Shown: in pieces, positions 1-64,000 of the stretch
Position numbering within the stretch: the first letter of the stretch is position 1
Layout: each line of letters begins with the position of its first letter
From: Gulosibacter sp. 10
GTDB lineage: Bacteria > Actinomycetota > Actinomycetes > Actinomycetales > Microbacteriaceae
Direction of reading: 5' to 3'
NCBI RefSeq assembly: GCF_900163695.1
Contig: NZ_FUIC01000020.1
Coordinates: 1-64,000 of the forward strand
Length of the DNA stretch: 64,000 nt
Made by a program: the position numbers and the translations under genes
The notes under the pieces: generated by a model
What the model was told of the DNA's origin: nothing
Databases searched by the model: none
Seen by the model: the letters and a program-made list of their open reading frames with translations, nothing else

Positions 1-68
1 CCTCCGAACACCCGCCGCCCCATTGCCCCATCGCCACCCCTGTGGTTAACTCTGACGAACATTCAGTA

Positions 69-87
69 TTCATATAGGCAACCCTAA
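69..87 (+). promoter_or_regulatory. Candidate DtxR/IdeR-type iron box
   Basis: Positions 75-87 read TAGGCAACCCTAA and match 11 of 13 bases of the right part of the DtxR consensus (TAGGCTAACCTAA). The left six bases fit poorly, so about 13 of 19 agree overall. The site lies 31 bases upstream of the ATG of the first ABC transporter, where a repressor would block transcription. Iron control of these transporters is inference from this site. Confidence 0.35.
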
Positions 88-118
88 GTTGCACTGTCCG
101 CAGTCATGGAGGAGCCGC

Positions 119-1960
119 ATGACCACCCGATCCGATGCGCAGAAGCGCGATGCCGGCAAGGCCGCGCTCGCCGAGCTCCTCAAACCCGTCCGGGGCCGCC
201 TGCTGCTCGGCCGAGCCCTCGGGCTCTGCTCCGGTCTCCTCGCCATCGCCCCCTACATCGCGCTGGTGCGCCTCGGCGAGGTACTCGTCGAGGCGGAGCA
301 GTCCGGCGTCCCCGCCGATCCGGAGCAGATCCGCGACATCACGACCGTCCTGGTCTCCGCCTTCATCGGCCAGCTGTTCTTCCTCGCCATCGGCCTGGCC
401 GTGACGCACTTCGCCGACCTCAAGCTCTCCGGCATCCTCCGCGACCGCATCATCGACCGCATCTCCCGGGCACCCCTGAGCTGGTTCTCGGACACCACCT
501 CGGGCCGCGTGCGCAAGGCGGTGCAGGACGACACGAAGACGCTGCACACCCTCGTCGCCCACGCGCCGGTGGAGATCACGGTGGCCATCGTCACTCCCCT
601 GGCACTCCTCATCTACGCCTTCGTCATCGACTGGCGGCTCGGCCTGCTCGCGATCGGCACCCTCCCCGTCTACTTCGGCATCCAGGCCATCGGCTACCGG
701 GGCATGGGCGAGAAGACCGCGGAGATGGATACGAAGCTCGGCGAGGTCTCCGCCACCGCGGTGGAGTTCGCGGAGGGCATCGGGGTCGTGAAGGCCTTCG
801 GCCAGGTCGGCCGGGCCCACGCCCGCTACGAGCGAGCCGCCCGCGCGTTCTCCGAGTTCTATCTCGCGTGGGTCGGACCCCTGCTCAAGATCTCGTCGAT
901 CTCCGAGGCGATCGTCTCGGTCCCAGTCCTGCTGCTCGTCAACATCCTCGGCGGCACGCTGCTCGTGCAGGGCGGATACGTGGGCGTCGCGGACGTGCTG
1001 GCCACCTCGCTCATCGCGCTCGTGATCCCCATGACCATGCAGGTGATCGGCCGCAACGCGATGGCCTATCAGCTCGCCGGCAACGCCTCGCTGCGGCTCA
1101 CGGAGATCCTCGACACCCCCGAGCTGCCGATGCCCGAGGGCGCGGAGTCCTCCGCCGCAGACCGCGACCGCTCGGTGCTCGTCGAGTTCGACGGCGTGAG
1201 CTTCTCCTACGGCGCCACCCGCGCCCTGAGCGGGATCGACCTCCGGCTCGAGCCCGGCTCCATCACCGCGCTCATCGGCGCCTCGGGATCGGGCAAGTCG
1301 ACGCTGGCCGGCCTGCTCGGGCGATTCCACGACCCCGACGAGGGCGCCGTGCGCTGCAACGGCACCGATATCCGCACCCTGTCGGGTCCGGAGCTGTACT
1401 CGACCGTCTCGTTCGTGCTCCAGGACCCGCAGCTGCTGCGCATCTCGCTGCGCGACAACATCCGCCTCGCGCGCCCCGACGCCTCGGAGGCGGAGGTCCG
1501 CGACGCCGCGGCCGCGGCCCACGTGCTCGACGAGCTCGAGCGCATCCCCGGCGGACTCGACGCGGTGGTCGGCGAGGATGCGAAGCTCTCGGGCGGGCAG
1601 GCGCAGCGGGTCGCGATCGCCCGCGCCCTGCTCGCGGATGCGCCGGTGCTGCTGCTCGACGAGGCGACCGCGGCCACCGACCCCGACGCCGAGGCGGAGA
1701 TCCAGGCCGCCCTGAACCGGCTGGTCGCCGGCCGCACCGTGCTCGTCATCGCGCATCGGCCGGAATCGGTCCTCGGCGTCGACCAGCTCGTCCATCTCGA
1801 GGACGGGCGCATCACGACGAGGCTCGCGGGCGACTCGGTCACCGCCGAGGCGATCCGCTCGCTCATGCGCCGCACCCCCGCCGCCGCGGCGACCGCAGCA
1901 GCCACCGCAACCGCCGCAACCGAAACCGCAGCAGAGGAGTCCTCCCGTGCCCACTCCTGA
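119..1960 (+). CDS. ABC transporter, fused permease and ATPase (first of a pair)
   Basis: A 613-residue half-transporter of the ABC exporter fold: an N-terminal six-helix membrane domain and a C-terminal ATPase. Walker A GASGSGKST is at 387-395, signature LSGGQ at 490-494, and Walker B VLLLDE at 510-515. The ATG at 119 is chosen because GGAGGAG (108-114) sits four bases before it; an upstream TTG at 89 has no such site. The stop overlaps the next gene by 14 bases, so the two are translated together and probably form a heterodimer. Pairs of this type include siderophore importers with exporter fold (IrtAB, YbtPQ) as well as drug exporters. The iron-box-like site upstream favours the former weakly. 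The C-terminal tail is rich in Ala, Thr and Glu. Confidence 0.85.
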   Translation: MTTRSDAQKRDAGKAALAELLKPVRGRLLLGRALGLCSGLLAIAPYIALVRLGEVLVEAEQSGVPADPEQIRDITTVLVSAFIGQLFFLAIGLAVTHFADLKLSGILRDRIIDRISRAPLSWFSDTTSGRVRKAVQDDTKTLHTLVAHAPVEITVAIVTPLALLIYAFVIDWRLGLLAIGTLPVYFGIQAIGYRGMGEKTAEMDTKLGEVSATAVEFAEGIGVVKAFGQVGRAHARYERAARAFSEFYLAWVGPLLKISSISEAIVSVPVLLLVNILGGTLLVQGGYVGVADVLATSLIALVIPMTMQVIGRNAMAYQLAGNASLRLTEILDTPELPMPEGAESSAADRDRSVLVEFDGVSFSYGATRALSGIDLRLEPGSITALIGASGSGKSTLAGLLGRFHDPDEGAVRCNGTDIRTLSGPELYSTVSFVLQDPQLLRISLRDNIRLARPDASEAEVRDAAAAAHVLDELERIPGGLDAVVGEDAKLSGGQAQRVAIARALLADAPVLLLDEATAATDPDAEAEIQAALNRLVAGRTVLVIAHRPESVLGVDQLVHLEDGRITTRLAGDSVTAEAIRSLMRRTPAAAATAAATATAATETAAEESSRAHS

Positions 1961-3821
1961 ACAGCACCCCGCCCCCGCGGTGCGGAAGCCCCAGGGGCCC
2001 CGCACGACGCAGGATGCGCGCCGCGGCGCGCCCCGGTTCGACCCGCTCATGCTCGCGCGGTTCCGCCCGCTCCTCTCGCCGGAGGGATGGCTTCGCCTGC
2101 GCATGTCGATCGGCATGAACATCGCCATGGGCGTCGTCGAAGGGCTCGCGATGCTGTCGCTGCTGCCGATCGCGACCGCGCTGACCGCCGAGGTGACCGC
2201 GAGCGCCGTGCCCGAGGAGCGCGCCCCGTTCGGCGTGTCCCTCGTCGGCTGGCTCTGGATCCTCGCCGCGCTCGCCGTGCTGGGCGGCGTCGTCCGCTAC
2301 GTCGACTCGCTCGTCGGCTATCTCGCGGCCACCGACTTCATCCGCCGCGGCCACCTCGCGGTGGGCGAGCAGCTCTCCGTGCTCCCCCTGGGCTGGTTCG
2401 ACCGCAAGCGCACGGGCGAGATCTCGCATCTCGTCTCCTCCGGATTCATGTCGGCGGGGCAGACGCTCGCGCACACCATGAGCCTCGTCGTCGGCAACGC
2501 GGCCACCCTCGCGACCCTCTGCATCGGGTCGTGGTGCTGGGACTGGCGCCTCGGCCTCACCCTGACCTGCAGCTTCCCGGCGGCCTTCGCCCTCATGCTC
2601 GTGGCCCGCCGCATCCGCGCCGCCGCCAACCGTCCGCTCGCGCCCGCCGACGCCGAGATGGCTTCGCGAGTGGTCGAGTACGCCGCCTGCCAGCCGGCGC
2701 TGCGCGCCGCCGGACGGTCCTCCGACTTCGCGCCCCTCGAGGCCGCCCGCGCCGCGAACGACCGCGCCCGATTCCGCGAGCTGTGGCTCTCCACCGCCGG
2801 GGTGCTGCTCAACGGCGTCTCCGTGCAGGCCGTGGTCGTCGCGATCATCGCCGTGGTCGGAGGGCTCGCCGCCTCGGGGCAGATGACCGCGGCCGCCGTG
2901 GTCGCCTTCGTGGGCCTGCTCCTGCGCTTCGCGAAGAACATCGGCACACTCGGCGAGAGCCAGCTCGGCGTCGAGGAGGCCAGGATCCCGCTCGAGAGGG
3001 CCGAGGAGATCCTCGACGCGGAGCCGCTGCCCGAGCCCGACGCCCCGGTCGCGCCGGGCGAGCCCGGCGGGGTCGAGATCCGCGACGTCCGCTTCGGCTA
3101 TGCCCCGGACCGGCCGGTGCTGGACGGCGTCTCGATGACGCTGCGGCCGGGCACCGTCACCGCCGTGGTCGGCCCCTCCGGATCGGGCAAGACGACGTTG
3201 GCGCGCCTGATCGCGCGGTTCTGGGATGTCGACTCCGGCTCGATCTCCGTCGGCGGCGTGGACATCCGCGAGATGCCGGTCGAGCAGCTCATGGCGCAGC
3301 TGTCGATGGTGTTCCAGGACGTCTACCTCTTCGACGACACCCTCGAGGCGAACGTGCGGGTGGGCCGGCCCGATGCCACGCGCGAGGAGATGCTCGAGGC
3401 CGCCGACCGCGCGGGCGTGAGCGCCATCGCCGCCCGGCTGCCCGACGGCTGGGAGACGCGCGTTGGCGAGGGCGGCCGCTCGCTCTCGGGCGGAGAGCGC
3501 CAGCGGGTGTCGATCGCCCGCGCACTCCTCAAACGGGCGCCGATCGTCCTCTTCGACGAGGCCACCTCGGCACTCGACGCCGGGAACGAGGCGAACGTCC
3601 TCGCGAGCGTGGACGAGCTCCGCGCGGGATCGACGTTCCTGGTGATCGCCCACAAGCTCGACACGATCCGCTCGGCCGACCATATCGTCGTGCTCGACGA
3701 GCGCGGCGGCATCGCCGAGGAGGGCGACCACGAGCGCCTCCATGCCGCCGGCGGCCCCTACCGCCGCTACTGGGATCGCCGGGCGGCGGCCGCGGGATGG
3801 ACCCTCGCGAGTCGGGGCTGA
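1947..3821 (+). CDS. ABC transporter, fused permease and ATPase (second of a pair)
   Basis: A 624-residue partner of the preceding gene with the same plan: membrane domain in roughly residues 45-330, then ATPase. Walker A GPSGSGKTT starts at residue 409, LSGGE at 513, and Walker B IVLFDEATSALD at 533. The GTG start lies inside the end of the upstream gene, with AGAGGAG before it, so translational coupling is likely. The substrate cannot be read from sequence. The heterodimer could import an iron-siderophore complex or export a small molecule. A TetR-family gene follows 36 bases downstream on the same strand and may regulate the operon. Confidence 0.85.
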   Translation: MPTPEQHPAPAVRKPQGPRTTQDARRGAPRFDPLMLARFRPLLSPEGWLRLRMSIGMNIAMGVVEGLAMLSLLPIATALTAEVTASAVPEERAPFGVSLVGWLWILAALAVLGGVVRYVDSLVGYLAATDFIRRGHLAVGEQLSVLPLGWFDRKRTGEISHLVSSGFMSAGQTLAHTMSLVVGNAATLATLCIGSWCWDWRLGLTLTCSFPAAFALMLVARRIRAAANRPLAPADAEMASRVVEYAACQPALRAAGRSSDFAPLEAARAANDRARFRELWLSTAGVLLNGVSVQAVVVAIIAVVGGLAASGQMTAAAVVAFVGLLLRFAKNIGTLGESQLGVEEARIPLERAEEILDAEPLPEPDAPVAPGEPGGVEIRDVRFGYAPDRPVLDGVSMTLRPGTVTAVVGPSGSGKTTLARLIARFWDVDSGSISVGGVDIREMPVEQLMAQLSMVFQDVYLFDDTLEANVRVGRPDATREEMLEAADRAGVSAIAARLPDGWETRVGEGGRSLSGGERQRVSIARALLKRAPIVLFDEATSALDAGNEANVLASVDELRAGSTFLVIAHKLDTIRSADHIVVLDERGGIAEEGDHERLHAAGGPYRRYWDRRAAAAGWTLASRG

Positions 3822-3857
3822 ACCCTCCCGCGAAGCCGCGCTCGATACGATGAGGCC

Positions 3858-4700
3858 ATGATCTACCTCGAGGGCGGCGGCGACGGCGCCCCCGCGCGCC
3901 TCGTGCCGGCCGGGTCCGACCCCGCGGATCCCGGGCGCACGAATCGCGAGCGCACGGGCCAGGGCCGCTCGGGCCAGGGCCGCACGACCCCGGCGCGCGT
4001 GGGCAAGAAGACCGGGCCGAAGCCGCGCTTCACGGTCGAGGAGGTGGTCGACGCCGCCCTCGACATCGGCATCGGCTCCTTCACGCTCGCCGACGTCGCG
4101 CGGCGCCTCGGCGTGGCGACCTCCGCCCTCTACCGCGTCGTGGACGGCCGGGATGCGCTCGTCGACCTCTGCCTGCGCCGCTGGATCGAGCGGGTGCCCA
4201 TGCCGGATCCCTCGCTGGGCTGGCAGGATCAGCTGCGGGCGTTCGCGGACGCGCTCTGGGAGGCGCACGCCGGGAATCCGGGCATGGTCGCGGCCATGAT
4301 CGACCGGCCGCAGACCGTGCAGCACGTATACGGCCCGCTCGCCGAGTTCTGCCGCGCACTGGACGCGGCCGGGCTCGAGGGCGGCCCCGGCCGGATCGCC
4401 TTCGCCGTGGACTTCGTCGCCGACACCGTGCACATGGCCTATCTGGGCTCGCAGCGGTACGGCGGGGCCGGCCGGGGCACGGACGGGCAGGGCACGGAAG
4501 GGCAGGATGCAGAAGGGCAGGACGCGGACGGCCGGGGCGCAGACGCGCAGCGCGACGGCGATGCGGAGGCCGGCGGCGAGGAGGTGCTGCGAGAGTACGT
4601 GGAGGGCGTCGGCGCGCAGGACGAGCCCGATTGGAGCTATCGCACGTGGCTGCGCCGCAAGGTCGAGTTCATCGTCGCCGGGCTCGAGGCGGGGCTCTGA
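3858..4700 (+). CDS. TetR/AcrR-family transcriptional regulator with low-complexity insertions
   Basis: A 280-residue protein. Residues about 55-105 form the TetR DNA-binding domain (FTVEEVVDAALDIG, then an HTH ending near SALYRVVDGRDALV). The rest resembles a TetR C-terminal ligand domain. Two parts are unusual: a Gly/Arg/Gln-rich N-terminal extension of about 50 residues, and a low-complexity insert near residues 200-240 with repeated GQG/GQD steps, encoded by imperfect short tandem repeats at about 4475-4550. The start could lie further in (GTG near 4000), because the extension is not typical and the ribosome site is weak. It probably regulates the two ABC genes just upstream; that is inference from position. 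Confidence 0.75.
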   Translation: MIYLEGGGDGAPARLVPAGSDPADPGRTNRERTGQGRSGQGRTTPARVGKKTGPKPRFTVEEVVDAALDIGIGSFTLADVARRLGVATSALYRVVDGRDALVDLCLRRWIERVPMPDPSLGWQDQLRAFADALWEAHAGNPGMVAAMIDRPQTVQHVYGPLAEFCRALDAAGLEGGPGRIAFAVDFVADTVHMAYLGSQRYGGAGRGTDGQGTEGQDAEGQDADGRGADAQRDGDAEAGGEEVLREYVEGVGAQDEPDWSYRTWLRRKVEFIVAGLEAGL

Positions 4701-4736
4701 CCCCGGAACCCGCTCTGACCCCGGCGCCCGCTCCGG

Positions 4737-5297
4737 CTACTCGACCGTCGCCTGCAGCTCGAGCAGCGCCTCCCTGAGCTGCTTGCGGGCCCGGTTGAGG
4801 CGCGAGCGCACCGTCTGCACCGGCACCTGCTGATACTCCGCGATCTGCTCGTACGTGTAGTCGCCGTACTCCCGCAGCACGAGGGCGACGCGGAAGTCCT
4901 CGCTCAGCGCGGCGAGCGCCTGCTGCACCGTGTCGCGCACCTCGTGGTCGTGCGCGAAATCGTCCGCGGGATGCTCGGGCTCGAAGACCGACCGGGACTG
5001 CTCGTCGTCGGCCACGGTCACCTCGCGTCGCCGGCGGATGACCGCGAGCGCCGCGTTCGTGGCGATGCGGAACGCCCACGTGCCGATCGAGGATTCGCCG
5101 CGGAACTTCGGGAGGTTCTGCCAGATGGCGATGAGCGCGTCCTGCAGGGCGTCCTCGGCGTCGGCGCGATGCTCGGTCGTGCGCAGGCACGTGGCCCATA
5201 AGCGGTCGCGGTAGGGCTCCAGCAGCGCCTCGAATGCGCGTCGATCGCCCTGCTTCGCGTTCGCGAGCAGCACTGCTTCATCGGCGTGCCGTGCCAA
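4737..5297 (-). CDS. ECF-type RNA polymerase sigma factor
   Basis: A protein of 186 residues, the usual ECF size. Region 2 holds AEDALQDALIAIWQNLPKF and SSIGTWAFRIATN. Region 4 holds DFRVALVLREYGDYTYEQIAEY followed by VQTVRSRLNRARKQLREAL. I start it at TTG 5297 because GGAGGT lies three bases upstream. An ATG at 5384 is in frame but has no ribosome site and would add unrelated sequence. No zinc-type anti-sigma gene is adjacent. It is transcribed away from the DxDGDG-repeat gene at 5488, and three near-identical ECF-like promoters precede that gene and the next two. The natural reading is that this sigma factor drives them; this is inference. Confidence 0.85.
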   Translation of the reverse strand: MARHADEAVLLANAKQGDRRAFEALLEPYRDRLWATCLRTTEHRADAEDALQDALIAIWQNLPKFRGESSIGTWAFRIATNAALAVIRRRREVTVADDEQSRSVFEPEHPADDFAHDHEVRDTVQQALAALSEDFRVALVLREYGDYTYEQIAEYQQVPVQTVRSRLNRARKQLREALLELQATVE

Positions 5298-5416
5298 GGG
5301 ACCTCCAGTCGGGTGTCGCGGGGGTGCCTGGATGGTATCGCCTCCCCGTGAAGAAACGGCTCGGGGTCCTCCTGAGAGCCGCATGAATACGGCTAGAGGA
5401 TGATCTCGATCGGGCG

Positions 5417-5445
5417 GGAACTTTCCCGCCGCCCCGCGCATCCAA
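5417..5445 (+). promoter_or_regulatory. ECF-type promoter P1 of the DxDGDG cluster
   Basis: GGAACTT at 5417-5423, a 15-base spacer, then CATCCAA at 5439-5445. The same two elements at the same spacing precede the next two genes. GGAAC is a common ECF -35 core. The ATG of the first repeat gene lies 42 bases after the -10 element. Confidence 0.75.
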
Positions 5446-5487
5446 CCCTCGACAGCACAATCGTCTGCCCGAAAGGATCTGAAGATC

Positions 5488-6471
5488 ATGACCTCGCACG
5501 ACTCGAACTTCTCGGACCTGCCCTCGCCCATCACGACGACCGATGCCGAGGCGTCCGACCAGAAGGTCGACACCTCGGCCGAGTCGGTGGCCGCGGAGTC
5601 GACCGACGCGCCCCAGGGCCAGGCCTACGACCTCGACGAGGACGGCATCATCGACGTCGTCGAGTACGACACCGACGGCGACGGCGTGGCCGACGAGTTC
5701 CACCTCGACACCGACGGCGACGGCCAGGTCGACAACGTCTACACGGACCTCGACGGCGACGGCTACCTCGACGCCCGCTTCATCGACACGGACGGCGACG
5801 GCTCGCTGGACTACGCGGATGTCGACACCGACGGCGACGGCATCATCGACACCACGATGTACGACACCGACGGCGACGGCCACCTCGACACGGCCAACGT
5901 GGACCTCGACGGCGACTCCTACGCCGACGACAGCTACTCGCTGAACGAGGGCGACTACGCCCCGAAGGTCGACCCGACCGGCGCCTCCGCGGAGGACGTG
6001 TCGCAGACCGAGCCGGTGCCCGAATCCGGCGACGACTCCGGGAGCACGCCCGTCGGCACCGACGGCGAGGAGGGCGGCACCGCCGAGACGAAGAACGACG
6101 ACTCCGCGCAGGGCGAGGGCTCCGAGGGAGACGGCGCCGAGGGCGAGGACATCGACCCGGGCTCGGTGGACGAGGTGGACTACGACCCCGCCGACTCCGA
6201 CCCCGAGATGGTCGAGGGCGAGGCGACGGTCGACACGGACGGCGACGGCGTGGCCGACTCCGCCGAGATCGACCTCGACGGCGACGGCGTGAACGACTCG
6301 CTGCTCACCGACCTCGACGGCGACGGCCTCGCCGAGTCCATCTCGATCGACTCGGACGGCGACGGCGTCTACGACGTGTTCGGCACCGACACGGACGGCG
6401 ACGGGATCATCGACGACTTCACCGCGGACACCGACGGCGACGGCATCGGCGACACCCCGGTCGAGCTCTGA
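5488..6471 (+). CDS. DxDGDG-repeat acidic protein 1 (putative calcium-binding)
   Basis: A 327-residue, extremely acidic protein. About 14 copies of a 13-residue repeat D-x-D-G-D-G-x-x-D lie in two blocks (about residues 49-150 and 247-325), joined by a Glu/Ser/Gly-rich linker. The spacing of the Asp residues matches the calcium-binding loop of thrombospondin type 3 and EF-hand-like repeats, so calcium binding is expected from family knowledge. I see no signal peptide, membrane segment, wall-anchor motif or cysteine, which is odd for a family normally found outside the cell. The start is supported by GAAAGGA at 5471-5477. The ECF promoter lies immediately upstream. Role unknown. Confidence 0.8.
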   Translation: MTSHDSNFSDLPSPITTTDAEASDQKVDTSAESVAAESTDAPQGQAYDLDEDGIIDVVEYDTDGDGVADEFHLDTDGDGQVDNVYTDLDGDGYLDARFIDTDGDGSLDYADVDTDGDGIIDTTMYDTDGDGHLDTANVDLDGDSYADDSYSLNEGDYAPKVDPTGASAEDVSQTEPVPESGDDSGSTPVGTDGEEGGTAETKNDDSAQGEGSEGDGAEGEDIDPGSVDEVDYDPADSDPEMVEGEATVDTDGDGVADSAEIDLDGDGVNDSLLTDLDGDGLAESISIDSDGDGVYDVFGTDTDGDGIIDDFTADTDGDGIGDTPVEL

Positions 6472-6491
6472 CCGAGGAATCTCCGCAGGCG

Positions 6492-6520
6492 GGAACTTTC
6501 CGCACTGTCCCCGCATCCAA
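6492..6520 (+). promoter_or_regulatory. ECF-type promoter P2 of the DxDGDG cluster
   Basis: GGAACTT at 6492-6498, 15 bases, CATCCAA at 6514-6520. It begins about 20 bases after the stop codon of the first repeat gene, so the second gene has its own promoter. The flanking sequence GGCGGGAACTTTCC is identical to P1 and P3. Confidence 0.75.
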
Positions 6521-6571
6521 TACCCGACGACAGATCGAGACAGTTCTTCCTCCTGAAAGGAACCCAGGACC

Positions 6572-7639
6572 ATGAGCACGAACAACCCCTTCCAGCCGTA
6601 CACCGCCGACGGCGTCCCGCAGGAAGACATCGCCGAGGACCCCTCGCAGACCGACCAGGGCGCGGAACAGGCCCCCGTCGAGGAGGAGCAGGCCTCGGAC
6701 ATCAACTACATCGACACCGACGGCGACGGCACGCCGAACATCGCGCAGGTCGACACCGACGGCGACGGCTACGCCGACACCACGGTCGTGGACGAGGACG
6801 GCGACGGCGTCTACGACGCCACCTACGGCGACTCGAACGGCGACGGCTTCGCGGACGACGCGCAGTTCTACGCGGAGGACGGCTCGACCGAGACGATCGA
6901 GGAATCCGAGACCGAGACGATCGAGGAGTCCGAGCCGGCGCCCGAGTCCGAGGCCGCGCCCGACGCCTCCGGCGAGGGCTTCGGCACCGTCTACGCCGAG
7001 GACCTCCTGCCGCCGGAGTACGACTCCTCCGTGAGCCACGACACCGACGGCGACGGCCAGGCCGACCGCATCGACTACGACACGGACGGCGACGGCTACA
7101 CCGACCAGACCTTCATCGACCAGGACGGCGACGGCCGGTTCGACGAGGTGCTCGTGGACATCGACGGGGACGGCAGCACCGACATCCGCGCGCTGGACAC
7201 CGACCTCGACGGCACGATCGACTACATCGAGGCCGACACCGACGGCGACGGCGTCATCGACACGAAGCTGACGGACACCGACGGCGACGGCGAGATCGAC
7301 ACGGCGATGTACGACACGGACGGCGACGGCGTCATGGACGAGACCGAGACGATCGGCGGCGAGGAGCAGATCGCGGCGCCCTCGACGGGCAACCAGTTCG
7401 ACCTCGACGGCGACGGCGTCAACGAATCCACCTACGTGGACCTCGACGGCGACGGCCAGCTCGACGCGCTCGGCAGCGACTACGACGGCGACGGCGTGGC
7501 CGAGGTCGTGTACCAGGACACCGACGGCGACGGCCAGTACGACACCGTCTACATGGACACCGACGGCGACGGCACCCTCGACACCGTGTCGGAGGACACG
7601 GACGGCGACGGCGTGCTGGACACCGACTACTCGATGTAG
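6572..7639 (+). CDS. DxDGDG-repeat acidic protein 2 (putative calcium-binding)
   Basis: 355 residues with about 18 D-x-D-G-D-G-x-x-D repeats in three blocks (4, 8 and 6 units), separated by linkers rich in Glu, Ser and Pro that include a direct repeat of ETIEESE. Like protein 1 it starts without a signal peptide (MSTNNPFQPYTADG) and shows no hydrophobic segment or cysteine. The fifth unit of the middle block reads DTDLDG, a degenerate unit. Ribosome-site candidates (GAAAGGAA, CAGGA) precede the ATG. It is a paralogue of its neighbours, most likely from duplication of gene plus promoter. Function not known. Confidence 0.8.
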   Translation: MSTNNPFQPYTADGVPQEDIAEDPSQTDQGAEQAPVEEEQASDINYIDTDGDGTPNIAQVDTDGDGYADTTVVDEDGDGVYDATYGDSNGDGFADDAQFYAEDGSTETIEESETETIEESEPAPESEAAPDASGEGFGTVYAEDLLPPEYDSSVSHDTDGDGQADRIDYDTDGDGYTDQTFIDQDGDGRFDEVLVDIDGDGSTDIRALDTDLDGTIDYIEADTDGDGVIDTKLTDTDGDGEIDTAMYDTDGDGVMDETETIGGEEQIAAPSTGNQFDLDGDGVNESTYVDLDGDGQLDALGSDYDGDGVAEVVYQDTDGDGQYDTVYMDTDGDGTLDTVSEDTDGDGVLDTDYSM

Positions 7640-7661
7640 CCCGAGCCGATCGCGCGGGGCG

Positions 7662-7690
7662 GGAACTTTCCACCCGTCCCGCGCATCCAA
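7662..7690 (+). promoter_or_regulatory. ECF-type promoter P3 of the DxDGDG cluster
   Basis: GGAACTT at 7662-7668, 15 bases, CATCCAA at 7684-7690, placed 36 bases before the ATG of the third repeat gene. Elements and spacing match P1 and P2. Confidence 0.75.
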
Positions 7691-7726
7691 TCACCGAATC
7701 ACCCGCACGAAGCGTTAGGACCGATC

Positions 7727-9073
7727 ATGACCACCAACCAGCCGACCTCCGACAGCAGCTACGCGCCGAACGAAGAAGCCGACCTCGACCAGAACGGCGT
7801 CAACGAGACCATCTCCGTGGACGCCGACGGAGACGGCGCGATCGACACCCAGCTCGTGGACAACAACAGCGACGGCCTGACCGACTACGCCACGCTCGAC
7901 ACCGACGGCGACGGCTACGCGGAGACCACCATGCTCGACACCGACGGGGACGGCGAGCTCGACACCGTGCTGGTCGACGGCGACGGCGACGGCTACGCCG
8001 ACGAGGCCTACACCATGGACCAGGACGGCAACGTCACGGACGTGACCGACAACCCCGCCGACCCGAACGGCGGCGCCGACCAGGTCGACTACGACTCGGG
8101 CGCGCCGGACACGGGCGCCCCCGACGCCACCGACTCCCCCTCGAGCAACGCCGAGGGCTACGACGCGGACGGCGACGGCTACGAGGAGACCACGCTCGTC
8201 GACAACGACGGCGACGGCTACCCCGAGGAGATCCACGTCGACAGCGACGGCGACGGCCAGACCGACCTCATCGACTACGACTACGACCAGGACGGCACGA
8301 CCGACGAGGTGATCGTCGACACCGACGACGACGGCTCCTTCGACACGACCTATGTGCCGGACGAGCAGGGCAACCTCGTCGAGGCGGACGGCGGATCGGG
8401 CGCGGGCGCGCCGGACTCGAGCGCGCCGGACGCGGACGCCGACACCACCAACGTCAGCGACCCCGGCACGGGCGGCGAGTCGCAGTACTCGGAGTCGGAG
8501 CTCACGGAGGACCACGACGGCGACGGCGTCAACGACGCCGGCTACTTCGACCTCGACGGCGACGGCACCGACGACACCTACGGCGTGGACAACGACGGCG
8601 ACGGCCTCATCGACGAGGCCGTGATCGACACGGACGGCGACGGCGTGTACGACACCTACGCGGTGGACACCGACGGCGACGGCGTGCTCGACTCCTCGGA
8701 GCCGGTCGACGGCGGCGCCGCGGACGGCGCGAGCGCGGACCCGGTGAGCAACGACACCGGCTACTCCGACGACGCGGGCTCCACCGGCGGGGTCGAGAAC
8801 CCCTACGGCGGCACCGAGTACGACACGGACGGCGACGGCATCGCCGACACCGTGGGCTACGACACCGACGGCGACGGCATCGAGGACTCGTTCATCACCG
8901 ACTCGGACGGCGACGGCATGCCCGACGCGGTGCACGTGGACGTCGACGGCGACGGCGTCATGGACGCGTCCGCCTACGACACCGACGGCGACGGGGTACT
9001 CGACTCCTACGACACCGACGGCGACGGCGCGGTCGACGCCTACGACATGGACGGCGACGGCGTCATCGACTGA
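7727..9073 (+). CDS. DxDGDG-repeat acidic protein 3 (putative calcium-binding)
   Basis: The longest of the three, 448 residues, with about 23 repeats in four blocks, the last running to the C-terminus (DMDGDGVID). Linkers are rich in Asp, Ser, Gly and Pro (for example SGAPDTGAPDATDS). Several units have Asn or Gln at the first loop positions (DNNSDG, DLDQNG), a sign of drift. There is no signal peptide, membrane helix, cysteine or anchor motif. TTAGGA stands before the ATG. The gene has its own ECF-type promoter and is followed by a strong hairpin, so the co-regulated cluster appears to end here. Calcium binding is expected from the loop pattern; the biological role is open. Confidence 0.8.
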   Translation: MTTNQPTSDSSYAPNEEADLDQNGVNETISVDADGDGAIDTQLVDNNSDGLTDYATLDTDGDGYAETTMLDTDGDGELDTVLVDGDGDGYADEAYTMDQDGNVTDVTDNPADPNGGADQVDYDSGAPDTGAPDATDSPSSNAEGYDADGDGYEETTLVDNDGDGYPEEIHVDSDGDGQTDLIDYDYDQDGTTDEVIVDTDDDGSFDTTYVPDEQGNLVEADGGSGAGAPDSSAPDADADTTNVSDPGTGGESQYSESELTEDHDGDGVNDAGYFDLDGDGTDDTYGVDNDGDGLIDEAVIDTDGDGVYDTYAVDTDGDGVLDSSEPVDGGAADGASADPVSNDTGYSDDAGSTGGVENPYGGTEYDTDGDGIADTVGYDTDGDGIEDSFITDSDGDGMPDAVHVDVDGDGVMDASAYDTDGDGVLDSYDTDGDGAVDAYDMDGDGVID

Positions 9074-9096
9074 CCGCCACGACCGATTCGGTCCCG

Positions 9097-9146
9097 CCGC
9101 GTGCGCGGCCGGATGACTCTCGGCAGTCGTCCGGCCGCGCACGCGG
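9097..9146. terminator. Very stable hairpin ending the DxDGDG cluster
   Basis: A perfect 17-base inverted repeat (9097-9113 with 9130-9146). Five more pairs, one of them G-T, can form inside, leaving a six-base loop CTCGGC. There is no T-run after it, so it is either a Rho-independent terminator of the GC-rich actinobacterial kind or an RNA-stability element between genes three and four. Confidence 0.55.
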
Positions 9147-9191
9147 CACCAGCAGCCACACGCACACTCTTCCGCAGAAGGAGCCACGACC

Positions 9192-9875
9192 ATGGTCAGC
9201 ACCAACCCCGACGCCGGCACGAACGCCGAGGAACCGATCCTCGGCGCTCCCCCCGCGCTCTCGGACGCGCAGTGGGACGGCATGCTGACCACGGCCTTCG
9301 AGGCGCCCCCGGGATTCGCCGACGGCATCGTCGACCTGTTCGAGGGCACCGAGAGCGCCGGCACGGAGAACTCCGACGCCGAGGCGATCGATGCCGAGAG
9401 CATCGCGCCGGATTTTACGGAGCTGGGCGGCGGCGTCGGCCAGGAGTCGACCGCGGACGCCGGGATCGACGTGTCCGGCACGGACGGGGCCGAGGACGAG
9501 CAGCTCATCGACCTCAACGAGGAGGACGGCGGGGCGGCCCCGGCCGAGGAGGCCGGTGACGACGCCGACGCGATCTCGCCGGTCGGGCTCGACGAGGTGA
9601 ACGAGGGCATGGCCTCCGAGGAGGCCTCGGACGAGGAGATCGACCACTCCGCGCTCGAGGACGACGCGCCCGAGGAGAGCGGCGACGAGGGCGCCTTCGG
9701 CTTCGAGGACGCCGCGTTCGACGACTCCGTCATGACCGACGACGCGGATGCGCTCGCGGACGACGCCGGGATCGACGGCGAGGAGCTGGACGGCTCGGGC
9801 TTCGACGACGCGGTGGTCGAGGACGGCGCGGACGGCGGATTCGACGCCGGCGGCGCCGAGGGCATCGAGCTCTAG
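9192..9875 (+). CDS. Highly acidic hypothetical protein without DxDGDG repeats
   Basis: 227 residues, strongly acidic and apparently disordered. Near the N-terminus it has a motif ALSDAQWDGMLTTAFEAP followed by GFADGIVDLFEG. Short LSDxxWDxM segments of this kind occur in small actinobacterial proteins of unknown role. The rest alternates Asp/Glu with Ala/Gly and ends in EGIEL. No signal peptide, helix or cysteine is visible. AGAAGGAG precedes the ATG. It lacks the ECF-type promoter of the three genes before it and is separated from them by a hairpin, so it may be regulated differently. Its stop overlaps the convergent ogt stop by four bases. Confidence 0.65.
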   Translation: MVSTNPDAGTNAEEPILGAPPALSDAQWDGMLTTAFEAPPGFADGIVDLFEGTESAGTENSDAEAIDAESIAPDFTELGGGVGQESTADAGIDVSGTDGAEDEQLIDLNEEDGGAAPAEEAGDDADAISPVGLDEVNEGMASEEASDEEIDHSALEDDAPEESGDEGAFGFEDAAFDDSVMTDDADALADDAGIDGEELDGSGFDDAVVEDGADGGFDAGGAEGIEL

Positions 9876-10402
9876 CCCGCCCGGGACCAGCCCGCCTGGG
9901 ACACCGCGCGGCGCTCGAGCTCGATCAGCTCGCGCTTGAGCTCGACGCCGCCCCCGCCCGACACGCCCCGGCCGTACAGGCCGGGGCTTCCGTCTGCGCG
10001 GATGATGCGATGGCACGGGGTGAGCAGCGGCAGCGGATTCTTCGCGCAGGCGCTGCCCACCGCGCGGGCCGCCCGCGGCCGCTGCAGGATGTCGGCGAGC
10101 TCGCCGTAGCCGCAGGTCTCGCCGTACGGCACGGTGCGCAGGCCGCGCTGCACCTCCCCCGCGAACCCGGGCGAGCGGTGCACGCCGTCGAGCGGCACCT
10201 CGAACTCGCGCCGCTCCCCGCGCAGGTACTCCTCGAGCTCCCGCTGAGCCCGGTCGAGCAGCGCGTTCTCGGCCTCCGAGCCCGGCCGGCTCGCGAATCC
10301 GAGCGGGAAGTCCCCCGGCAGCCAGACGCGCGCGATGCCGCGCTCGGTGGCCTCGAGCCCGAGCTCCCCGATCTCGCTGTCGAAGCGGCGGTACCCGGTC
10401 AT
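9872..10402 (-). CDS. ogt: Methylated-DNA--protein-cysteine methyltransferase
   Basis: 176 residues. It repairs O6-methylguanine by moving the alkyl group to its own cysteine. The active-site motif PCHRI is at 129-133 with Cys130. Before it lies the helix-turn-helix region VPYGETCGYGELADIL, with the Arg-rich stretch RPRAARAVG. The C-terminal GLYGRG region carries the usual post-active-site Gly residues. The N-terminal domain is present, so this is the full Ogt form. Its ATG overlaps the stop of the carbonic anhydrase gene by four bases (ATGA), giving a two-gene unit. Confidence 0.9.
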   Translation of the reverse strand: MTGYRRFDSEIGELGLEATERGIARVWLPGDFPLGFASRPGSEAENALLDRAQRELEEYLRGERREFEVPLDGVHRSPGFAGEVQRGLRTVPYGETCGYGELADILQRPRAARAVGSACAKNPLPLLTPCHRIIRADGSPGLYGRGVSGGGGVELKRELIELERRAVSQAGWSRAG

Positions 10403-10890
10403 TCCGGCAGCACCTCGCGCAGCCGACCCGTCTCGACGTCGGCCACGAAGCCGCGCACCTGCTTGTGCTCGATGAACGGCGACTGCGTGATGCGCCGCAT
10501 CGATTCGCGCACGCTCGCGTCGACGTCCTTGAAGGACTCGGCCTTCCAGTGGGCGCGGGCGCCGGTCTCGTGCATCAGCAGGTCGTCGAACTCGTCCTCG
10601 GAGAACGTGGAGAGGCCGCAGTTCGTGTGGTGGATGAGCACGATCTCGCGCGTGCCCAGCATGCGCTGCGAGATGGTGAGAGACCGGATCATGTCATCGG
10701 TGATCACGCCGCCCGCGTTGCGGATGATGTGCGCCTCGCCGAGCTCGAGCCCGAGCAGGCCGAAGATCCGCAGGCGCGAGTCCATGCACGCGACCACGGC
10801 CACCCGCTTCGAGGGGCGCAGCGGCATCGGACCGGGGTAGGTGCGGGCGTACTCCGCATTGGCGGCGAGCATTTCGTCGGCGAACGACAT
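10399..10890 (-). CDS. Beta-class carbonic anhydrase
   Basis: 163 residues. It interconverts carbon dioxide and bicarbonate. The zinc ligands of the beta class are visible: Cys35 in ACMDSRL (with the Asp37/Arg39 dyad), His88 and Cys91 in IHHTNCGL. The length is that of the short, cytoplasmic beta-CA type of actinobacteria. GAGGT stands upstream of the chosen ATG. It is translationally coupled to ogt (ATGA overlap); the reason for pairing the two is not obvious. Confidence 0.9.
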   Translation of the reverse strand: MSFADEMLAANAEYARTYPGPMPLRPSKRVAVVACMDSRLRIFGLLGLELGEAHIIRNAGGVITDDMIRSLTISQRMLGTREIVLIHHTNCGLSTFSEDEFDDLLMHETGARAHWKAESFKDVDASVRESMRRITQSPFIEHKQVRGFVADVETGRLREVLPE

Positions 10891-10943
10891 GGGCGACCTC
10901 GTTTCGTATCGCTCCGAGTCTATGCCCGCGCGGGGCCCGGGCG

Positions 10944-11876
10944 TCACGGATGCAGCAGGAGCGTCGCGAGCAGGATCACCGGCACCGACAGCACCGTCGT
11001 GAGCAGGATGGACTCCTGCGCGAGCGAGACCCCGACCCGGTAGGTCGCCGCGTAGGTGTAGATGTTCTGCGCCGAGGGGAGCGCCGCCGTGACGACCACG
11101 ACGAACAGCACGGGGCCGCTCATGCCGAAGACGAAGGCGCCGAGCGCCCAGACGAGCACCGGATGCACGAACGCCTTGAGCCCGGTGGCGATGAGCACCT
11201 GCGCGCGGTCGTCGCCGCGCAGCGGGACGGCGTTGTCGCGGAGCGACATGCCGAAGGCGAGCAGCACGGCGGGCACCGCCATGGCCCCGACCAGGCCGAT
11301 GGGCTCGGCCACGAATTCGGGGACCGGCAGCCCGAGGACGTTGCAGAGGAGCCCCGCGAGGGCGCCGACCACCACGGGGTTCGTGAAGGGGCGCACGACG
11401 AGCTGCCACCACGGCAGCCGCCTGCCCTGCCGCGCCGCCGAGGAGACGTCGAGGATGCCGAGCATGATCGGGCAGAGGATGAGCTGCTGCACGAGCATCA
11501 CGGGCGCGATGAGCGAGCCGTCGCCGAGCAGGTACACCGCGATCGGGATGCCGAGGTTGCCGGAGTTCACGTAGCTCGCGGCCATGGCCCCGATCGTGGT
11601 CGGGCCGACGCCCCAGCGGCGCAGGCCGCCCACGAGGCCGTAGACGAACGCCATCGCGAGCATCCCGAGCGCCGTCAGCAGGAACTGATCGCTGAACAGC
11701 ACCGAGAGCTCGGCCTCGTACATGAGCCCGAACAGCAGCGCCGGGGTCGCGACGTGGAAGGCCAGGCCGTTGAGCACCTGCCGCCCGTGCGGCCCGAGCC
11801 ATCCCGTGCGCTCGATCACGGCGCCGATCGCGATGATGATGCCGATGACGCTGAAGCCCTCGAACACGCCGAGCAT
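10944..11876 (-). CDS. AEC-family (auxin efflux carrier-like) transporter
   Basis: 310 residues with about ten hydrophobic segments arranged as two halves of five, the AEC layout. It starts with FEGFSVIGIIIAIGAVIERT and has the Gly/Asn pair SYVNSGNLGIPIAVYLL, typical of the family. AEC proteins move organic acids or other anions across the cytoplasmic membrane. The substrate here cannot be told. AGGAGGGG lies before the ATG. It stands alone between the carbonic anhydrase and the response regulator, all on the minus strand. Confidence 0.85.
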   Translation of the reverse strand: MLGVFEGFSVIGIIIAIGAVIERTGWLGPHGRQVLNGLAFHVATPALLFGLMYEAELSVLFSDQFLLTALGMLAMAFVYGLVGGLRRWGVGPTTIGAMAASYVNSGNLGIPIAVYLLGDGSLIAPVMLVQQLILCPIMLGILDVSSAARQGRRLPWWQLVVRPFTNPVVVGALAGLLCNVLGLPVPEFVAEPIGLVGAMAVPAVLLAFGMSLRDNAVPLRGDDRAQVLIATGLKAFVHPVLVWALGAFVFGMSGPVLFVVVVTAALPSAQNIYTYAATYRVGVSLAQESILLTTVLSVPVILLATLLLHP

Positions 11877-11915
11877 GCCCGTCCCCTCCTCTGCCGCCCG
11901 GCGGGGCGGCGCCCG

Positions 11916-12638
11916 CTAGTCCCGGTAGCCCGACTGGAAGGCCCAGATGACGACGTGCACGCGGTCCGGGAGGTCGAGCTTGTCGAGGATCTTGCCGACG
12001 TGGGACTTCACCGTGACCTCGGCGAGGAACAGCGCGGCCGCGATCTGCGAGTTCGACTCCCCCTGCACGAGGTGGTCGAGCACCTCGCGCTCGCGCGCGG
12101 TGAGCGAGGCGAGCCTGGCGTCGCGCTCCGCGACGAGCCGGGCGCGTTCGGCCGAGCTCCCGCCGGCCGCCTCCGGCCCGGGCGCGGCCGCGTCGGGCGC
12201 CGCGAGTCGGCCGATGAGCGTGCGCGTCATCGAGGGGTCGATGATCGCGTTGCCGGCGTGCACCGTGTGGATCGCCCGCACGAGGTCCTCGCCCGGCGCA
12301 TCCTTGAGCAGGAAGCCCGAGGCGCCCGCCTGCAGCATCTGCAGCGCGAAGTCCTCGGAGTCGTAGGTCGTGAGCGCGATCACCCGGATGTCCTCGGCCT
12401 CGGCGGCGTGCTGCAGCAGCTTGCCCGTGGCCTCGATCCCGTCCATCACGGGCATGCGGACGTCCATGAGCACGATGTCGGGCCGAAGCCGCAGCGCGGC
12501 CTCGAGGCCGGCCCGGCCGTCCTCGGCCTTGCCGACCACCTCGATCACGGGGTCGGAGCCCGCGATGAGGGCGAGGCCCTCGCGCACGAGCGACTGGTCG
12601 TCGACGATGAGGACGCGGATGGGGGTTGATTCGCTCAT
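11916..12638 (-). CDS. NarL/FixJ-family response regulator
   Basis: 240 residues. The receiver domain has the acidic pocket VDDQ (13-15), the phosphorylation site Asp59 in DIVLMDVRMP, and Lys in FLLKDAPGEDLV. A LuxR-type HTH follows (LTAREREVLDHLVQGESNSQIAAAL with VTVKSHVGKILDKL, cut here by several residues). An Ala/Pro/Gly linker joins the two. It lies 59 bases downstream of the histidine kinase gene and is surely its partner. The divergent ABC/FtsX-type transporter is the likely target, a layout seen in many actinobacteria. Confidence 0.92.
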   Translation of the reverse strand: MSESTPIRVLIVDDQSLVREGLALIAGSDPVIEVVGKAEDGRAGLEAALRLRPDIVLMDVRMPVMDGIEATGKLLQHAAEAEDIRVIALTTYDSEDFALQMLQAGASGFLLKDAPGEDLVRAIHTVHAGNAIIDPSMTRTLIGRLAAPDAAAPGPEAAGGSSAERARLVAERDARLASLTAREREVLDHLVQGESNSQIAAALFLAEVTVKSHVGKILDKLDLPDRVHVVIWAFQSGYRD

Positions 12639-12697
12639 GACTCTTCACTCTAGAGGGGGTGGGAGCCGCGCGAGGCCGGGAGGCCGTCCGCGCGCGG

Positions 12698-13921
12698 TCA
12701 GGGGTAGGGCCAGGCCGCCTGGATCTGGAACACGTGCCCGGTCCGGGTGACGTCGATGCTGCCGTCGAAGATGGCCATGCGCTCGCGCATCCCCACGAGC
12801 CCGCGGCCGGAGCCGGAGCTCGCGGCCGCCTCCGCCTCGGGCGACGCCTCCCGGCCCGGCTCCGGCAGCTCGTTGAGCGTCGTGAGGGTGACCTTCTCCT
12901 CATCCCACACGAGGCGCATCTCGCAGCGCGCGCCCGGGGCGTGCTTGAGGATGTTCGTGATGGACTCCTGCGCGACGCGGTAGATCGCGAGCGAGAGCCC
13001 GCTCGGCAGCTCGCGCCGCTCGCCGAGCTCGGAGAACTCGATCGGCAGCCCGGCGAGCCGCGTGGTCTCGACGAGTTCGCCGATGTCCCCGGCGCCCTGC
13101 GTGGGGCGCTCGTCCTGCGGCGAGTCCACCTGCCTGAGCAGGAGCTTCACGTCCCCGAGCGCCGAGCGCGAGGCCTCCGAGATCTTCGCGAAGAGCCGGT
13201 TCGAGAACTCGGAGCCCGGCTGCTTCGTGCCCATCCGGCCGCCCTCGGCGAGCGTGAGGATGGAGGCGAGGGAGTGCGCGATGATGTCGTGCATCTCGCG
13301 GGCGATGCGGGCGCGCTCGTCGGTGACCGCGAGCTCCGCGAGCCGGTGGGCGTCGCGCTCGAGCAGGTCGGCCCGCTCGCGCTGCCGCATGACGTCGGTG
13401 AACTGGCTGCGGCGGAGCATGCCGAGCGCCCAGGCCGCGAGGAAGGCGACGGCGCAGACGCCGGAGATCATCACGAACTGGATGAACACCTCCGGGCCGA
13501 CCGTGGGGTCGATGATCCCCCCGAACCAGCTGCCCGCGTTCGGGAACCAGCCGAAGAACAGCTGACCGGCCATGAGCACGAGCGCGAGCAGGAGCGGCAC
13601 GAAGCCGTAGAAGCGCATCCGAGCCGGCCCGAAGGCCGCCACGCTGTGGACGCCCACGAGCACGACCATGTCGGCCACCATCTGGAACTCGTCGACCAGC
13701 GCGTAGGTCGTGCCCGCGAGCACCGTGGAGAGCCACAGCAGGGTGAGCGGCGCGACCCGGCGGAGCACGATCAGCATCAGCGCTATCGAGGACAGCGGCG
13801 TGCCCATCGGCGAGGTGAACAGCATCACGAACACGACCGGGAAGGCCGCGAGCGTGCCGAGCGCGTCCATGAGCAGCACCCGGAGGGGGCGCTCGTGGCT
13901 CGCGATGAAGCTGTCCTGCAT
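12698..13921 (-). CDS. Sensor histidine kinase (HisKA_3 family)
   Basis: 407 residues when started at ATG 13921, with GGAG just before it. About six membrane helices fill the first 165 residues without a large outside domain, so the signal is probably sensed in the membrane. The dimerisation/phosphotransfer segment RIAREMHDIIAHSL carries His211. The ATPase domain includes YRVAQESITNILKHA and GRGLVGMRERM. The cognate regulator follows. Kinases of this design next to ABC transporters often detect envelope stress or antimicrobial peptides, but nothing here proves the ligand. An upstream extension to 13996 is open but would overlap the control region. Confidence 0.9.
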   Translation of the reverse strand: MQDSFIASHERPLRVLLMDALGTLAAFPVVFVMLFTSPMGTPLSSIALMLIVLRRVAPLTLLWLSTVLAGTTYALVDEFQMVADMVVLVGVHSVAAFGPARMRFYGFVPLLLALVLMAGQLFFGWFPNAGSWFGGIIDPTVGPEVFIQFVMISGVCAVAFLAAWALGMLRRSQFTDVMRQRERADLLERDAHRLAELAVTDERARIAREMHDIIAHSLASILTLAEGGRMGTKQPGSEFSNRLFAKISEASRSALGDVKLLLRQVDSPQDERPTQGAGDIGELVETTRLAGLPIEFSELGERRELPSGLSLAIYRVAQESITNILKHAPGARCEMRLVWDEEKVTLTTLNELPEPGREASPEAEAAASSGSGRGLVGMRERMAIFDGSIDVTRTGHVFQIQAAWPYP

Positions 13922-13973
13922 GGCTCCAATCGTAGGAGCCGCGCTCCGGGCGCGCGCACCTCCGAAGGTATGG

Positions 13974-14015
13974 GGTGCGAGACACCATCGCACCATGTGC
14001 GGCGCCCCGCCGCAC
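13974..14015. promoter_or_regulatory. Two inverted repeats in the kinase/ABC divergent control region
   Basis: GGTGCGA (13974-13980) pairs with TCGCACC (13988-13994), and GTGCGGCG (13997-14004) pairs with CGCCGCAC (14008-14015). A -10-like TAGATT follows at 14019. They are candidate operators for the response regulator, or hairpins in the leader. Symmetry is the only evidence. Confidence 0.35.
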
Positions 14016-14057
14016 TCCTAGATTCGGTGACGTCATCCGGAATCGAAGGAGCGAATC

Positions 14058-14821
<764 letters not shown>

Positions 14822-14825
<4 letters not shown>

Positions 14826-17269
14826 GCGCCGCGCTCGGCCTGGCCGGCACGCAGATCCGCCGCAGCCCTCGCAAGGTGCTCGCGGTGCTGCTCGCGGCGC
14901 TCCTCAGCGCGATGGCGATCATGGCCACCGGCACGTTCATCCGCACCATGAACGCGCAGCTCGAGACGGAGCTCGCCGCGCCGGTGACCAACGCCGACGC
15001 GGTGGTGCGCGTCCCCGGCGGCGACCTCGCGCCGGTGCTCGAGCAGCTCGAGGCGGTCCCCGAGGTCGCGGCCGCGGATCCGCACGCGCTCGGCTTCGCG
15101 GAGGCGCGCGTCGACGGCGTGGAGAAGAGCGTGCAGGTCTACGGCATCCCCGACGCCGAGTCGCTGCGCTGGATGACCCTCGCCTCGGGCGAATGGCCCG
15201 GCGCGGACGAGGCGGTGGCCTCGCAGGCCACGCTCGACCGCCTCGGGCTGGCCGTGGGCGACGAGTTCCCGCTGACGGGCCTCTACGACCCCGAGAGCGC
15301 CACCACCGCCGTGATCTCCGGCGTCGTGGAGCTGCCCGACGGCGCCGAGGGCTCCACCGGCTACCTCTACGCCGATCAGGCCACCGCCGCGGGCTTCGCG
15401 TCGAGCGACGAGATCCTCGTCCAGGCGGCCGACGGGGTGGCCGAGGACGCGCTCGTGGCGGCGCTCGAGGCGGACGGGCTGGAGGCGGTCACCTCCTCGC
15501 AGTACATCGCCGAGATGATCGACACCCTCGCCGGCGGCAGCGACGTGCTCGCCACCGTGTTCATGATCTTCGTCGCGATCGCCCTGCTGGCGGCCTCGAT
15601 GGTGATCCGCAACACCTTCCAGGTGCTGCTCGCGCAGCGGCTGCGGGAGAACGGGCTGCTGCGCCTCATCGGCGCCACCGGCACGCAGATCCAGCGGGTC
15701 GTGCTCGCGGAGGCGCTGCTGCTCGGGCTCCTCGGCGGCGTGCTGGGCGTCGCGGTCGGATTCGGCCTCGGCTGGGGCATCGCCGCGATCGCGGGCAGCG
15801 CGGGCGCGGGCGTGAGCTTCGGCGCGGGCTGGGCGATCGCCGCGCTCGGCGTGACGGTGGCGGTGACGGTGCTCGCGGCATGGGCTCCCGCGCGCAGCGC
15901 GAGCCGGCTCGCGCCCATGGCGGCCCTGCGGGCCTCCTCCACGACCGACCGGGAGTCGAAGGGGCGCCGCCTCGGCTCGTGGATCACGGGGGCCGTCATC
16001 ACCGCGATCGGCGCGGCGGCGGTCTTCGTCTCGGGCTTCTTCCAGAACATGCTGCTGCTCATCCCCTCGGGGCTGGTGCTCGCCCTCGGCCTGATCATCC
16101 TCGTCCCGCTGCTCGTGACCGTGCTCATGCCCCTCATCGCGCGGATGACCTCGGGCGGCGGCACCGTCGCGAAGCTCGCCGGCGAGAACCTCGTGCGCAC
16201 CTCGCGGCGCACCGGCACCGTCGTGCTCGCCATCGCGCTGGGCGGTTCGCTCGTGATCGCGATGCTCACGGCGCTGCAGTCGGCGTCGGCGAGCCTGCAG
16301 GCGAGCCTCGCCTCGCAGGCCCCCGTGGACACCGTGGTCGCCACGCGCGACGACGCGGCGCTGCCGGAGGCGGTGATCGACGAGGTCGAGGCCCTCGAGG
16401 TCGTCGACTCCTCGGGCGTGGCGTCCTCGAGCCTGATCGAGACCTCCTCCACGCAGGTGTTCGTGGACTCGGTGATCGCGGCGCCCGCCGACTGGCTCGC
16501 GGCGAACGACCTCGAGATCGCCCCCGGCGAGCTGCTCGTGCCCGGCTGGGCGGTCGAGGGCGAGGAGGTGGACGGCACCACCGCCGAGTTCGCGGTGCCC
16601 GGCGGGGAGGCCGTCCCGCTCACCGTACGCGTCTCGCCGATCGCCGATACGGTGCAGCCGCAGTCCGCGATGAGCTACGAGGCGGTGGTCTCCCCCGAGA
16701 CCGCGGCGCAGCTCGGCGGGACCTTCACGCCCGACCAGATCTGGCTCTCGGCGGCCGACGGCAAGGCCTCGGAGCTCATGACCGCCCTCGACGACCTCGA
16801 GAGCGAGTTCGCCGAGATCGAGAGCTACGGCTCGCTGCAGACGATCCAGCTCTACGAGCAGGTGTTCCAGGTGGTCGCGGCGTTCGTGCTCGCGATGCTC
16901 GCGCTCACCGTGATCATCTCGGCGATCGGGCTCGCGAGCGTGGTGGCCCTCGCCGTCGCGGAGCGCGGCCGCGAGATCGCGCTGCTGCGAGCGCTCGGCC
17001 TCACCCGGGGCCGGACCCGGCTCATGGTCGTGGTCGAATCGGTCTCGCTCGCACTCGTCGGCGCGGCATTCTCGCTGGTCATCGGCATTCCGCTCGGAAT
17101 TGCGGCGACGTTCGCGGCCTTCCCCGAGCAGTATGTCGCGATCTCGCTGCCCTGGCCCGGAATTGCGATGGTGATCGGCGTGGCCCTCGGTCTCGGCATT
17201 CTTGCGGGAGTCGGCCCCGCGGGAAGGGCGGCCCGCATCGCCCCCGCCCAGGGATTGGCCGCCGAATAG
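14822..17269 (+). CDS. ABC transporter permease with two FtsX domains
   Basis: 815 residues. The first helix (about 20-45) is followed by an outside domain, then three helices of the first FtsX domain (about 240-360), a further pair of helices (about 395-440), a second outside domain, and three helices at the C-terminus (from about 680). This is the large fused form common in actinobacteria, unlike the single MacB. It probably exports a peptide, lipid or antibiotic, or relays envelope stress. Coding density and GC match the neighbours, except that the last 80 bases and the spacer after it become poorer in GC. Confidence 0.9.
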
Positions 17270-17338
17270 CCGAAAGCGGGGGCGCGGTTCCTGTGAATCG
17301 GATTGGACTGACGATTATTCCTATTGCTATGTTTGCTA

Positions 17339-17357
17339 TTCAGTAATGCATACTGAA
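17339..17357. promoter_or_regulatory. Perfect palindromic site upstream of lsr2
   Basis: TTCAGTA (17339-17345), centre ATGCA, TACTGAA (17351-17357). It sits in an AT-rich stretch (about 17300-17360) about 95 bases before the lsr2 ATG. It could be an operator or an Lsr2 autoregulation zone, since Lsr2 prefers AT-rich DNA. Confidence 0.4.
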
Positions 17358-17451
17358 CACTGTGGGAAGTCGACGTCCGGCCGAATCACTGGAACCGCCG
17401 TCCCCGATCGTTCATCATCCGCCTATTCGCACACCGATACAGGAGCTCCCC

Positions 17452-17799
17452 ATGGCGCGCAAAGTTGTCTATCAAATCATCGATGACCTCGACGGCACGG
17501 TGCTGCCGGACGGTCAGGGCGAAACCGTGAAATTCGGCCTCGACGGCGTCGACTACGAGCTCGACATCAGCAGCGAGAACGCCGCCAAGATCCGTGAGGA
17601 GATCGGGCAGTACGTGCGCCACGCCCGCCGCGTCGGCGGCCGCGCCCAGCGCGGCACGAAGACGAGCCTCCCGAGCACCGGCCCCAAGCGCGATCTCGCC
17701 GCGATCCGCAAGTGGGCCGCCGCCAACGGCTACGAGGTGGCCGACCGCGGCCGCATCCCGCACGCCGTGATCGAGGCCTACGACAAGGCGAACGACTAA
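17452..17799 (+). CDS. lsr2: Lsr2-family nucleoid-associated protein
   Basis: 115 residues. Lsr2 coats and bridges AT-rich DNA and silences foreign genes in actinobacteria. The N-terminal oligomerisation part starts MARKVVYQIIDDLDG and includes VKFGLDGVDYELDIS. The C-terminal DNA-binding part has IRKWAAANGYEVADRGRIP, the helix and RGR hook that enter the minor groove. CAGGAG stands before the ATG. A frame extension to 17362 is not credible. A strong terminator follows. Confidence 0.93.
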   Translation: MARKVVYQIIDDLDGTVLPDGQGETVKFGLDGVDYELDISSENAAKIREEIGQYVRHARRVGGRAQRGTKTSLPSTGPKRDLAAIRKWAAANGYEVADRGRIPHAVIEAYDKAND

Positions 17800-17818
17800 C
17801 GCCGGCCTCCCGTTATCG

Positions 17819-17858
17819 AAAGCGGGGAGGAACTCGTCCGAGTTCCTCCCCGCTTTTT
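17819..17858 (+). terminator. Rho-independent terminator of lsr2
   Basis: Arms 17819-17836 and 17839-17856 are complementary over 18 bases (the true loop will open to about six bases). The right arm runs into TTTTT at 17854-17858. It may also serve the convergent gene, whose stop is at 17896. Confidence 0.85.
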
Positions 17859-17895
17859 CGGCATGCGGTGCCGAATGAGAGTTGCTGCGGTGCGA

Positions 17896-18699
17896 TCAGG
17901 AATTCCGTTCCGCCCGATGGGAGGGCGATTCCGCCGATGCGCGCAGGCGGCGCAGCTGCACTTCCACCAGGCAGGTGCGGATGCTCCTCGGAAGAACCCG
18001 GTATAGCGGTATCGCGACGGCCCACCATAACTCGACGAGGAACCGATCCCGCTTCGACCATCCGGGGGCGAACTCCCGGCGCAACCGGCTCGGCAGCAGT
18101 TCGAGTGAAACCCTCGTGATCAGGGGCAGCAGCATTCGCAGATACCACGGCGCTCCGGCCGGGCGCTGCAATTCTTCGAATACGGATCGCGCATCATCCC
18201 CGACTCGGCGAAGGTCGAGTTCGGCGCGCCACCATTCCTCGAATTCCGGGATACTCGAGGGCCAGCTGTTCTCCGGCACCCGCAATTCGGTTCCGAGGAC
18301 TTCGAATGCCGCGAGCAGGCTCTCGGCCTCGGCTGGGCTCGCCGGCCCGAACACCCGCTCGTGCACGTCCCGCGCCGCGACGTACAGCGTCGCCGCGACC
18401 CAGCGCTGCAGCCCGGGGTCGTTCGCGTCGTACCCCTCGCCGCGGACGAAGCCGTGCGCCCGGTTCACCCGGTCGCGCACGAGCCCCCGGTCGGCGTCGG
18501 TGCCGTGCACCGCCGCGGTCACGTAATCGAGCGTGCCGAGCAGCCGGCGGATGGGCGCGCCGGCGAAATCGCTGTGCCTCGCGACCCCGGCGGCGACGGC
18601 CGGGTGCGCGAGCTGCAGCAGGATCGCCGCGCCGCCGCCGGCGAGGATGACGCCCTCGGCGCTCATCCGCCGCCCCTGCGTGGTCCGCGATGCGTGCAT
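17896..18699 (-). CDS. Oxygenase MpaB-family protein (DUF2236)
   Basis: 267 residues from ATG 18699, which has CGAGGG before it. The family signature is clear: GGGAAILLQLAHPAVAAGV and a following His (ARHSDF), then RTLDYV-like and VNRAHGFVRG stretches. Members are predicted haem-type oxygenases, named after fungal MpaB; the bacterial substrates are unknown. The central part (about 18180-18300) is less GC-rich than its surroundings. It stands alone, convergent with lsr2 and divergent from the Lrp/AsnC regulator. An upstream extension is possible but lacks family residues. Confidence 0.8.
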   Translation of the reverse strand: MHASRTTQGRRMSAEGVILAGGGAAILLQLAHPAVAAGVARHSDFAGAPIRRLLGTLDYVTAAVHGTDADRGLVRDRVNRAHGFVRGEGYDANDPGLQRWVAATLYVAARDVHERVFGPASPAEAESLLAAFEVLGTELRVPENSWPSSIPEFEEWWRAELDLRRVGDDARSVFEELQRPAGAPWYLRMLLPLITRVSLELLPSRLRREFAPGWSKRDRFLVELWWAVAIPLYRVLPRSIRTCLVEVQLRRLRASAESPSHRAERNS

Positions 18700-18879
18700 C
18701 CCTCGAGGGTATGCCCGGAACCTCCGCGCGGCGACGCCCCGCTGCCCTGCGCGCGTGTGCGGCATCCCCGAGCCGGGCGACCGAGTACCATTTCCTGGTC
18801 GCCGACGACCCGGGGCGCCGCACGAGGCCGTGCGCAGCCCGGGCCGCATCCGATCACACGACCAGCAGGGGGTATGCCC

Positions 18880-19773
18880 ATGCCCGATTCACAGGCGCGA
18901 CTCGACGAGGCCCTCGTCGCCGCGCTCCGGGACGAGCCCCGGGCGACGGTGCTCGCACTCGCCCGGCGGACCGGCTTCCCCCGCGCCGTGATCGCCGCCC
19001 GGCTGAGGCAGCTGCAGGAGTCCGGCGACCTGCACGTGGTCGCGGCCAGGCATCCCGCCTACGACGACCGGCCCGTGATCGCCGCCATCGCGATCACTGC
19101 GGACTCCCCGATCGATCCCCTGCTCGAGCGGCTCCGCGCCGTCGAGGAGGCGGTGCTCGTCTCCGCGGTCATCGGCGCGTTCGACATCACCATGGAGGTG
19201 CGGCTGCGCACCCACGACGAGCTCGCGCGGCTCACCGCCCGCATCCGGGCGATCCCCGGCGTCGCGAGCCTCTCCACGCTCCTCTACGCCCGCGTGCTGA
19301 AGAGCTACGTGCACCACCTGCCCGTGCAGCGGATCGAGCTCGACGAGCGCGACGGCCGCCTCATCCGCGCGCTCGGCCGGGACGGCCGGATGTCCTGGCA
19401 GGAGCTCGCGGTCGAAGCGGGCCTGTCGCCCTCCGCCGCGCGCACCCGGGTGCACCGCATCCTCGACGCCGGCGCGGCCCGCATCGTCGTCATGGAGCGC
19501 GGGGGCCGCTTCGGGCGCGTGCTCGGGGTGACCGCGGGACTCAACCTCGCGGAGGAGGCCGACGCGGCCCTGCAGGGCATCCGCGAGGCCCCCGAGGTGG
19601 AGTTCGTGGTGTCGACGATCGGCCGCTTCGACGCGATCGTCCACCTCAAGGCCCGCGGGGCCGAGGGCGCGCACGCGTGCCTCGAGCGGATCCGCGCGCA
19701 TCCGCGGATCGCGCGCGCGGAGACCTGGACGCACCTCGTGCCCGTCAAGGAGCAGTTCTCCGAGATCCTCTGA
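18880..19773 (+). CDS. Lrp/AsnC-family regulator with two tandem units
   Basis: 297 residues, twice the usual length. It contains an N-terminal winged-helix part (about 5-60), a first RAM-like ligand domain (about 65-140), a second HTH (RMSWQELAVEAGLSPSAARTRVHRI, here broken only by numbering), and a second RAM domain up to the C-terminus. Such double Lrp proteins are frequent in actinobacteria and often sense amino acids. Two ATGs lie close (18874, 18880). AGGGGG is better placed for 18880. No obvious target lies next to it, though it is divergent from the MpaB-like gene. Confidence 0.82.
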   Translation: MPDSQARLDEALVAALRDEPRATVLALARRTGFPRAVIAARLRQLQESGDLHVVAARHPAYDDRPVIAAIAITADSPIDPLLERLRAVEEAVLVSAVIGAFDITMEVRLRTHDELARLTARIRAIPGVASLSTLLYARVLKSYVHHLPVQRIELDERDGRLIRALGRDGRMSWQELAVEAGLSPSAARTRVHRILDAGAARIVVMERGGRFGRVLGVTAGLNLAEEADAALQGIREAPEVEFVVSTIGRFDAIVHLKARGAEGAHACLERIRAHPRIARAETWTHLVPVKEQFSEIL

Positions 19774-19806
19774 GCCCGGAACGCGGCGCACGTCGCCGGG
19801 GACCGC

Positions 19807-20559
19807 TCAGGCGGCCGTCCCGCGAGGATCCGGCGCGCGCCCCAGCATGTCCTGCACGAGCAGCGTGCTGCCCACCACCGCGGCGGGCATCGTCAGCACC
19901 GCGCCGAGCGGCACGAGGAAGCACAGGCTCGTGGCCACGCCGAAGCCGAGCGTGCGGCCGCGGAACCGCCTGCGCAGCCGCGTGCGGTCGCCGGCCTCGA
20001 ACCCGCGGGCGGTGAACGCGCGCGAGGTGAGCTCGTCGGCGAGCACGAGGCCGCCGAGCACGGTGCCCAGCACGGCCGCCGCGAATCCGCCCAGGACGGG
20101 CACGAGTCCGAGCAGCATCGTGAGCAGGGCGATGCCGATGCCCTTGAGCAGCAGCACGAGCGCATCGCCGATCGACGTCCAGGCGCTGTACCGCGCATCG
20201 GGCACGGCGCCCAGCCGCTTCGCCTCCACGTCCTTCCAGATGCGCTGGTAGAAGGGCTCCCCCACCATCAGCGTGAGCGCCGTGAACGTGAACACGAGCA
20301 GCACCACGCCGCCGCCGAACAGCGCCGCGCCGATCGCGATGCGCACGATGACGGCGGCCCAGGCCGCCCAGTCCTGCGCCCAGGGCGTGAGGTGCTCGAC
20401 GAGCCCGGGCAGCGAGGCGCCCCAGATCACGAGCGCGGTCGCGCCCAGCAGCGCGACGATCGCGGCGGGCACGAGGCCGAGCGCCATGAGGCCGGGGCTG
20501 GCCCGCCACCAGCCGAATCCGCGGAACAGCGTGCGCGCGCCCTGCCAGAACTCGCTCAT
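19807..20559 (-). CDS. EI24-domain (CysZ-like) membrane protein
   Basis: 250 residues. The start MSEFWQGARTLFRGFGWW and about four to five hydrophobic segments (near 25-50, 68-95, 135-185, 215-240) fit the EI24/CysZ family, integral membrane proteins linked to sulfate uptake in some bacteria. In actinobacteria the function is mostly unproven. GGAG stands six bases before the ATG. It begins two bases after the end of the DUF262 gene, so both share a transcript. I see no functional link. Confidence 0.75.
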   Translation of the reverse strand: MSEFWQGARTLFRGFGWWRASPGLMALGLVPAAIVALLGATALVIWGASLPGLVEHLTPWAQDWAAWAAVIVRIAIGAALFGGGVVLLVFTFTALTLMVGEPFYQRIWKDVEAKRLGAVPDARYSAWTSIGDALVLLLKGIGIALLTMLLGLVPVLGGFAAAVLGTVLGGLVLADELTSRAFTARGFEAGDRTRLRRRFRGRTLGFGVATSLCFLVPLGAVLTMPAAVVGSTLLVQDMLGRAPDPRGTAA

Positions 20560-20561
20560 CC

Positions 20562-22589
20562 TCAGCTCCGATCGCCCGCCGAGAAGCGGCGGCGGTAGAC
20601 GTCCCAGAGGTCGCGGAGGGTGCGGCCGTCCGACTCGCGCACCCACACGTCGAGGCCCTGCGCGCTCGCATCCGAGACGCCTGCCACCGCCGCCGAGGGC
20701 GAGTCCACGAGCCGGCCGTCGGGCAGCTCGAAGCGGTGGTCCTCGGTGACGGCGATGCGGAAGGTCTCGCCGCGCTTGCGCCGCACCCACACGAACACAT
20801 CGCCCGGGTCGACGAGCCCGACCTCCATGACGTCGCGCAGGCGGATGCGCCGCGACCGGAAATCGCCGATCCCGCCGGCCGCGCTGAGCAGCCGGCTCTC
20901 GCTGAGGCGCGTGAGGTCGACGCCCTCGGAGTCGAAGCGGATGCCCCAGAATTCCGCGAGCGCGACGACCAGCTCGTCCTGCCGCGCCTGCAGCACCCGC
21001 GCATCCCAGCGCTGCCCGGGCCGGCGCACCGCCGTGGCGGCGCTCTCGAGGTCGCCGTGCGCGGGGACCAGCCGGGCGGAGAACGCCTCGAACGAGGCGT
21101 CGCCGGGGCCTCGGCGCCGGCGCTCCCGGGTGAGGAGCATCGCCCCGAGCCGCGGCCGCCAGAACTCGGCGAGGGCGGGATCCACGCCCCAGCGCCCGAG
21201 CCGCTCGGCGCCGACCGGCAGCAGCGACATGATCGCGATCCCGCGGCGGGTGTCGATGAACTGCCCGGTGAGCCGCTCGTGCGCCCGCGTGAGCCAGATG
21301 AGCGGCAGCCGCCCCTTCTTCACCTCGCCCTTGAGGTGCTGGATCGCCTTCTTGCGCGTCTGGTCGTCGATGGCCGCGAGGCGCTCGGGGTCGAGGGCGC
21401 CGAGCTCCCGCACCGCGGTCTCGGCGGCGCGCAGCAGGGCGATCGCCTGCTGCTCGCGGGCCTGCCTGGAGAGCCCGGCGGTGACGCCCACTCCGGTGAT
21501 CCGCTCGAGCCCCTCGAGGACGCCCGCGAGCTCGTCCGGCTGCTCCACCGTGCGCAGCGCCCACATCGCGAACGGGCGCCATTCGTCGCCGGGGTACTGC
21601 TGCAGCCTGCGGAGGGCGCGATCCACGCGCTCGTGCCCGTGCGCCGCATCGCCGCGCACGAAGCGGTTGACCTGCGCGAAGGGCAGCATGACCTCGTCGA
21701 TGAACTCCGCGCCGCGCTCGCCCTCGTACCGCCCCTCGAGCACCTGGCTCGGGAAGTCGGCGATGAGCGCCCGCCTGCCGAGGCTCTTGCTCGAGATCAC
21801 GAGCAGCTCGCGGAAGAACTCGTCCGGGTCGGCGCCCGCGGTCTCGATCGCCGCCTCCCAGCGGGCCGCGTACTCGTCGCGCATCGGCTCGGGCAGCCCG
21901 CCGACCACGCGGGACTTGAAGATATCGGCCGCCGTGAGCGGCATGCCGCGGGTGTTCATGACGCCGAAGATGCGGTGGGCGCTCTCGTAGTCGTCGGTCT
22001 CGACGAGCACCATGAAGGCGTGGCGGCTCACGTACTTGAAGAACGTCCAGCGGTCGCGGCGCTCGAGCTCGTCGGAGAGCAGGCGCACGAGCGCGCGCAC
22101 GTTCTCGAGGATGTTCCGCTGCGCGGCCGTCGGCAGCTGCTCGGGCACGAGCTCGAGCAGGCTCGGGAAGTCGTCGCCCTGCACGAAGCGGAACATGAAC
22201 GGCTGGTCGACGTCGCGCAGCAGGACGCGCGGGCTCTCGACGATGTCGCGCGTGATGCTGCCCTCGGTCTCGAGCAGCTCGGTGATGGCCTTGCGGTACT
22301 TGGGCTTCTCGTTGAGGTCGCGGAGCACCGCGAACATGAGCGAGAGCGTCGTGAGCCGCTGCTGCCCGTCGATCACCTGGAAGTGCTCGGCGTCATCGCT
22401 GCGCACCACCACGACCGAGCCGAGGAAATAGGATTCGTCCTCGCGCCGCCACGCGTCGAGCAGGTCCTCCGCGAGCTGCAGCGTCTCCTGCGTCGTCCAC
22501 GAGTACTCTCGCTGGAAGTTCGGGATGCTGTACCGCCGGTATCCGCTCAGCATGTCCAGCAGGCTGTACTCGTGTGCCTTCAGGCCCAT
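20562..22589 (-). CDS. DUF262 (GmrS-like) protein with degenerate HNH region and C-terminal RAMA-like domain
   Basis: 675 residues. The N-terminal DUF262 domain has SIPNFQREYSW (21-31) and IDGQQRLTTL (73-82), the nucleotide-binding motif of GmrSD and BrxU relatives, plus FGVMNTRGMPLTAADIF. The part where DUF1524 should follow reads IAIMSLLPVG and RLGAMLLTRE instead of the HILP and GNL-type nuclease motifs, so the His and Asn of the HNH site seem lost. The last 90 or so residues (RLRDVMEVGLVDPGDVF, SPSAAVAGV, then GRTLRDLW) resemble RAMA, a domain linked to modified-DNA recognition in restriction systems. GGGAGGG precedes the ATG. It may act as a defence sensor or regulator; this is inference. 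Confidence 0.8.
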   Translation of the reverse strand: MGLKAHEYSLLDMLSGYRRYSIPNFQREYSWTTQETLQLAEDLLDAWRREDESYFLGSVVVVRSDDAEHFQVIDGQQRLTTLSLMFAVLRDLNEKPKYRKAITELLETEGSITRDIVESPRVLLRDVDQPFMFRFVQGDDFPSLLELVPEQLPTAAQRNILENVRALVRLLSDELERRDRWTFFKYVSRHAFMVLVETDDYESAHRIFGVMNTRGMPLTAADIFKSRVVGGLPEPMRDEYAARWEAAIETAGADPDEFFRELLVISSKSLGRRALIADFPSQVLEGRYEGERGAEFIDEVMLPFAQVNRFVRGDAAHGHERVDRALRRLQQYPGDEWRPFAMWALRTVEQPDELAGVLEGLERITGVGVTAGLSRQAREQQAIALLRAAETAVRELGALDPERLAAIDDQTRKKAIQHLKGEVKKGRLPLIWLTRAHERLTGQFIDTRRGIAIMSLLPVGAERLGRWGVDPALAEFWRPRLGAMLLTRERRRRGPGDASFEAFSARLVPAHGDLESAATAVRRPGQRWDARVLQARQDELVVALAEFWGIRFDSEGVDLTRLSESRLLSAAGGIGDFRSRRIRLRDVMEVGLVDPGDVFVWVRRKRGETFRIAVTEDHRFELPDGRLVDSPSAAVAGVSDASAQGLDVWVRESDGRTLRDLWDVYRRRFSAGDRS

Positions 22590-22633
22590 CGACCCTCCCT
22601 CGTCGTTCCGCCTCGTCATCGCGCCTGCCAACC

Positions 22634-22639
22634 ACTGTA
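22634..22639 (-). promoter_or_regulatory. -10-like element before the DUF262 gene
   Basis: On the minus strand TACAGT lies 44 bases upstream of the ATG at 22589, in the 103-base gap after the cardiolipin synthase gene. No convincing -35 is seen. Confidence 0.3.
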
Positions 22640-22692
22640 ATGAGGGTCCCGACACCCGTCGCGGCGCGGGCGCCGGGGTCGCCGTGCTATCG

Positions 22693-24201
22693 CTACTGCA
22701 GCGCGGAGGTGAGCCGCATCACCGATTCGGTGTAGCGGCGGAGCACCGAGCGGCCCTGCCACGCGTCGATGTCGAGCTCGGCGCTGAGCCGCCGGTACTC
22801 GGCGATCACGTCCCGCACCTCCGTCACGATATCGCCGCCGTACGCGAGCAGGCTGATCTCGTAGTTGAGGCCGAACGAGCGCATGTCCATGTTCGAGGAG
22901 CCGAGCACCGCGCAGGTCTCGTCCACGAGGAAGCACTTGGTGTGGAGCACCTGGGGCGCCGGGTAGCGGTAGATGCGCACGCCCGCCTCGAGCAGCGCGT
23001 AGTAGTAGGAGGACTGCGCGCGGTCGACGACGAACTGGTCGGCCTCCTCGCTCACGTACAGCTCGACGCGCACGCCGCGGTAGGCGGCGGTGAGGATCGC
23101 GGCCATGAGCGACTCGTCGGGCACGAAGTAGGGGCTCACGATCGCGAGCCGCTCGCGGGCCATGTACATGAGCGAGGTGAAGGCGCGCAGGTTCGGATCG
23201 GTGCGGAACCCCGGGCCCGAGGGGATGAGCTGCACCGCGTTCACCGCGGCGCCCACCTGGGGCCGCGGGCCGTGCGGGGCGGGGATGAGGCCGGAGCCGC
23301 CCGAGGCGTCCTCGTCCGCGTTCCGGTACGCGTGCATCTCCACGGTCTCGCCCGATTCGCTGTACCAGTCCACCGCGAACACGGCCTCGAGCGAGGAGAC
23401 GATCTCGCCGGCGAGCTCGATCGAGATGTCGTTCCAGCGGCGGCCGATCTTCGCGTTGCCGGGCTTGCCGTAGGCCGAGTCGATGAGGTTCTGCGACCCC
23501 ATCACCGCGACCTGGCCGTCGACGACCAGGAGCTTGCGGTGGTTGCGCAGGTCGATCCGCCGCATCCGGCCCTGGAGCGGCAGGAACGGCAGCATGAGGT
23601 GCCATTCGATGCCGGCGGCCGTCATGCCCTTGAGGAACTCGTGGAATCCCGGATACTTGCGCGAGCCGAGGTGGTCGAGCAGCACGCGAACCTTCACGCC
23701 GCGCCGCACCGCCGCCTCGAGCGCGGCGAAGAAGGGCTCGGTGGTCCCGTCGCGGGCCATGATGTAGATCTCGACGTGCACCGTCTCGGACGCGCCCTCG
23801 ACGAGCTCGGTCATGCGGCGGATGCTCGCCTCGTAGTCCATGAGCACGCCGTGGTTCGTGCCCGTGACCATGGGCAGCCCGGTGAGCGCCCGCGAGAGGT
23901 CCACGATGCCGCGGAGATCGGCGGGCGGGTCGACCGACTCGGGGACGTCGGGCAGGTTGCTCGTGCCCTGCTGGAGCAGGTCGTTCGCCTGGGCCTGGAT
24001 GCGTGCCCGGCGGGCGTTGATGTACGGGCTGCCGATAATGAGGAACAGCGGCACCCCGACGATCGGGAGGAAGAGGATGAGCAGCAGCCACGCCGTCGAG
24101 GACGAGGGCCGGCGGTTCTCGGGCACGATGCCGATCGCGAGGATCTTCACGATGTACTCGATGACGACGTAGATCGTCGTGCCGATGGCGAACCCGCCCA
24201 T
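22693..24201 (-). CDS. cls: Cardiolipin synthase-like phospholipase D family enzyme
   Basis: 502 residues. It joins phospholipids to form cardiolipin at the membrane. Two N-terminal helices (about 8-28 and 36-58) are followed by two PLD domains. The first HxKxxxxD motif has His221, Lys223 and Asp228 (NHRKLLVVDG). The second is HTKCFLVDET in the C-terminal third, followed by GSSNMDMRSF. GGAGGAGGGG stands before ATG 24201. The membrane stage and motif spacing match bacterial ClsA. Other PLD functions cannot be excluded. Confidence 0.9.
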   Translation of the reverse strand: MGGFAIGTTIYVVIEYIVKILAIGIVPENRRPSSSTAWLLLILFLPIVGVPLFLIIGSPYINARRARIQAQANDLLQQGTSNLPDVPESVDPPADLRGIVDLSRALTGLPMVTGTNHGVLMDYEASIRRMTELVEGASETVHVEIYIMARDGTTEPFFAALEAAVRRGVKVRVLLDHLGSRKYPGFHEFLKGMTAAGIEWHLMLPFLPLQGRMRRIDLRNHRKLLVVDGQVAVMGSQNLIDSAYGKPGNAKIGRRWNDISIELAGEIVSSLEAVFAVDWYSESGETVEMHAYRNADEDASGGSGLIPAPHGPRPQVGAAVNAVQLIPSGPGFRTDPNLRAFTSLMYMARERLAIVSPYFVPDESLMAAILTAAYRGVRVELYVSEEADQFVVDRAQSSYYYALLEAGVRIYRYPAPQVLHTKCFLVDETCAVLGSSNMDMRSFGLNYEISLLAYGGDIVTEVRDVIAEYRRLSAELDIDAWQGRSVLRRYTESVMRLTSALQ

Positions 24202-24355
24202 GTCAGCGCCCCTCCTCCGTCCCGTGCCCTTCCAGGATACGGGCGCGGGACCGCCAGGTCCCGGCACCGGGCGCGGTTGAGCCGCCTGCGGCGAAGTGAT
24301 CTAATGGTCGTTTTGCCCGCTCCGGGGGCCCGCGCCCCGGACACCGAGGAGGATC

Positions 24356-24940
24356 ATGGTGAAGCACGCACGTCCCATCGGCGCCGTCGCCGCGGCGCTC
24401 GCCCTCGCGCTCGGCCTGACCGCGTGCGGTGCGGATGCGGCCGAGGCGCCGCAGGACGACGCCGCGCCCGATGCCGCTTCCGACGCCACGGCGCAGGATT
24501 CGCCCGCACCGGACGACGCGGCGCAGGATGCCGCCGAGCAGGACGACGGCGCCGCGCCCTCGGAATCCGAGGCGCCCGCGGACGAGCCCGGCGCCGGACC
24601 GCTGACCGTGACCGCCGAGGGCGACGGCCCGATCGGCCTGACCACCGGCGACGCGCCGGCCGGGACCGCGCAGTCCTTCGACGGCAGGCTCATCACCGGC
24701 CCCGGCGACTGCTTCGCCTACAAGGACCGCGACCGCCCGCAGCTGCTCGTCTTCCCCGCGGACGCCGAGTTCGTCACGAGCGGCGAGCGGCCCTCCGTGA
24801 CCGCCGAGGCGCTCGGCACCGCGTACGCGGGCGAGCGCATCCAGGTCTCGGCCGTCGAGGTCCCGCAGGACGAGATCGACGGCATCCCGGAGCAGTGCGC
24901 GGCCGGCGCCGCCGACTCCGTCCTCGTCGTCGTGCCCTGA
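24356..24940 (+). CDS. Putative lipoprotein, hypothetical
   Basis: 194 residues. It has a signal peptide with lipobox LTAC (about 21-24), so it should be attached to the outer face of the membrane. An Ala/Asp/Glu/Pro-rich spacer of about 60 residues follows. The C-terminal part holds two Cys (GDCFAYKDRD and EQCAAG) that could form a disulfide. AGGAGG precedes the ATG. I do not recognise the family. The 154-base gap to the divergent cls gene includes a -10-like TCTAAT and must carry both promoters. Confidence 0.7.
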   Translation: MVKHARPIGAVAAALALALGLTACGADAAEAPQDDAAPDAASDATAQDSPAPDDAAQDAAEQDDGAAPSESEAPADEPGAGPLTVTAEGDGPIGLTTGDAPAGTAQSFDGRLITGPGDCFAYKDRDRPQLLVFPADAEFVTSGERPSVTAEALGTAYAGERIQVSAVEVPQDEIDGIPEQCAAGAADSVLVVVP

Positions 24941-25027
24941 CCGGGCGCCCGCGCCGGGCCGCCCCGCGCTCGCGGCCGGTCGGGGCGTCGCGCCTCCAGG
25001 TCGTCAGGCTGTCAGACGGTCAGGCGG

Positions 25028-25828
25028 TTAGGCGGTGGCGAGGATCTCGGCGTGCGGCATGAGGAGCCAGCCGTCGGGGTCCTGCGCCCAGCGCCGCCAC
25101 CCCTCGGAGATCCGCTTGAGCGCGGCCCGGTCCGCGAGCCCGAGGGCCTCGGCCTTGTCCGCGAAGGCGGAGGCGAGCACCCGCTCGGCCCACATGCCGC
25201 CCCACCACGCGCGATCCCGCTCGTCCTCGAACAGCCACACGGAGGCGGAGCACTCGACGCGCTCGAAGCCCGCCGCGCTCGCCCAGCCCTTGAGGCGGCG
25301 ACCGGCGGAGGGCTCCCCGCTCGTGCCGCGGTGCACCCGCACGTACAGCGCGATCCACTCGTCGAGCTCGGGATGCCCGGGCGACCATATGGTCCCCTCG
25401 TAGTCCACCTCGCGGACCGCGACCGTGCCGCCGGGCGCCGCGACCCGGCGCATCTCGCGGAGCATCCCCACCGGATCCGCGACGTGCTGCAGCACCTGGT
25501 GCGCGTGCACGACGTCGAACGCGCCGTCCGCGAAGCCGAGGGCGTAGGCGTCGCCGGTCTCGAACCGCAGGTTCCCGAGCCCGAGCGGCTCGGCGTCCCG
25601 CCGCGCCTCGACCACGATCTCCTCGGAGGCGTCCACGCCCACGACCGGGCCGGGCGCGACCCGCGACGCGAGGTCGGCCGTGATCGTGCCGGGCCCGGAG
25701 CCCACGTCGAGCACCCGCATCCCCGGCCGGAGCCGCGGGAGGAGGTACGCCGCGGAGTTCTCCGCCGTGCGCCAGGTGTGCGAGCGCAGCACGCTCGCGT
25801 GATGTCCGTGGGTGTACGCGTCTGCCAT
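25028..25828 (-). CDS. SAM-dependent methyltransferase, class I
   Basis: 266 residues. Motif I VLDVGSGPG (39-47) binds S-adenosylmethionine, and the acidic residue of motif II is VVGVDAS. The first 35 residues (HHASVLRSHTWRTAENSAAYLLPRL) match the UbiE/small-molecule methyltransferase group seen in actinobacteria. The substrate cannot be predicted. It is convergent with the lipoprotein gene at 24356. The 87 bases between them hold several copies of a GTCAGGC-like word. Confidence 0.85.
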   Translation of the reverse strand: MADAYTHGHHASVLRSHTWRTAENSAAYLLPRLRPGMRVLDVGSGPGTITADLASRVAPGPVVGVDASEEIVVEARRDAEPLGLGNLRFETGDAYALGFADGAFDVVHAHQVLQHVADPVGMLREMRRVAAPGGTVAVREVDYEGTIWSPGHPELDEWIALYVRVHRGTSGEPSAGRRLKGWASAAGFERVECSASVWLFEDERDRAWWGGMWAERVLASAFADKAEALGLADRAALKRISEGWRRWAQDPDGWLLMPHAEILATA

Positions 25829-25882
25829 GGCGCCACAGTACTCCCCCGCCGCCCGCTCCTCTCCGCCGGGACGCGCAGAGAC

Positions 25883-25917
25883 GCGCCGGGGCGCCCCGGC
25901 GCGATGCCGGGCGCCCC
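25883..25917 (-). terminator. GC-only hairpin after the wall-protein operon
   Basis: GCGCCGGGGCGCCCCGGCGC at 25883-25902 is a perfect palindrome and overlaps an alternative stem with GGGCGCCCC at 25909-25917. It lies just downstream of the lipoprotein stop (25928). No T-run follows. Confidence 0.4.
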
Positions 25918-25927
25918 GCGATCCGCG

Positions 25928-26362
25928 CTACTGCGGGTCGAACCGCTCGACGCGCAGGACGCACTGCAGCCCGTCGCCGGACAGGTCGGCCTCGGCGCGC
26001 CAGGGCGCGGACTCCCCCGCCGGCACGGATTCGACGTCGACCTGCACGAGGCCGCGGGTGTCGCCGTTCTCGGTGAAGGCGACGTAGAGGCGGTAGCTCT
26101 GCGCGGCGCCGGTGGGGTTGGTCACCGTGCCCTCGCCGATCCAGCCGCCCTCGGCGGCCTCGCAGCGGTCGGTCTCCGCATCCTCGAGCGCGCCGACGAA
26201 CTCCTCCACCGAGCCCTGCTGCTCGGTGATGTCCACGACGTCCTGCGCGCCGGTCGCGTCGGGGCCGTCTGCCCCGCCCTCGGCCGCGCAGGCGGCGAGG
26301 GCGAGGCAGGCGGCCGGCAGGAGCGCGAGCCCCGCGATCCGGCGTTCCCGGCGGCCCCGCAT
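25928..26362 (-). CDS. Small lipoprotein, FxLYD-like domain
   Basis: 144 residues. The signal peptide ends in lipobox LAAC (about 22-25). The mature part contains GEGTVTNPTGAAQSYRLYV and VDVESVPAGESAPW, a beta-rich FxLYD-type pattern common in secreted actinobacterial proteins, with Cys residues in DRCEA and LQCVL. The ATG overlaps the stop of the large repeat protein by one base (TGATG), so the two are translated together and may act together at the cell surface. Confidence 0.7.
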   Translation of the reverse strand: MRGRRERRIAGLALLPAACLALAACAAEGGADGPDATGAQDVVDITEQQGSVEEFVGALEDAETDRCEAAEGGWIGEGTVTNPTGAAQSYRLYVAFTENGDTRGLVQVDVESVPAGESAPWRAEADLSGDGLQCVLRVERFDPQ

Positions 26363-29300
26363 CAGCGGCGGTTCTTCCGGGCTCGGGCCATGATCGCGAG
26401 CGCGCCGCCGATCAGCAGCAGGCCTGCGGCGATGGCCACGATGAGCCAGGGCAGGGTGTCGCCGGTCTTGGCGAGGTCGCCCACGGGCACCTTCGCGTCG
26501 TCCCCGTCGGTCACCGGGTCGCCGCCGGCGGGCGGGATGCCGATGACGGTCGCGTGGTTGGTGACCGACTGGGCGCGCACGTCCGCCTCGGTGAGCGTGT
26601 ACGTCGCGGTCGCCGTCGCCGACTGCCCGGGCGCGAGCACGCCGGGCGTGCCGGGCCAGCGGTACTCGAGCGCCGAGACGCCGGCCATCTCGTCGACGAT
26701 CTCGACGCCCTCGAGCGTGACGTTGCCGGTGTTCGTCGCGGTGAAGGTGTACTCGATGCGGTCGCCGACGGCGCCGCCGCCCGTGACCTCGCCGGTCTTC
26801 TCGAGCTGGATCCCCGGGGAGGGCGGCAGCGGGGTCGTGACGGTGTCGTCATCGCCCACCGGGTCGCCGCCCGGCGGCGTCCCCTCGGCGCGGGCCGAGT
26901 TGACGACCTCGCCGCGGTCCACATCCGCCTGCGTGAGCGTGTACGTCGCCGTCGCCATCGCGGATTCGCCCGGCGCCAGCACCCCGGCCTCGCCCGGCCA
27001 GTCGTAGGCGAGGTCCGAGAGCCCCTCGAGCTCGTCCGAGATCGAGACGTCCTGCAGCGTCACGTTGCCGATGTTGGTGACGACGAAGGAGAACTCGACG
27101 GTCTCCCCGACCTGCGCCTCGCCCTGCGCCTCGCCGGTCTTGACGAGCTGCAGCGCGGGGCCCGGGGGCAGGGGCACGACGTGCGGCGAGTCGTCGCCGA
27201 CCGGGTCCTGCGGGTCGCCGGGCTCGCCCGTGTCGGGGTCGAGCGGGGTCGGCGGGGTGCCCTCGGCCTCGGCGACGTTGACGACGCCGCCGCCGTCGAC
27301 GTCCTCCTGCGTGACCGTGTAGGCGGCCGTGGCCCGCACCGATTCGCCCGGGGCGAGCACGCCGGGCTCGTTCGGCCAGGCGTCGTCCGGGATCTCGAGC
27401 GCGACTCCCGCCTCGGCGAGCATCGCGTCGACGAGGGTCACGTCGGTGAGGGTCACGGTGCCGCGGTTGGTCACGGTGAAGGTGTAGGTGATGGTCTGGC
27501 CCGGCTCGGCGGCGCCGTCGAGCGAGCCGTCCTTCACGACCTCGATCGCGGCGTCCCGATCGATCGGGGTCCGGACCGTATCGTCGTCCCCGACCGGGTC
27601 GCCCGAGGGCGGGGTGCCCTCGGCGCTCGCGGCGTTCTCCACGAGCCCGTTGTCGACGTCCTCCTGGGTGAGCGTGTAGGCGGCCGTGGCCTCGACCGAC
27701 TGGCCGGGCTCGAGTACGCCGGGCTCGCCGGGCCACGCGAACTGCAGCGGGGAGAGCCCCTCGAGCTCGTCCGCGATGTCGACGTCGGTGAGCGTGACGT
27801 TGCCGGTGTTGGTGACGAGGAAGGTGTACTCGACCACGTCGCCCGCGACGGCGCCTTCCGCGACCTCGCCGGTCTTCACCAGCTCGATCGCGGGAGCGGC
27901 GGGCAGCGGGGTGTCGGTGTCGTCCTCGACCGGCGGCAGCGGCGCGGGCGGCTCGCCGCCCTCGGGCGTCGGCGGCGTGGCCGTGGCCGAGGCCTCGTTG
28001 TGCACGTTGCCGGAGTTCACATCCGCCTGGGTGAGCGTGTACGGCACCTCGACCGTCACGGTCTCGCCCGGGGCGAGGCGCCCTTCGGCGCCCGACCACA
28101 CGGCGTTCGCGAGGTCGAGCTCGCCGCCCAGCAGCGGGTCCTCGATCACGATCTCCGAGAGGGTGGTGTTGCCCGTGTTGACCGCCGTGAAGGTGTACGT
28201 CACCGTGTCGCCGACCGCGGCGCCGGCGTCCAGCCGGCTCGTCTTCTCGAACGAGAGGCCCGATTCGACGGCGGGCTCGACCACGGCGTCGTCCTGATCG
28301 GAAGGGTCGATGGTGGACCCGGGGTTCTCCGGGTCCTCGACGTCCGAGGTGCTCATCACGACGGCCGTGTTGTCGACGCGCCCGGCGTCGATGTCGGCCT
28401 GCGTGAGCGGGTACGCCGCGGTGGCCTCGACGGATTCGCCGGGGCGCAGCACGCCCGGGGCGCCGGGCCAGGCGCCCTCGGGGATCGTGATCTCCACGCC
28501 CGCCTCCGCGAGCATCGCGTCGGCGATCGCCACGTTCTCGAGCGTGACGTTTCCGGTATTCCGCACCGTGAAGGTGTAGGCGACCTCGTCGCCCGCCGCG
28601 CTGCCCCCGGCGACGTCGAGCTCGGCGGACTTCACGAGCTCGATCGCGGCGCTCTGGACGAGCGGGACGATGTTGCCGTCCTCGTCGCGCACCGGGTCCT
28701 GCGGGGTGCCGGGTGCCCCGGGGTCCTCCGGATCCTTGCGGTCCGGCGGGGTGCCCTCGGCGGTGGCGGTGTTCACCACCGATCCGGCGTCGATGTCCGT
28801 CTGCTCGAGCACGTAGCCGGGCACGGTCACCTCGACCGATTCGCCGGGCCGCAGCACGCCCTCCTCGGCGGCGCTCCCCCAGTCCCACTCGGCCTGCTCG
28901 AGGTCGATGCCCTCGTTCTCGAGCATCGCGTCGCTCAGCCCGATGCCGGTGAGGGTGACGTTGCCGTCGTTGGTGATCGTGAAGGTGAATTCGACGGGGT
29001 CGCCCGCCGCGGGCTCCTTGCCCGGGTCGTCGGGGTTGAAGACGCCGGCCTTCTCGAGCTGGATGCTCGGCGCCGGGACGGGGCCGGGCACGGTCACCTC
29101 GTCGGGATCGCTCGGGACCGGCTCGCGCGGGTCGTCGGGATCGCCCGGGTCGCCCGGCGGGGTGCCGTGCGAGACCGCCGCGTTGTGCACGAATCCGTCG
29201 TCGACGTCCTGCTGCGTGACGGTGTAGATCGCGGTGGCGGTCACCGTCTCGCCCGGGAGCAGCACGCCCTCCTCGCCCGGCCAGGGGCCGAAGACGATCG

Positions 29301-31410
29301 GGACGCCCGCGTCGGCGAGCATCGCGTCCTCGATCCCCACGTCGGCGAGGGTCGTGTTGCCGGTGTTCGAGACCTCGAAGGTGTAGGTGATGGTGTCGCC
29401 GGCCTGGGCGAAGGCCTGGTCCTCCGCCACGGTCTTCTCGACGGCGATGCCCGGCGCGTAGGGCGCGGTGATCGTCCAGTCGTCGTCATCGGTCACGGCG
29501 TCGCCGCTCGGCGGCGTGCCCGTGCTCGTGGCGGTGTTCGTCACCCCGCCGGCCTCGACGTCGGCCTGGGTGACGGTGTACGTCGCGGTCGCCTCGACGG
29601 ATTCGCCGGGGCGGAGGGTGCCCTCGGCCCCGGGCCATTCGCCATAGGTGAGCGCGGAGAGGCCCTCGAGCGGATCGGCGATCGTCACGTCGCGCAGGGT
29701 GGTGTCGCCGGTGTTGGTCGCCACGAAGGTGTAGGTGATGGTGTCGCCGGCGGCGATCCCGTCGGTGACGTCGGCGCTCTTGACGAGCTGGATGGCCGAG
29801 GCCGCATCGCCGGGGATCGGCAGCCGCGCGTCGTCGGTCACGTCCGGGCCGAACGGCGGGGTGCCCACGACGCTCGCGTCGTTCACGATCTGGCCGGCGT
29901 CGACGTGGTCCTGGGTGACCTCGATGGTCGCCTCGGCCTCGACCCATTCGCCGGGCTGCAGGGTGAGCGGGCTCGGCACCTCGTCGTTGGGCGCGCCCGA
30001 CCAGCGGATGTACCGCAGCTCGGCGAGGCCCGGCAGCTCGTCCGTGATCTCGACGTTCTCGAGCGGGGTGTCGCCGGTGTTCGTGGCCCGGAAGGTGTAG
30101 GTGATCGTCTCGCCGGCCACGAGATCGTCCGTGTCGGCGGTCTTCACCAGCTCGATGGCGGGCCGGAGCGCGTCGTTGGTGTAGGTGCAGACGACGTCGG
30201 CGCCGGCGAGCTGGTTCGTGGGGAACGTGATGTGCGCCCTGCCGTCGGCCTCGGTGATGGGCACCTCGCTGCCGTCGGCCTCGTCGATGCAGACCAGCGA
30301 CCGGTCGTAGCGCCCGAGCTCGGTGGTGCCCGCGCCCACCTCCTCCAGTGAGAATTCGTGACCCTGCAGCACGAAGGCCGGGCCGACGAACTGGTTCTGG
30401 ATGCCGTCCTCGTCGCCCTCGGTCACGTCCGAGAGGCTGCCGTTGTCGCCGAGATAGGAGGGCCCGGACACCGTGAGCTCGAACTGGTCGTCCGCGTCCG
30501 CGCGGCCTCCGGGGAGGTCCTTCTGGAGCGAGATCGTGTTCGGGTAGGCGCAGCTGGCGAGATCGCCGAACGCCCCCGAGCCGGTGCCGGGCATGACCCG
30601 GGGCGTCGGGTTGTCGACGGTCGGGTCGATCTCGAGGACCTGCGACGCGGTGGAGACGTAGATGAGCCCGTTGTTCGCGAAGGCGATGCCGTTGCCCACG
30701 GCACTGCCGAGGGTCGTGAGCGCCTTCACCGGCAGCTGCGGCGCCGGCTCCCCCGGCGCCAGGGGCGCGCTCGGGATGTCGGTCTCCTCGACCGTGTAGA
30801 CCGTCGACCCGGAGACGAGGATGAGCGAGCCGGAGGCGCTGAACGCCATGTCGCCGTTCGCCGCGCCCGGCAGGCCGGTGATGTCCGCGACGTGGAACGC
30901 CTGCCCGGTCGCCGGGTCGTACGCGCCGAGGTAGAGCGGGTTGCTCGCGTAGCCCGTGAAGTAGTAGAGGTCGTTGACGGGGTTCACCGCGCCGCGCACG
31001 GCCGAGGCCACGCCCGGGTTGAGCGTGGCGCTGGAGACCGACTCGGTGGCCGCGTCCCAGACGCGGATCTCCTTCGCCCCCGTGCCGGTGGTGTTCTGGA
31101 TGGTGAACGCCTGCTGGCCGCCGTTGCTGATGCCGAGGCCGTTGTTCTGCAGGCCCGTGATCACGTTCGGCGTGCGCTGCTGCGTCAGCACGTTGTAGGC
31201 GTCGACGGAGCCGCCGCGCTGCAGGTAGATCGTGCTGCCGTCGCAGACGAGCGGCTCGGCCGCGTAGGCCGGCTCCGGCGCGGTCGCGCCGCCCGCGAGC
31301 ACGAGGCCCGAGGCGACCACCGCGGAGGCCGCGAATCCGCCGACGAGTTTCCTGAGCCACCGCTGCAGCCGGCCGCTCCGGCCGCCGTCCCGTGCTCGAT
31401 TCCAGTTCAT
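26362..31410 (-). CDS. Giant DUF11-repeat wall protein with LAKTG sortase signal
   Basis: 1682 residues. A signal peptide (hydrophobic stretch about 22-42, cleavage near AYA at 48-50) is followed by a domain of about 300 residues ([19 protein letters not shown] onward), a spacer with Cys residues, and ten DUF11/DUF7507-type immunoglobulin-like repeats. Each repeat begins with an IxLxK step such as AIELVK, GIQLEK or SIQLEK, and contains TYTFxxxNTGNVTL-like cores. The C-terminus reads [11 protein letters not shown], a membrane helix, and RARKNRR: an LAxTG signal of the kind handled by class E sortases. No sortase is in the window. The ATG at 31410 has TGGAG upstream. The likely role is a surface stalk or adhesin. 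Confidence 0.85.
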
Positions 31411-31510
31411 GTCCACTCCAGTCCCTACTCCGGTGATGAACGTCGATTCCGCGCACCGGTTCCGCCGGCCCGCAGACGCATCGGCGCGCCCTCGCGCCGC
31501 ACACCTCACC

Positions 31511-31552
31511 AGCATAGGGCGAATCGCTTTTCGGCACACAGTCCGAAAAGCG
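31511..31552. promoter_or_regulatory. Inverted repeat and -10-like element upstream of the wall-protein gene
   Basis: CGCTTTTCGG (31525-31534) pairs perfectly with CCGAAAAGCG (31543-31552) around an eight-base centre. On the minus strand TATGCT (31511-31516) could be the -10 of the wall-protein gene. The palindrome would then overlap its -35, as an operator would. The 268-base region also has to hold the promoter of the aminotransferase on the other side. Confidence 0.4.
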
Positions 31553-31678
31553 GGGCCTCAGCGGCGGCGCCGCACGCCGTCGGCGCGGAGATGACGAACC
31601 GACTCGCAATGCGTCGGCGGATGACGTCCCGCCAGCCCGCCGGTGTCTCCGGCGCCCGCGCCGCCATACCCTCGAGGC

Positions 31679-32839
31679 ATGACTTTCGAGGATTTCGAAC
31701 GATTGACCGTCGAGGATCTCCGCGCGCGGGGCGGATCGAAGTGGGTCGCGTATCCCGAGGCCATCGGCTCGTTCATCGCCGAGAGCGACTTCGGCACCGC
31801 GCCGGCCGTGCAGGCCGCCGTCGAGGCGCGCGTCCGCGACTCCGCCTTCGGGTACTCGACCAAGGGCGAGAAGGACGAGGCCGCCGCCGCGCTCGAGCGC
31901 TGGGCGCGCGACCGCTACGGCTGGGAGCTCGAATCGGCGCAGATCGGCATCCTGCCGGAGGTGCTCACCTCGCTCGAGCTCACCCTCGAGCACTTCTCGC
32001 GCCCGGGGTCCGCGGTGGTCGTGCCGACGCCCGCGTACATGCCGTTCTTCACCCTCCTGCGCGACCACGGCCGCGAGATCGTCGAGACGCCGCTGCTGCG
32101 CGAGGCGGACGGATGGGAGTTCGACTACGCCGCGATCGAGCGGGCCTTCGCGGCCGGCGCGGGGCTGCTCGTCCTCGTGAACCCCGCCAACCCCACCGGC
32201 GCCGTGTTCTCGCGCGAGCAGCTGCTGCCGCTCGTGGAGATCGTGGACCGCTACGGCGGGCGCGTGTGGGCCGACGAGATCCACGCGCCCATCGTCTACG
32301 ACGGCCGCGGGTTCGCGCCCTACGCATCCCTCTCCGAGACCGCCGCCGCGCACACCGTGACCGCGACGTCCGCGTCGAAGGGGTGGAACATCCCGGGGCT
32401 CAAGTGCTCGCAGATCGTGCTGACCAATCCGGAGGATGCGAAGGCGTGGCGGCGCGCGGGGCGGTGGCCCTCGCACACGACCGGCTATCTAGGGGTGTTC
32501 GCCACCATCGCCGCCTATGACGAGGGGCGCGAGTGGCTCGACGGGCTCGTGGCGCACCTCCAGGGCAGCCGCGATCTGCTCGGAGAGCTCGTGGCCGACC
32601 GGCTGCCGCGGGCCGGCTACGTGCCGCCGCAGGGCACGTATCTGGGGCTGCTCGACCTGCGCGAGTACGGGGTGCAGGGCGATCTGCAGCAGTTCTTCCT
32701 GCGCGAGGCCGGCGTCGCGGCCACCGACGGGCGCCAGTGCGGGCGGGACTTCCGCGGCTTCCTGCGCCTCAACTTCGCGACGCCCCGCGCCGTCCTCGAG
32801 GAGACCGTCGACCGGATCGCCCGCGCCCTCCCCGCCTGA
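31679..32839 (+). CDS. PLP-dependent aminotransferase, MalY/PatB type (probable C-S lyase)
   Basis: 386 residues, fold type I. The PLP lysine is Lys234 in SASKGWNIPGLK. VNPANPTG (168-174) and WADEIHAPIVY (197-207) are the usual cofactor contacts. The N-terminal WVAYPEAIGSFIAESDF matches MalY/PatB enzymes, which split cystathionine or other cysteine thioethers. Start at ATG 31679 with CGAGG before it. The convergent neighbour encodes a cysteine synthase, so sulfur amino acid metabolism is plausible for the locus. Confidence 0.87.
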   Translation: MTFEDFERLTVEDLRARGGSKWVAYPEAIGSFIAESDFGTAPAVQAAVEARVRDSAFGYSTKGEKDEAAAALERWARDRYGWELESAQIGILPEVLTSLELTLEHFSRPGSAVVVPTPAYMPFFTLLRDHGREIVETPLLREADGWEFDYAAIERAFAAGAGLLVLVNPANPTGAVFSREQLLPLVEIVDRYGGRVWADEIHAPIVYDGRGFAPYASLSETAAAHTVTATSASKGWNIPGLKCSQIVLTNPEDAKAWRRAGRWPSHTTGYLGVFATIAAYDEGREWLDGLVAHLQGSRDLLGELVADRLPRAGYVPPQGTYLGLLDLREYGVQGDLQQFFLREAGVAATDGRQCGRDFRGFLRLNFATPRAVLEETVDRIARALPA

Positions 32840-32890
32840 GCCCCGCGCTCCCCCTCCGGCTCCCGGAGACTCCCCTCCGGCTTCCGGAAA

Positions 32891-32940
32891 CTGGCCACGG
32901 CCGGTCGCTTTGCTTGCCGAAAGCGACCGGCCGTGGCCAG
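32891..32940. terminator. Bidirectional terminator between aminotransferase and cysteine synthase
   Basis: A perfect 21-base inverted repeat (32891-32911 with 32920-32940) and an eight-base loop, in the gap between two convergent genes. The stem contains TTT/AAA near the loop. There is no external T-run. Confidence 0.7.
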
Positions 32941-32955
32941 GATTTCCCGCGCGGG

Positions 32956-33960
32956 TCAGCCGAAGACGCCCGCCGAGAGGTAGCGCTCGCCGGTGTCGGG
33001 GATGATCGCGACGATGGTCTTGCCCGCGTTCTCGGGGCGCTGGGCGAGGCGGAGGGCCACCGTGAGGGTGCCGCCGGCCGAGCTGCCGACGAACAGGCCC
33101 TCCTCGCGGAGCACCGCGCGGGCCTTCTCGTAGGCCTCCTCGGCATCCACCTGCTGGATCTCGTCGGCGATCTCGCGGTCGTAGTTCGGCGGCAGCTGCT
33201 CGTCGTCGAGCCCCTCGACCTTGTGCACGCCGTCGATCTCCGCCGGGTACGGGTTCTCCTCGGAGGGCAGCGAGACGTCGCCGGGCTCCGAGACGACGAT
33301 CCGGATGTTCTCGTTCTGCTCCTTGAGGTAGCGGCCGGCGCCCGAGACGGTGCCGCCCGTGCCGACTCCCGCGACGAAGAAGTCGATCCTTCCCTCCGTG
33401 TCGCGCCAGATCTCGGGGCCCGTGGTGGCGTAGTGCTCCTGCGGGTTCACGGGGTTGGCGAGCTGGTTCGTGAAATACGCGTCCGGGTTCTCCGTCTCGA
33501 TCTGCTCGACGAGCTTCGCGAGGCCCTCCGGATCGATGAAGATGCTGTTGGGCACGGAGACGACCTCGGCGCCGAGCGACTCGATGATCTTCTTCTTGTC
33601 GGGGCTCGTGTTGTCGCCGAGGTAGAACTTGGCGGGGTAGCCGCGGCTCGCGGCGATGGCCGCGAGCGCGATGCCGGTGTTGCCGCTCGTGATGTCCACG
33701 ATCGAACGGCCGGGGTAGAGCAGGCCGCGATCCTCGGCGTCCCGGATGATGGCCCACGCGATGCGGTCCTTGACGCTCGACAGCGGGTTGGTGAACTCGA
33801 CCTTCGCGAGCAGGCGCGCGTGAGCGCCGCGGGACTCGGCGAAGCGGTGCAGCTCGAGCAGCGGGGTCTCGCCGATGAGCTCGGTGATGTCGCGCACGAT
33901 GGGGCGCGGGGTGCTCGAGGCGCGGACCTCCTGGCCCCGGGTGGATGTGGTGTCGGTCAT
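32956..33960 (-). CDS. cysK: Cysteine synthase-family PLP enzyme
   Basis: 334 residues. It forms cysteine from O-acetylserine (or a related activated serine) and sulfide. The PLP lysine is Lys64 in NPLSSVKDR, the substrate loop is TSGNTG (91-96), and the phosphate-binding loop is GVGTGGTVSG. The C-terminal SSAGGTL stretch contributes the final PLP contact. AAGGAG lies upstream of ATG 33960. It is slightly longer than CysK, with insertions around VSEPGDVSLPSEEN, so a cystathionine-beta-synthase-like or other activity is possible. The 198 bases upstream contain a minus-strand TACAGT -10-like word near 34018-34023. Confidence 0.87.
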   Translation of the reverse strand: MTDTTSTRGQEVRASSTPRPIVRDITELIGETPLLELHRFAESRGAHARLLAKVEFTNPLSSVKDRIAWAIIRDAEDRGLLYPGRSIVDITSGNTGIALAAIAASRGYPAKFYLGDNTSPDKKKIIESLGAEVVSVPNSIFIDPEGLAKLVEQIETENPDAYFTNQLANPVNPQEHYATTGPEIWRDTEGRIDFFVAGVGTGGTVSGAGRYLKEQNENIRIVVSEPGDVSLPSEENPYPAEIDGVHKVEGLDDEQLPPNYDREIADEIQQVDAEEAYEKARAVLREEGLFVGSSAGGTLTVALRLAQRPENAGKTIVAIIPDTGERYLSAGVFG

Positions 33961-34158
33961 GCTGGAACTCCTTCGGTCGGCAGGCACGGGACAGCGGTAC
34001 GGTTCCTGCTTGATCGGACACTGTATGGATGCGCCTCCCGCCATGGCCAGCACGCGCGTAATGAACCCGCACACTCCGTCACAAAGCGTCTTGGAGCCGT
34101 GGCGCCGTCGGCCTCCCGCCTCTGAGCGCATCCGCCCGGCGATGCCGGTTCGGCGGGC

Positions 34159-35151
34159 TCATGCGCCCTTCGACGGCTTCGGCAGCTTCCGGAGCGCATC
34201 CGGACCGAGATCGAGGTCGCCGAGCGGCCGCTCGCGCAGCCACAGCGCGAGGGACTCGGGGATGCGGTGGCGCACCGCGGGCACGGAGCCGTGCAGCGCC
34301 CGGGGCGAGACGATGAGCCGCGAGTCGGGCACGGAGTTCGCGAGCGCGAGGCTCGTGGCCTGGAAGTACTCGGCGCTGCGCTCCCCCGTCATGAGGCACG
34401 TGCGCGTGGGCAGGCCCGCGAAGTCGACGGCCCGCGCCTCCTCCCGGAAGGCCGCGGTGAGCTCGGCGACGCCGGCCGGCATCGCCTGCCGGGTCGTGCC
34501 GCGCAGCCCGGTGCGGGTCGACAGCGCGAGGACGCCGGAGACCATCCAGGTGGGGGCGTGCGAGAGCGTGCGCGACATGCCGAGGTGGCGCTCGACGAGC
34601 GCCATCGCGCGCCCGATCCGTCCGGCATCCACGTGCGCCTCGAACTGCGGCAGCCACGACGTGTCGATGGAGCCGTCGACGTTGATGGCGGGGTCGTAGA
34701 CCGTGGTGCTCCGCGGGATGAGTGCGCGCAGCGGCTCCCCCTCGGGCCCGTCGCCGGCGTCGCACAGCCGCCGCACCGCGTGGAGCACGATCGCGCCGCC
34801 GAGCGAGTGCCCGATGAGATGCCGGGCGCCCGAGCGGCGGAGCCCCGTGGCGACGTCGTGCAGCTCGGTCTCGAAGGTGTAGTCCTCGTCCACGGGCGAG
34901 GACCGCCCCTTGCCGCGCCGGTCGTAGACGTGGACGCCCCAGTCGTCGCCGAGGTGCCGGACGAGCGCGGCGGCGAACGGGGCGTACGCCTTCGCCGGCA
35001 GGAAGGCGCCGCACACGATGAGCACGCGCCGCTCGGGCTTCGCGTCGGCCCGCCCGAACACGTAGGACTGCAGGGTCGCGCCGTCGTGCGCCTCCCACCG
35101 TCGGGCCGCCGCGGGCGAGGTCCTCGCGCCCGACCTCCTCCTGCGCGCCAT
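34159..35151 (-). CDS. Alpha/beta hydrolase
   Basis: 330 residues. The nucleophile elbow GHSLGG places Ser116; an oxyanion-type segment is VLIVCGAFLPAKAY; a late His stands in SPRALHGSVPAVRH. VYDRRGKGRSS is the usual strand-loop before the elbow. The substrate is unknown; monoglyceride lipases and haloperoxidase-like esterases look alike. GGGGG precedes ATG 35151, only 17 bases after the lipid-kinase gene on the same strand, so they are probably co-transcribed and may both act on lipids. Confidence 0.82.
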   Translation of the reverse strand: MARRRRSGARTSPAAARRWEAHDGATLQSYVFGRADAKPERRVLIVCGAFLPAKAYAPFAAALVRHLGDDWGVHVYDRRGKGRSSPVDEDYTFETELHDVATGLRRSGARHLIGHSLGGAIVLHAVRRLCDAGDGPEGEPLRALIPRSTTVYDPAINVDGSIDTSWLPQFEAHVDAGRIGRAMALVERHLGMSRTLSHAPTWMVSGVLALSTRTGLRGTTRQAMPAGVAELTAAFREEARAVDFAGLPTRTCLMTGERSAEYFQATSLALANSVPDSRLIVSPRALHGSVPAVRHRIPESLALWLRERPLGDLDLGPDALRKLPKPSKGA

Positions 35152-35168
35152 GATCGCCCCCGGGCCTG

Positions 35169-36113
35169 CTAGCGGATCCGCACGGCGGCGGGCTGGATGC
35201 TGATCTCGATGCGCGCGGTCTCGTCGAGGTCGTCGCCGTCGACCTCGAAGACGCGCGGCTCCTCGAGCTCGATCGTGAGGCGCGTGAAGCGCCGGTGCGT
35301 GGTGCTCTCGCTGCTCTCGGCGCCCTCCTCGTGCTCGTCGTCCCGCTTGAGGAGCCGCTTGAGGCCGTTGTCCCAGACCATGTTGCGGAGCGTGTCGACC
35401 CAGCCGCCGATGCCCTCGGCGTTGAGGACGAGCAGGTCGAGCTCGCCGTCGGCGGGGTCCGCGTCGGGCAGGATGGTGATGCCGCCCTGGATGGTGCCGC
35501 AGTTGCCGACGATGAGGGTGTGCGCCTGGTCGTCCGCGCCCTCGCGCCCGTCGGCCTCGAGGCGGACGTCGATGATCTCGCTCGCGGAGACGGCGCGGCC
35601 GAGGGACTCGACGTAGGCGAGCCAGCCGGCCTTGTCCTTGAGGTCGTCGTCGGTCTCGGTGATCATGTGGGCGTCGATGCCGAAGCCGGCCATGACGGTG
35701 AAGGCGTGGCGCTCCGAGCCGCCGTCGACGGCGATCTCGGCCCAGCCGATGTCGATGGTCTTCGGCTCGCCGTCGAGGGCGCGGGCGAATGCGGCGGGGA
35801 GGTCGCCGAGCGGCACGTCGAGGTTGCGCGCGAGGAGGTTGCCGGTGCCAAGCGGGATGATGCCGAGGTCGGCGTTCGCCTCGACCTCGGCGAGGTGCTC
35901 GGCGACCGCCCGGACGGTGCCGTCGCCGCCGGCGGCGAGGACGAGGTCGGCGCCGGCCTCGAGCGCCCGCCGGGTCGCGGCACGGCCCGGGTCGTCCTCG
36001 CTCGTCTCGAACCATGACACCTGCCCCGCGGAGGTCTCGGCGAGCGCCGCCTCCAGGTCTTCCCTGCTCGTCTTCGACGGGTTCCAGACGATTCCGACGT
36101 GTGCTGCGGTCAT
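35169..36113 (-). CDS. Diacylglycerol/sphingosine kinase-family lipid kinase
   Basis: 314 residues. The ATP-binding motif GGDGTVRAV lies near residue 65, followed by LGIIPLGTGNLLARNL, the second conserved segment. The C-terminal half has GNCGTIQGGITILPDADP, also typical. It phosphorylates a lipid alcohol such as diacylglycerol. A run of acidic residues (DDEHEEGAESSES) interrupts the C-terminal domain. AAGGA precedes the ATG. The adjacent hydrolase suggests a lipid-turnover pair. Confidence 0.88.
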   Translation of the reverse strand: MTAAHVGIVWNPSKTSREDLEAALAETSAGQVSWFETSEDDPGRAATRRALEAGADLVLAAGGDGTVRAVAEHLAEVEANADLGIIPLGTGNLLARNLDVPLGDLPAAFARALDGEPKTIDIGWAEIAVDGGSERHAFTVMAGFGIDAHMITETDDDLKDKAGWLAYVESLGRAVSASEIIDVRLEADGREGADDQAHTLIVGNCGTIQGGITILPDADPADGELDLLVLNAEGIGGWVDTLRNMVWDNGLKRLLKRDDEHEEGAESSESTTHRRFTRLTIELEEPRVFEVDGDDLDETARIEISIQPAAVRIR

Positions 36114-36280
36114 GGCGGTGTTCCTTCCGATGGTGCGGGTCGTCGGCATCGACGACGGCCTGGCGGGGTATCGATATCCTGCCACGCCTTTCCCTCCGCG
36201 AACGCCCTCGTTCCGACGCCCGCACCGCCGAGACTGCGCACTCGCATGGCTTTCGCACGTGCGCGCGGCAGAATGTCCGC

Positions 36281-36826
36281 ATGGTCAAGCCGACGAGCAC
36301 CGCAGCCATCGCCTCCGCCACCGGCCGCCCGTGGGAGGAGTGGGTGGCGCTGCTCGACGAGGCCGGCGCCCGCGGGGCCAAGCACACCGCGATCGCGCGG
36401 CTCGCGCTGGAGCGGATGCCGCCGCGGGTCGAGCAGGACGAGTGGTGGGCGCAGGGCGTCGCCGTCGCCTACGAGCAGCACACGGGGCTGCGGGTGCCCG
36501 GCCAGACCTGCGACGGCGACTTCCAGCTCTCGACCTCGCGCACCGCGTCCGGCGACAAGGACGAGGTGCTGGCCCGCTGGCTCGGGCTCGTGGACGGGCG
36601 GGAGGAGTTCGGCGGCGTGCCGGTGGACGGCGAGCCCTCGACGTCGCAGACCGAGAAGTGGCGCTACTGGCGCGTGCCGCTCGCGGACGGCAGCCGAGTG
36701 GCCGCGAACATCAGCGACAAGCCGAAGGGCAGGGCCTCGGTCGGCATCGTGCACACGAAGCTCGACTCCGCCGAGGCCGTGGAGCGGTGGCGGCCGATCT
36801 GGAAGGAGCTGCTCGGACGGCTCTGA
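36281..36826 (+). CDS. DUF4287-type small protein
   Basis: 181 residues. The N-terminal 90 residues (RPWEEWVALLDEAGARGAKH, QDEWWAQGVAVAYEQHTG) match the DUF4287 family. The C-terminal part (KWRYWRVPLADGSRV, KLDSAEAVERWRPIWKELL) looks like the end of an SRPBCC/AHSA1-like fold. The role is unknown. The ATG at 36281 lacks a clear ribosome site, so the message may be leaderless or the start misplaced. It diverges from the lipid-kinase gene across 167 bases. Confidence 0.7.
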   Translation: MVKPTSTAAIASATGRPWEEWVALLDEAGARGAKHTAIARLALERMPPRVEQDEWWAQGVAVAYEQHTGLRVPGQTCDGDFQLSTSRTASGDKDEVLARWLGLVDGREEFGGVPVDGEPSTSQTEKWRYWRVPLADGSRVAANISDKPKGRASVGIVHTKLDSAEAVERWRPIWKELLGRL

Positions 36827-36847
36827 AGACGGCGGGCGCGCCCGGCC

Positions 36848-37408
36848 TCAATTCTCGGGCCCGAGTACCTCGCCGCAGCCGCAGGCCTCCTGAATGACGT
36901 AGGCCATCTCGTCGTTCGCGCCGGTCGGCGAGATGATCATCTCGCCGGGGACGTGGAAGACTGCGGTGCCCATGAGGAAGTCGGTCATCGCGTCGAAGTT
37001 GTCGGCGTAGTTGTCCGCGCCGGTCACGTAGCTGAACCGCGGGATGTCGTTGCAGAGGTAGCGGATGAAGTCCCCGTCGTTGGTCGTGTAGACGTCCATG
37101 TCCTCGGTCTCGCCGGTCTCGCAGGACTCCCGGTCGCCTTCCGAGGTCGTCTCGACCCACGCGTCCTTGGCCTGCTCGTAGGTCGGCAGATCTCCCGCGG
37201 GCTCCGCGCCCTCGCCGGCCTGGTCCGATTCCGCGCCGCCGGTCTCCGTGCCGTCGCTGCCGGCGGCGTCGCCCCCGGTCTCGGGTGCGGCGTCGACGTT
37301 CTCGAAGGATCCGGCGTCCTCCTCGGGCGCCTCGTCCTCGGCCCCGCAGCCGGCGAGGGCGAGGCTCATGGCGGCGAGGGCGGCGACAGCGGCTAGACGA
37401 CGGCGCAT
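36848..37408 (-). CDS. Putative lipoprotein, hypothetical
   Basis: 186 residues from ATG 37408, with GAAGGAG upstream. A signal peptide ends in lipobox LAGC (about 19-22). A low-complexity acidic spacer (Glu/Gly/Ala/Asp) covers about 50 residues. The C-terminal domain contains four Cys (ESCETG, RYLCNDIP, EACGCGEV) and ends in LGPEN. The family is not recognised. It is convergent with the DUF4287 gene. Confidence 0.7.
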   Translation of the reverse strand: MRRRLAAVAALAAMSLALAGCGAEDEAPEEDAGSFENVDAAPETGGDAAGSDGTETGGAESDQAGEGAEPAGDLPTYEQAKDAWVETTSEGDRESCETGETEDMDVYTTNDGDFIRYLCNDIPRFSYVTGADNYADNFDAMTDFLMGTAVFHVPGEMIISPTGANDEMAYVIQEACGCGEVLGPEN

Positions 37409-37595
37409 GGTCCGTGCTCCTTCTCCGAAGGGGACGCGTCGGGCCTGCGCCGACGAACCCCGTTGCTCATCCTGGACGGCCGATCGTCCGGGCCCCATCG
37501 CCCGGCATCCGGTCCGTGCCTCCGAGTGTGACCGAGGCCGCGGCCCCGGGCAAGCGGTTTGGCTCTCTCGTGCGACGGAGGATACCCGCCGCGAC

Positions 37596-40103
37596 TCATC
37601 CCGCCTCATCCGCGAGATACCGCCCCGTGATGCTTGCGGCATTCCGCGCGATGCGCGAGGGCGTGCCGGTGGCGACGATGCGCCCGCCCTCCGCGCCGCC
37701 GCCGGGGCCCATGTCGATGAGGTGATCGGCGTTCGCGATCATGTCGAGGTCGTGCTCGATGACGAGCACGGTGCCGCCCTGATCGAGCAGCCGCTGGAAG
37801 ACCCGTACGAGCACGCGCACGTCGTCGGGGTGCAGGCCGACGGTGGGCTCGTCGAAGACGAACAGCGTGCGCGTCTGCGCCTTGCCGAGCTCGGCGGCGA
37901 GCTTGAGGCGCTGCGCCTCGCCGCCGGAGAGCGCGGGCGTGGCCTCGCCGAGCGTGAGGTAGCCGAGCCCGACGTCGCGGAGCGCGTGCAGCCGCGAGCG
38001 CACCTTGCGCATGTCGTCCACGTGCGGGATAGCCTCGGCCACGGTGAGGGCGAGCAGGGCGGGCAGCGAGAGCGCGCCCTCCCCCGTCGCCGAGGGGCGG
38101 CGGTGCGCATCCGCGTCGGGGCCGTAGCGGCGGCCGCCGCACTCGGTGCAGGGGATGTCCACGTCGGGCAGGAACTGCACGTCGAGCGTGATCTCGCCCG
38201 TGCCCTCGCAGCGCGGGCAGCGCAGGGAGCCGGTGTTGTACGAGAAGTCCCCGGCTCCCAGGCCGTCGGCCCGGGCGGAGTCGAGGCGCGCGTAGGCGCG
38301 GCGGAGGTCGTCGAGCACGCCGCTGTAGGTGGCGACGGTGGAGCGGACGTTGATGCCGATCGGGGTGGCGTCCACGACGTTGACCCGTTCGATGCCTCCG
38401 GGGTCGATGTCGAGCACGTGCGCGGGCCGGGCGCGGTCGTCCTCCGCCCGGAGCGCGGGCACGAGGCTGTCGAGCACGAGCGTGCTCTTGCCCGATCCGG
38501 AGACGCCGGTGACGACGGTGAGCCGGCCGCGCGGGACGGCGACGTCGAGGGCGTGCACGGTGTGGACGGGCGCGGTGCGCAGGGCGATCGTGCCGTGCTC
38601 GAACATCGCGGCCTCGGGTGCGGCGGTGCGCACCCGCGCCTGCTCGCGGCCGGTGAGGTAGCGGCCGATGCGGGAGTCGGGGTTGCGGTCGAGCTCGGCG
38701 ACGGTGCCGGTGGCGACGACGGTGCCGCCCTCGCTGCCGGAGCCGGGGCCGATCTCGATGAGGTGCCGGGCCTCGCGGAGCACGAGCGGGTCGTGGTCGA
38801 CCATGACGACGGAGTTGCCCTCGTCGAGGAGATCGGCGATGACGCCCTGCAGCCCGCGGATGTTGGAGGGGTGGAGACCGATCGAGGGCTCGTCGAGCAC
38901 ATAGAGGACGCCGGTGGTCTCGTTCCGGACCGCGCGGGCGAGCTGCACCCGCTGCCGTTCGCCGGTGGAGAGGGAGGCGCCGGCGCGGTCGAGGGCGAGG
39001 TAGCCGAGGCCGAGGTCGAGCAGGCGCCGGGCCATGCCGAGGAGGGTGCCGACGAGGGTGTCGGCCATGGGCCGCATCTCGGCGGGCAGGCTGCCTGGGA
39101 CCTCGGCGGCCCAGGCGACGAGGTCGTCGAGGGTCTTCGCGGTCGCGTCGGCGAGTCCGAGCTCGCCGATGCGCGGGGCGGCCGCGGCGGGCGAGAGCCG
39201 GGTGCCGCGGCATTCGGGGCATTCGCGCTCGATGAGGAAGCGGCTGACGCGGGCGAGGCGCTTCTCGTCGGTGGCGCGCTTGAGCTCCTCGGTGACGGTG
39301 AGGCGGGCGTTGCGGAAGGTGAAGTCGAGTTCGTGGAGGCCCTTCTTGGAGGCGACCGCGATGTGCTTCTTCTCCTCGGGGCCGTCGAGGACGATCTCGC
39401 GCTCCCAGTCGCGGAGGTCGTGCCAGGGCACGTCGGTGCGCACGCCGAATTCGCGGGCGATCTGGGGCTGCACGTTGAAGCCGAACATCTGCCACGGGAT
39501 GACGGCGCCGTCGTCGATGGTCATGCCCGGGTCGCGGATGAGGGCGTCGTCGTCGACCTCGCGGACGGTGCCGGTGCCCTCGCAGGCAGGGCAGGCGCCG
39601 GCGGAGTTGAAGGCGAGGGCCTCGGCGCCGGGGGCCTCGAAGCTCGCGCCGCAGACGGGGCAGGTGATGGGCTCCTCGGCGGCGACGGCGAGGGTGGGCC
39701 GCTGCCGGTGCCCGTTGGGGCAGACGTGGGAGGCGAGGCGGGAGAACATGAGCCGCAGCACGTTGAGGAGCTCGGTGGAGGTGCCGAAGGTGGAGCGCAC
39801 GCCGGGGATGCCGGGGCGCTGCCGGAGCGCGAGGGCGGCGGGCACGTGGCGGACGCGATCGACGTCGGCGCGCGCGGCCTGCCCCATGCGGCGGCGGGTG
39901 TAGGTGGAGAGCGCCTCGATGTAGCGGCGCGAGCCCTCGGCGTAGAGCACGCCCATGGCGAGCGAGGACTTGCCCGAGCCGGACACCCCCGCGATGGCGA
40001 CGAGGGTGTCGAGCGGCACGTCCACATCGATGTCGCGGAGGTTGTGGACGCGGGCGCCGCGGACCTGGATCGCGCGGGGGCGTTCGTGGTCTGGTCCCGT
40101 CAT
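37596..40103 (-). CDS. UvrA-like ABC ATPase (UvrA2 class)
   Basis: 835 residues, shorter than UvrA proper (about 950). Two ABC ATPase halves: Walker A GVSGSGKSS (39-47) and GVSGSGKST in the second half, signatures LSTGERQRV and LSGGEAQRL, and Walker B VLDEPSIGLHP and FDEPTVGLHP. Zinc-finger pairs CPVCG/CPACEGTG and CPRCEGTG/CTECGG are kept. The segment that binds UvrB is reduced, as in UvrA2/DrrC proteins linked to tolerance of DNA-binding drugs. No ribosome site precedes ATG 40103, but a promoter sits so close that the message is probably leaderless. It diverges from the MazG-helicase pair. Confidence 0.88.
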   Translation of the reverse strand: MTGPDHERPRAIQVRGARVHNLRDIDVDVPLDTLVAIAGVSGSGKSSLAMGVLYAEGSRRYIEALSTYTRRRMGQAARADVDRVRHVPAALALRQRPGIPGVRSTFGTSTELLNVLRLMFSRLASHVCPNGHRQRPTLAVAAEEPITCPVCGASFEAPGAEALAFNSAGACPACEGTGTVREVDDDALIRDPGMTIDDGAVIPWQMFGFNVQPQIAREFGVRTDVPWHDLRDWEREIVLDGPEEKKHIAVASKKGLHELDFTFRNARLTVTEELKRATDEKRLARVSRFLIERECPECRGTRLSPAAAAPRIGELGLADATAKTLDDLVAWAAEVPGSLPAEMRPMADTLVGTLLGMARRLLDLGLGYLALDRAGASLSTGERQRVQLARAVRNETTGVLYVLDEPSIGLHPSNIRGLQGVIADLLDEGNSVVMVDHDPLVLREARHLIEIGPGSGSEGGTVVATGTVAELDRNPDSRIGRYLTGREQARVRTAAPEAAMFEHGTIALRTAPVHTVHALDVAVPRGRLTVVTGVSGSGKSTLVLDSLVPALRAEDDRARPAHVLDIDPGGIERVNVVDATPIGINVRSTVATYSGVLDDLRRAYARLDSARADGLGAGDFSYNTGSLRCPRCEGTGEITLDVQFLPDVDIPCTECGGRRYGPDADAHRRPSATGEGALSLPALLALTVAEAIPHVDDMRKVRSRLHALRDVGLGYLTLGEATPALSGGEAQRLKLAAELGKAQTRTLFVFDEPTVGLHPDDVRVLVRVFQRLLDQGGTVLVIEHDLDMIANADHLIDMGPGGGAEGGRIVATGTPSRIARNAASITGRYLADEAG

Positions 40104-40109
40104 GACGCC

Positions 40110-40139
40110 ATTGTTCCGCGTCCCGGGCCCGAGATTCAA
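40110..40139 (-). promoter_or_regulatory. Promoter of the UvrA-like gene (leaderless message)
   Basis: Minus-strand TTGAAT (40134-40139), 18 bases, AACAAT (40110-40115), each four of six to consensus. The ATG begins six bases further on, where transcription should start. Confidence 0.5.
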
Positions 40140-40249
40140 CGTCCGTCGTGCGTGTTGAAGACCCGTCGGGCGAGGGAGAGCGATGCGCTGCCCGGCAGCC
40201 GCAGCGATCCGACGCCTGACGGGGGCGGCCCGTCGTCCGTGGCGGTTGG

Positions 40250-40258
40250 TAGTTTTAT
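40250..40258 (+). promoter_or_regulatory. -10-like element just before the MazG-like gene
   Basis: TAGTTTTAT lies four bases before the ATG at 40263, and no ribosome site is visible. This suggests a leaderless message, though no good -35 is seen. Confidence 0.3.
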
Positions 40259-40262
40259 CGTC

Positions 40263-40580
40263 ATGGATGAGCAACCCGTTCTCGATGCGCTGCGCGAGTT
40301 CGTCGCCGAGCGCGATTGGCAGCAGTTCCACACACCCGAGAATCTGGCGAAGAGCATCAGCATCGAAGCGGCTGAGCTTCTCGAATGCTTCCAGTGGGGC
40401 GAGGCGGATCTCGCGTCCGCGAAAGACGAGCTCTCGGATGTGCTGACCTACTGCCTGCTGCTCGCCGACCGGCTGGGGCTCGATCCGGACACGATCGTCG
40501 CCGAGAAGCTCGTGAAGACGGGAGAGAAGTACCCGGTCGACAAGGCACGAGGCCGGAGCACGAAATATGACCGACTTTAA
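40263..40580 (+). CDS. MazG-like nucleotide pyrophosphohydrolase
   Basis: 105 residues, a single MazG-fold unit. The metal-binding pairs are visible: EAAELLE (35-41) and DELSDVL (55-61). The C-terminal EKYPVDKARGRSTKYD is typical of the short family (RS21-C6/MazG-like). These enzymes hydrolyse (d)NTPs to monophosphates, cleaning or depleting the pool. The gene overlaps the helicase gene by 14 bases, so the two are translated as a pair. Depletion of nucleotides by MazG proteins is used in some phage-defence systems; use here is inference. Confidence 0.85.
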   Translation: MDEQPVLDALREFVAERDWQQFHTPENLAKSISIEAAELLECFQWGEADLASAKDELSDVLTYCLLLADRLGLDPDTIVAEKLVKTGEKYPVDKARGRSTKYDRL

Positions 40581-42285
40581 GCTCGAGCGGTTCCCCTTCG
40601 CCGCCGATAAGGTCCGAGCGTGGGGCGCCACCGACTCGAGGCACCGGAACTGGCCGGTCGTGTATGTGATGAACAACGATCGCGAGGTCTACGTCGGCGA
40701 GTCCCTCAACGTCGAGAGCCGAATGCGTCAGCACCTCGACTCCGAGGAGAAGAGGCGCCTGAGCTGGGTGCGCGTGGTGCTCGACGACACGTTCAACAAG
40801 TCGGCCTGCCTCGATCTCGAGTCGTTCCTCATCCGGATGTTCTCCGGCGACGGACAGCTCCAGGTCCTCAACCACAACGCGGGCATCACCGATGCCGACT
40901 ACTACGACCGCGAAACCTATAAGAAGACGTTCGACGAGGTCTTCGAGGAGCTCCGGACGCAGGAGCACCTCTTCCAGCGCACCCTGCCGGAGATCATCAA
41001 CAGCGATCTGTTCAAGCTCTCCCCGTTCAAGGCGCTGAACCGCGACCAGGCCGCCGCCGTCGAGGACATCCTCGAGGGACTGTTCGCCGATATCGAGAAG
41101 GGCGAGCCCAGTACGGTCGTCGTGCAGGGAAATCCCGGCACGGGGAAGACCGTCGTCGCGATCTATCTGCTGAAGCTGCTCGAGGACATCAAGCGCCACG
41201 ACCCCGAAGAACCGCTGGATAGCGACTCGATCTTCAGCGATTTCTTCAGCCCTGGTCATGCCGAGCTTCTCGCGAGGCTGAAGGTCGGCATCGTCGTCCC
41301 GCAGCAGTCGTTGCGCGAGTCCATCTCCCGAGTCTTCAAGCTCACACCCGGGCTGCACAAGGACCTCGTGATGACGCCGTTCACGGTGGGAGAAAGCGAC
41401 GAGCCGTTCGACCTGCTCATCGTGGACGAAGCGCACCGGCTCAATCAGCGTGCGAATCAGGCCTCCGGCAAGCTCAACACGAAATTCGCCGATATCAATA
41501 GGAAGCTCTTCGGAGCCGACGACCCGAATCTCACGCAGCTGGACTGGATCAGGAAGCAGAGCGCGCACACGATCCTCATGCTCGATATCGGTCAGAGCGT
41601 CCGCCCCGCCGACCTCCCCGCACGGACCACGCGCGCGCTCGTCGCAGAAGCATCCGCGAATGATCGCCTCTATCCCCTGCGCTCTCAGATGCGCATCGCC
41701 GCCGAACAGGACTATGTCGGATACATCCGCGCGGTGCTCGGCGATACCCGGCCCGACGAGCGCGAACGCTTCGACGGATACGACCTCCGGTTCTTCACCG
41801 ACCTCGGCGAGATGCGAAGGGAGATCCTGCATCGCGAACAGGAGCACGGGCTCTCGCGCCTCGTAGCCGGATATGCCTGGCCATGGCGCAGTAAAGCCGA
41901 TGCGGAAGCCTTCGACATCGAGCTCGACGGAGAGCGTCTGCGCTGGAACTCGACCCAGCGGGACTGGATCAGCTCTCCCGACTCCATCGACGAAGTGGGC
42001 TCGATCCATACGGTCCAGGGCTACGACCTGAACTACGCGGGCGTCATCATCGGCCAGGACCTCCGCTACGAGCCGGAAACCGAACGGATCATCTTCGATC
42101 GCGCGGAATACCACGATAAGAAAGGCCGCGAGAACAATCCGCGGCTCGGCATCGTCTACTCGGATGAGGACCTGCTGCAATACGTCAAGAACGTCTACAC
42201 CGTCCTCCTCACCCGCGGAATTCTCGGCACCTACGTCTACGTATGCGATCCGGGGCTCCGCGAATACCTCAGGAAGTTCTTCTAG
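40567..42285 (+). CDS. GIY-YIG nuclease fused to DUF2075 (Schlafen group 3-like) helicase/ATPase
   Basis: 572 residues. The N-terminal GIY-YIG domain (about 30-105) keeps Tyr33, Tyr42 with Gly44, Arg52, Glu85 and Asn102, so the nuclease looks intact. DUF2075 ATPase motifs follow: Walker A GNPGTGKT (188-195), Walker B LLIVDEAH (283-290), and later DIGQSVRP and SIHTVQGYDLNYAGV, a motif V/VI-like region. The protein is cytosolic. Its codons are clearly less GC-rich than those of its neighbours (many AAT, GAT, ATA-containing stretches), which suggests transfer. Paired with a MazG-like enzyme it makes a good candidate defence module. Confidence 0.82.
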   Translation: MTDFKLERFPFAADKVRAWGATDSRHRNWPVVYVMNNDREVYVGESLNVESRMRQHLDSEEKRRLSWVRVVLDDTFNKSACLDLESFLIRMFSGDGQLQVLNHNAGITDADYYDRETYKKTFDEVFEELRTQEHLFQRTLPEIINSDLFKLSPFKALNRDQAAAVEDILEGLFADIEKGEPSTVVVQGNPGTGKTVVAIYLLKLLEDIKRHDPEEPLDSDSIFSDFFSPGHAELLARLKVGIVVPQQSLRESISRVFKLTPGLHKDLVMTPFTVGESDEPFDLLIVDEAHRLNQRANQASGKLNTKFADINRKLFGADDPNLTQLDWIRKQSAHTILMLDIGQSVRPADLPARTTRALVAEASANDRLYPLRSQMRIAAEQDYVGYIRAVLGDTRPDERERFDGYDLRFFTDLGEMRREILHREQEHGLSRLVAGYAWPWRSKADAEAFDIELDGERLRWNSTQRDWISSPDSIDEVGSIHTVQGYDLNYAGVIIGQDLRYEPETERIIFDRAEYHDKKGRENNPRLGIVYSDEDLLQYVKNVYTVLLTRGILGTYVYVCDPGLREYLRKFF

Positions 42286-42472
42286 GCCGGTAATCCGATC
42301 TGCCATCCGAGCACAAACCCCGTGCATTCGAGCTGGTCGGGGTCAGCCTGCCGCCCCGATGAATAGGCAGCCTTCGCCCTGCGACAGAGGGCGCCGCGCT
42401 CATGCACGAGCTGCCAGACTGGTCGAGGCCTCTCCCTGACGGGGAGCACGCGACCCGGAACAGGAGCTCATC
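42286..42472. other. Gap after the helicase gene
   Basis: 187 bases without an open frame I believe. It holds no strong hairpin or clear promoter. The ribosome site AGGAG of the next gene is at its end. Confidence 0.4.
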
Positions 42473-43600
42473 ATGCGCATCGCGGTCATCGGGGCGGGCA
42501 TCAGCGGCTTGACGGCCGCGGCGGGGCTGCAGCGGTCCGGGCACGACGTCGTGATCTTCGAACGGCGCGAGGATCCGAGCCCGGTGGGCGCCGGCCTCAC
42601 CCTGTTCGACAACGCCTTCGAAGCGCTCGATCTCATCGGGCTCGGCGACGGCGTGCGGGCCGTCTCGAGCGAGGCGCTCCGCGACCTGCGCTCCGGCTTC
42701 CGCGATCCCTCCGGCAGGTGGCTGCTCGCCGTGCCCGAGCGGTCGGTGGCCGCCATGCGCAGCGTGCACCGCGTCAACCTCCATCGCGCGCTCGCCGGCC
42801 GCCTCGAGCCCGGCACGCTGCGGACCGGCGCGGCCGCGGCGGTACCGCAGGACGGGAGCGCACGCGTCACCGTCGGGGAGCGGACGGAGGAGTTCGACCT
42901 CGTCGTCGGCGCCGACGGCATCCGCAGCCGCGCCCGGCAGACGCTCGGCCTCGATACCGGGCTCCGCTACGCCGGCTGCACGGCCTGGCGCGGCGTCACC
43001 GCAGAGCCCGTGGACCTCGACGGCGCGGCCGGAGAGACCATCGGCCGCGGCCGGATATTCGGCAGCGTCCCCCTCCCGGACGGCCGCGTGTACTGGTATG
43101 CGACGCTGAACGCTCCGGCCGATGCCGTGTTCCGGAACGAGGGCGACACCCTCCGCATCAAGTTCGGCCGCTGGCACGAATCGGTGCGTCGCTGCATCGA
43201 CGCGACTCCCGCCGACAGCGTGATGCGCCACGACATCTACGACCTCGCGAAGCCGCTGCGCTCATTCGTCCACGGCCGCGTGGTGCTCATGGGCGATGCC
43301 GCCCACGCCATGACGCCGAACCTCGGGCAGGGCGCCGGACAGGGCATCGAGGATGCGGCGACGCTGGTGCATCTGCTGCGAGATGCGGCGCCCAGCGGCA
43401 TCGACGCGGCGCTCGAACGCTACTGCGCCCTCCGGCAGCCGCGCACGAGCGCGGTCATGCGGCGCTCGCGCGCCGCGGGCGCGGCGGTGCAGGCGGCGGG
43501 CGCGCTGACCGCCGGACTTCGCACCGCCGCGCTTCGGCTCTTGCCGGGACCGGTCATGGGCCGAATGAGCCGGCGGCTCCTCGTGTGGCCTGAGCCGTAA
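42473..43600 (+). CDS. FAD-dependent monooxygenase (aromatic hydroxylase family)
   Basis: 375 residues. The Rossmann motif is GAGISGLTAAAGL (8-20), a DG-type motif is VVGADGIRSRAR, and the FAD-binding GD motif is MGDAAHAMTPNLGQGAGQG (cut at the family core). This plan belongs to PHBH-fold hydroxylases such as salicylate hydroxylase or zeaxanthin epoxidase relatives. The substrate is unknown. CAGGAG lies before the ATG. No pathway partner is adjacent. Confidence 0.87.
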   Translation: MRIAVIGAGISGLTAAAGLQRSGHDVVIFERREDPSPVGAGLTLFDNAFEALDLIGLGDGVRAVSSEALRDLRSGFRDPSGRWLLAVPERSVAAMRSVHRVNLHRALAGRLEPGTLRTGAAAAVPQDGSARVTVGERTEEFDLVVGADGIRSRARQTLGLDTGLRYAGCTAWRGVTAEPVDLDGAAGETIGRGRIFGSVPLPDGRVYWYATLNAPADAVFRNEGDTLRIKFGRWHESVRRCIDATPADSVMRHDIYDLAKPLRSFVHGRVVLMGDAAHAMTPNLGQGAGQGIEDAATLVHLLRDAAPSGIDAALERYCALRQPRTSAVMRRSRAAGAAVQAAGALTAGLRTAALRLLPGPVMGRMSRRLLVWPEP

Positions 43601-43639
43601 TCGGCACCTGACCGAATGCGAAGATATGCGGCACACGCC

Positions 43640-43863
43640 GGGGCCCGCTCGTCGCCCATAAGCGGATGGGTCGGGGGGCGTCTTCGCCGACACCGGACCG
43701 CCCTGCCATAGACAAGAGCAAACCCCTCGACTTCCGCCGTGCTGAAGTCGAGGGGCCCGCTCGTCGCCCATAAGCGGATGGGTCGGGGGGCGTCTTCGCC
43801 GACACCGGACCGCCCTGCCATAGACAAGAGCAAACCCCTCGACTTCCGCCGTGCTGAAGTCGA
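43640..43863. repeat. Perfect-looking tandem duplication, 2 x 112 bases
   Basis: 43640-43751 and 43752-43863 repeat each other base for base as far as I can read. Each copy contains the hairpin that ends the tRNA-Ala transcript and a T-rich tail (on the minus strand). Spurious overlapping frames cross the duplication. Confidence 0.85.
43723..43755 (-). terminator. Terminator, distal copy (tRNA-Ala unit)
   Basis: CCCCTCGACTTC (43723-43734) pairs with GAAGTCGAGGGG (43744-43755). On the minus strand the stem is followed by TTTGCTCTT. It is the second terminator met by transcription from the tRNA gene. Confidence 0.65.
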
Positions 43864-43867
43864 GGGG
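43835..43867 (-). terminator. Terminator, proximal copy (tRNA-Ala unit)
   Basis: The same 12-base stem and nine-base loop, 112 bases away, starting 11 bases after the tRNA 3' end. TTTGCTCTT follows on the minus strand. Confidence 0.75.
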
Positions 43868-43878
43868 CTTCCTCGTTG

Positions 43879-43951
43879 TGGACCTGAGGGGACTCGAACC
43901 CCTGACCCTCTGCATGCCATGCAGATGCGCTACCAGCTGCGCCACAGGCCC
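43879..43951 (-). tRNA. tRNA-Ala (anticodon GGC)
   Basis: 73 bases with all cloverleaf stems. Acceptor GGGCCTG pairs with CAGGTCC (one G-T pair), D arm GCGC/GCGC, anticodon stem TCTGC/GCAGA around loop ATGGCAT with anticodon GGC, and T arm AGGGG/CCCCT around TTCGAGT. The CCA end is not encoded. It reads GCC, the preferred Ala codon of a GC-rich genome. Confidence 0.95.
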
Positions 43952-43989
43952 GTATTCTGTTCTCGCCTCCCTGCGGAAGCAACTCAACG

Positions 43990-44019
43990 AATATACACAG
44001 CAATACGGCGCGCGCGCAA
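43990..44019 (-). promoter_or_regulatory. Candidate promoter of tRNA-Ala
   Basis: Minus-strand TTGCGC (44014-44019), 18 bases, TATATT (43990-43995). Transcription would begin about 30 bases before the tRNA. The AT-rich -10 stands out in this region. Confidence 0.45.
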
Positions 44020-44053
44020 ATCGGGCCGCGCCCGACTCAGCGCCGCGCCGGGC

Positions 44054-44839
44054 TCAGCGCCGCGGCCACGCGTCCACGACCATCCGCACGATCACCAGCA
44101 CCAGGAACACCGCGAAGGCGATGTTCGCGGCGAACGGCGTCAGCGCGCCCGCCAGCCACACCCCCAGCGGCGTCACCACGCCCGCCGAGGCGCCGATCGT
44201 CAGCGCCCCCACCGGGTCCACGTTCCGGTGCCGGATGTTCGACACCGTGCCCGAGAGCCCCGTCGCGATGATCATCAGCAGCGACGTGCCCTTCGCCACC
44301 AGGTCGCTCGCGCCGAACGCGAGCACCATCACCGGCACCACGATCACTCCCCCGCCGATACCGATCAGCCCCGCCGTCACGCCCGTCACGAGCCCGACCA
44401 GCACCAGCAGCGCCCCCGTGAACCAGTCCACGTGCACCACCGAGTCCCGCGAGGGCACCACCAGGAACAGCGACACGATCACGATCACGAGGAACCCGAT
44501 GAACGCCCACTGCACGGCCCGCTTCGGCAGCCGCGCGAGCAGCCACGAGCCGATCGGCGCCCCGACGATCGACCCGGCCGCCAGCAGCGCCGCCAGCAGC
44601 ACGTCCACGTTCCCATCGAGCGAGTACGTCACGACCCCGACCAGCGAGGGCACCGTGATCGCGAGCAGCGAGGTGCCCGCCGCCTTCTTCGTCTCGTAGC
44701 CGAGCAGGTACACCAGCACCGGCAGGATGATGATCCCGCCGCCGACCCCGAACAGCCCCGACGCGGTGCCCACAGCCAGCCCCAGCAGGATGAGTCCGAG
44801 CCAGTTGCGTCGGGAGTCGGTGCTGGGGGTGTGGTTCAC
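44054..44839 (-). CDS. TSUP (TauE/SafE) family membrane exporter
   Basis: 261 residues with about eight to nine helices in two related halves. The repeated motif GLFGVGGGIIILPVLVYLLG (about 28-47) and GLIGIGGGVIVVPVMVLAFG (second half) is the family signature, followed by AAGTSLLAI and AKGTSLLMI. TSUP proteins move sulfite, sulfonates or other small anions. The substrate is not known here. It diverges from the hydrolase-MHS operon across about 190 bases, which must carry both promoters. Confidence 0.88.
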   Translation of the reverse strand: MNHTPSTDSRRNWLGLILLGLAVGTASGLFGVGGGIIILPVLVYLLGYETKKAAGTSLLAITVPSLVGVVTYSLDGNVDVLLAALLAAGSIVGAPIGSWLLARLPKRAVQWAFIGFLVIVIVSLFLVVPSRDSVVHVDWFTGALLVLVGLVTGVTAGLIGIGGGVIVVPVMVLAFGASDLVAKGTSLLMIIATGLSGTVSNIRHRNVDPVGALTIGASAGVVTPLGVWLAGALTPFAANIAFAVFLVLVIVRMVVDAWPRR

Positions 44840-45028
44840 GGTGGATCCGTCCTTCGATGCCGGGCGATACAGAGCCCGACGCTACCACCCGGCGAGCCCG
44901 CCGCTGCATAAGCAAAACCGATGACCTAATTCGGGGAATTCCGTTTTACTTCTCTCATCGGGGTGAGGACAGTGGTGTTCGGACGTCGGATCGACCGGCG
45001 CCGCACCACCGCAGACGAAGGAGTCGCA

Positions 45029-46093
45029 TTGCCCTCAGAGGACCTGAGCCCCCGCGTCATCACGCTCGGAACCGCCGGCGGCCCCCGCTGGTGGTCCTCG
45101 CGCACCGGCCGGCACCGCCACGGCATCGCCACCGCCGTGCAGGTGGGCGAGGCCTTCTACCTCGTCGACGCCGGCCTCGGCGTCGGCCGCCAGCTCGAGC
45201 GCGCCGGCCTCGCCTTCGACGACATGCGCGCCATGTTCATCACCCACCTCCACTCCGACCACACCGTCGACATCCCGAGCCTGCTGCTCATGGGCCTCTA
45301 CGAGCGCGACACCCGCGCCGCCGATCCCATCCGCATCATCGGCCCCGGCAACCGCGGCGCGCTCCCGCCCGTCTCCGACCGGGCCGAGACGCCGCCCGCG
45401 CCCGTGTGCCCCGAGAACCCCACCCCCGGCACCGCCGAGATGGTGGGCTCCATCGTGCAGGCCTACGCGACCGACTTCAACGACCGCGTGCTCGACGCCC
45501 TCCGCCCCTCGCCGCTCGACTGCTTCGCCGCCGAGGACATCCGCATCCCCGAGGGCATCGGCTACCACCCGAACGACAACCCGACCCCCGCCGGCATGGC
45601 GCCCTTCGAGATCTACCGCGACGAGCTCGTCGCCGTCACGGCCGTCCTCGTCGAGCACCCGCCCGTCGCACCCGCCTTCGCCTTCCGCTTCGACACCGCG
45701 GCCGGATCCGTCACCATCTCGGGCGACACGACCGCCACCGACAACCTCGTCACCCTCGCCTGCGGCACCGACCTCCTCCTCCACGAGGCCATCGACTTCG
45801 ACTGGGTGCGGGCCCGGTACGGCGACAGCCCCGCCGAGGCCGACCTCGCCTCGATCGACCACCACCGCCGATCGCACACCAGCCCCGAGCAGGCCATCGG
45901 GCTCGCCGAGCGCGCCGGCGCGAGCCGCCTCGCCCTGCACCACCTCGTGCCCGGCAACACCCCGGCGCGGCGCTGGGAGGACCTCGGCGACCGCTTCGCG
46001 GGCGAGTTCCTCATCCCCGACGACCTCGACTCCATCCCCTTCACCCGCAAGGACGCGGGCATCCACACCTCTCCCATTAAGGTAGGCGCATAG
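45029..46093 (+). CDS. MBL-fold metal-dependent hydrolase
   Basis: 354 residues when started at TTG 45029, with GAAGGAG at 45017-45023. An in-frame ATG at 44963 is not supported by a ribosome site. The metal motif HLHSDH has His73, His75, Asp77 and His78; later ligands are in ISGDTTATD and HEAIDF, and LALHHLVPGN ends the site. This arrangement is like RNase Z/arylsulfatase-type beta-lactamase-fold enzymes, often acting on small esters or lactones. Its stop overlaps the next gene by one base, so it works with the transporter. Confidence 0.85.
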   Translation: MPSEDLSPRVITLGTAGGPRWWSSRTGRHRHGIATAVQVGEAFYLVDAGLGVGRQLERAGLAFDDMRAMFITHLHSDHTVDIPSLLLMGLYERDTRAADPIRIIGPGNRGALPPVSDRAETPPAPVCPENPTPGTAEMVGSIVQAYATDFNDRVLDALRPSPLDCFAAEDIRIPEGIGYHPNDNPTPAGMAPFEIYRDELVAVTAVLVEHPPVAPAFAFRFDTAAGSVTISGDTTATDNLVTLACGTDLLLHEAIDFDWVRARYGDSPAEADLASIDHHRRSHTSPEQAIGLAERAGASRLALHHLVPGNTPARRWEDLGDRFAGEFLIPDDLDSIPFTRKDAGIHTSPIKVGA

Positions 46094-47433
46094 TGAAATC
46101 CCCCACCCCGGCAGGCCAGGAGATCAGCACCGAGGCGATCTCCACCTCCCTCAACACCACCATGATGCGGCGCATCCTCGCCTCGAGCTTCCTCGGCTCG
46201 ATGATCGAGTTCTACGACTTCATCCTGTTCGCGACCGCCTCCTCGATCGTGTTCAGCCAGGTGTTCTTCGTCGACCTCGACCCGAGCCTCGGGCTCTTCC
46301 TCTCCTTCACGATCCTCGCGGTCGGCTACGTCGCCCGGCCCCTCGGCGGCGTCGTCTTCGGCCACTTCGGCGACCGCATCGGCCGCAAGGGCGTGCTCGT
46401 CATGTCCATGATGATCATGGGCGGCACCACCGTCGCGATCGGCCTGCTCCCGCCCACCGCGGTGATCGGCATCGCCGCGCCAGTCCTGCTCACCGTCTTC
46501 CGCGTCGTCCAGGGCATCGCCGTCGGCGGCGAATGGGGCGGCGCGATGCTCATCGCCCTCGAGCACGCCCCGAAGGAGCGCCGCGGATTCGCCGCCAGCT
46601 TCGCGAACATGGGCGGCCCCGCCGGCGCGATCCTCGCGACCATCGTCATGTCCGTCTTCACGATGCTGCCGGACGACCAGTTCATCGGCTGGGGCTGGCG
46701 CATCCCCTTCCTGCTCAGCGCCGTGCTCGTCCTCATCGGCCTCGTCGTGCGCCTCAAGGTGCACGAGTCGCCGCTCTTCGCGAAGCTCGAGGACAAGGCC
46801 GAGGAGCGGAAGATCCCGCTGCTCGAGGTCGTCACCAAGTACCCGAAGAACCTCGCGCTCGGCATCCTCGCCGGCATGAGCTCCTACACCGTGCAGGGCC
46901 TCATGACCGTGTGGGCCGTCTCCTACGTCATCGACGACGGCCTCGACTCCACCCACGTGCTGTGGGTCAAGGCCCTCGGCGCCGCGTCCACCGTCATCGT
47001 CGTGTGGTTCGCCGCCCGCCTCTCCGACCGCATCGGGCGCCGCCCGATCATGATCGTCGGCATGCTCATCGGCGCCCTCGTCGCCTTCCCCGTGATGCTC
47101 CTCCTCGACCTCGGCATGCTGTGGGCGTTCGCGCTGGCCCTCATCCTCACCCAGGGATTCGTGCAGGGCACGATCTTCGGCCCCTTCGGCGCGTTCTGCG
47201 CCGAGCTCTTCCCCACCCGCATCCGCTACACCGGCTCCTCGCTCGTGTACCAGACCTCCTCGACGCTCGGCGCCGGGTTCACGCCCATGATCGCCTCGGC
47301 GCTCGCCGCCTTCGCCGGCGGCTCGCTCTGGCTCATCGCCGCGGTCTGGATCGCGGTGTACCTCCTCGCGGGGCTCGCGACCCTGCTCGTCAAGGAGGGC
47401 CGGGACGCCGACCTCGAGAGCGAGATGCGCTAG
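46093..47433 (+). CDS. MHS-family (MFS) metabolite:proton symporter
   Basis: 446 residues, 12 helices. MIEFYDFILFATAS, GHFGDRIGRKGVLV and GEWGGAMLIALEHAPKERRG are the MHS signatures (ProP, ShiA, KgtP relatives), including the RxGRR-type loop. It starts with GTG overlapping the upstream TAG. The family takes up organic acids, betaines or shikimate. With the hydrolase before it and a GlcD-type oxidase nearby, a 2-hydroxy-acid ester or lactone could be the substrate; this is inference. The stop overlaps the convergent LysR gene by four bases. Confidence 0.88.
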   Translation: MKSPTPAGQEISTEAISTSLNTTMMRRILASSFLGSMIEFYDFILFATASSIVFSQVFFVDLDPSLGLFLSFTILAVGYVARPLGGVVFGHFGDRIGRKGVLVMSMMIMGGTTVAIGLLPPTAVIGIAAPVLLTVFRVVQGIAVGGEWGGAMLIALEHAPKERRGFAASFANMGGPAGAILATIVMSVFTMLPDDQFIGWGWRIPFLLSAVLVLIGLVVRLKVHESPLFAKLEDKAEERKIPLLEVVTKYPKNLALGILAGMSSYTVQGLMTVWAVSYVIDDGLDSTHVLWVKALGAASTVIVVWFAARLSDRIGRRPIMIVGMLIGALVAFPVMLLLDLGMLWAFALALILTQGFVQGTIFGPFGAFCAELFPTRIRYTGSSLVYQTSSTLGAGFTPMIASALAAFAGGSLWLIAAVWIAVYLLAGLATLLVKEGRDADLESEMR

Positions 47434-48374
47434 TCCGAGGCCCCGGGCGCGCGCTCCGACGGGCTCAGGCCGTCGAGGCGCGCGCCCTCGCGCCGGCAGA
47501 GGTCGATGAGCTCCGCGAGCCGGCGGCTGTGCCGCTGCTGCACGAACGCGATGCAGATGTCGCTCGGCGTGAAGTCGAGCAGGCGGATGGTCGTGAGCGG
47601 CAGCCCGTCGTAGGACACGTCCACGGGCGGCCGCTGCACGAGCACGCTCCACCCCAGCCCCCGCGCGACGAGGCCGCGCACGGCCTCGAAGCTGGTGGAG
47701 CGCCAGCGGATGCGGGGCTCGAGTCCCGCGGCCCGCAGCTTGGGCAGCTGCGCCTCGCGCACCGCCGGGACGTCGAGCAGCACGAAGTCGTCGTCGCCGA
47801 ACTCCGAGACGTGCACCGCCTCGCGCCCGGCCAGCCGGTGGTCCGGCGCCACGAGCGCGTACCCCTCGCCGCGGCGGATCACCTCGTGCCGCACCCCGTC
47901 GACGAGGTGCTCGGTGTGCGTGATCACCGCGTCGAGCTGCCCCTCGAGCATCTGCCGCTGCAGCGCCTTCCCGTCGCCCTCCACGATGCGCACGTCCACC
48001 CCCGGATTGGCCACGATGAAGTGCTCCGCGATGAACGGGATCCAGAACGGCGCCACGGCCGTGTAGCAGCCGATGTCGAGCGGGCCGATAAGCCGTTCGG
48101 CGCGATCCGACATCTCCTGCTGCACGTCGGCGGCCCGGGCCACGAGCTCCCGGGCGTCGCCGAGGAAGCGCACCCCCGAGGAGGTCAGCCGGATGCCGTG
48201 CGAGCGCGTCCGCACCATGAGCTGCTGCCCCACCGCCCGCTCCAGCTCGCTCAGCGACTGCGACATCGCCGCCTGCGAGATGTGCACGCGCTCGGCCGCG
48301 CCCGTCACCGTGCCGGCCTCGGAGGCCGCGATGAAATGCTGCAGCTGCCGGAGGGTGAAGCGAAACGGATCCAC
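47430..48374 (-). CDS. LysR-family transcriptional regulator
   Basis: 314 residues. The HTH is within FRFTLRQLQHFIAASEAGTV, then TGAAERVHISQAAMSQSLSELE (about 5-62), followed by the periplasmic-binding-like effector domain (IGPLDIGCYTAVAPFWIPFI onward). GTG at 48374 is the start that keeps the HTH whole. No ribosome site precedes it and a TATCGT lies eight bases upstream, so the message may be leaderless. It diverges from the GlcD-like oxidase over 82 bases and probably controls it, perhaps with the convergent transporter operon. Confidence 0.87.
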   Translation of the reverse strand: MDPFRFTLRQLQHFIAASEAGTVTGAAERVHISQAAMSQSLSELERAVGQQLMVRTRSHGIRLTSSGVRFLGDARELVARAADVQQEMSDRAERLIGPLDIGCYTAVAPFWIPFIAEHFIVANPGVDVRIVEGDGKALQRQMLEGQLDAVITHTEHLVDGVRHEVIRRGEGYALVAPDHRLAGREAVHVSEFGDDDFVLLDVPAVREAQLPKLRAAGLEPRIRWRSTSFEAVRGLVARGLGWSVLVQRPPVDVSYDGLPLTTIRLLDFTPSDICIAFVQQRHSRRLAELIDLCRREGARLDGLSPSERAPGASD

Positions 48375-48456
48375 GGTGCAACGATAGGGCACCCGCGGCG
48401 GGAGCGCCGACCGGGCCGATAGGATGCGCAGGACCCGCCCGAACCCGGAGGCCGCT

Positions 48457-49830
48457 ATGCCCGAATCCGCTCCCCTCGCCCGCCTCGAGGCCGCGCTCCC
48501 CGGCCGCGTCGCGGCCGATCCCGAGACCCTGGCCGCGTACACCGCGGACCGCTCGGGCCACCGCTCCCCCGGCCTCCCGCTCGCCGTCGCGCTGCCCGAG
48601 ACCGTCGAGGAGGTGCGCGCGATCTGCCGCATCGCCACCGAGACGCGCACGCCCATCGTCACCCGCGGCGCCGGCACGGGCCTGGCGGGCGGCGCCGTCG
48701 CCGGCCCCGGCGAGCTCGTGGTCGATCTCACCCGCATGCGCCGCATCCTCGAGATCTCGGCCGAGAATCGGCTCGCGGTCGTCGAGCCGGGCATCCTCAA
48801 CGGCGAGCTCAACGCCGCGCTCGCCCCGCACGGCCTCTGGTGGGCGCCCGATCCCGCCAGCAAGGACATCTCCACCGTCGGCGGCAACATCGCGATGAAC
48901 GCGGGCGGGCTGCTGTGCGCCAAGTACGGCGTGACCCGCGAGGCGGTGCTCGCGCTCAAGGTCGTGCTCGCCGATGGCCGGCTCATCGAGGTCGGCCACC
49001 GTACCGTCAAGGGCGTCACCGGCTACGACCTGTGCGCCCTCATGATCGGCTCCGAAGGCACCCTCGGCATCATCGTCGAGTGCACGCTCAAGCTGCAGCC
49101 CGCAGTGGCGGGCGAGCCGGTCACCCTCGGCGCCTTCTTCGACCGGCTCGAGGATGCGGCCGCCGCGGCCGCCGCCGTCACCGCCCGCGGGCACGTGCCC
49201 GCCATCATGGAGCTCATGGACCGGCGCACCCTCGAGTGCATCGACCGGCGCACCGGCGGCGATCTCGCCTCCGGCTGCGACGCCTACCTGCTCGTGCAGT
49301 GCGACGGGGCGGGCGCGTTCGACGCCGCGGACGGCATCCGGGCGCTCCTCGAGGCCGCGGGAGCACGCGTGACGAGCACGACCGATCCCGCCGAGAGCGA
49401 GCGGCTCTGGGCGCTGCGGCGCGGGGCGTTCCCCGCGATCGAGGCCCTCGGCACGCTGCTCATCGAGGACATCGCGGTGCCGCGCGACCGGATGGCCGAG
49501 GCCTACGCGCGCATCCGCGACATCGAGGCCCGCTACGACGTGCCCATCCCCACCACGTGCCACGCGGGCGACGGCAACCTCCATCCCACCTTCGCGTTCC
49601 GGGGCGAGGAGGTGCCGCAGCGCATCTGGGATGCGGCGGCCGAGGTGTTCTCGATGGCCCTCGAGCTGGGCGGCACGCTGAGCGGCGAGCACGGCATCGG
49701 CCTGCTCAAGCGCCGCTGGCTCGAGGACGAGCTGGGCCGGGAGCAGTTCGACCTGCAGCGGCGGATCAAGGGCGTCTTCGATCCGCTGAACCTGCTCAAC
49801 CCCGGCAAGGTCTTCGACCCCGCCGGATAG
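48457..49830 (+). CDS. FAD-linked oxidase, glycolate/D-lactate oxidase subunit GlcD type
   Basis: 457 residues. The PCMH-type FAD domain has TRGAGTGLAGGAVAGPGELV and VGGNIAMNAGG, VTGYDLCALMIGSEGTLGI. The C-terminal FAD-oxidase domain has HAGDGNLHPTF and LSGEHGIGLLKRRWL. It oxidises 2-hydroxy acids such as glycolate or D-lactate. The Fe-S partner subunit (GlcF-like) is not adjacent. ATG 48457 has CGGAGG before it. Controlled, I infer, by the divergent LysR protein. Confidence 0.9.
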   Translation: MPESAPLARLEAALPGRVAADPETLAAYTADRSGHRSPGLPLAVALPETVEEVRAICRIATETRTPIVTRGAGTGLAGGAVAGPGELVVDLTRMRRILEISAENRLAVVEPGILNGELNAALAPHGLWWAPDPASKDISTVGGNIAMNAGGLLCAKYGVTREAVLALKVVLADGRLIEVGHRTVKGVTGYDLCALMIGSEGTLGIIVECTLKLQPAVAGEPVTLGAFFDRLEDAAAAAAAVTARGHVPAIMELMDRRTLECIDRRTGGDLASGCDAYLLVQCDGAGAFDAADGIRALLEAAGARVTSTTDPAESERLWALRRGAFPAIEALGTLLIEDIAVPRDRMAEAYARIRDIEARYDVPIPTTCHAGDGNLHPTFAFRGEEVPQRIWDAAAEVFSMALELGGTLSGEHGIGLLKRRWLEDELGREQFDLQRRIKGVFDPLNLLNPGKVFDPAG

Positions 49831-49833
49831 GGG

Positions 49834-50238
49834 CTACTCCCCCTCGCCCCGCCGCTCCTCGGAGCCCTGCGCCTCCTCGGCGGTCGGCAGCTCGACGACG
49901 GGCGCGTCGGCCCAGATGCGCTCGAGCCCGTAGTACGCGCGATCCTCCTCGTGGAAGACGTGCACGACCAGGTCGCCGAAGTCGAGCAGCACCCAGCGGG
50001 CGGCGTCGGTGCCCTCGCGGCGGGCGGCCTTGACGCCGAGGTCCTCGCGGAGGCGATCCTCGATCTCCTCGGCGATCGACAGCACCATGCGCTCGTTGCG
50101 AGCCGAGGCGAGCAGGAACGTGTCCGCGAACGGCATGTTCTCGCTCACATCCAGCGCGACGAGGTCGAAGGCGGAGCGGTCGTCGGCCGCGGCTGCGGCC
50201 AGACGGGTGAGTTCGAGGGCGCGTTCGCTTGCCGTCAT
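49834..50238 (-). CDS. rsfS: Ribosome silencing factor RsfS
   Basis: 134 residues. RsfS binds ribosomal protein L14 and blocks subunit joining when nutrients fall. The core FDLVALDVSENMPFADTFLLASA, then the conserved GxxxARWVLLDFGDLVVHVFHEEDRAYYGLERIW, is complete (quoted in two parts of the family block). A short acidic tail follows. TTAGGAG stands before the ATG. It is the last gene of the nadD unit. Confidence 0.93.
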   Translation of the reverse strand: MTASERALELTRLAAAAADDRSAFDLVALDVSENMPFADTFLLASARNERMVLSIAEEIEDRLREDLGVKAARREGTDAARWVLLDFGDLVVHVFHEEDRAYYGLERIWADAPVVELPTAEEAQGSEERRGEGE

Positions 50239-50275
50239 GCGGGGTGGTCTCCTAAGGATTCTGGGTGGCGGCGGA

Positions 50276-50902
50276 CTAGTCGTCTTCGCCGGCCGGGCGG
50301 TAGAGGTTGGTCTTGGCGATGTACTGCACGACGCCGTCCGGCACGAGGTACCAGACCTGGTTGCCCTGGCGCACGCGGGTGCGGCAGTCGGTGGACGAGA
50401 TCGCGAGGGCCGGGATCTCGAGGGTCGAGACGTGCTCGTCCGGCAGCCCCTCGAGCTCGAGGTCGTGGCCGGGGCGCGTGACCGCGACGAAGTGCGCGAG
50501 GCGGAACATCTCCGACGCCTGCTTCCACTCGAGGATCTGCGTGATCGCGTCGGCGCCGGTGATGAAGAAGAGGTCCGCGTTCGGCACGCGCTCGTTGATG
50601 TCGCGCAGCGTGTCGATCGTGTACGTCGGCCCGGGACGGTCGATGTCCACGCGGCTCGTCTTGAAGCGCGGGTTGGAGGCCGTGGCGATCACCGTCATGA
50701 GGTAGCGGTGCTCGGCCGGCGAGACCCCGGACTTCATGTACGGGTTGCCCGTCGGCACGAAGAACACCTCGTCGAGGTCGAAGTGCTGGGCGACTTCGCT
50801 GCCCGCGACGAGGTGTCCGTTGTGGATCGGGTCGAACGTTCCGCCCATGATGCCGATCCGACGACGTCGGGTTCGGAGGGCGCCCTGATTGATCGGCGTC
50901 AC
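50276..50902 (-). CDS. nadD: Nicotinate-nucleotide adenylyltransferase
   Basis: 208 residues. It makes deamido-NAD from nicotinate mononucleotide and [14 protein letters not shown] (20-30) is the nucleotidyltransferase motif, and [10 protein letters not shown] (late) the second. The GTG at 50902 gives a 15-residue Arg-rich lead; ATG inside GIMGGTF would be too late. It is followed by rsfS, as is common. Confidence 0.92.
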
Positions 50903-50918
50903 AATGCCAGGGATCGCC

Positions 50919-51173
50919 CTACTTGGCGTCCTCTTCGGCGGGTTCGATGATCGGGTGGCCGGGGTGGCCGACGGGCTCGTAGACGGTGATGCGCGAGCGC
51001 TTGGGGTGCGAGGCCGCCATGTTGCGGAACGAGAAGGTGATGCCCATCACGACGATGAGCAGCACCAGCATCGCGACGCCGAACACGAAGGGCGGGAAAA
51101 TCATCGGGCCGGGGGTGACAACCATTTCCTCGACGGCCTGGGCTACTGGGGCAAGCGCGAACATGTTCTCCAT
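50919..51173 (-). CDS. Small single-span membrane protein, hypothetical
   Basis: 84 residues. One strong helix (about 27-49, [20 protein letters not shown]) is followed by a basic stretch ([12 protein letters not shown]) and a Pro/Glu/His C-terminal tail. The ATG is one base after the obg stop, so it is translated with obg. A second ATG three codons in has GGAG before it. Family role unknown. It stands in the place between obg and nadD where many relatives carry proB and proA. Confidence 0.7.
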
Positions 51174-51174
51174 C

Positions 51175-52692
51175 CTAGCCGTTCTTCGAGGGCTCTTCGT
51201 CCGTCCAGAACCCCGCCTCGCGCTCGGCCTCGAGCTCGGCCCGGGCCGCGGCCTTCGCGTCCATCCACTCGTGGTAGGCGGCCTTGCGCTCCTTGCGCGT
51301 GGCGCGGGTGGGCTCGTCGAGGCGCGTGTCGGTGCCGTGCGCGGTCATGACCTCGGCCGCCGAGGCGAGCGTGGGCTCCCAGTCGAACACGATGCCGTCG
51401 CCGGGGCCGATCACGACGGTCGAGCCGGCCTGGGCGCCGGCCTTGACCAGCGCATCCTCGATGCCGAGCTTCGCCAGGCGGTCGGCGAGGTAGCCCACCG
51501 CCTCGTCGTTCTGGAAGTCGCACTGCCTGACCCAGGTCTCGGGCTTGCGGCCGAGGATGCGGTACACGTTGCCCCAGGTGCCGCCCTCGACGCGGATCTC
51601 GAAGGCCTGCTCGCGGGCCGGGCGCGGCCGGATGACCACGCGCGGCTTGATCTCCTCGGCCTCGGCGCGCTCGGCTCGGGCCTGCTCGACGAGCTCGCCG
51701 AGCGCGAAGCCGAGCTCGCGCAGCCCGCGGCGGCTCACCGCGGACACGTGCAACACGCGGAAGCCGCGCTCCTCGAGGTCGGCCTGCACGAACGCGGCGA
51801 GCTCCTCGCCGTCGGGGATGTCGGTCTTGTTGAGCACGACCAGTGCGGGGCGCTCCGTGAGCGGCGTCTGCCCCGCCGGCACCTCGTAGGCCTCGAGCTC
51901 CGCGAGGATCACGTCGAGGTCGCTGAGCGGGTCGCGGCCCGGCTCGAGGGTCGCGCAGTCGAGCACGTGCACGAGCACCGAGCAGCGCTCGACGTGGCGC
52001 AGGAACTCGAGCCCGAGCCCCTTGCCCTCGCTCGCGCCCTCGATGAGGCCGGGCACGTCGGCGATCGTGAACCGCGTGTCGCCCGAGTCGACCACCCCGA
52101 GGTTGGGGTGCAGCGTCGTGAAGGGGTAGTCGGCGATCTTCGGGCGCGCGGCGCTCATCGCGGCGATGAGCGAGGACTTGCCGGCCGAGGGGTATCCGAC
52201 CAGCGCGACGTCCGCGACCGTCTTGAGCTCGAGGACGACCTCGGTCTCCTCCCCCGGCGTGCCGAGGAGCGCGAATCCGGGCGCCTTGCGCTTGCTGTTG
52301 GCGAGCGCGTTGTTGCCGAGGCCGCCCTGGCCGCCCTCGGCCACGACGAGCCGCATGCCCGCCTCGCCGAGGTCGGCGAGCACCTCGCCGTCGGCGTCGC
52401 GGACCACGGTGCCCACCGGCACGGGCAGCTCGAGATCGGCGGCCTTGGTGCCGTTGCGGTAGTCGCCCGAGCCGAAGCCGCCCGACTCACTGCGGCGGTG
52501 CGGCGAATGGTGGTAGCTCAGCAGCGTGGTGATGTCCGGGTCCGCGATGAGCACGATGTCGCCGCCGTCGCCGCCGTTCCCGCCGTCCGGCCCCGCGAGG
52601 GGCTTGAACTTCTCGCGGCGGATCGACATGCAGCCGTTGCCGCCGTCGCCGGCGCGCAGATACAGCCTCACCTCATCTACGAACGTGGTCAT
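51175..52692 (-). CDS. obg: GTPase Obg/CgtA
   Basis: 505 residues. Obg assists assembly of the large ribosomal subunit. The Gly-rich Obg fold (1-160: [27 protein letters not shown]) is followed by the GTPase with P-loop GYPSAGKSS (167-175), switch [15 protein letters not shown], and NKTD. The OCT domain makes the C-terminus. A Glu/Arg tail ends it. GGGGGA precedes ATG 52692. It is preceded by a terminator after rpmA, so it may have its own promoter or rely on read-through. Confidence 0.95.
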
Positions 52693-52740
52693 CGATTCCC
52701 CCAAGGTTCTCCACACGCGGACAGATCCGTAAAGATACGC

Positions 52741-52771
52741 GAAGAGGGGCGGAGATGCTCCGCCCCTCTTC
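52741..52771 (-). terminator. Terminator between rpmA and obg
   Basis: GAAGAGGGGCGGAG (52741-52754) pairs perfectly with CTCCGCCCCTCTTC (52758-52771). On the minus strand ATCTTT follows within a few bases. Confidence 0.75.
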
Positions 52772-52812
52772 AGCAGTGCCGGCCCGGCGGGCTCGGCGCA
52801 ACACGATCCGGC

Positions 52813-53067
52813 TTATTCGCCGGTGACGATGTTGACGACCTTGCGGCGCCCCTTGTTCCCGAACTCGACGGTGCCACCGGCGAGTGCGAAGAGGGTGTCG
52901 TCGCCGCCGCGGCCCACGTTCGCACCGGGGTGCATGCGGGTGCCGCGCTGGCGGACGAGGATCTCGCCCGCGTTGACTTCCTGGCCTGCGAAACGCTTCA
53001 CGCCGAGGCGCTTCGCGTTCGAGTCGCGACCGTTCTTGGTCGAGCTCGCGCCCTTCTTAGTTGCCAT
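52813..53067 (-). CDS. rpmA: 50S ribosomal protein L27
   Basis: 84 residues. [20 protein letters not shown] and [20 protein letters not shown] are the L27 signature, reaching toward the peptidyl-transferase centre. The N-terminus has no cleavable extension. It follows rplU by 18 bases. Confidence 0.97.
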
Positions 53068-53085
53068 CCTGAATCGCTCCTCGGG

Positions 53086-53394
53086 CTACTTGATGTCGGT
53101 GATCTTGACGCGGGTGAGCTCCTGGCGGTGGCCCTGGCGCTTCTTGTACCCGGTCTTGTTCTTGTACTTCTGGATGCTGATCTTCGGGCCGCGGAGGTCC
53201 TCGATCACTTCTGCGGTCACGGAAACCTTCGCGAGCTTCTCTGCGTCGCTGGTGATCTTGTCACCGTCGACGAGCAGCAGGGCGGGAAGGTTCACGTTGC
53301 CCTTGTCGTCGGCAGCGACACGGTTCATCGTGAGAACCGAGCCGACCTCGACCTTTTCTTGCCGGCCACCGGCGCGCACAACTGCGAATACCAC
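53086..53394 (-). CDS. rplU: 50S ribosomal protein L21
   Basis: 102 residues from GTG 53394, the usual L21 length. The open frame runs on to 53529 but the extension is not part of the family. [37 protein letters not shown] and the ending VKITDI are typical. A weak AAAGG lies before the start. The promoter is about 145 bases upstream. Confidence 0.95.
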
Positions 53395-53538
53395 TTCAGT
53401 TACCTTTTCTCTTTGCTCGAGACCCGGGGGCCCTTCGCGGATTGATCCGACCGGAAGCCGGAGAGAACAGAACACACGTGCAGCACTCGACCGCCGATTG
53501 AGACGCTCGCAGCGATAAGCAACGTGCAACAGCGACTA

Positions 53539-53568
53539 AGCCTAGTCGAGTTTTCGCCGACGCGTCAA
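53539..53568 (-). promoter_or_regulatory. Housekeeping promoter of rplU-rpmA
   Basis: Minus-strand TTGACG (53563-53568), 18 bases, TAGGCT (53539-53544). The -35 is five of six to consensus. It leaves a leader of about 140 bases before rplU. Confidence 0.6.
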
Positions 53569-53581
53569 GCGCCAACACGCC

Positions 53582-56668
<3,087 letters not shown>

Positions 56669-56842
56669 TTGGGTGCTCCTGCCCCGGTCAGTCGCATCGC
56701 GGTCCTGACCGGTCCTGTCTTATCCGCGGCATGGTGCTCGCGGGAAATCCTGTATCGCCGTGGTCACGGCGTCGCCGCAGGCTGCGGCCAACCTGAGCCG
56801 CTCGGGCTCGAAAAGTCTTCATGCGCTTTCGCGCACCGAATC

Positions 56843-56848
56843 ATTATC
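56843..56848 (-). promoter_or_regulatory. -10 element of rne
   Basis: Minus-strand GATAAT, five of six to consensus. No good -35 is seen 17 bases upstream. It predicts a leader of about 165 bases. Confidence 0.45.
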
Positions 56849-56937
56849 GCACGCGAAGCGCCGACCGCCTCCGAGAATCCGGAAGGCGCGGCCGCGGCGC
56901 GGGCCCGCCCGGAGCCGTTCCGGCCCGGAAACGCGCG

Positions 56938-56968
56938 GGCGCCCGGGAGAACGGGTCTCCCGGGCGCC
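56938..56968 (-). terminator. Terminator of the ileS-folC-DUF4233-ndk operon
   Basis: GGCGCCCGGGAGA (56938-56950) pairs perfectly with TCTCCCGGGCGCC (56956-56968). It starts 14 bases after the ndk stop. A short TTTCC follows on the minus strand. Confidence 0.75.
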
Positions 56969-56982
56969 GGCGCGAGTACGCC

Positions 56983-57405
56983 TCAGGCGAACCAGATGCC
57001 GAGCTCGCGCTCCGCCGACTCGGGCGAGTCGGATCCGTGCACGATGTTCTCGATGACCTTGCCGCCCCAGTCGCGGCCGAGGTCGCCGCGGATGGTGCCG
57101 GGCGCGGCCTTGGTCGGGTCGGTGGCGCCGGCGAGGGAGCGGAAGCCCTCGACCACGCCGTGGCCCTCGATGCGCGCGGCCACGACGGGGCCGGAGGACA
57201 TGAACTCGACGAGCGGCTCGAAGAACGGCTTGCCGACGTGCTCCTCGTAGTGGCGCTCGAGCAGGGCGCGCTCGGGCGCGACGAGCTGGAGGTCGCGCAG
57301 GACGTAGCCCTTGCGCTCGATCCGAGCGAGCACTTCGCCGGTCAGGTTGCGACGGACGCCGTCCGGCTTGACGAGGACGAGGGTCTGTTCGATGGGCGAA
57401 GTCAT
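56983..57405 (-). CDS. ndk: Nucleoside diphosphate kinase
   Basis: 140 residues. It balances NTP pools by phosphate transfer through His123 in NIVHGSDSPESAEREL. TLVLVKPDGVRRNL (8-21) is the N-terminal signature and the end GIWF is usual. GGAGCACA lies before the ATG. It closes an operon with the DUF4233 gene, folC and ileS. Confidence 0.96.
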   Translation of the reverse strand: MTSPIEQTLVLVKPDGVRRNLTGEVLARIERKGYVLRDLQLVAPERALLERHYEEHVGKPFFEPLVEFMSSGPVVAARIEGHGVVEGFRSLAGATDPTKAAPGTIRGDLGRDWGGKVIENIVHGSDSPESAERELGIWFA

Positions 57406-57440
57406 GCTGTGTGCTCCTTGTCGATTGCGTGCCTACAACG

Positions 57441-57881
57441 TTAGCGGGTGCCGTCGGCCCCGCTCTGCTCCGCGGGCTCGCCCTGCTCGGCCAGCGCCGC
57501 CTGCTCGCGCTCGTACTCGGCGATGATCACGGCCCGCGCCGCGTCGATCCGGCCGCCCTGGTACTGGCAGTAGCACCAGATGGCGAGGAAGATGCCGCCC
57601 ACGAAGAACATCGAGGGGTGGATGAACCCGGCGAGCGTGAGCGCGATCTGCAGCCCGAGCACGTACCAGCGGCCCCAGCTGCGGCGCAGCAGGTAGACAC
57701 CCGCGACCATGAGCACGAGGAACACCGCCGTGCCGCCCAGGGCGATGCCCGCCGGCAGCACCTTGAGCCCGAAGATCGCGAGGCCGCCGAGCGCGACCGA
57801 GATCACCTCGAAGGCGAGCAGGATGGAGCCGAGCTGCTCGGTCATCGTGCGGTAGCGCCGGGCGCGCGGGGCGCGGCTCAT
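57441..57881 (-). CDS. DUF4233 membrane protein
   Basis: 146 residues with four helices (about 17-37, 42-63, 70-88, 90-108). It starts [20 protein letters not shown], and VISVALGGLAIFGLKVLPAG is typical of DUF4233. The C-terminal tail is charged. In actinobacteria this family sits between folC and ndk, as here. Its function is unknown. Its ATG overlaps the folC TGA by four bases. Confidence 0.85.
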   Translation of the reverse strand: MSRAPRARRYRTMTEQLGSILLAFEVISVALGGLAIFGLKVLPAGIALGGTAVFLVLMVAGVYLLRRSWGRWYVLGLQIALTLAGFIHPSMFFVGGIFLAIWCYCQYQGGRIDAARAVIIAEYEREQAALAEQGEPAEQSGADGTR

Positions 57882-59518
57882 GCCTCGTCCTCCCCGAAGT
57901 CCTCCTCGAGCGCGTCGAAGTCCACGCCCTCCTCGGCGGCCTCCCGCTCCTCCGGCGTCGGCTTCCAGCCGTCCTCGAGCGCGAGCGCCGCCGCCTCGCC
58001 GATGAGCGTCACCGAGCCGGTGATGAGCACGCCGACCGAGTAGGGGCGGTCCTCGCCCTCGGCCTGCGCGGAGAGCCGCTGCGCGGTCTCGCGGGCGGTC
58101 TCGAACGCGTCCTGCGCGCGGTCGATCACGGCGAGCCGCTTCTCCTCGGCGGTCTCGGAGCCGATCGCGTCGGCCACCCGCTCCCCCAGCTCGAAGGCGT
58201 CGATCGACCGGGGCGAGTCGGACTGCGTGACGATGATGCGGCTCGCGACGTTCGCGATGGGCTTGATCATGCCCTCCACGTTCTTGCCGTGCAGCGCGCC
58301 GAGGACGACGATGAGCTCGTCGAACGCGTAGGTCTCGCCCACCGCCTGCGCGAGATGCGCCGCGCCGTGCGGGTTGTGGGCCGCGTCGATGAGCACGGTC
58401 GGCTCGGCGCCGATGAGCTCGAGCCGGCCCGGCGAGACGGCGGAGGCGGTGCCCTGCACCACCGTGTCGTAGTCGAGCTCCCGCTCGCCGCCGAAGAACG
58501 CCTCCACGGCCGCGATCGCGAGGGCCGCGTTGTGCGCCTGGTACTCGCCCGCGAGCGCCACCGGCAGGTCGTCGTACTGCCCCGCGATGCCGCGCACCGA
58601 GACGAGGCGGCCGCCCACCGCGAGCCGGTCGGCGGTCACGGCGAACTTCTCGGGCTCGGCGTGGAGCGTGGCCTCCTGCAGCATGCAGGCGCGGCGGATG
58701 GCCTCGAGCGCCTCGGGGCTCTGGGCGGCGGTGACCACCTGCGCGCTGGGCTTGATGATGCCCGACTTCGTGCCGGCGATCTCGCCGACGGTCGAGCCGA
58801 GGCGGTCCTGGTGGTCGAGCGAGATTGGGGTGAGCACGGAGACGGCGCCGTCGGCGACGTTCGTCGAGTCCCACTCGCCGCCCATGCCGACCTCGACCAC
58901 GGCGACGTCGACCGGCGCATCCGTGAAGCACGCGAAGGCCAGCACGGTGAGCGCCTCGAAGAACGTGAGCCGCGGCTCCCCCGCCTCGTCGAGCTCGCCG
59001 TCCACGATCCGCAGGAACGGCTCGATGTCGCGCCAGTTGGCGACCAGCCGCTCGTCGGCGATGGGCTCGCCCTCGATGGTGATGCGCTCGTTGAGCCGGA
59101 TGAGGTGCGGGCTCGTGAGCAGGCCCGTGCGGAGGCCGTGCGCGCGCAGCAGCGACTCCGCGATGCGCGCGGTCGAGGACTTGCCGTTCGTGCCGGTGAT
59201 GTGGATCATCGGCCACGCGCGGTGGATGTCGCCGAGCAGCTCGCACGCGCGCCGGGTGGGCGCGAGCCGCGGCTCGGGCTGTGCCTCCCCCACGCGCTCC
59301 ATGAGCTCGTCGTAGACGAGGTCGGCCTCGGCGCGCCAGTCGGTGCGCTCGAGCTCCTCGCGCTGCTCCCGCTCGCGCTCGCTGATCTCCTCGGGGTCGG
59401 ACTCCGCGTCCTCCGCGGCGAGCTCGTCGAACGGCGAGCCGCCGAAGAGCTTCATGAGGTACTCGTTGGTGAGCTCCTCGTCCGGGTCGAATTCCTCGTC
59501 TTCGCGCTTCTCGTTCAT
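57878..59518 (-). CDS. folC: Bifunctional folylpolyglutamate/dihydrofolate synthase
   Basis: 546 residues. It adds glutamate to folates. P-loop ITGTNGKSS (107-115), [11 protein letters not shown], and [14 protein letters not shown] (omega loop and Mg site) are present; [10 protein letters not shown] and DAAHNPHGA follow. An acidic N-terminal extension of about 65 residues and an acidic C-terminal tail ([18 protein letters not shown]) make it longer than FolC of most bacteria. It is joined to ileS upstream and the DUF4233 gene downstream by ATGA overlaps. Confidence 0.93.
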
Positions 59519-62500
59519 GCCTCCGCCTTCTCCAGCTCGATCTCGAGGGCGCCGTAGCTGTGCGGGATCGTCGACCGCTCCGCCTCGGGGGCGAGCCCTC
59601 CCCGCACCTCGATCGCGGTCGCAAGGGTCTCGCGCGCGATGAGTCCGGACTGCGCGCGCAGCGCCTCGAGCGTCGCGTCGTCGGTGCGCAGCGCGAGGCC
59701 GATGCGGTCGCTCACCTCGAGCCCCGCGGCCTTGCGCGCGTCCTGCACGGCGCGGATCGCGTCGCGCGCCGCGCCCTCCGCGGCGAGCTCGGGCGTCACC
59801 TCGGTGTCGAGCACGAGGATGCCGCCGCCGGGCAGGAGCCCGAGCACCTCGTCGCCCCGCGAGTCGCGGATCTCGAGCTCGAGCTCGTACTCGCCCTCCT
59901 GCAGCGCGATGCCGCCGGCGATCACCTCGCCGTCGCGCTCCTCCCAGTCGCCCGACTTCGAGGCCTTGATGACCACCTGGGTCTGCTTGCCGAGGCGCGG
60001 GCCGACCGCGCGCGAGTTCACGCGCAGCACCCGCGAGACGCCGTACTCCGCGGCCGCCTCCTCGGTGCGCTCGGCCACCGCGACCTCGCGCACGTTGAGC
60101 TCGTCGGCGATGATCGAGGCGAAGGGCTCGAGCTCGGCGGCGCCCTCCACGAGCACCGTGAGGGAGCCGAGCGGCAGCCGCACCCGCAGGTGGTGCTGCT
60201 TGCGCAGCGCCTGGCCGTTCGAGACGATCTCGCGCACCGCGTCCATCGAGCGCACGAGCGCCTCGTCGACGGGGAACTCGGAGGCCGCCGGGTAGTCGGC
60301 GAGGTGCACCGAGCGCTCCCCGGTGAGTCCGCGCCACACGGCCTCGGCGGTGAAGGGCGCGAGCGGCGCCGCGAGCCGGCAGAGGGTCTCGAGCACCGTG
60401 TAGAGGGTGTCGAAGGCCTCGCGCCCGGCCTCGGCCCCGCCCGTGCCGACCCAGAAGCGGTCGCGCGAGCGGCGCACGTACCAGTTGGTGAGCACGTCGG
60501 CGAAGTCGCGCAGGTGCGCGGTGGCGTTCGAGGCGTCGAGCGCGTCGAGGTCGGCGGTCACCGCGGCGACGGTCTCGTGCAGCTTCGCGAGGATGTACCG
60601 GTCGAGCAGGTGCGTGGAGGCCGTGCTGCGCCGCGCCTCGTAGGCGGGCGCGCCGGGGCCGTTCGCGGTGTTCGCGTAGGTGGTGAAGAAGTAGTAGGTC
60701 GACCACAGCGGCAGCAGGAACTGGCGCGTGGACTCGCGGATGCCCTCCTCGGTGACGACGAGGTTGCCGCCTCGCAGCACCGAGCTCGAGAGCAGGAACC
60801 AGCGCATCGCGTCCGAGCCGTCGCGGTCGAAGACCTCGTTGACGTCGGGGTAGTTGCGCAGCGACTTCGACATCTTGCGGCCGTCGGAGCCGAGCACGAT
60901 GCCGTGCGAGACGACGCGCTTGTAGGCGGGGCGGCCGAACAGCGCGGTGGAGAGCGCGTGCATCACGTAGAACCAGCCGCGCGTCTGCCCGATGTACTCG
61001 ACGATGAAGTCGGCGGGCGAGTGCGAGTCGAACCACTCGCGGTTCTCGAAGGGGTAGTGCACCTGGGCGAAGGGCATCGAGCCCGAGTCGAACCACACGT
61101 CGAGCACGTCGGGGATGCGGCGCATCGTCGACCGGCCCGTCGGGTCGTCGGGGTTCGGGCGGGTGAGCTCGTCGATGTAGGGGCGGTGCAGGTCGTCGGG
61201 GCGCACGCCGAAGTCCCGCTCGATCTCGTCGAGCGAGCCGTAGACGTCCACGCGCGGGTGGAGCGGATCGTCGCTCTTCCACACGGGGATGGGGCTGCCC
61301 CAGTAGCGGTTGCGCGAGATCGACCAGTCGCGGGCGCCCTCGAGCCACTTGCCGAACTGGCCGTGCTTGACGTTCTCGGGCACCCACTCGATCTGCTCGT
61401 TGAGCGCGATCATGTCGTCGCGGTAGTCGGTGACGCGCACGAACCAGCTCGAGACGGCCTTGTAGATGAGCGGCTGCTTGCAGCGCCAGCAGTGCGGGTA
61501 CGAGTGCTCGTAGGACTTCTGCTGGAGCAGGCGGCCGCCGGTCTTCAGCAGCTGGATGAGCGTGCGGTTGGCCTCGAAGAGCTGGACGCCCGCGACCGGG
61601 CCGACCTCGGGCAGGAAGCGCCCGCCCGCGTCCACCGAGAGGATGGTGGGGATGTCGTTCGCATCGCAGACCGCCTTGTCCTCCTCGCCGTAGGCGGGCG
61701 ACTGGTGCACGATGCCGGTGCCGTCGCTCGTGGTGACGTAGTCGGCGACGAGGATGCGCCAGGCGTGCTGCGTGCCGAAGCGCTCGGCGTCGGCGTAGAA
61801 GTCCCAGAGCGCCTCGTAGTCGATGCCCTCGAGCTCCTCGCCGCGGAAGGTGCGGACCACCGCGTCCCTCGCCTCCTCGGGCGCGGCGTAGCCGAGCTCC
61901 TTGGCGTAGGAGGGGATGCGATCCGTCGCGAGGAGGTACCGCGCGGGGCCGTTGCCGTCGGCGGCGCCCAGCGGGCCGGCGGGCACGAGCGAGTACTCGA
62001 TCCCGGGGCCCACCGCGAGCGCGAAGTTGGTCGGCAGGGTCCACGGCGTCGTCGTCCACGCCAGGGCGCGCGCGCCGACGAGGTCGAGTGCCCGCGCCTT
62101 CTCGCCCGCGAGGGGGAAGGTGACGGTGACGGTGTTGTCCTGGCGCATCTGGTAGACGTCGTCGTCCATGCGCAGCTCGTGGTTCGACAGCGGGGTCTCG
62201 TCGTTCCAGCAGTACGGGAGCACGCGGAAGCCCTCGTAGGCGAGGCCCTTGTCGTAGAGCTGCTTGAAGGCCCAGATCACCGACTCCATGTAGGTGATGT
62301 CGAGGGTCTTGTAGCCGTGCTCGAAGTCGACCCAGCGGCCCTGGCGCTCCACGTAGTCGCGCCATTCGTCGGTGTAGCGGAGCACCGAGTCCTTCGCGGC
62401 GGCGTTGAAGGCGCCGACGCCCATGGCCTCGATCTCCTCCTTGGTGTTGATGCCGAGCTGCTTCATGGCCTCGAGCTCGGCGGGGAGCCCGTGGGTGTCC

Positions 62501-62784
62501 CAGCCGAACACGCGGTTGACCTGCTTGCCGCGCATCGTGTTGTAGCGCGGGAAGACGTCCTTGGCGTAGCCCGTGAGCAGGTGGCCGTAATGCGGCAGGC
62601 CGTTGGCGAACGGCGGGCCGTCGTAGAAGACCCACTCCTCGTCGCCCTCGCGCTGGTCGATCGACGCCTGGAAGGTGTCGTCCTCGCGCCAGAACTCGAG
62701 CACCTCGGCCTCCAGCGAGGGGAAGGAGGGGCTCGCCGGAACGGACTCGGCGCCGGGGCCGAAGGCGGACTTCGGGTAGGACAT
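59515..62784 (-). CDS. ileS: Isoleucyl-tRNA synthetase
   Basis: 1089 residues. It charges tRNA-Ile. The HIGH motif is HYGH (65-68), KMSKS is at 637-641, and the editing domain contains [15 protein letters not shown]. The C-terminal half shows the class I anticodon region, and no zinc CxxC is seen at the extreme C-terminus, which fits the ileS2-like group of actinobacteria. AGGAG lies eight bases before ATG 62784. Translation is probably controlled by the T-box just upstream. Confidence 0.96.
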
Positions 62785-62990
62785 GCGGTGGTCTCCTGCG
62801 GTGATGAATGACTCTCAAGGATTCAGGGACGCTCGCGCGCGGTACCACCCCGATTGCGACCGATGCCGGCCGCCGCTTCGTTCGGCTGTGACGGGCCACC
62901 CGTTCGGTTCTACTGAGCGGGCGAGCCCCGGGGCCCGACCGCCGTTCTTCCGAAGACTCCCCGTTGATGGCGGATCTTCGTCGTTGGCGA
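62785..62990 (-). promoter_or_regulatory. Translational T-box riboswitch of ileS
   Basis: On the minus strand the T-box GGGGTGGTACCGCGCG is at 62836-62851. Upstream is a short Stem I with an ATC specifier codon at 62973-62975 (minus strand) and the AGTAGAACCGAACGGG segment typical of actinobacterial T-boxes. No T-run terminator follows. Instead ACCACC (62787-62792), next to AGGAG (62793-62797), can pair with the GGTGGT of the T-box. The layout is that of the translational ileS T-boxes described in mycobacteria and relatives: uncharged tRNA-Ile frees the ribosome site. Confidence 0.85.
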
Positions 62991-62992
62991 CA

Positions 62993-63021
62993 ATGCTACC
63001 GCCGTTCAGTCGTGCTCGGAA
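62993..63021 (-). promoter_or_regulatory. Promoter of the ileS operon
   Basis: Minus-strand TTCCGA (63016-63021), 17 bases, TAGCAT (62993-62998, four of six). It lies over the end of the upstream gene and leads directly into the T-box. Confidence 0.5.
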
Positions 63022-63689
63022 CCGTGTCCGCTCCTGGCGATGCGACGTCGAGCCGCAAGGTTCGCGGACGCCGCCGCGTTCGGCATCGAGGCCGTATTCG
63101 CCGCCGCAGCGCCGGAGACTCCGCCCTCCCCGGGAATCGAGACCGGCCCGGGGCCGATCCGCACGCCATGGCGCATCCCGGCCTCCTTCGCGGCGGAGAA
63201 CGACTCGCGCCTGCTCCGCGCGAATGCGGATTCCGCGGCGAGCGCCGACGGCTGCTCGACCCCGTCCGCCGGCCAGGCCTGCACGAGATACTCCTCTACC
63301 GGCTCGTCCACCGCGAGGTCGACGGCGCGGTCGCGGCCACGGGCGGAGACGCGGATTCGAAGCAGCCGTACGGACGCCTCGTGCAGGTCCGCATACTCCT
63401 GGTCGATGTCGTCGCCCGGGCCGAAGACCACGGCCCGCTCCCCGTTGCGCACCGCCGCCGTGAACTCGAAGACGTCCTCCCACCCGGGTTCGACCTCGGT
63501 CGGGGCCGCATGCAGCGCCTCCGACGCGAGATCGACCGGGCCGAGATGGATGCCGGTGGCGATGACGACGGTATCCCCCGGATAGACCGCGACGAGGCCG
63601 CCGCCGTCGCCCAGTGCTTCGGGACTCGCGATGATGCCGCCGATATTGAGCGTCGCGCTCTCCGCGATGAGCCTCGTGACCCTGCGCAT
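63006..63689 (-). CDS. Hypothetical protein between the GltS-like gene and ileS
   Basis: 227 residues. The N-terminal 145 residues look folded (VYPGDTVVIATGIHLGPVDL, WEDVFEFTAAVRNGERAVVF, VEEYLVQAWPA). The rest is Ala/Arg/Ser-rich and probably disordered. I see no signal peptide or helix and do not recognise the family. GGGAGA lies before the ATG, 15 bases after the upstream stop, so it shares a transcript with the symporter gene. It could be an accessory of that transporter or an unrelated rider. Confidence 0.65.
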   Translation of the reverse strand: MRRVTRLIAESATLNIGGIIASPEALGDGGGLVAVYPGDTVVIATGIHLGPVDLASEALHAAPTEVEPGWEDVFEFTAAVRNGERAVVFGPGDDIDQEYADLHEASVRLLRIRVSARGRDRAVDLAVDEPVEEYLVQAWPADGVEQPSALAAESAFARSRRESFSAAKEAGMRHGVRIGPGPVSIPGEGGVSGAAAANTASMPNAAASANLAARRRIARSGHGSEHD

Positions 63690-63704
63690 GGCTCTCCCGA
63701 CCCG

Positions 63705-64000
63705 CTACCCCGACTGCGCCGCGCGGTTGCGGGTGGCGTAGAGGTAGACGGCGATGAGCGCCGCGAAGACCGCCACCGCGCCCCAGATGCCCACGACGGC
63801 CCACGACGCGCCGGCGAGCACGAGGAAGGGCGCGAACGTCACCGCCGTGATCTCGATCGGCACGACGGGGATGAACGCGAGCGCGAAGTCCTCGAGCGTG
63901 CGCGTGCGCAGCCGCGGGTCGACGATGCGCAGCAGCGCGATGCCGGTGGGCACCGCGCCGGTGGACCAGCCCCACGTGAACAGCTGGCGCTCGAACCAGC
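63705..64000 (-). CDS. gltS: C-terminal part of a GltS-like sodium/glutamate symporter (cut by window edge)
   Basis: The frame stays open to the window end and ends at 63705. WFERQLFTWGWSTGAVPTG, then IALLRIVDPRLRTRTLEDFA, matches the last part of GltS (the G-W-x-TG-xx-TG-ALLR-x-VDP segment). Three hydrophobic segments follow, ending in YLYATRNRAAQSG. GltS takes up glutamate with sodium. Only about the last 98 residues are visible. A GTG at 63953 is internal, not the start. Confidence 0.65.
   Translation of the reverse strand, partial: WFERQLFTWGWSTGAVPTGIALLRIVDPRLRTRTLEDFALAFIPVVPIEITAVTFAPFLVLAGASWAVVGIWGAVAVFAALIAVYLYATRNRAAQSG

Follow-up and report, generated by a model that had tools for sequence, protein, structure and literature searches.

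An ECF sigma factor gene, three candidate promoters and tandem DxDGDG repeat genes in Gulosibacter, with dynamin and Hsp70-like genes beside related sigma factors

Genes and promoter sites of the locus

The window analysed here is a stretch of 64,000 nucleotides from Gulosibacter sp. 10. It carries a gene for an ECF sigma factor, three tandem genes for acidic repeat proteins (DxDGDG genes) and a further gene for an acidic protein (gene 4). The three promoter sites come from a motif search of the window and the draft genome.

4737..5297, minus strand: ECF sigma factor, 186 aa, divergent to the DxDGDG genes (Pfam, orthologs, alignment)
5417-5445, plus strand: predicted promoter 1, GGAACTT-N14-GCATCCAA
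5488..6471, plus strand: DxDGDG gene 1, 327 aa, 13-residue repeats (ORF, composition, hydropathy, AF2 model)
6492-6520, plus strand: predicted promoter 2
6572..7639, plus strand: DxDGDG gene 2, 355 aa (ORF, composition)
7652..7684, plus strand: inverted repeat (arms of 12 bp, loop of 9 bases) that overlaps promoter 3 and may terminate transcription of DxDGDG gene 2
7662-7690, plus strand: predicted promoter 3
7727..9073, plus strand: DxDGDG gene 3, 448 aa (ORF, composition)
9096..9147, no strand assigned: 23-bp inverted repeat, terminator-like, between DxDGDG gene 3 and gene 4
9192..9875, plus strand: gene 4, encoding an acidic protein whose N-terminal part holds a conserved Trp-containing segment; a member of the module discussed below

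A preliminary description of this DNA had placed one promoter with an equal 15-base spacer before each DxDGDG gene, and this is what we find: 15 bases separate GGAACTT from CATCCAA at all three sites, and GGCGGGAACTTTCC is matched exactly at each. From the start of each site to the ATG of its gene (5488, 6572 and 7727, for genes of 327, 355 and 448 aa) the distance is 65-80 bases, and the chance expectation for the pattern in the window is 0.00 (100 shuffles). The genome-wide search for GGAACTT-N15-CATCCAA that the same description had proposed gave exactly these three matches in the 3.65 Mb draft genome, all before the tandem DxDGDG genes, and a reversed control pattern gave 0 strict matches. 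When up to two mismatches are allowed, the whole genome holds 11 matches (3 perfect, 0 with one mismatch and 8 with two) versus 8 for the reversed control. A G stands directly before CATCCAA at 3 of 3 window sites and at 28 of 30 Gulosibacter sites, and the first -35 box also matches the opposite strand (2 mismatches) because GGGAACTTTCC is near-palindromic. Gene 4 in the window has a best promoter match of 9 of 15. The RNA of 9073-9150 is predicted to fold at -60.6 kcal/mol, and a single tRNA accounts for the RNA families found in the window.

The start of the sigma factor gene was taken as the TTG at 5297, which has GGAGG before it. That this divergent gene encodes an ECF sigma factor, as had been proposed, is borne out by its domain content: Pfam finds Sigma70_r2 (57.6 bits, 1e-15) and Sigma70_r4_2 (55 bits, 6e-15), both exceeding their gathering scores, and lists no sigma1.1 or sigma3 region, the composition of an ECF (group IV) protein. 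The protein scores 112.5 bits with NCBIfam TIGR02937, over the cut-off, and matches ECF sigma factors in the PDB with E down to 3e-32; it may already have an ECF group number. In kinase-activated sigma factors of the ECF43 type the DAED of sigma2 is replaced by uncharged residues; here ADAEDALQ is invariant in the alignment of 11 orthologs, and activation of this type was rejected because the DAED motif is intact. By Pfam, no anti-sigma family occurs in the 11 immediate downstream neighbours of the sigma gene (1 in the window and 10 at other loci), and further neighbours, read by eye among ORFs of at least 50 aa, showed no anti-sigma gene either. At one of these loci (L050) the downstream neighbour has no Pfam family at all. 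Self-regulation was likewise rejected, since the 11 genomes share no promoter match ahead of the sigma gene. A possible exception is seen in Corynebacterium, where a GGAACTT..GCATTACA site lies before the gene 4 and sigma genes (12 of 15 in L098), with a score tied with that of non-module sites.

Across 24 copies of the DxDGDG proteins, Asp and Glu make up 25-33% of the residues, and in 23 of the 24 Lys and Arg together amount to at most 2%; 23 of 24 have no Cys. The 13-residue repeat has Asp at positions 1, 3 and 5, Gly at 6 and Asp or Glu at 9, and the AF2 model of the gene 1 product places one strand in every 13 residues, giving a strand-turn ribbon. Foldseek returned no match to this ribbon under 1e-3; in a fold comparison the best Z was 9.9 (rmsd 3.2, 101 residues aligned), to beta domains of the SdgB/TarM type, followed by OspA, and we take these model-based likenesses as a shared arrangement only. 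No Pfam or NCBIfam family exceeds its cut-off in the DxDGDG proteins, where TSP3_bac reaches 13.1 bits against a cut-off of 25 and EF-hand_5 10.9 against 25.9. In one relative (L173) TSP_3 stays below its cut-off as well (16.3 against 25), as does DUF6802 (18.4 against 27), which is listed for that relative only and not for the window proteins. Judged by the residue pattern, the DxDGDG proteins possibly bind calcium. They are probably cytoplasmic: no part of the window proteins is TM-like by hydropathy, and no signal peptide was seen by eye on the gene 1 product.

Sigma factor and promoter across genomes

The sigma gene and the promoter are co-distributed. Orthologs of the sigma factor (E<=1e-30) are found in 11 of 11 Gulosibacter genomes and 0 of 88 others, and the strict promoter occurs in the same 11 of 11 and is absent, at the 15-base spacing, from all 88 other relatives. 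When 349 Microbacteriaceae genomes were drawn more widely, the strict promoter was present in 8 of 8 from Gulosibacter and in 2 of the 341 from outside the genus. Of these two outside matches, one adjoins the same sigma gene and a DxDGDG gene, and the other lies within a gene. The strict promoter thus marks the system, half of its sites in the 341 family genomes outside the genus (one of two) being at a sigma and DxDGDG locus. The sequence of that locus is the same as L094, previously reached through its sigma factor. DxDGDG genes lie downstream of 24 of the 32 strict Gulosibacter sites, and a site scoring 14 or 15 of 15 is present at 24 of 27 called DxDGDG ORFs. Around 30 strict sites, the -35 box is preceded by an A/T tract (-19..-10) and the -10 box is followed by a conserved YGA.

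Versions of the promoter also stand at DxDGDG genes beside the same sigma factor in other genera, including Corynebacterium, which belongs to another order. In relatives the promoter is found at further targets, namely gene 4, a micro-ORF and the genes of the IniA-like dynamin, of an HtrA-like protease and of a PASTA kinase. At 11 of the 14 cross-genus loci, the first-listed top site is followed by a module gene, which by chance would hold for 0.06-0.09 of positions; 5 of the 14 loci form one Corynebacterium group and are therefore not independent. The top site lies elsewhere at two Williamsia loci (L096, L099) and one Actinoplanes locus (L097). At L102 and L103 a non-module site has an equal score; the site at L172 is weak (11 of 15) and falls within a gene. 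By these comparisons the link between sigma factor and promoter is well supported, and the three window sites resemble ECF promoters that the neighbouring sigma factor would recognise. For the tandem copies, the earlier suggestion that promoters and genes were duplicated together is plausible, but unrelated genes carry this promoter too.

Dynamin and Hsp70-like genes beside related sigma factors

Relatives of the sigma factor with at least 44% identity are found in Pseudoclavibacter, Salinibacterium, Williamsia, Actinoplanes and Corynebacterium, among others (the Corynebacterium proteins are 44-46% identical). Their usual neighbours are an IniA-like and an IniC-like dynamin and an Hsp70-like ATPase, and most loci also hold a DxDGDG gene and encode a short acidic protein. 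Hsp70 and dynamin matches occur together in 16 of 18 such sigma loci. Among 393 other genomes of the class we found four further sigma matches, two of them with Hsp70 and dynamin genes; a third has both dynamins and no Hsp70 within the 16 kb examined. In G413 the DxDGDG genes and the Hsp70 and dynamin genes form a single co-directional run; no DxDGDG gene was found in two Williamsia loci.

The IniA-like protein of G003 matches IniA (PDB 6j72) at 3.2e-18 over query residues 48-610, about 560 residues. The second Dynamin_N protein, here called IniC-like, was compared with IniA and gives a weak match (E 0.066). The Hsp70-like ATPase usually has a membrane segment and then a further domain. For the fold of this C-terminal domain the best Z is 8.2 (BT_1490, PsbP and LpqN tied), followed by the PknH sensor (6.8) and RseB (5.5), and Foldseek gives no match under 1e-3; we regard these modelled resemblances as suggestive only. 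Gene 4 has no Pfam family over cut-off. A search with its profile found nothing in the Salinibacterium, Williamsia, Actinoplanes and Corynebacterium loci, and a crude pattern search gave no candidate in Salinibacterium L095, G173/L173, L100 and L103; beyond Gulosibacter and Pseudoclavibacter gene 4 was therefore assigned by eye. The Trp segment was not found in the Corynebacterium candidate.

In the window genome (G000) the dynamin/Hsp70 module lies on another contig, without the strict promoter, and the IniA-like ortholog is at L176 9529-11385, away from the sigma gene. The Hsp70 gene is separated from the sigma locus in 2 of 11 Gulosibacter genomes (G000 and G001). The dynamin and Hsp70 genes in the examined Gulosibacter stretches have no acceptable promoter match, and the sigma factor may therefore not control them in this genus. 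The preliminary description had pictured a self-contained regulon in which the sigma factor switches on the repeat proteins. Sigma factor, promoter and DxDGDG genes do occur together in 11 of 11 genomes, but this picture is too narrow with regard to other targets; given the module on the other contig, "self-contained" fits the strict sites of the window species only, and in relatives the sigma factor usually sits in a dynamin/Hsp70 module. The comparison with related genera that it had called for thus recovers the promoter, sigma and DxDGDG link, within a wider dynamin/Hsp70 setting that it had missed.

A candidate envelope stress module and its known counterparts

We consider it probable that an orphan ECF sigma factor reads the three promoters and belongs to a membrane or envelope stress module with dynamins and an Hsp70-like protein. 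The sigma factor (4737-5297) with RNA polymerase would start transcription from the three GGAACTT-N14-GCATCCAA promoters, yielding three very acidic, probably cytoplasmic DxDGDG repeat proteins; sigma factor and targets would be part of a recurring actinobacterial module of IniA-like and IniC-like dynamins, Hsp70-like ATPase and gene 4. Its most likely role is a response to envelope or membrane stress. For the signal, the regulator of the sigma factor and the function of the DxDGDG proteins we infer that envelope damage would cause the sigma factor to be released or made, that dynamins and Hsp70 would remodel the membrane, and that the DxDGDG proteins would bind calcium or serve as an acidic scaffold. 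A more speculative extension, which we hold to be rather unlikely, is a new kind of ECF control, in which a membrane-spanning Hsp70-like receptor would replace the anti-sigma factor in a membrane-repair response, with gene 4 as a sigma-binding adaptor. Such a receptor would combine an extracytoplasmic domain like PsbP, LpqN or the PknH sensor, a TM helix and a cytoplasmic Hsp70 ATPase, and envelope damage would change the Hsp70 and free the sigma factor for expression of the dynamins, gene 4 and calcium-binding DxDGDG ribbons. The lack of the Trp segment in the Corynebacterium candidate slightly lowers its probability.

The sites could be genuine ECF promoters read by another ECF sigma factor, the divergent one being just a neighbour. 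GGAAC is a common ECF -35 core, and the window genome holds other sigma candidates (14 on first look); yet genomes outside Gulosibacter with up to 37 such candidates are without the promoter at this spacing, and it recurs beside orthologous sigma factors as distant as those of Corynebacterium, so this reading seems very improbable to us. We give still less credence to the conserved DNA being mainly an operator or terminator hairpin, in which the palindromic GGGAA-CT-TTCCC and the inverted repeats would mark a repressor site or the end of transcription. Strong stems surround 10 of 43 sites, and the mean stem score is 7.6 versus 6.1 (sd 0.24) after swapping of upstream flanks; against this, 33 of the 43 sites have no strong stem, both boxes keep a fixed distance at 24 of 27 DxDGDG ORFs, and the flanks are promoter-like.

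Two further readings concern the role of the genes. The sigma factor might read the promoters while the DxDGDG proteins leave the cell by another route and form surface or biofilm polymers, with no part in a membrane stress response. Their repeats, acidic composition with few basic residues and distant likeness in fold to single-layer beta sheets, OspA among them, are in keeping with this; the lack of TM-like stretches and of a visible signal peptide, together with the linkage to Hsp70 and dynamin genes, co-directional in G413, makes it doubtful. The module might instead serve in anti-phage defence as a relative of the Eleos (LeoA/LeoBC) dynamin system, as PADLOC matches the IniA-like protein to LeoA (2.6e-18) and LeoBC (9e-10) and the IniC-like protein to LeoA (7e-9) and LeoBC (1e-4), values for which no cut-off is given. 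The match to mycobacterial IniA, which is induced by cell-wall drugs, is equally strong and near full length, targets such as the HtrA-like protease and the PASTA kinase speak for the envelope, and to our knowledge Eleos has neither Hsp70 nor an ECF sigma factor; we hold this origin to be improbable.

The candidate membrane-stress module of sigma factor, dynamins and Hsp70 is apparently undescribed. Among the literature matches listed, no paper links an ECF sigma factor with dynamin/Hsp70 modules, deals with Gulosibacter sigma factors, or treats the GGAACTT-N15-CATCCAA promoter or the sigma module. As far as is known, ECF sigma factors are controlled mainly by anti-sigma factors; membrane-anchored ones account for 74% of ECFs with known mechanism, and 102 ECF groups are without functional insight, according to PMC8103513. 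This orphan sigma factor is accompanied by two dynamins, by an Hsp70-like protein that in most cases carries a membrane segment, by DxDGDG proteins and by a short acidic protein, which leads to a specific hypothesis on how such a sigma factor could be controlled and which genes it may turn on.

Among known systems, the dynamins resemble those of Eleos, both matching LeoA better than LeoBC by the PADLOC E-values above, but they are accompanied by an Hsp70-like gene, an ECF sigma factor and DxDGDG genes. The DxDGDG repeat shares its Asp, Gly and Asp/Glu positions with the DxDxDG calcium loops of TSP3 and EF-hand-like proteins, and differs in falling below the Pfam cut-offs, in its near-general lack of Cys, in the absence of TM-like stretches from the proteins of the window and in its modelled strand-turn ribbon. 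Like mycobacterial iniBAC, which has the dynamin-like GTPases IniA and IniC and responds to cell-wall drugs, the module has two dynamins, one with a nearly full-length match to 6j72 in G003; in the available text on iniBAC (PMC5760070, PMC6715688) the operon is activated by the ATPase IniR and not by an ECF sigma factor, and DxDGDG proteins and gene 4 are not described there, whereas the module here includes both and is predicted to be sigma-driven. As in the orphan ECFs treated in the available text of PMC8103513, for which transcriptional control may be the sole control, the protein has sigma2 and sigma4 regions and no adjoining anti-sigma gene; unlike the orphans described there, it is accompanied in many genomes by an Hsp70-like protein and a short acidic protein.

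Promoter sites and their targets in Gulosibacter

A pattern search of the window agrees with the preliminary description, which had placed GGAACTT and CATCCAA with a 15-base spacer before each of three consecutive DxDGDG genes, and the divergent gene does encode an ECF sigma factor, as had been proposed. The features are the following.

4737-5297 (-): divergent ECF sigma factor gene
5417 (+): GGAACTT-N15-CATCCAA before DxDGDG gene 1 (327-residue product)
6492 (+): GGAACTT-N15-CATCCAA before DxDGDG gene 2 (355 residues)
7652-7684: stem over promoter 3
7662 (+): GGAACTT-N15-CATCCAA before DxDGDG gene 3 (448 residues)
9096-9147: 23-bp inverted repeat between DxDGDG gene 3 and gene 4, which encodes a short acidic protein (fold -60.6 kcal/mol, no T run after)

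The three window sites compare with 0.00 expected (100 shuffles). The suggested genome-wide search, with spacers of 13-17 tried across the 3.65 Mb draft genome, found matches only at these three places, and the reversed control pattern gave none with the same spacers. With up to two mismatches, the genome holds 11 matches, eight with exactly two and none with one, and the reversed control gives 8, indicating that the background starts far from the genuine sites.

The promoter was found in 13 of 99 relatives, comprising 11/11 Gulosibacter genomes and two others with a 14-base spacer, and the sigma factor (E<=1e-30) in 11/11 Gulosibacter genomes and 0/88 others. In a broader draw of 349 genomes from the family, the exact-spacing promoter is present in ten (8/8 Gulosibacter and 2/341 others). 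The strict site in genome G560 lies upstream of a DxDGDG gene adjoining sigma, and that in G749 lies within a long ORF of the opposite strand; the strict pattern, the only feature searched for here, had no match in the six further genomes of the G560 genus in this draw. Isolated chance matches are to be expected, since the reversed control matched 3/349 genomes.

DxDGDG genes lie downstream of 24 of the 32 strict sites in the 11 Gulosibacter genomes. Of the other eight, five precede, by our reading of the loci, a micro-ORF beside a PEP carboxykinase gene, two (spacer 16) an HtrA-like protease with Trypsin_2 and PDZ domains (tested in locus L048), and one a PASTA kinase. At L053:6619 (G009), the promoter stands before a PASTA Ser/Thr kinase gene, about 160 bases from the called start codon, with a second kinase-like gene adjacent. 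Of the 27 called DxDGDG ORFs, 24 follow a site that matches at 14 or 15 of the 15 scored letters, the exceptions being the first genes of G001 and G009 and a fragment in G010. Gene 4 is preceded by a 13-14/15 site in G001, G006, G007, G008, G009 and G010, and lacks one in G000 (the window's genome), G003, G004 and G005. In a profile of 30 strict sites, from which the two spacer-16 sites were excluded, the boxes are invariant because the sites were chosen by them, and the informative flanks have an A/T tract (-19 to -10) and, 5-7 bases past the -10 box, a conserved YGA. Judged by these sequences, the Gulosibacter site has the look of a full ECF promoter, upstream element and start site included.

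The same promoter stands upstream of the micro-ORF at five sites.

L036:5881: 42-aa peptide with LNWYPKLTPKP
L040:6650: related LTWY form
L045:6979: LTWY form, 38 aa
L049:6105 (-): LTWY form, 38 aa
L052:6378 (-): 36-aa peptide with LNWYPKLTPKP

A genome-wide pattern search of G000 found no strict site at such a micro-ORF. Adjoining it (L036:3535-5682 and L052:6588-8747) are three genes, the second with a DNA/RNA non-specific endonuclease domain (Pfam, tested in L036) and the other two small, which look like a secreted nuclease toxin with its immunity gene.

Strong stems (score >=11) surround the promoter at 10 of 43 sites, with gene 4 downstream in five cases and a later DxDGDG gene in the other five. 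The mean stem score was 7.6, compared with 6.1 (sd 0.24, maximum 6.84) when the upstream flanks were swapped 200 times. A stem that overlaps the promoter may serve as a terminator for the gene before it.

Genes linked to the sigma factor

The proposal that the sigma factor drives a regulon of DxDGDG genes was right in direction and too narrow in scope, for relatives of the sigma factor mostly lie with an ini-like dynamin/Hsp70 module. In a sigma scan of named genomes (548 pattern matches, 327 relatives), the best 80 loci were kept (L087-L166), and among these the 18 with >=44% identity (L087-L103 and L105) span Gulosibacter, Pseudoclavibacter, Salinibacterium, Williamsia, Actinoplanes and Corynebacterium. 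Hsp70 and dynamin matches occur within the fetched stretch in 16 of the 18; the exceptions, L091 and L094, are near contig ends and have none and a single dynamin match, respectively. Neither kind of match was found in the fetched stretches of L104 (41%) or the 61 weaker loci L106-L166. In Gulosibacter, an Hsp70-like gene lies near the DxDGDG block in 9/11 genomes (in G009 only if the single contig is circular) and elsewhere in G000 and G001; contig C43 of G000 holds IniA-like, Hsp70-like and IniC-like genes together.

At class level, sigma (E<=1e-40, at most eight candidates scored per genome) was present in 5 of 394 genomes, including G000. In loci L172 and L173, sigma is accompanied by the two dynamins, Hsp70 and a DxDGDG gene, and in L172 six genes are co-directional (Hsp70, IniA-like, DxDGDG with a C39-peptidase-like domain, gene 4, IniC-like and sigma). 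In L174 it is found with the two dynamins and a DxDGDG gene, and the 16 kb fetched gave no Hsp70 match. The sigma homolog of G223 (L175, around 10000-10485) has one TAG in its frame and no module nearby, and is possibly a decaying copy. The Salinibacterium set also contains a GrpE that has a TM-like stretch, as would suit a functional Hsp70, and neither Williamsia locus (L096, L099) holds a DxDGDG gene.

Comparison of the locus in related genera, as had been suggested, showed versions of the promoter recurring before module genes beside sigma. We scored a fixed 29-base geometry in 14 non-Gulosibacter sigma loci, five of which form a single Corynebacterium group and so are not independent, and the first-listed top site was upstream of a module gene in 11/14 loci, against 0.06-0.09 of positions by chance. 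Over the 20.5 kb from Salinibacterium, the three top sites are those upstream of two DxDGDG genes and of the gene for the IniA-like dynamin, in L105 the two best are upstream of gene 4 and a DxDGDG gene, and in the Corynebacterium group GGAACA..GGCATTCAA is upstream of the DxDGDG gene. The top site is tied with non-module sites in L102 and L103, is one of three tied in L099 (one preceding the IniA-like gene), does not precede a module gene in L096 and L097, and is weak and within a gene in L172.

Other neighbors were also recorded. A CD225 (interferon-induced transmembrane-like) gene, not a DxDGDG gene, lies downstream of the best promoter match in Williamsia (L096:4892-5347, -). Past the 3' end of sigma, window positions 89-4700 hold two ABC exporter-like genes and a TetR-like gene (below Pfam cut-off), and gene content directly beside sigma differs in other Gulosibacter genomes; in G003 a P-type cation ATPase gene (Pfam; L044:5430-8105) is convergent with sigma, and other genes take that place in other genomes.

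Properties of the DxDGDG proteins

Across 24 DxDGDG proteins from ten Gulosibacter genomes, 278 of 373 repeat spacings equal 13 residues, with the consensus D-[TL]-D-G-D-G-[VYI]-[AI]-[DE]-[TS]-x-x-[VTIY]. Acidic residues make up 25-33% of these proteins and Lys+Arg <=2% in 23/24; Cys occurs in only one, the start of which was probably called too far upstream. Hydropathy revealed no TM-like stretch in the window proteins. The AlphaFold2 model (nine orthologs; mean pLDDT 67, 81-91 in the repeat parts) has two blocks in which a strand recurs every 13 residues, and its matches to solved structures are weak and are single-layer beta arrangements. The Asp pattern of the repeats is similar to that of TSP3 and EF-hand calcium loops and suggests possible calcium binding, but the window proteins do not reach the Pfam cut-offs for these families. 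In two loci the DxDGDG protein (L172:5664-6908 and L095:6378-7553, -) has a C39-like peptidase domain, with Peptidase_C39_2 above the Pfam cut-off in both.

Candidate regulators and known systems

In nine aligned Gulosibacter gene 4 products, the N-terminal segment carries an invariant Trp and a long acidic tail follows. In the loci searched, the gene 4 profile matched only in Gulosibacter and Pseudoclavibacter; inspection by eye found comparable Trp segments in both Williamsia loci (in L096 the called gene 4 overlaps sigma), Actinoplanes, Pseudoclavibacter L105, G413 and G314. The Corynebacterium candidate, 15 bases upstream of sigma, is acidic and without the Trp segment. By hydropathy, 13 of 15 Hsp70-like homologs (8 from Gulosibacter) have a strong TM-like segment with some 170-200 residues beyond it, the segment being absent from those of Actinoplanes L097 and G173; the membrane side of the C-terminal end is one that we infer. 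The C-terminal domain model (pLDDT 88) is closest to envelope domains, PsbP and LpqN among them (Z 8.2), with the PknH sensor (Z 6.8) and RseB (Z 5.5) lower, all of these Z values being middling. No anti-sigma family was detected by Pfam among eleven immediate downstream neighbors of sigma. From the linkage, the TM-like segment, the domain likeness and this lack of an anti-sigma family, taken together, comes our boldest reading, an improbable one, in which the Hsp70-like protein would sense the envelope and hold or release sigma via gene 4. Orphan ECFs are known, for which transcription control may be the sole control (PMC8103513).

Among the literature matches listed, which did not include the main ECF classification papers, no paper has the combination of an ECF sigma factor with dynamin and Hsp70. 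The sequences point to an ECF regulon combined with an ini-like module of dynamins and Hsp70. IniA is a dynamin that acts in membrane fission (PMC6715688), drugs against the cell wall induce iniBAC via IniR, and in M. smegmatis a dnaK-like gene lies 3' of iniR (PMC5760070). Compared with these accounts, the module here resembles iniBAC in its Hsp70, its IniA-like dynamin and probably also a second dynamin like IniC, but differs in adding an ECF sigma factor and the DxDGDG proteins.
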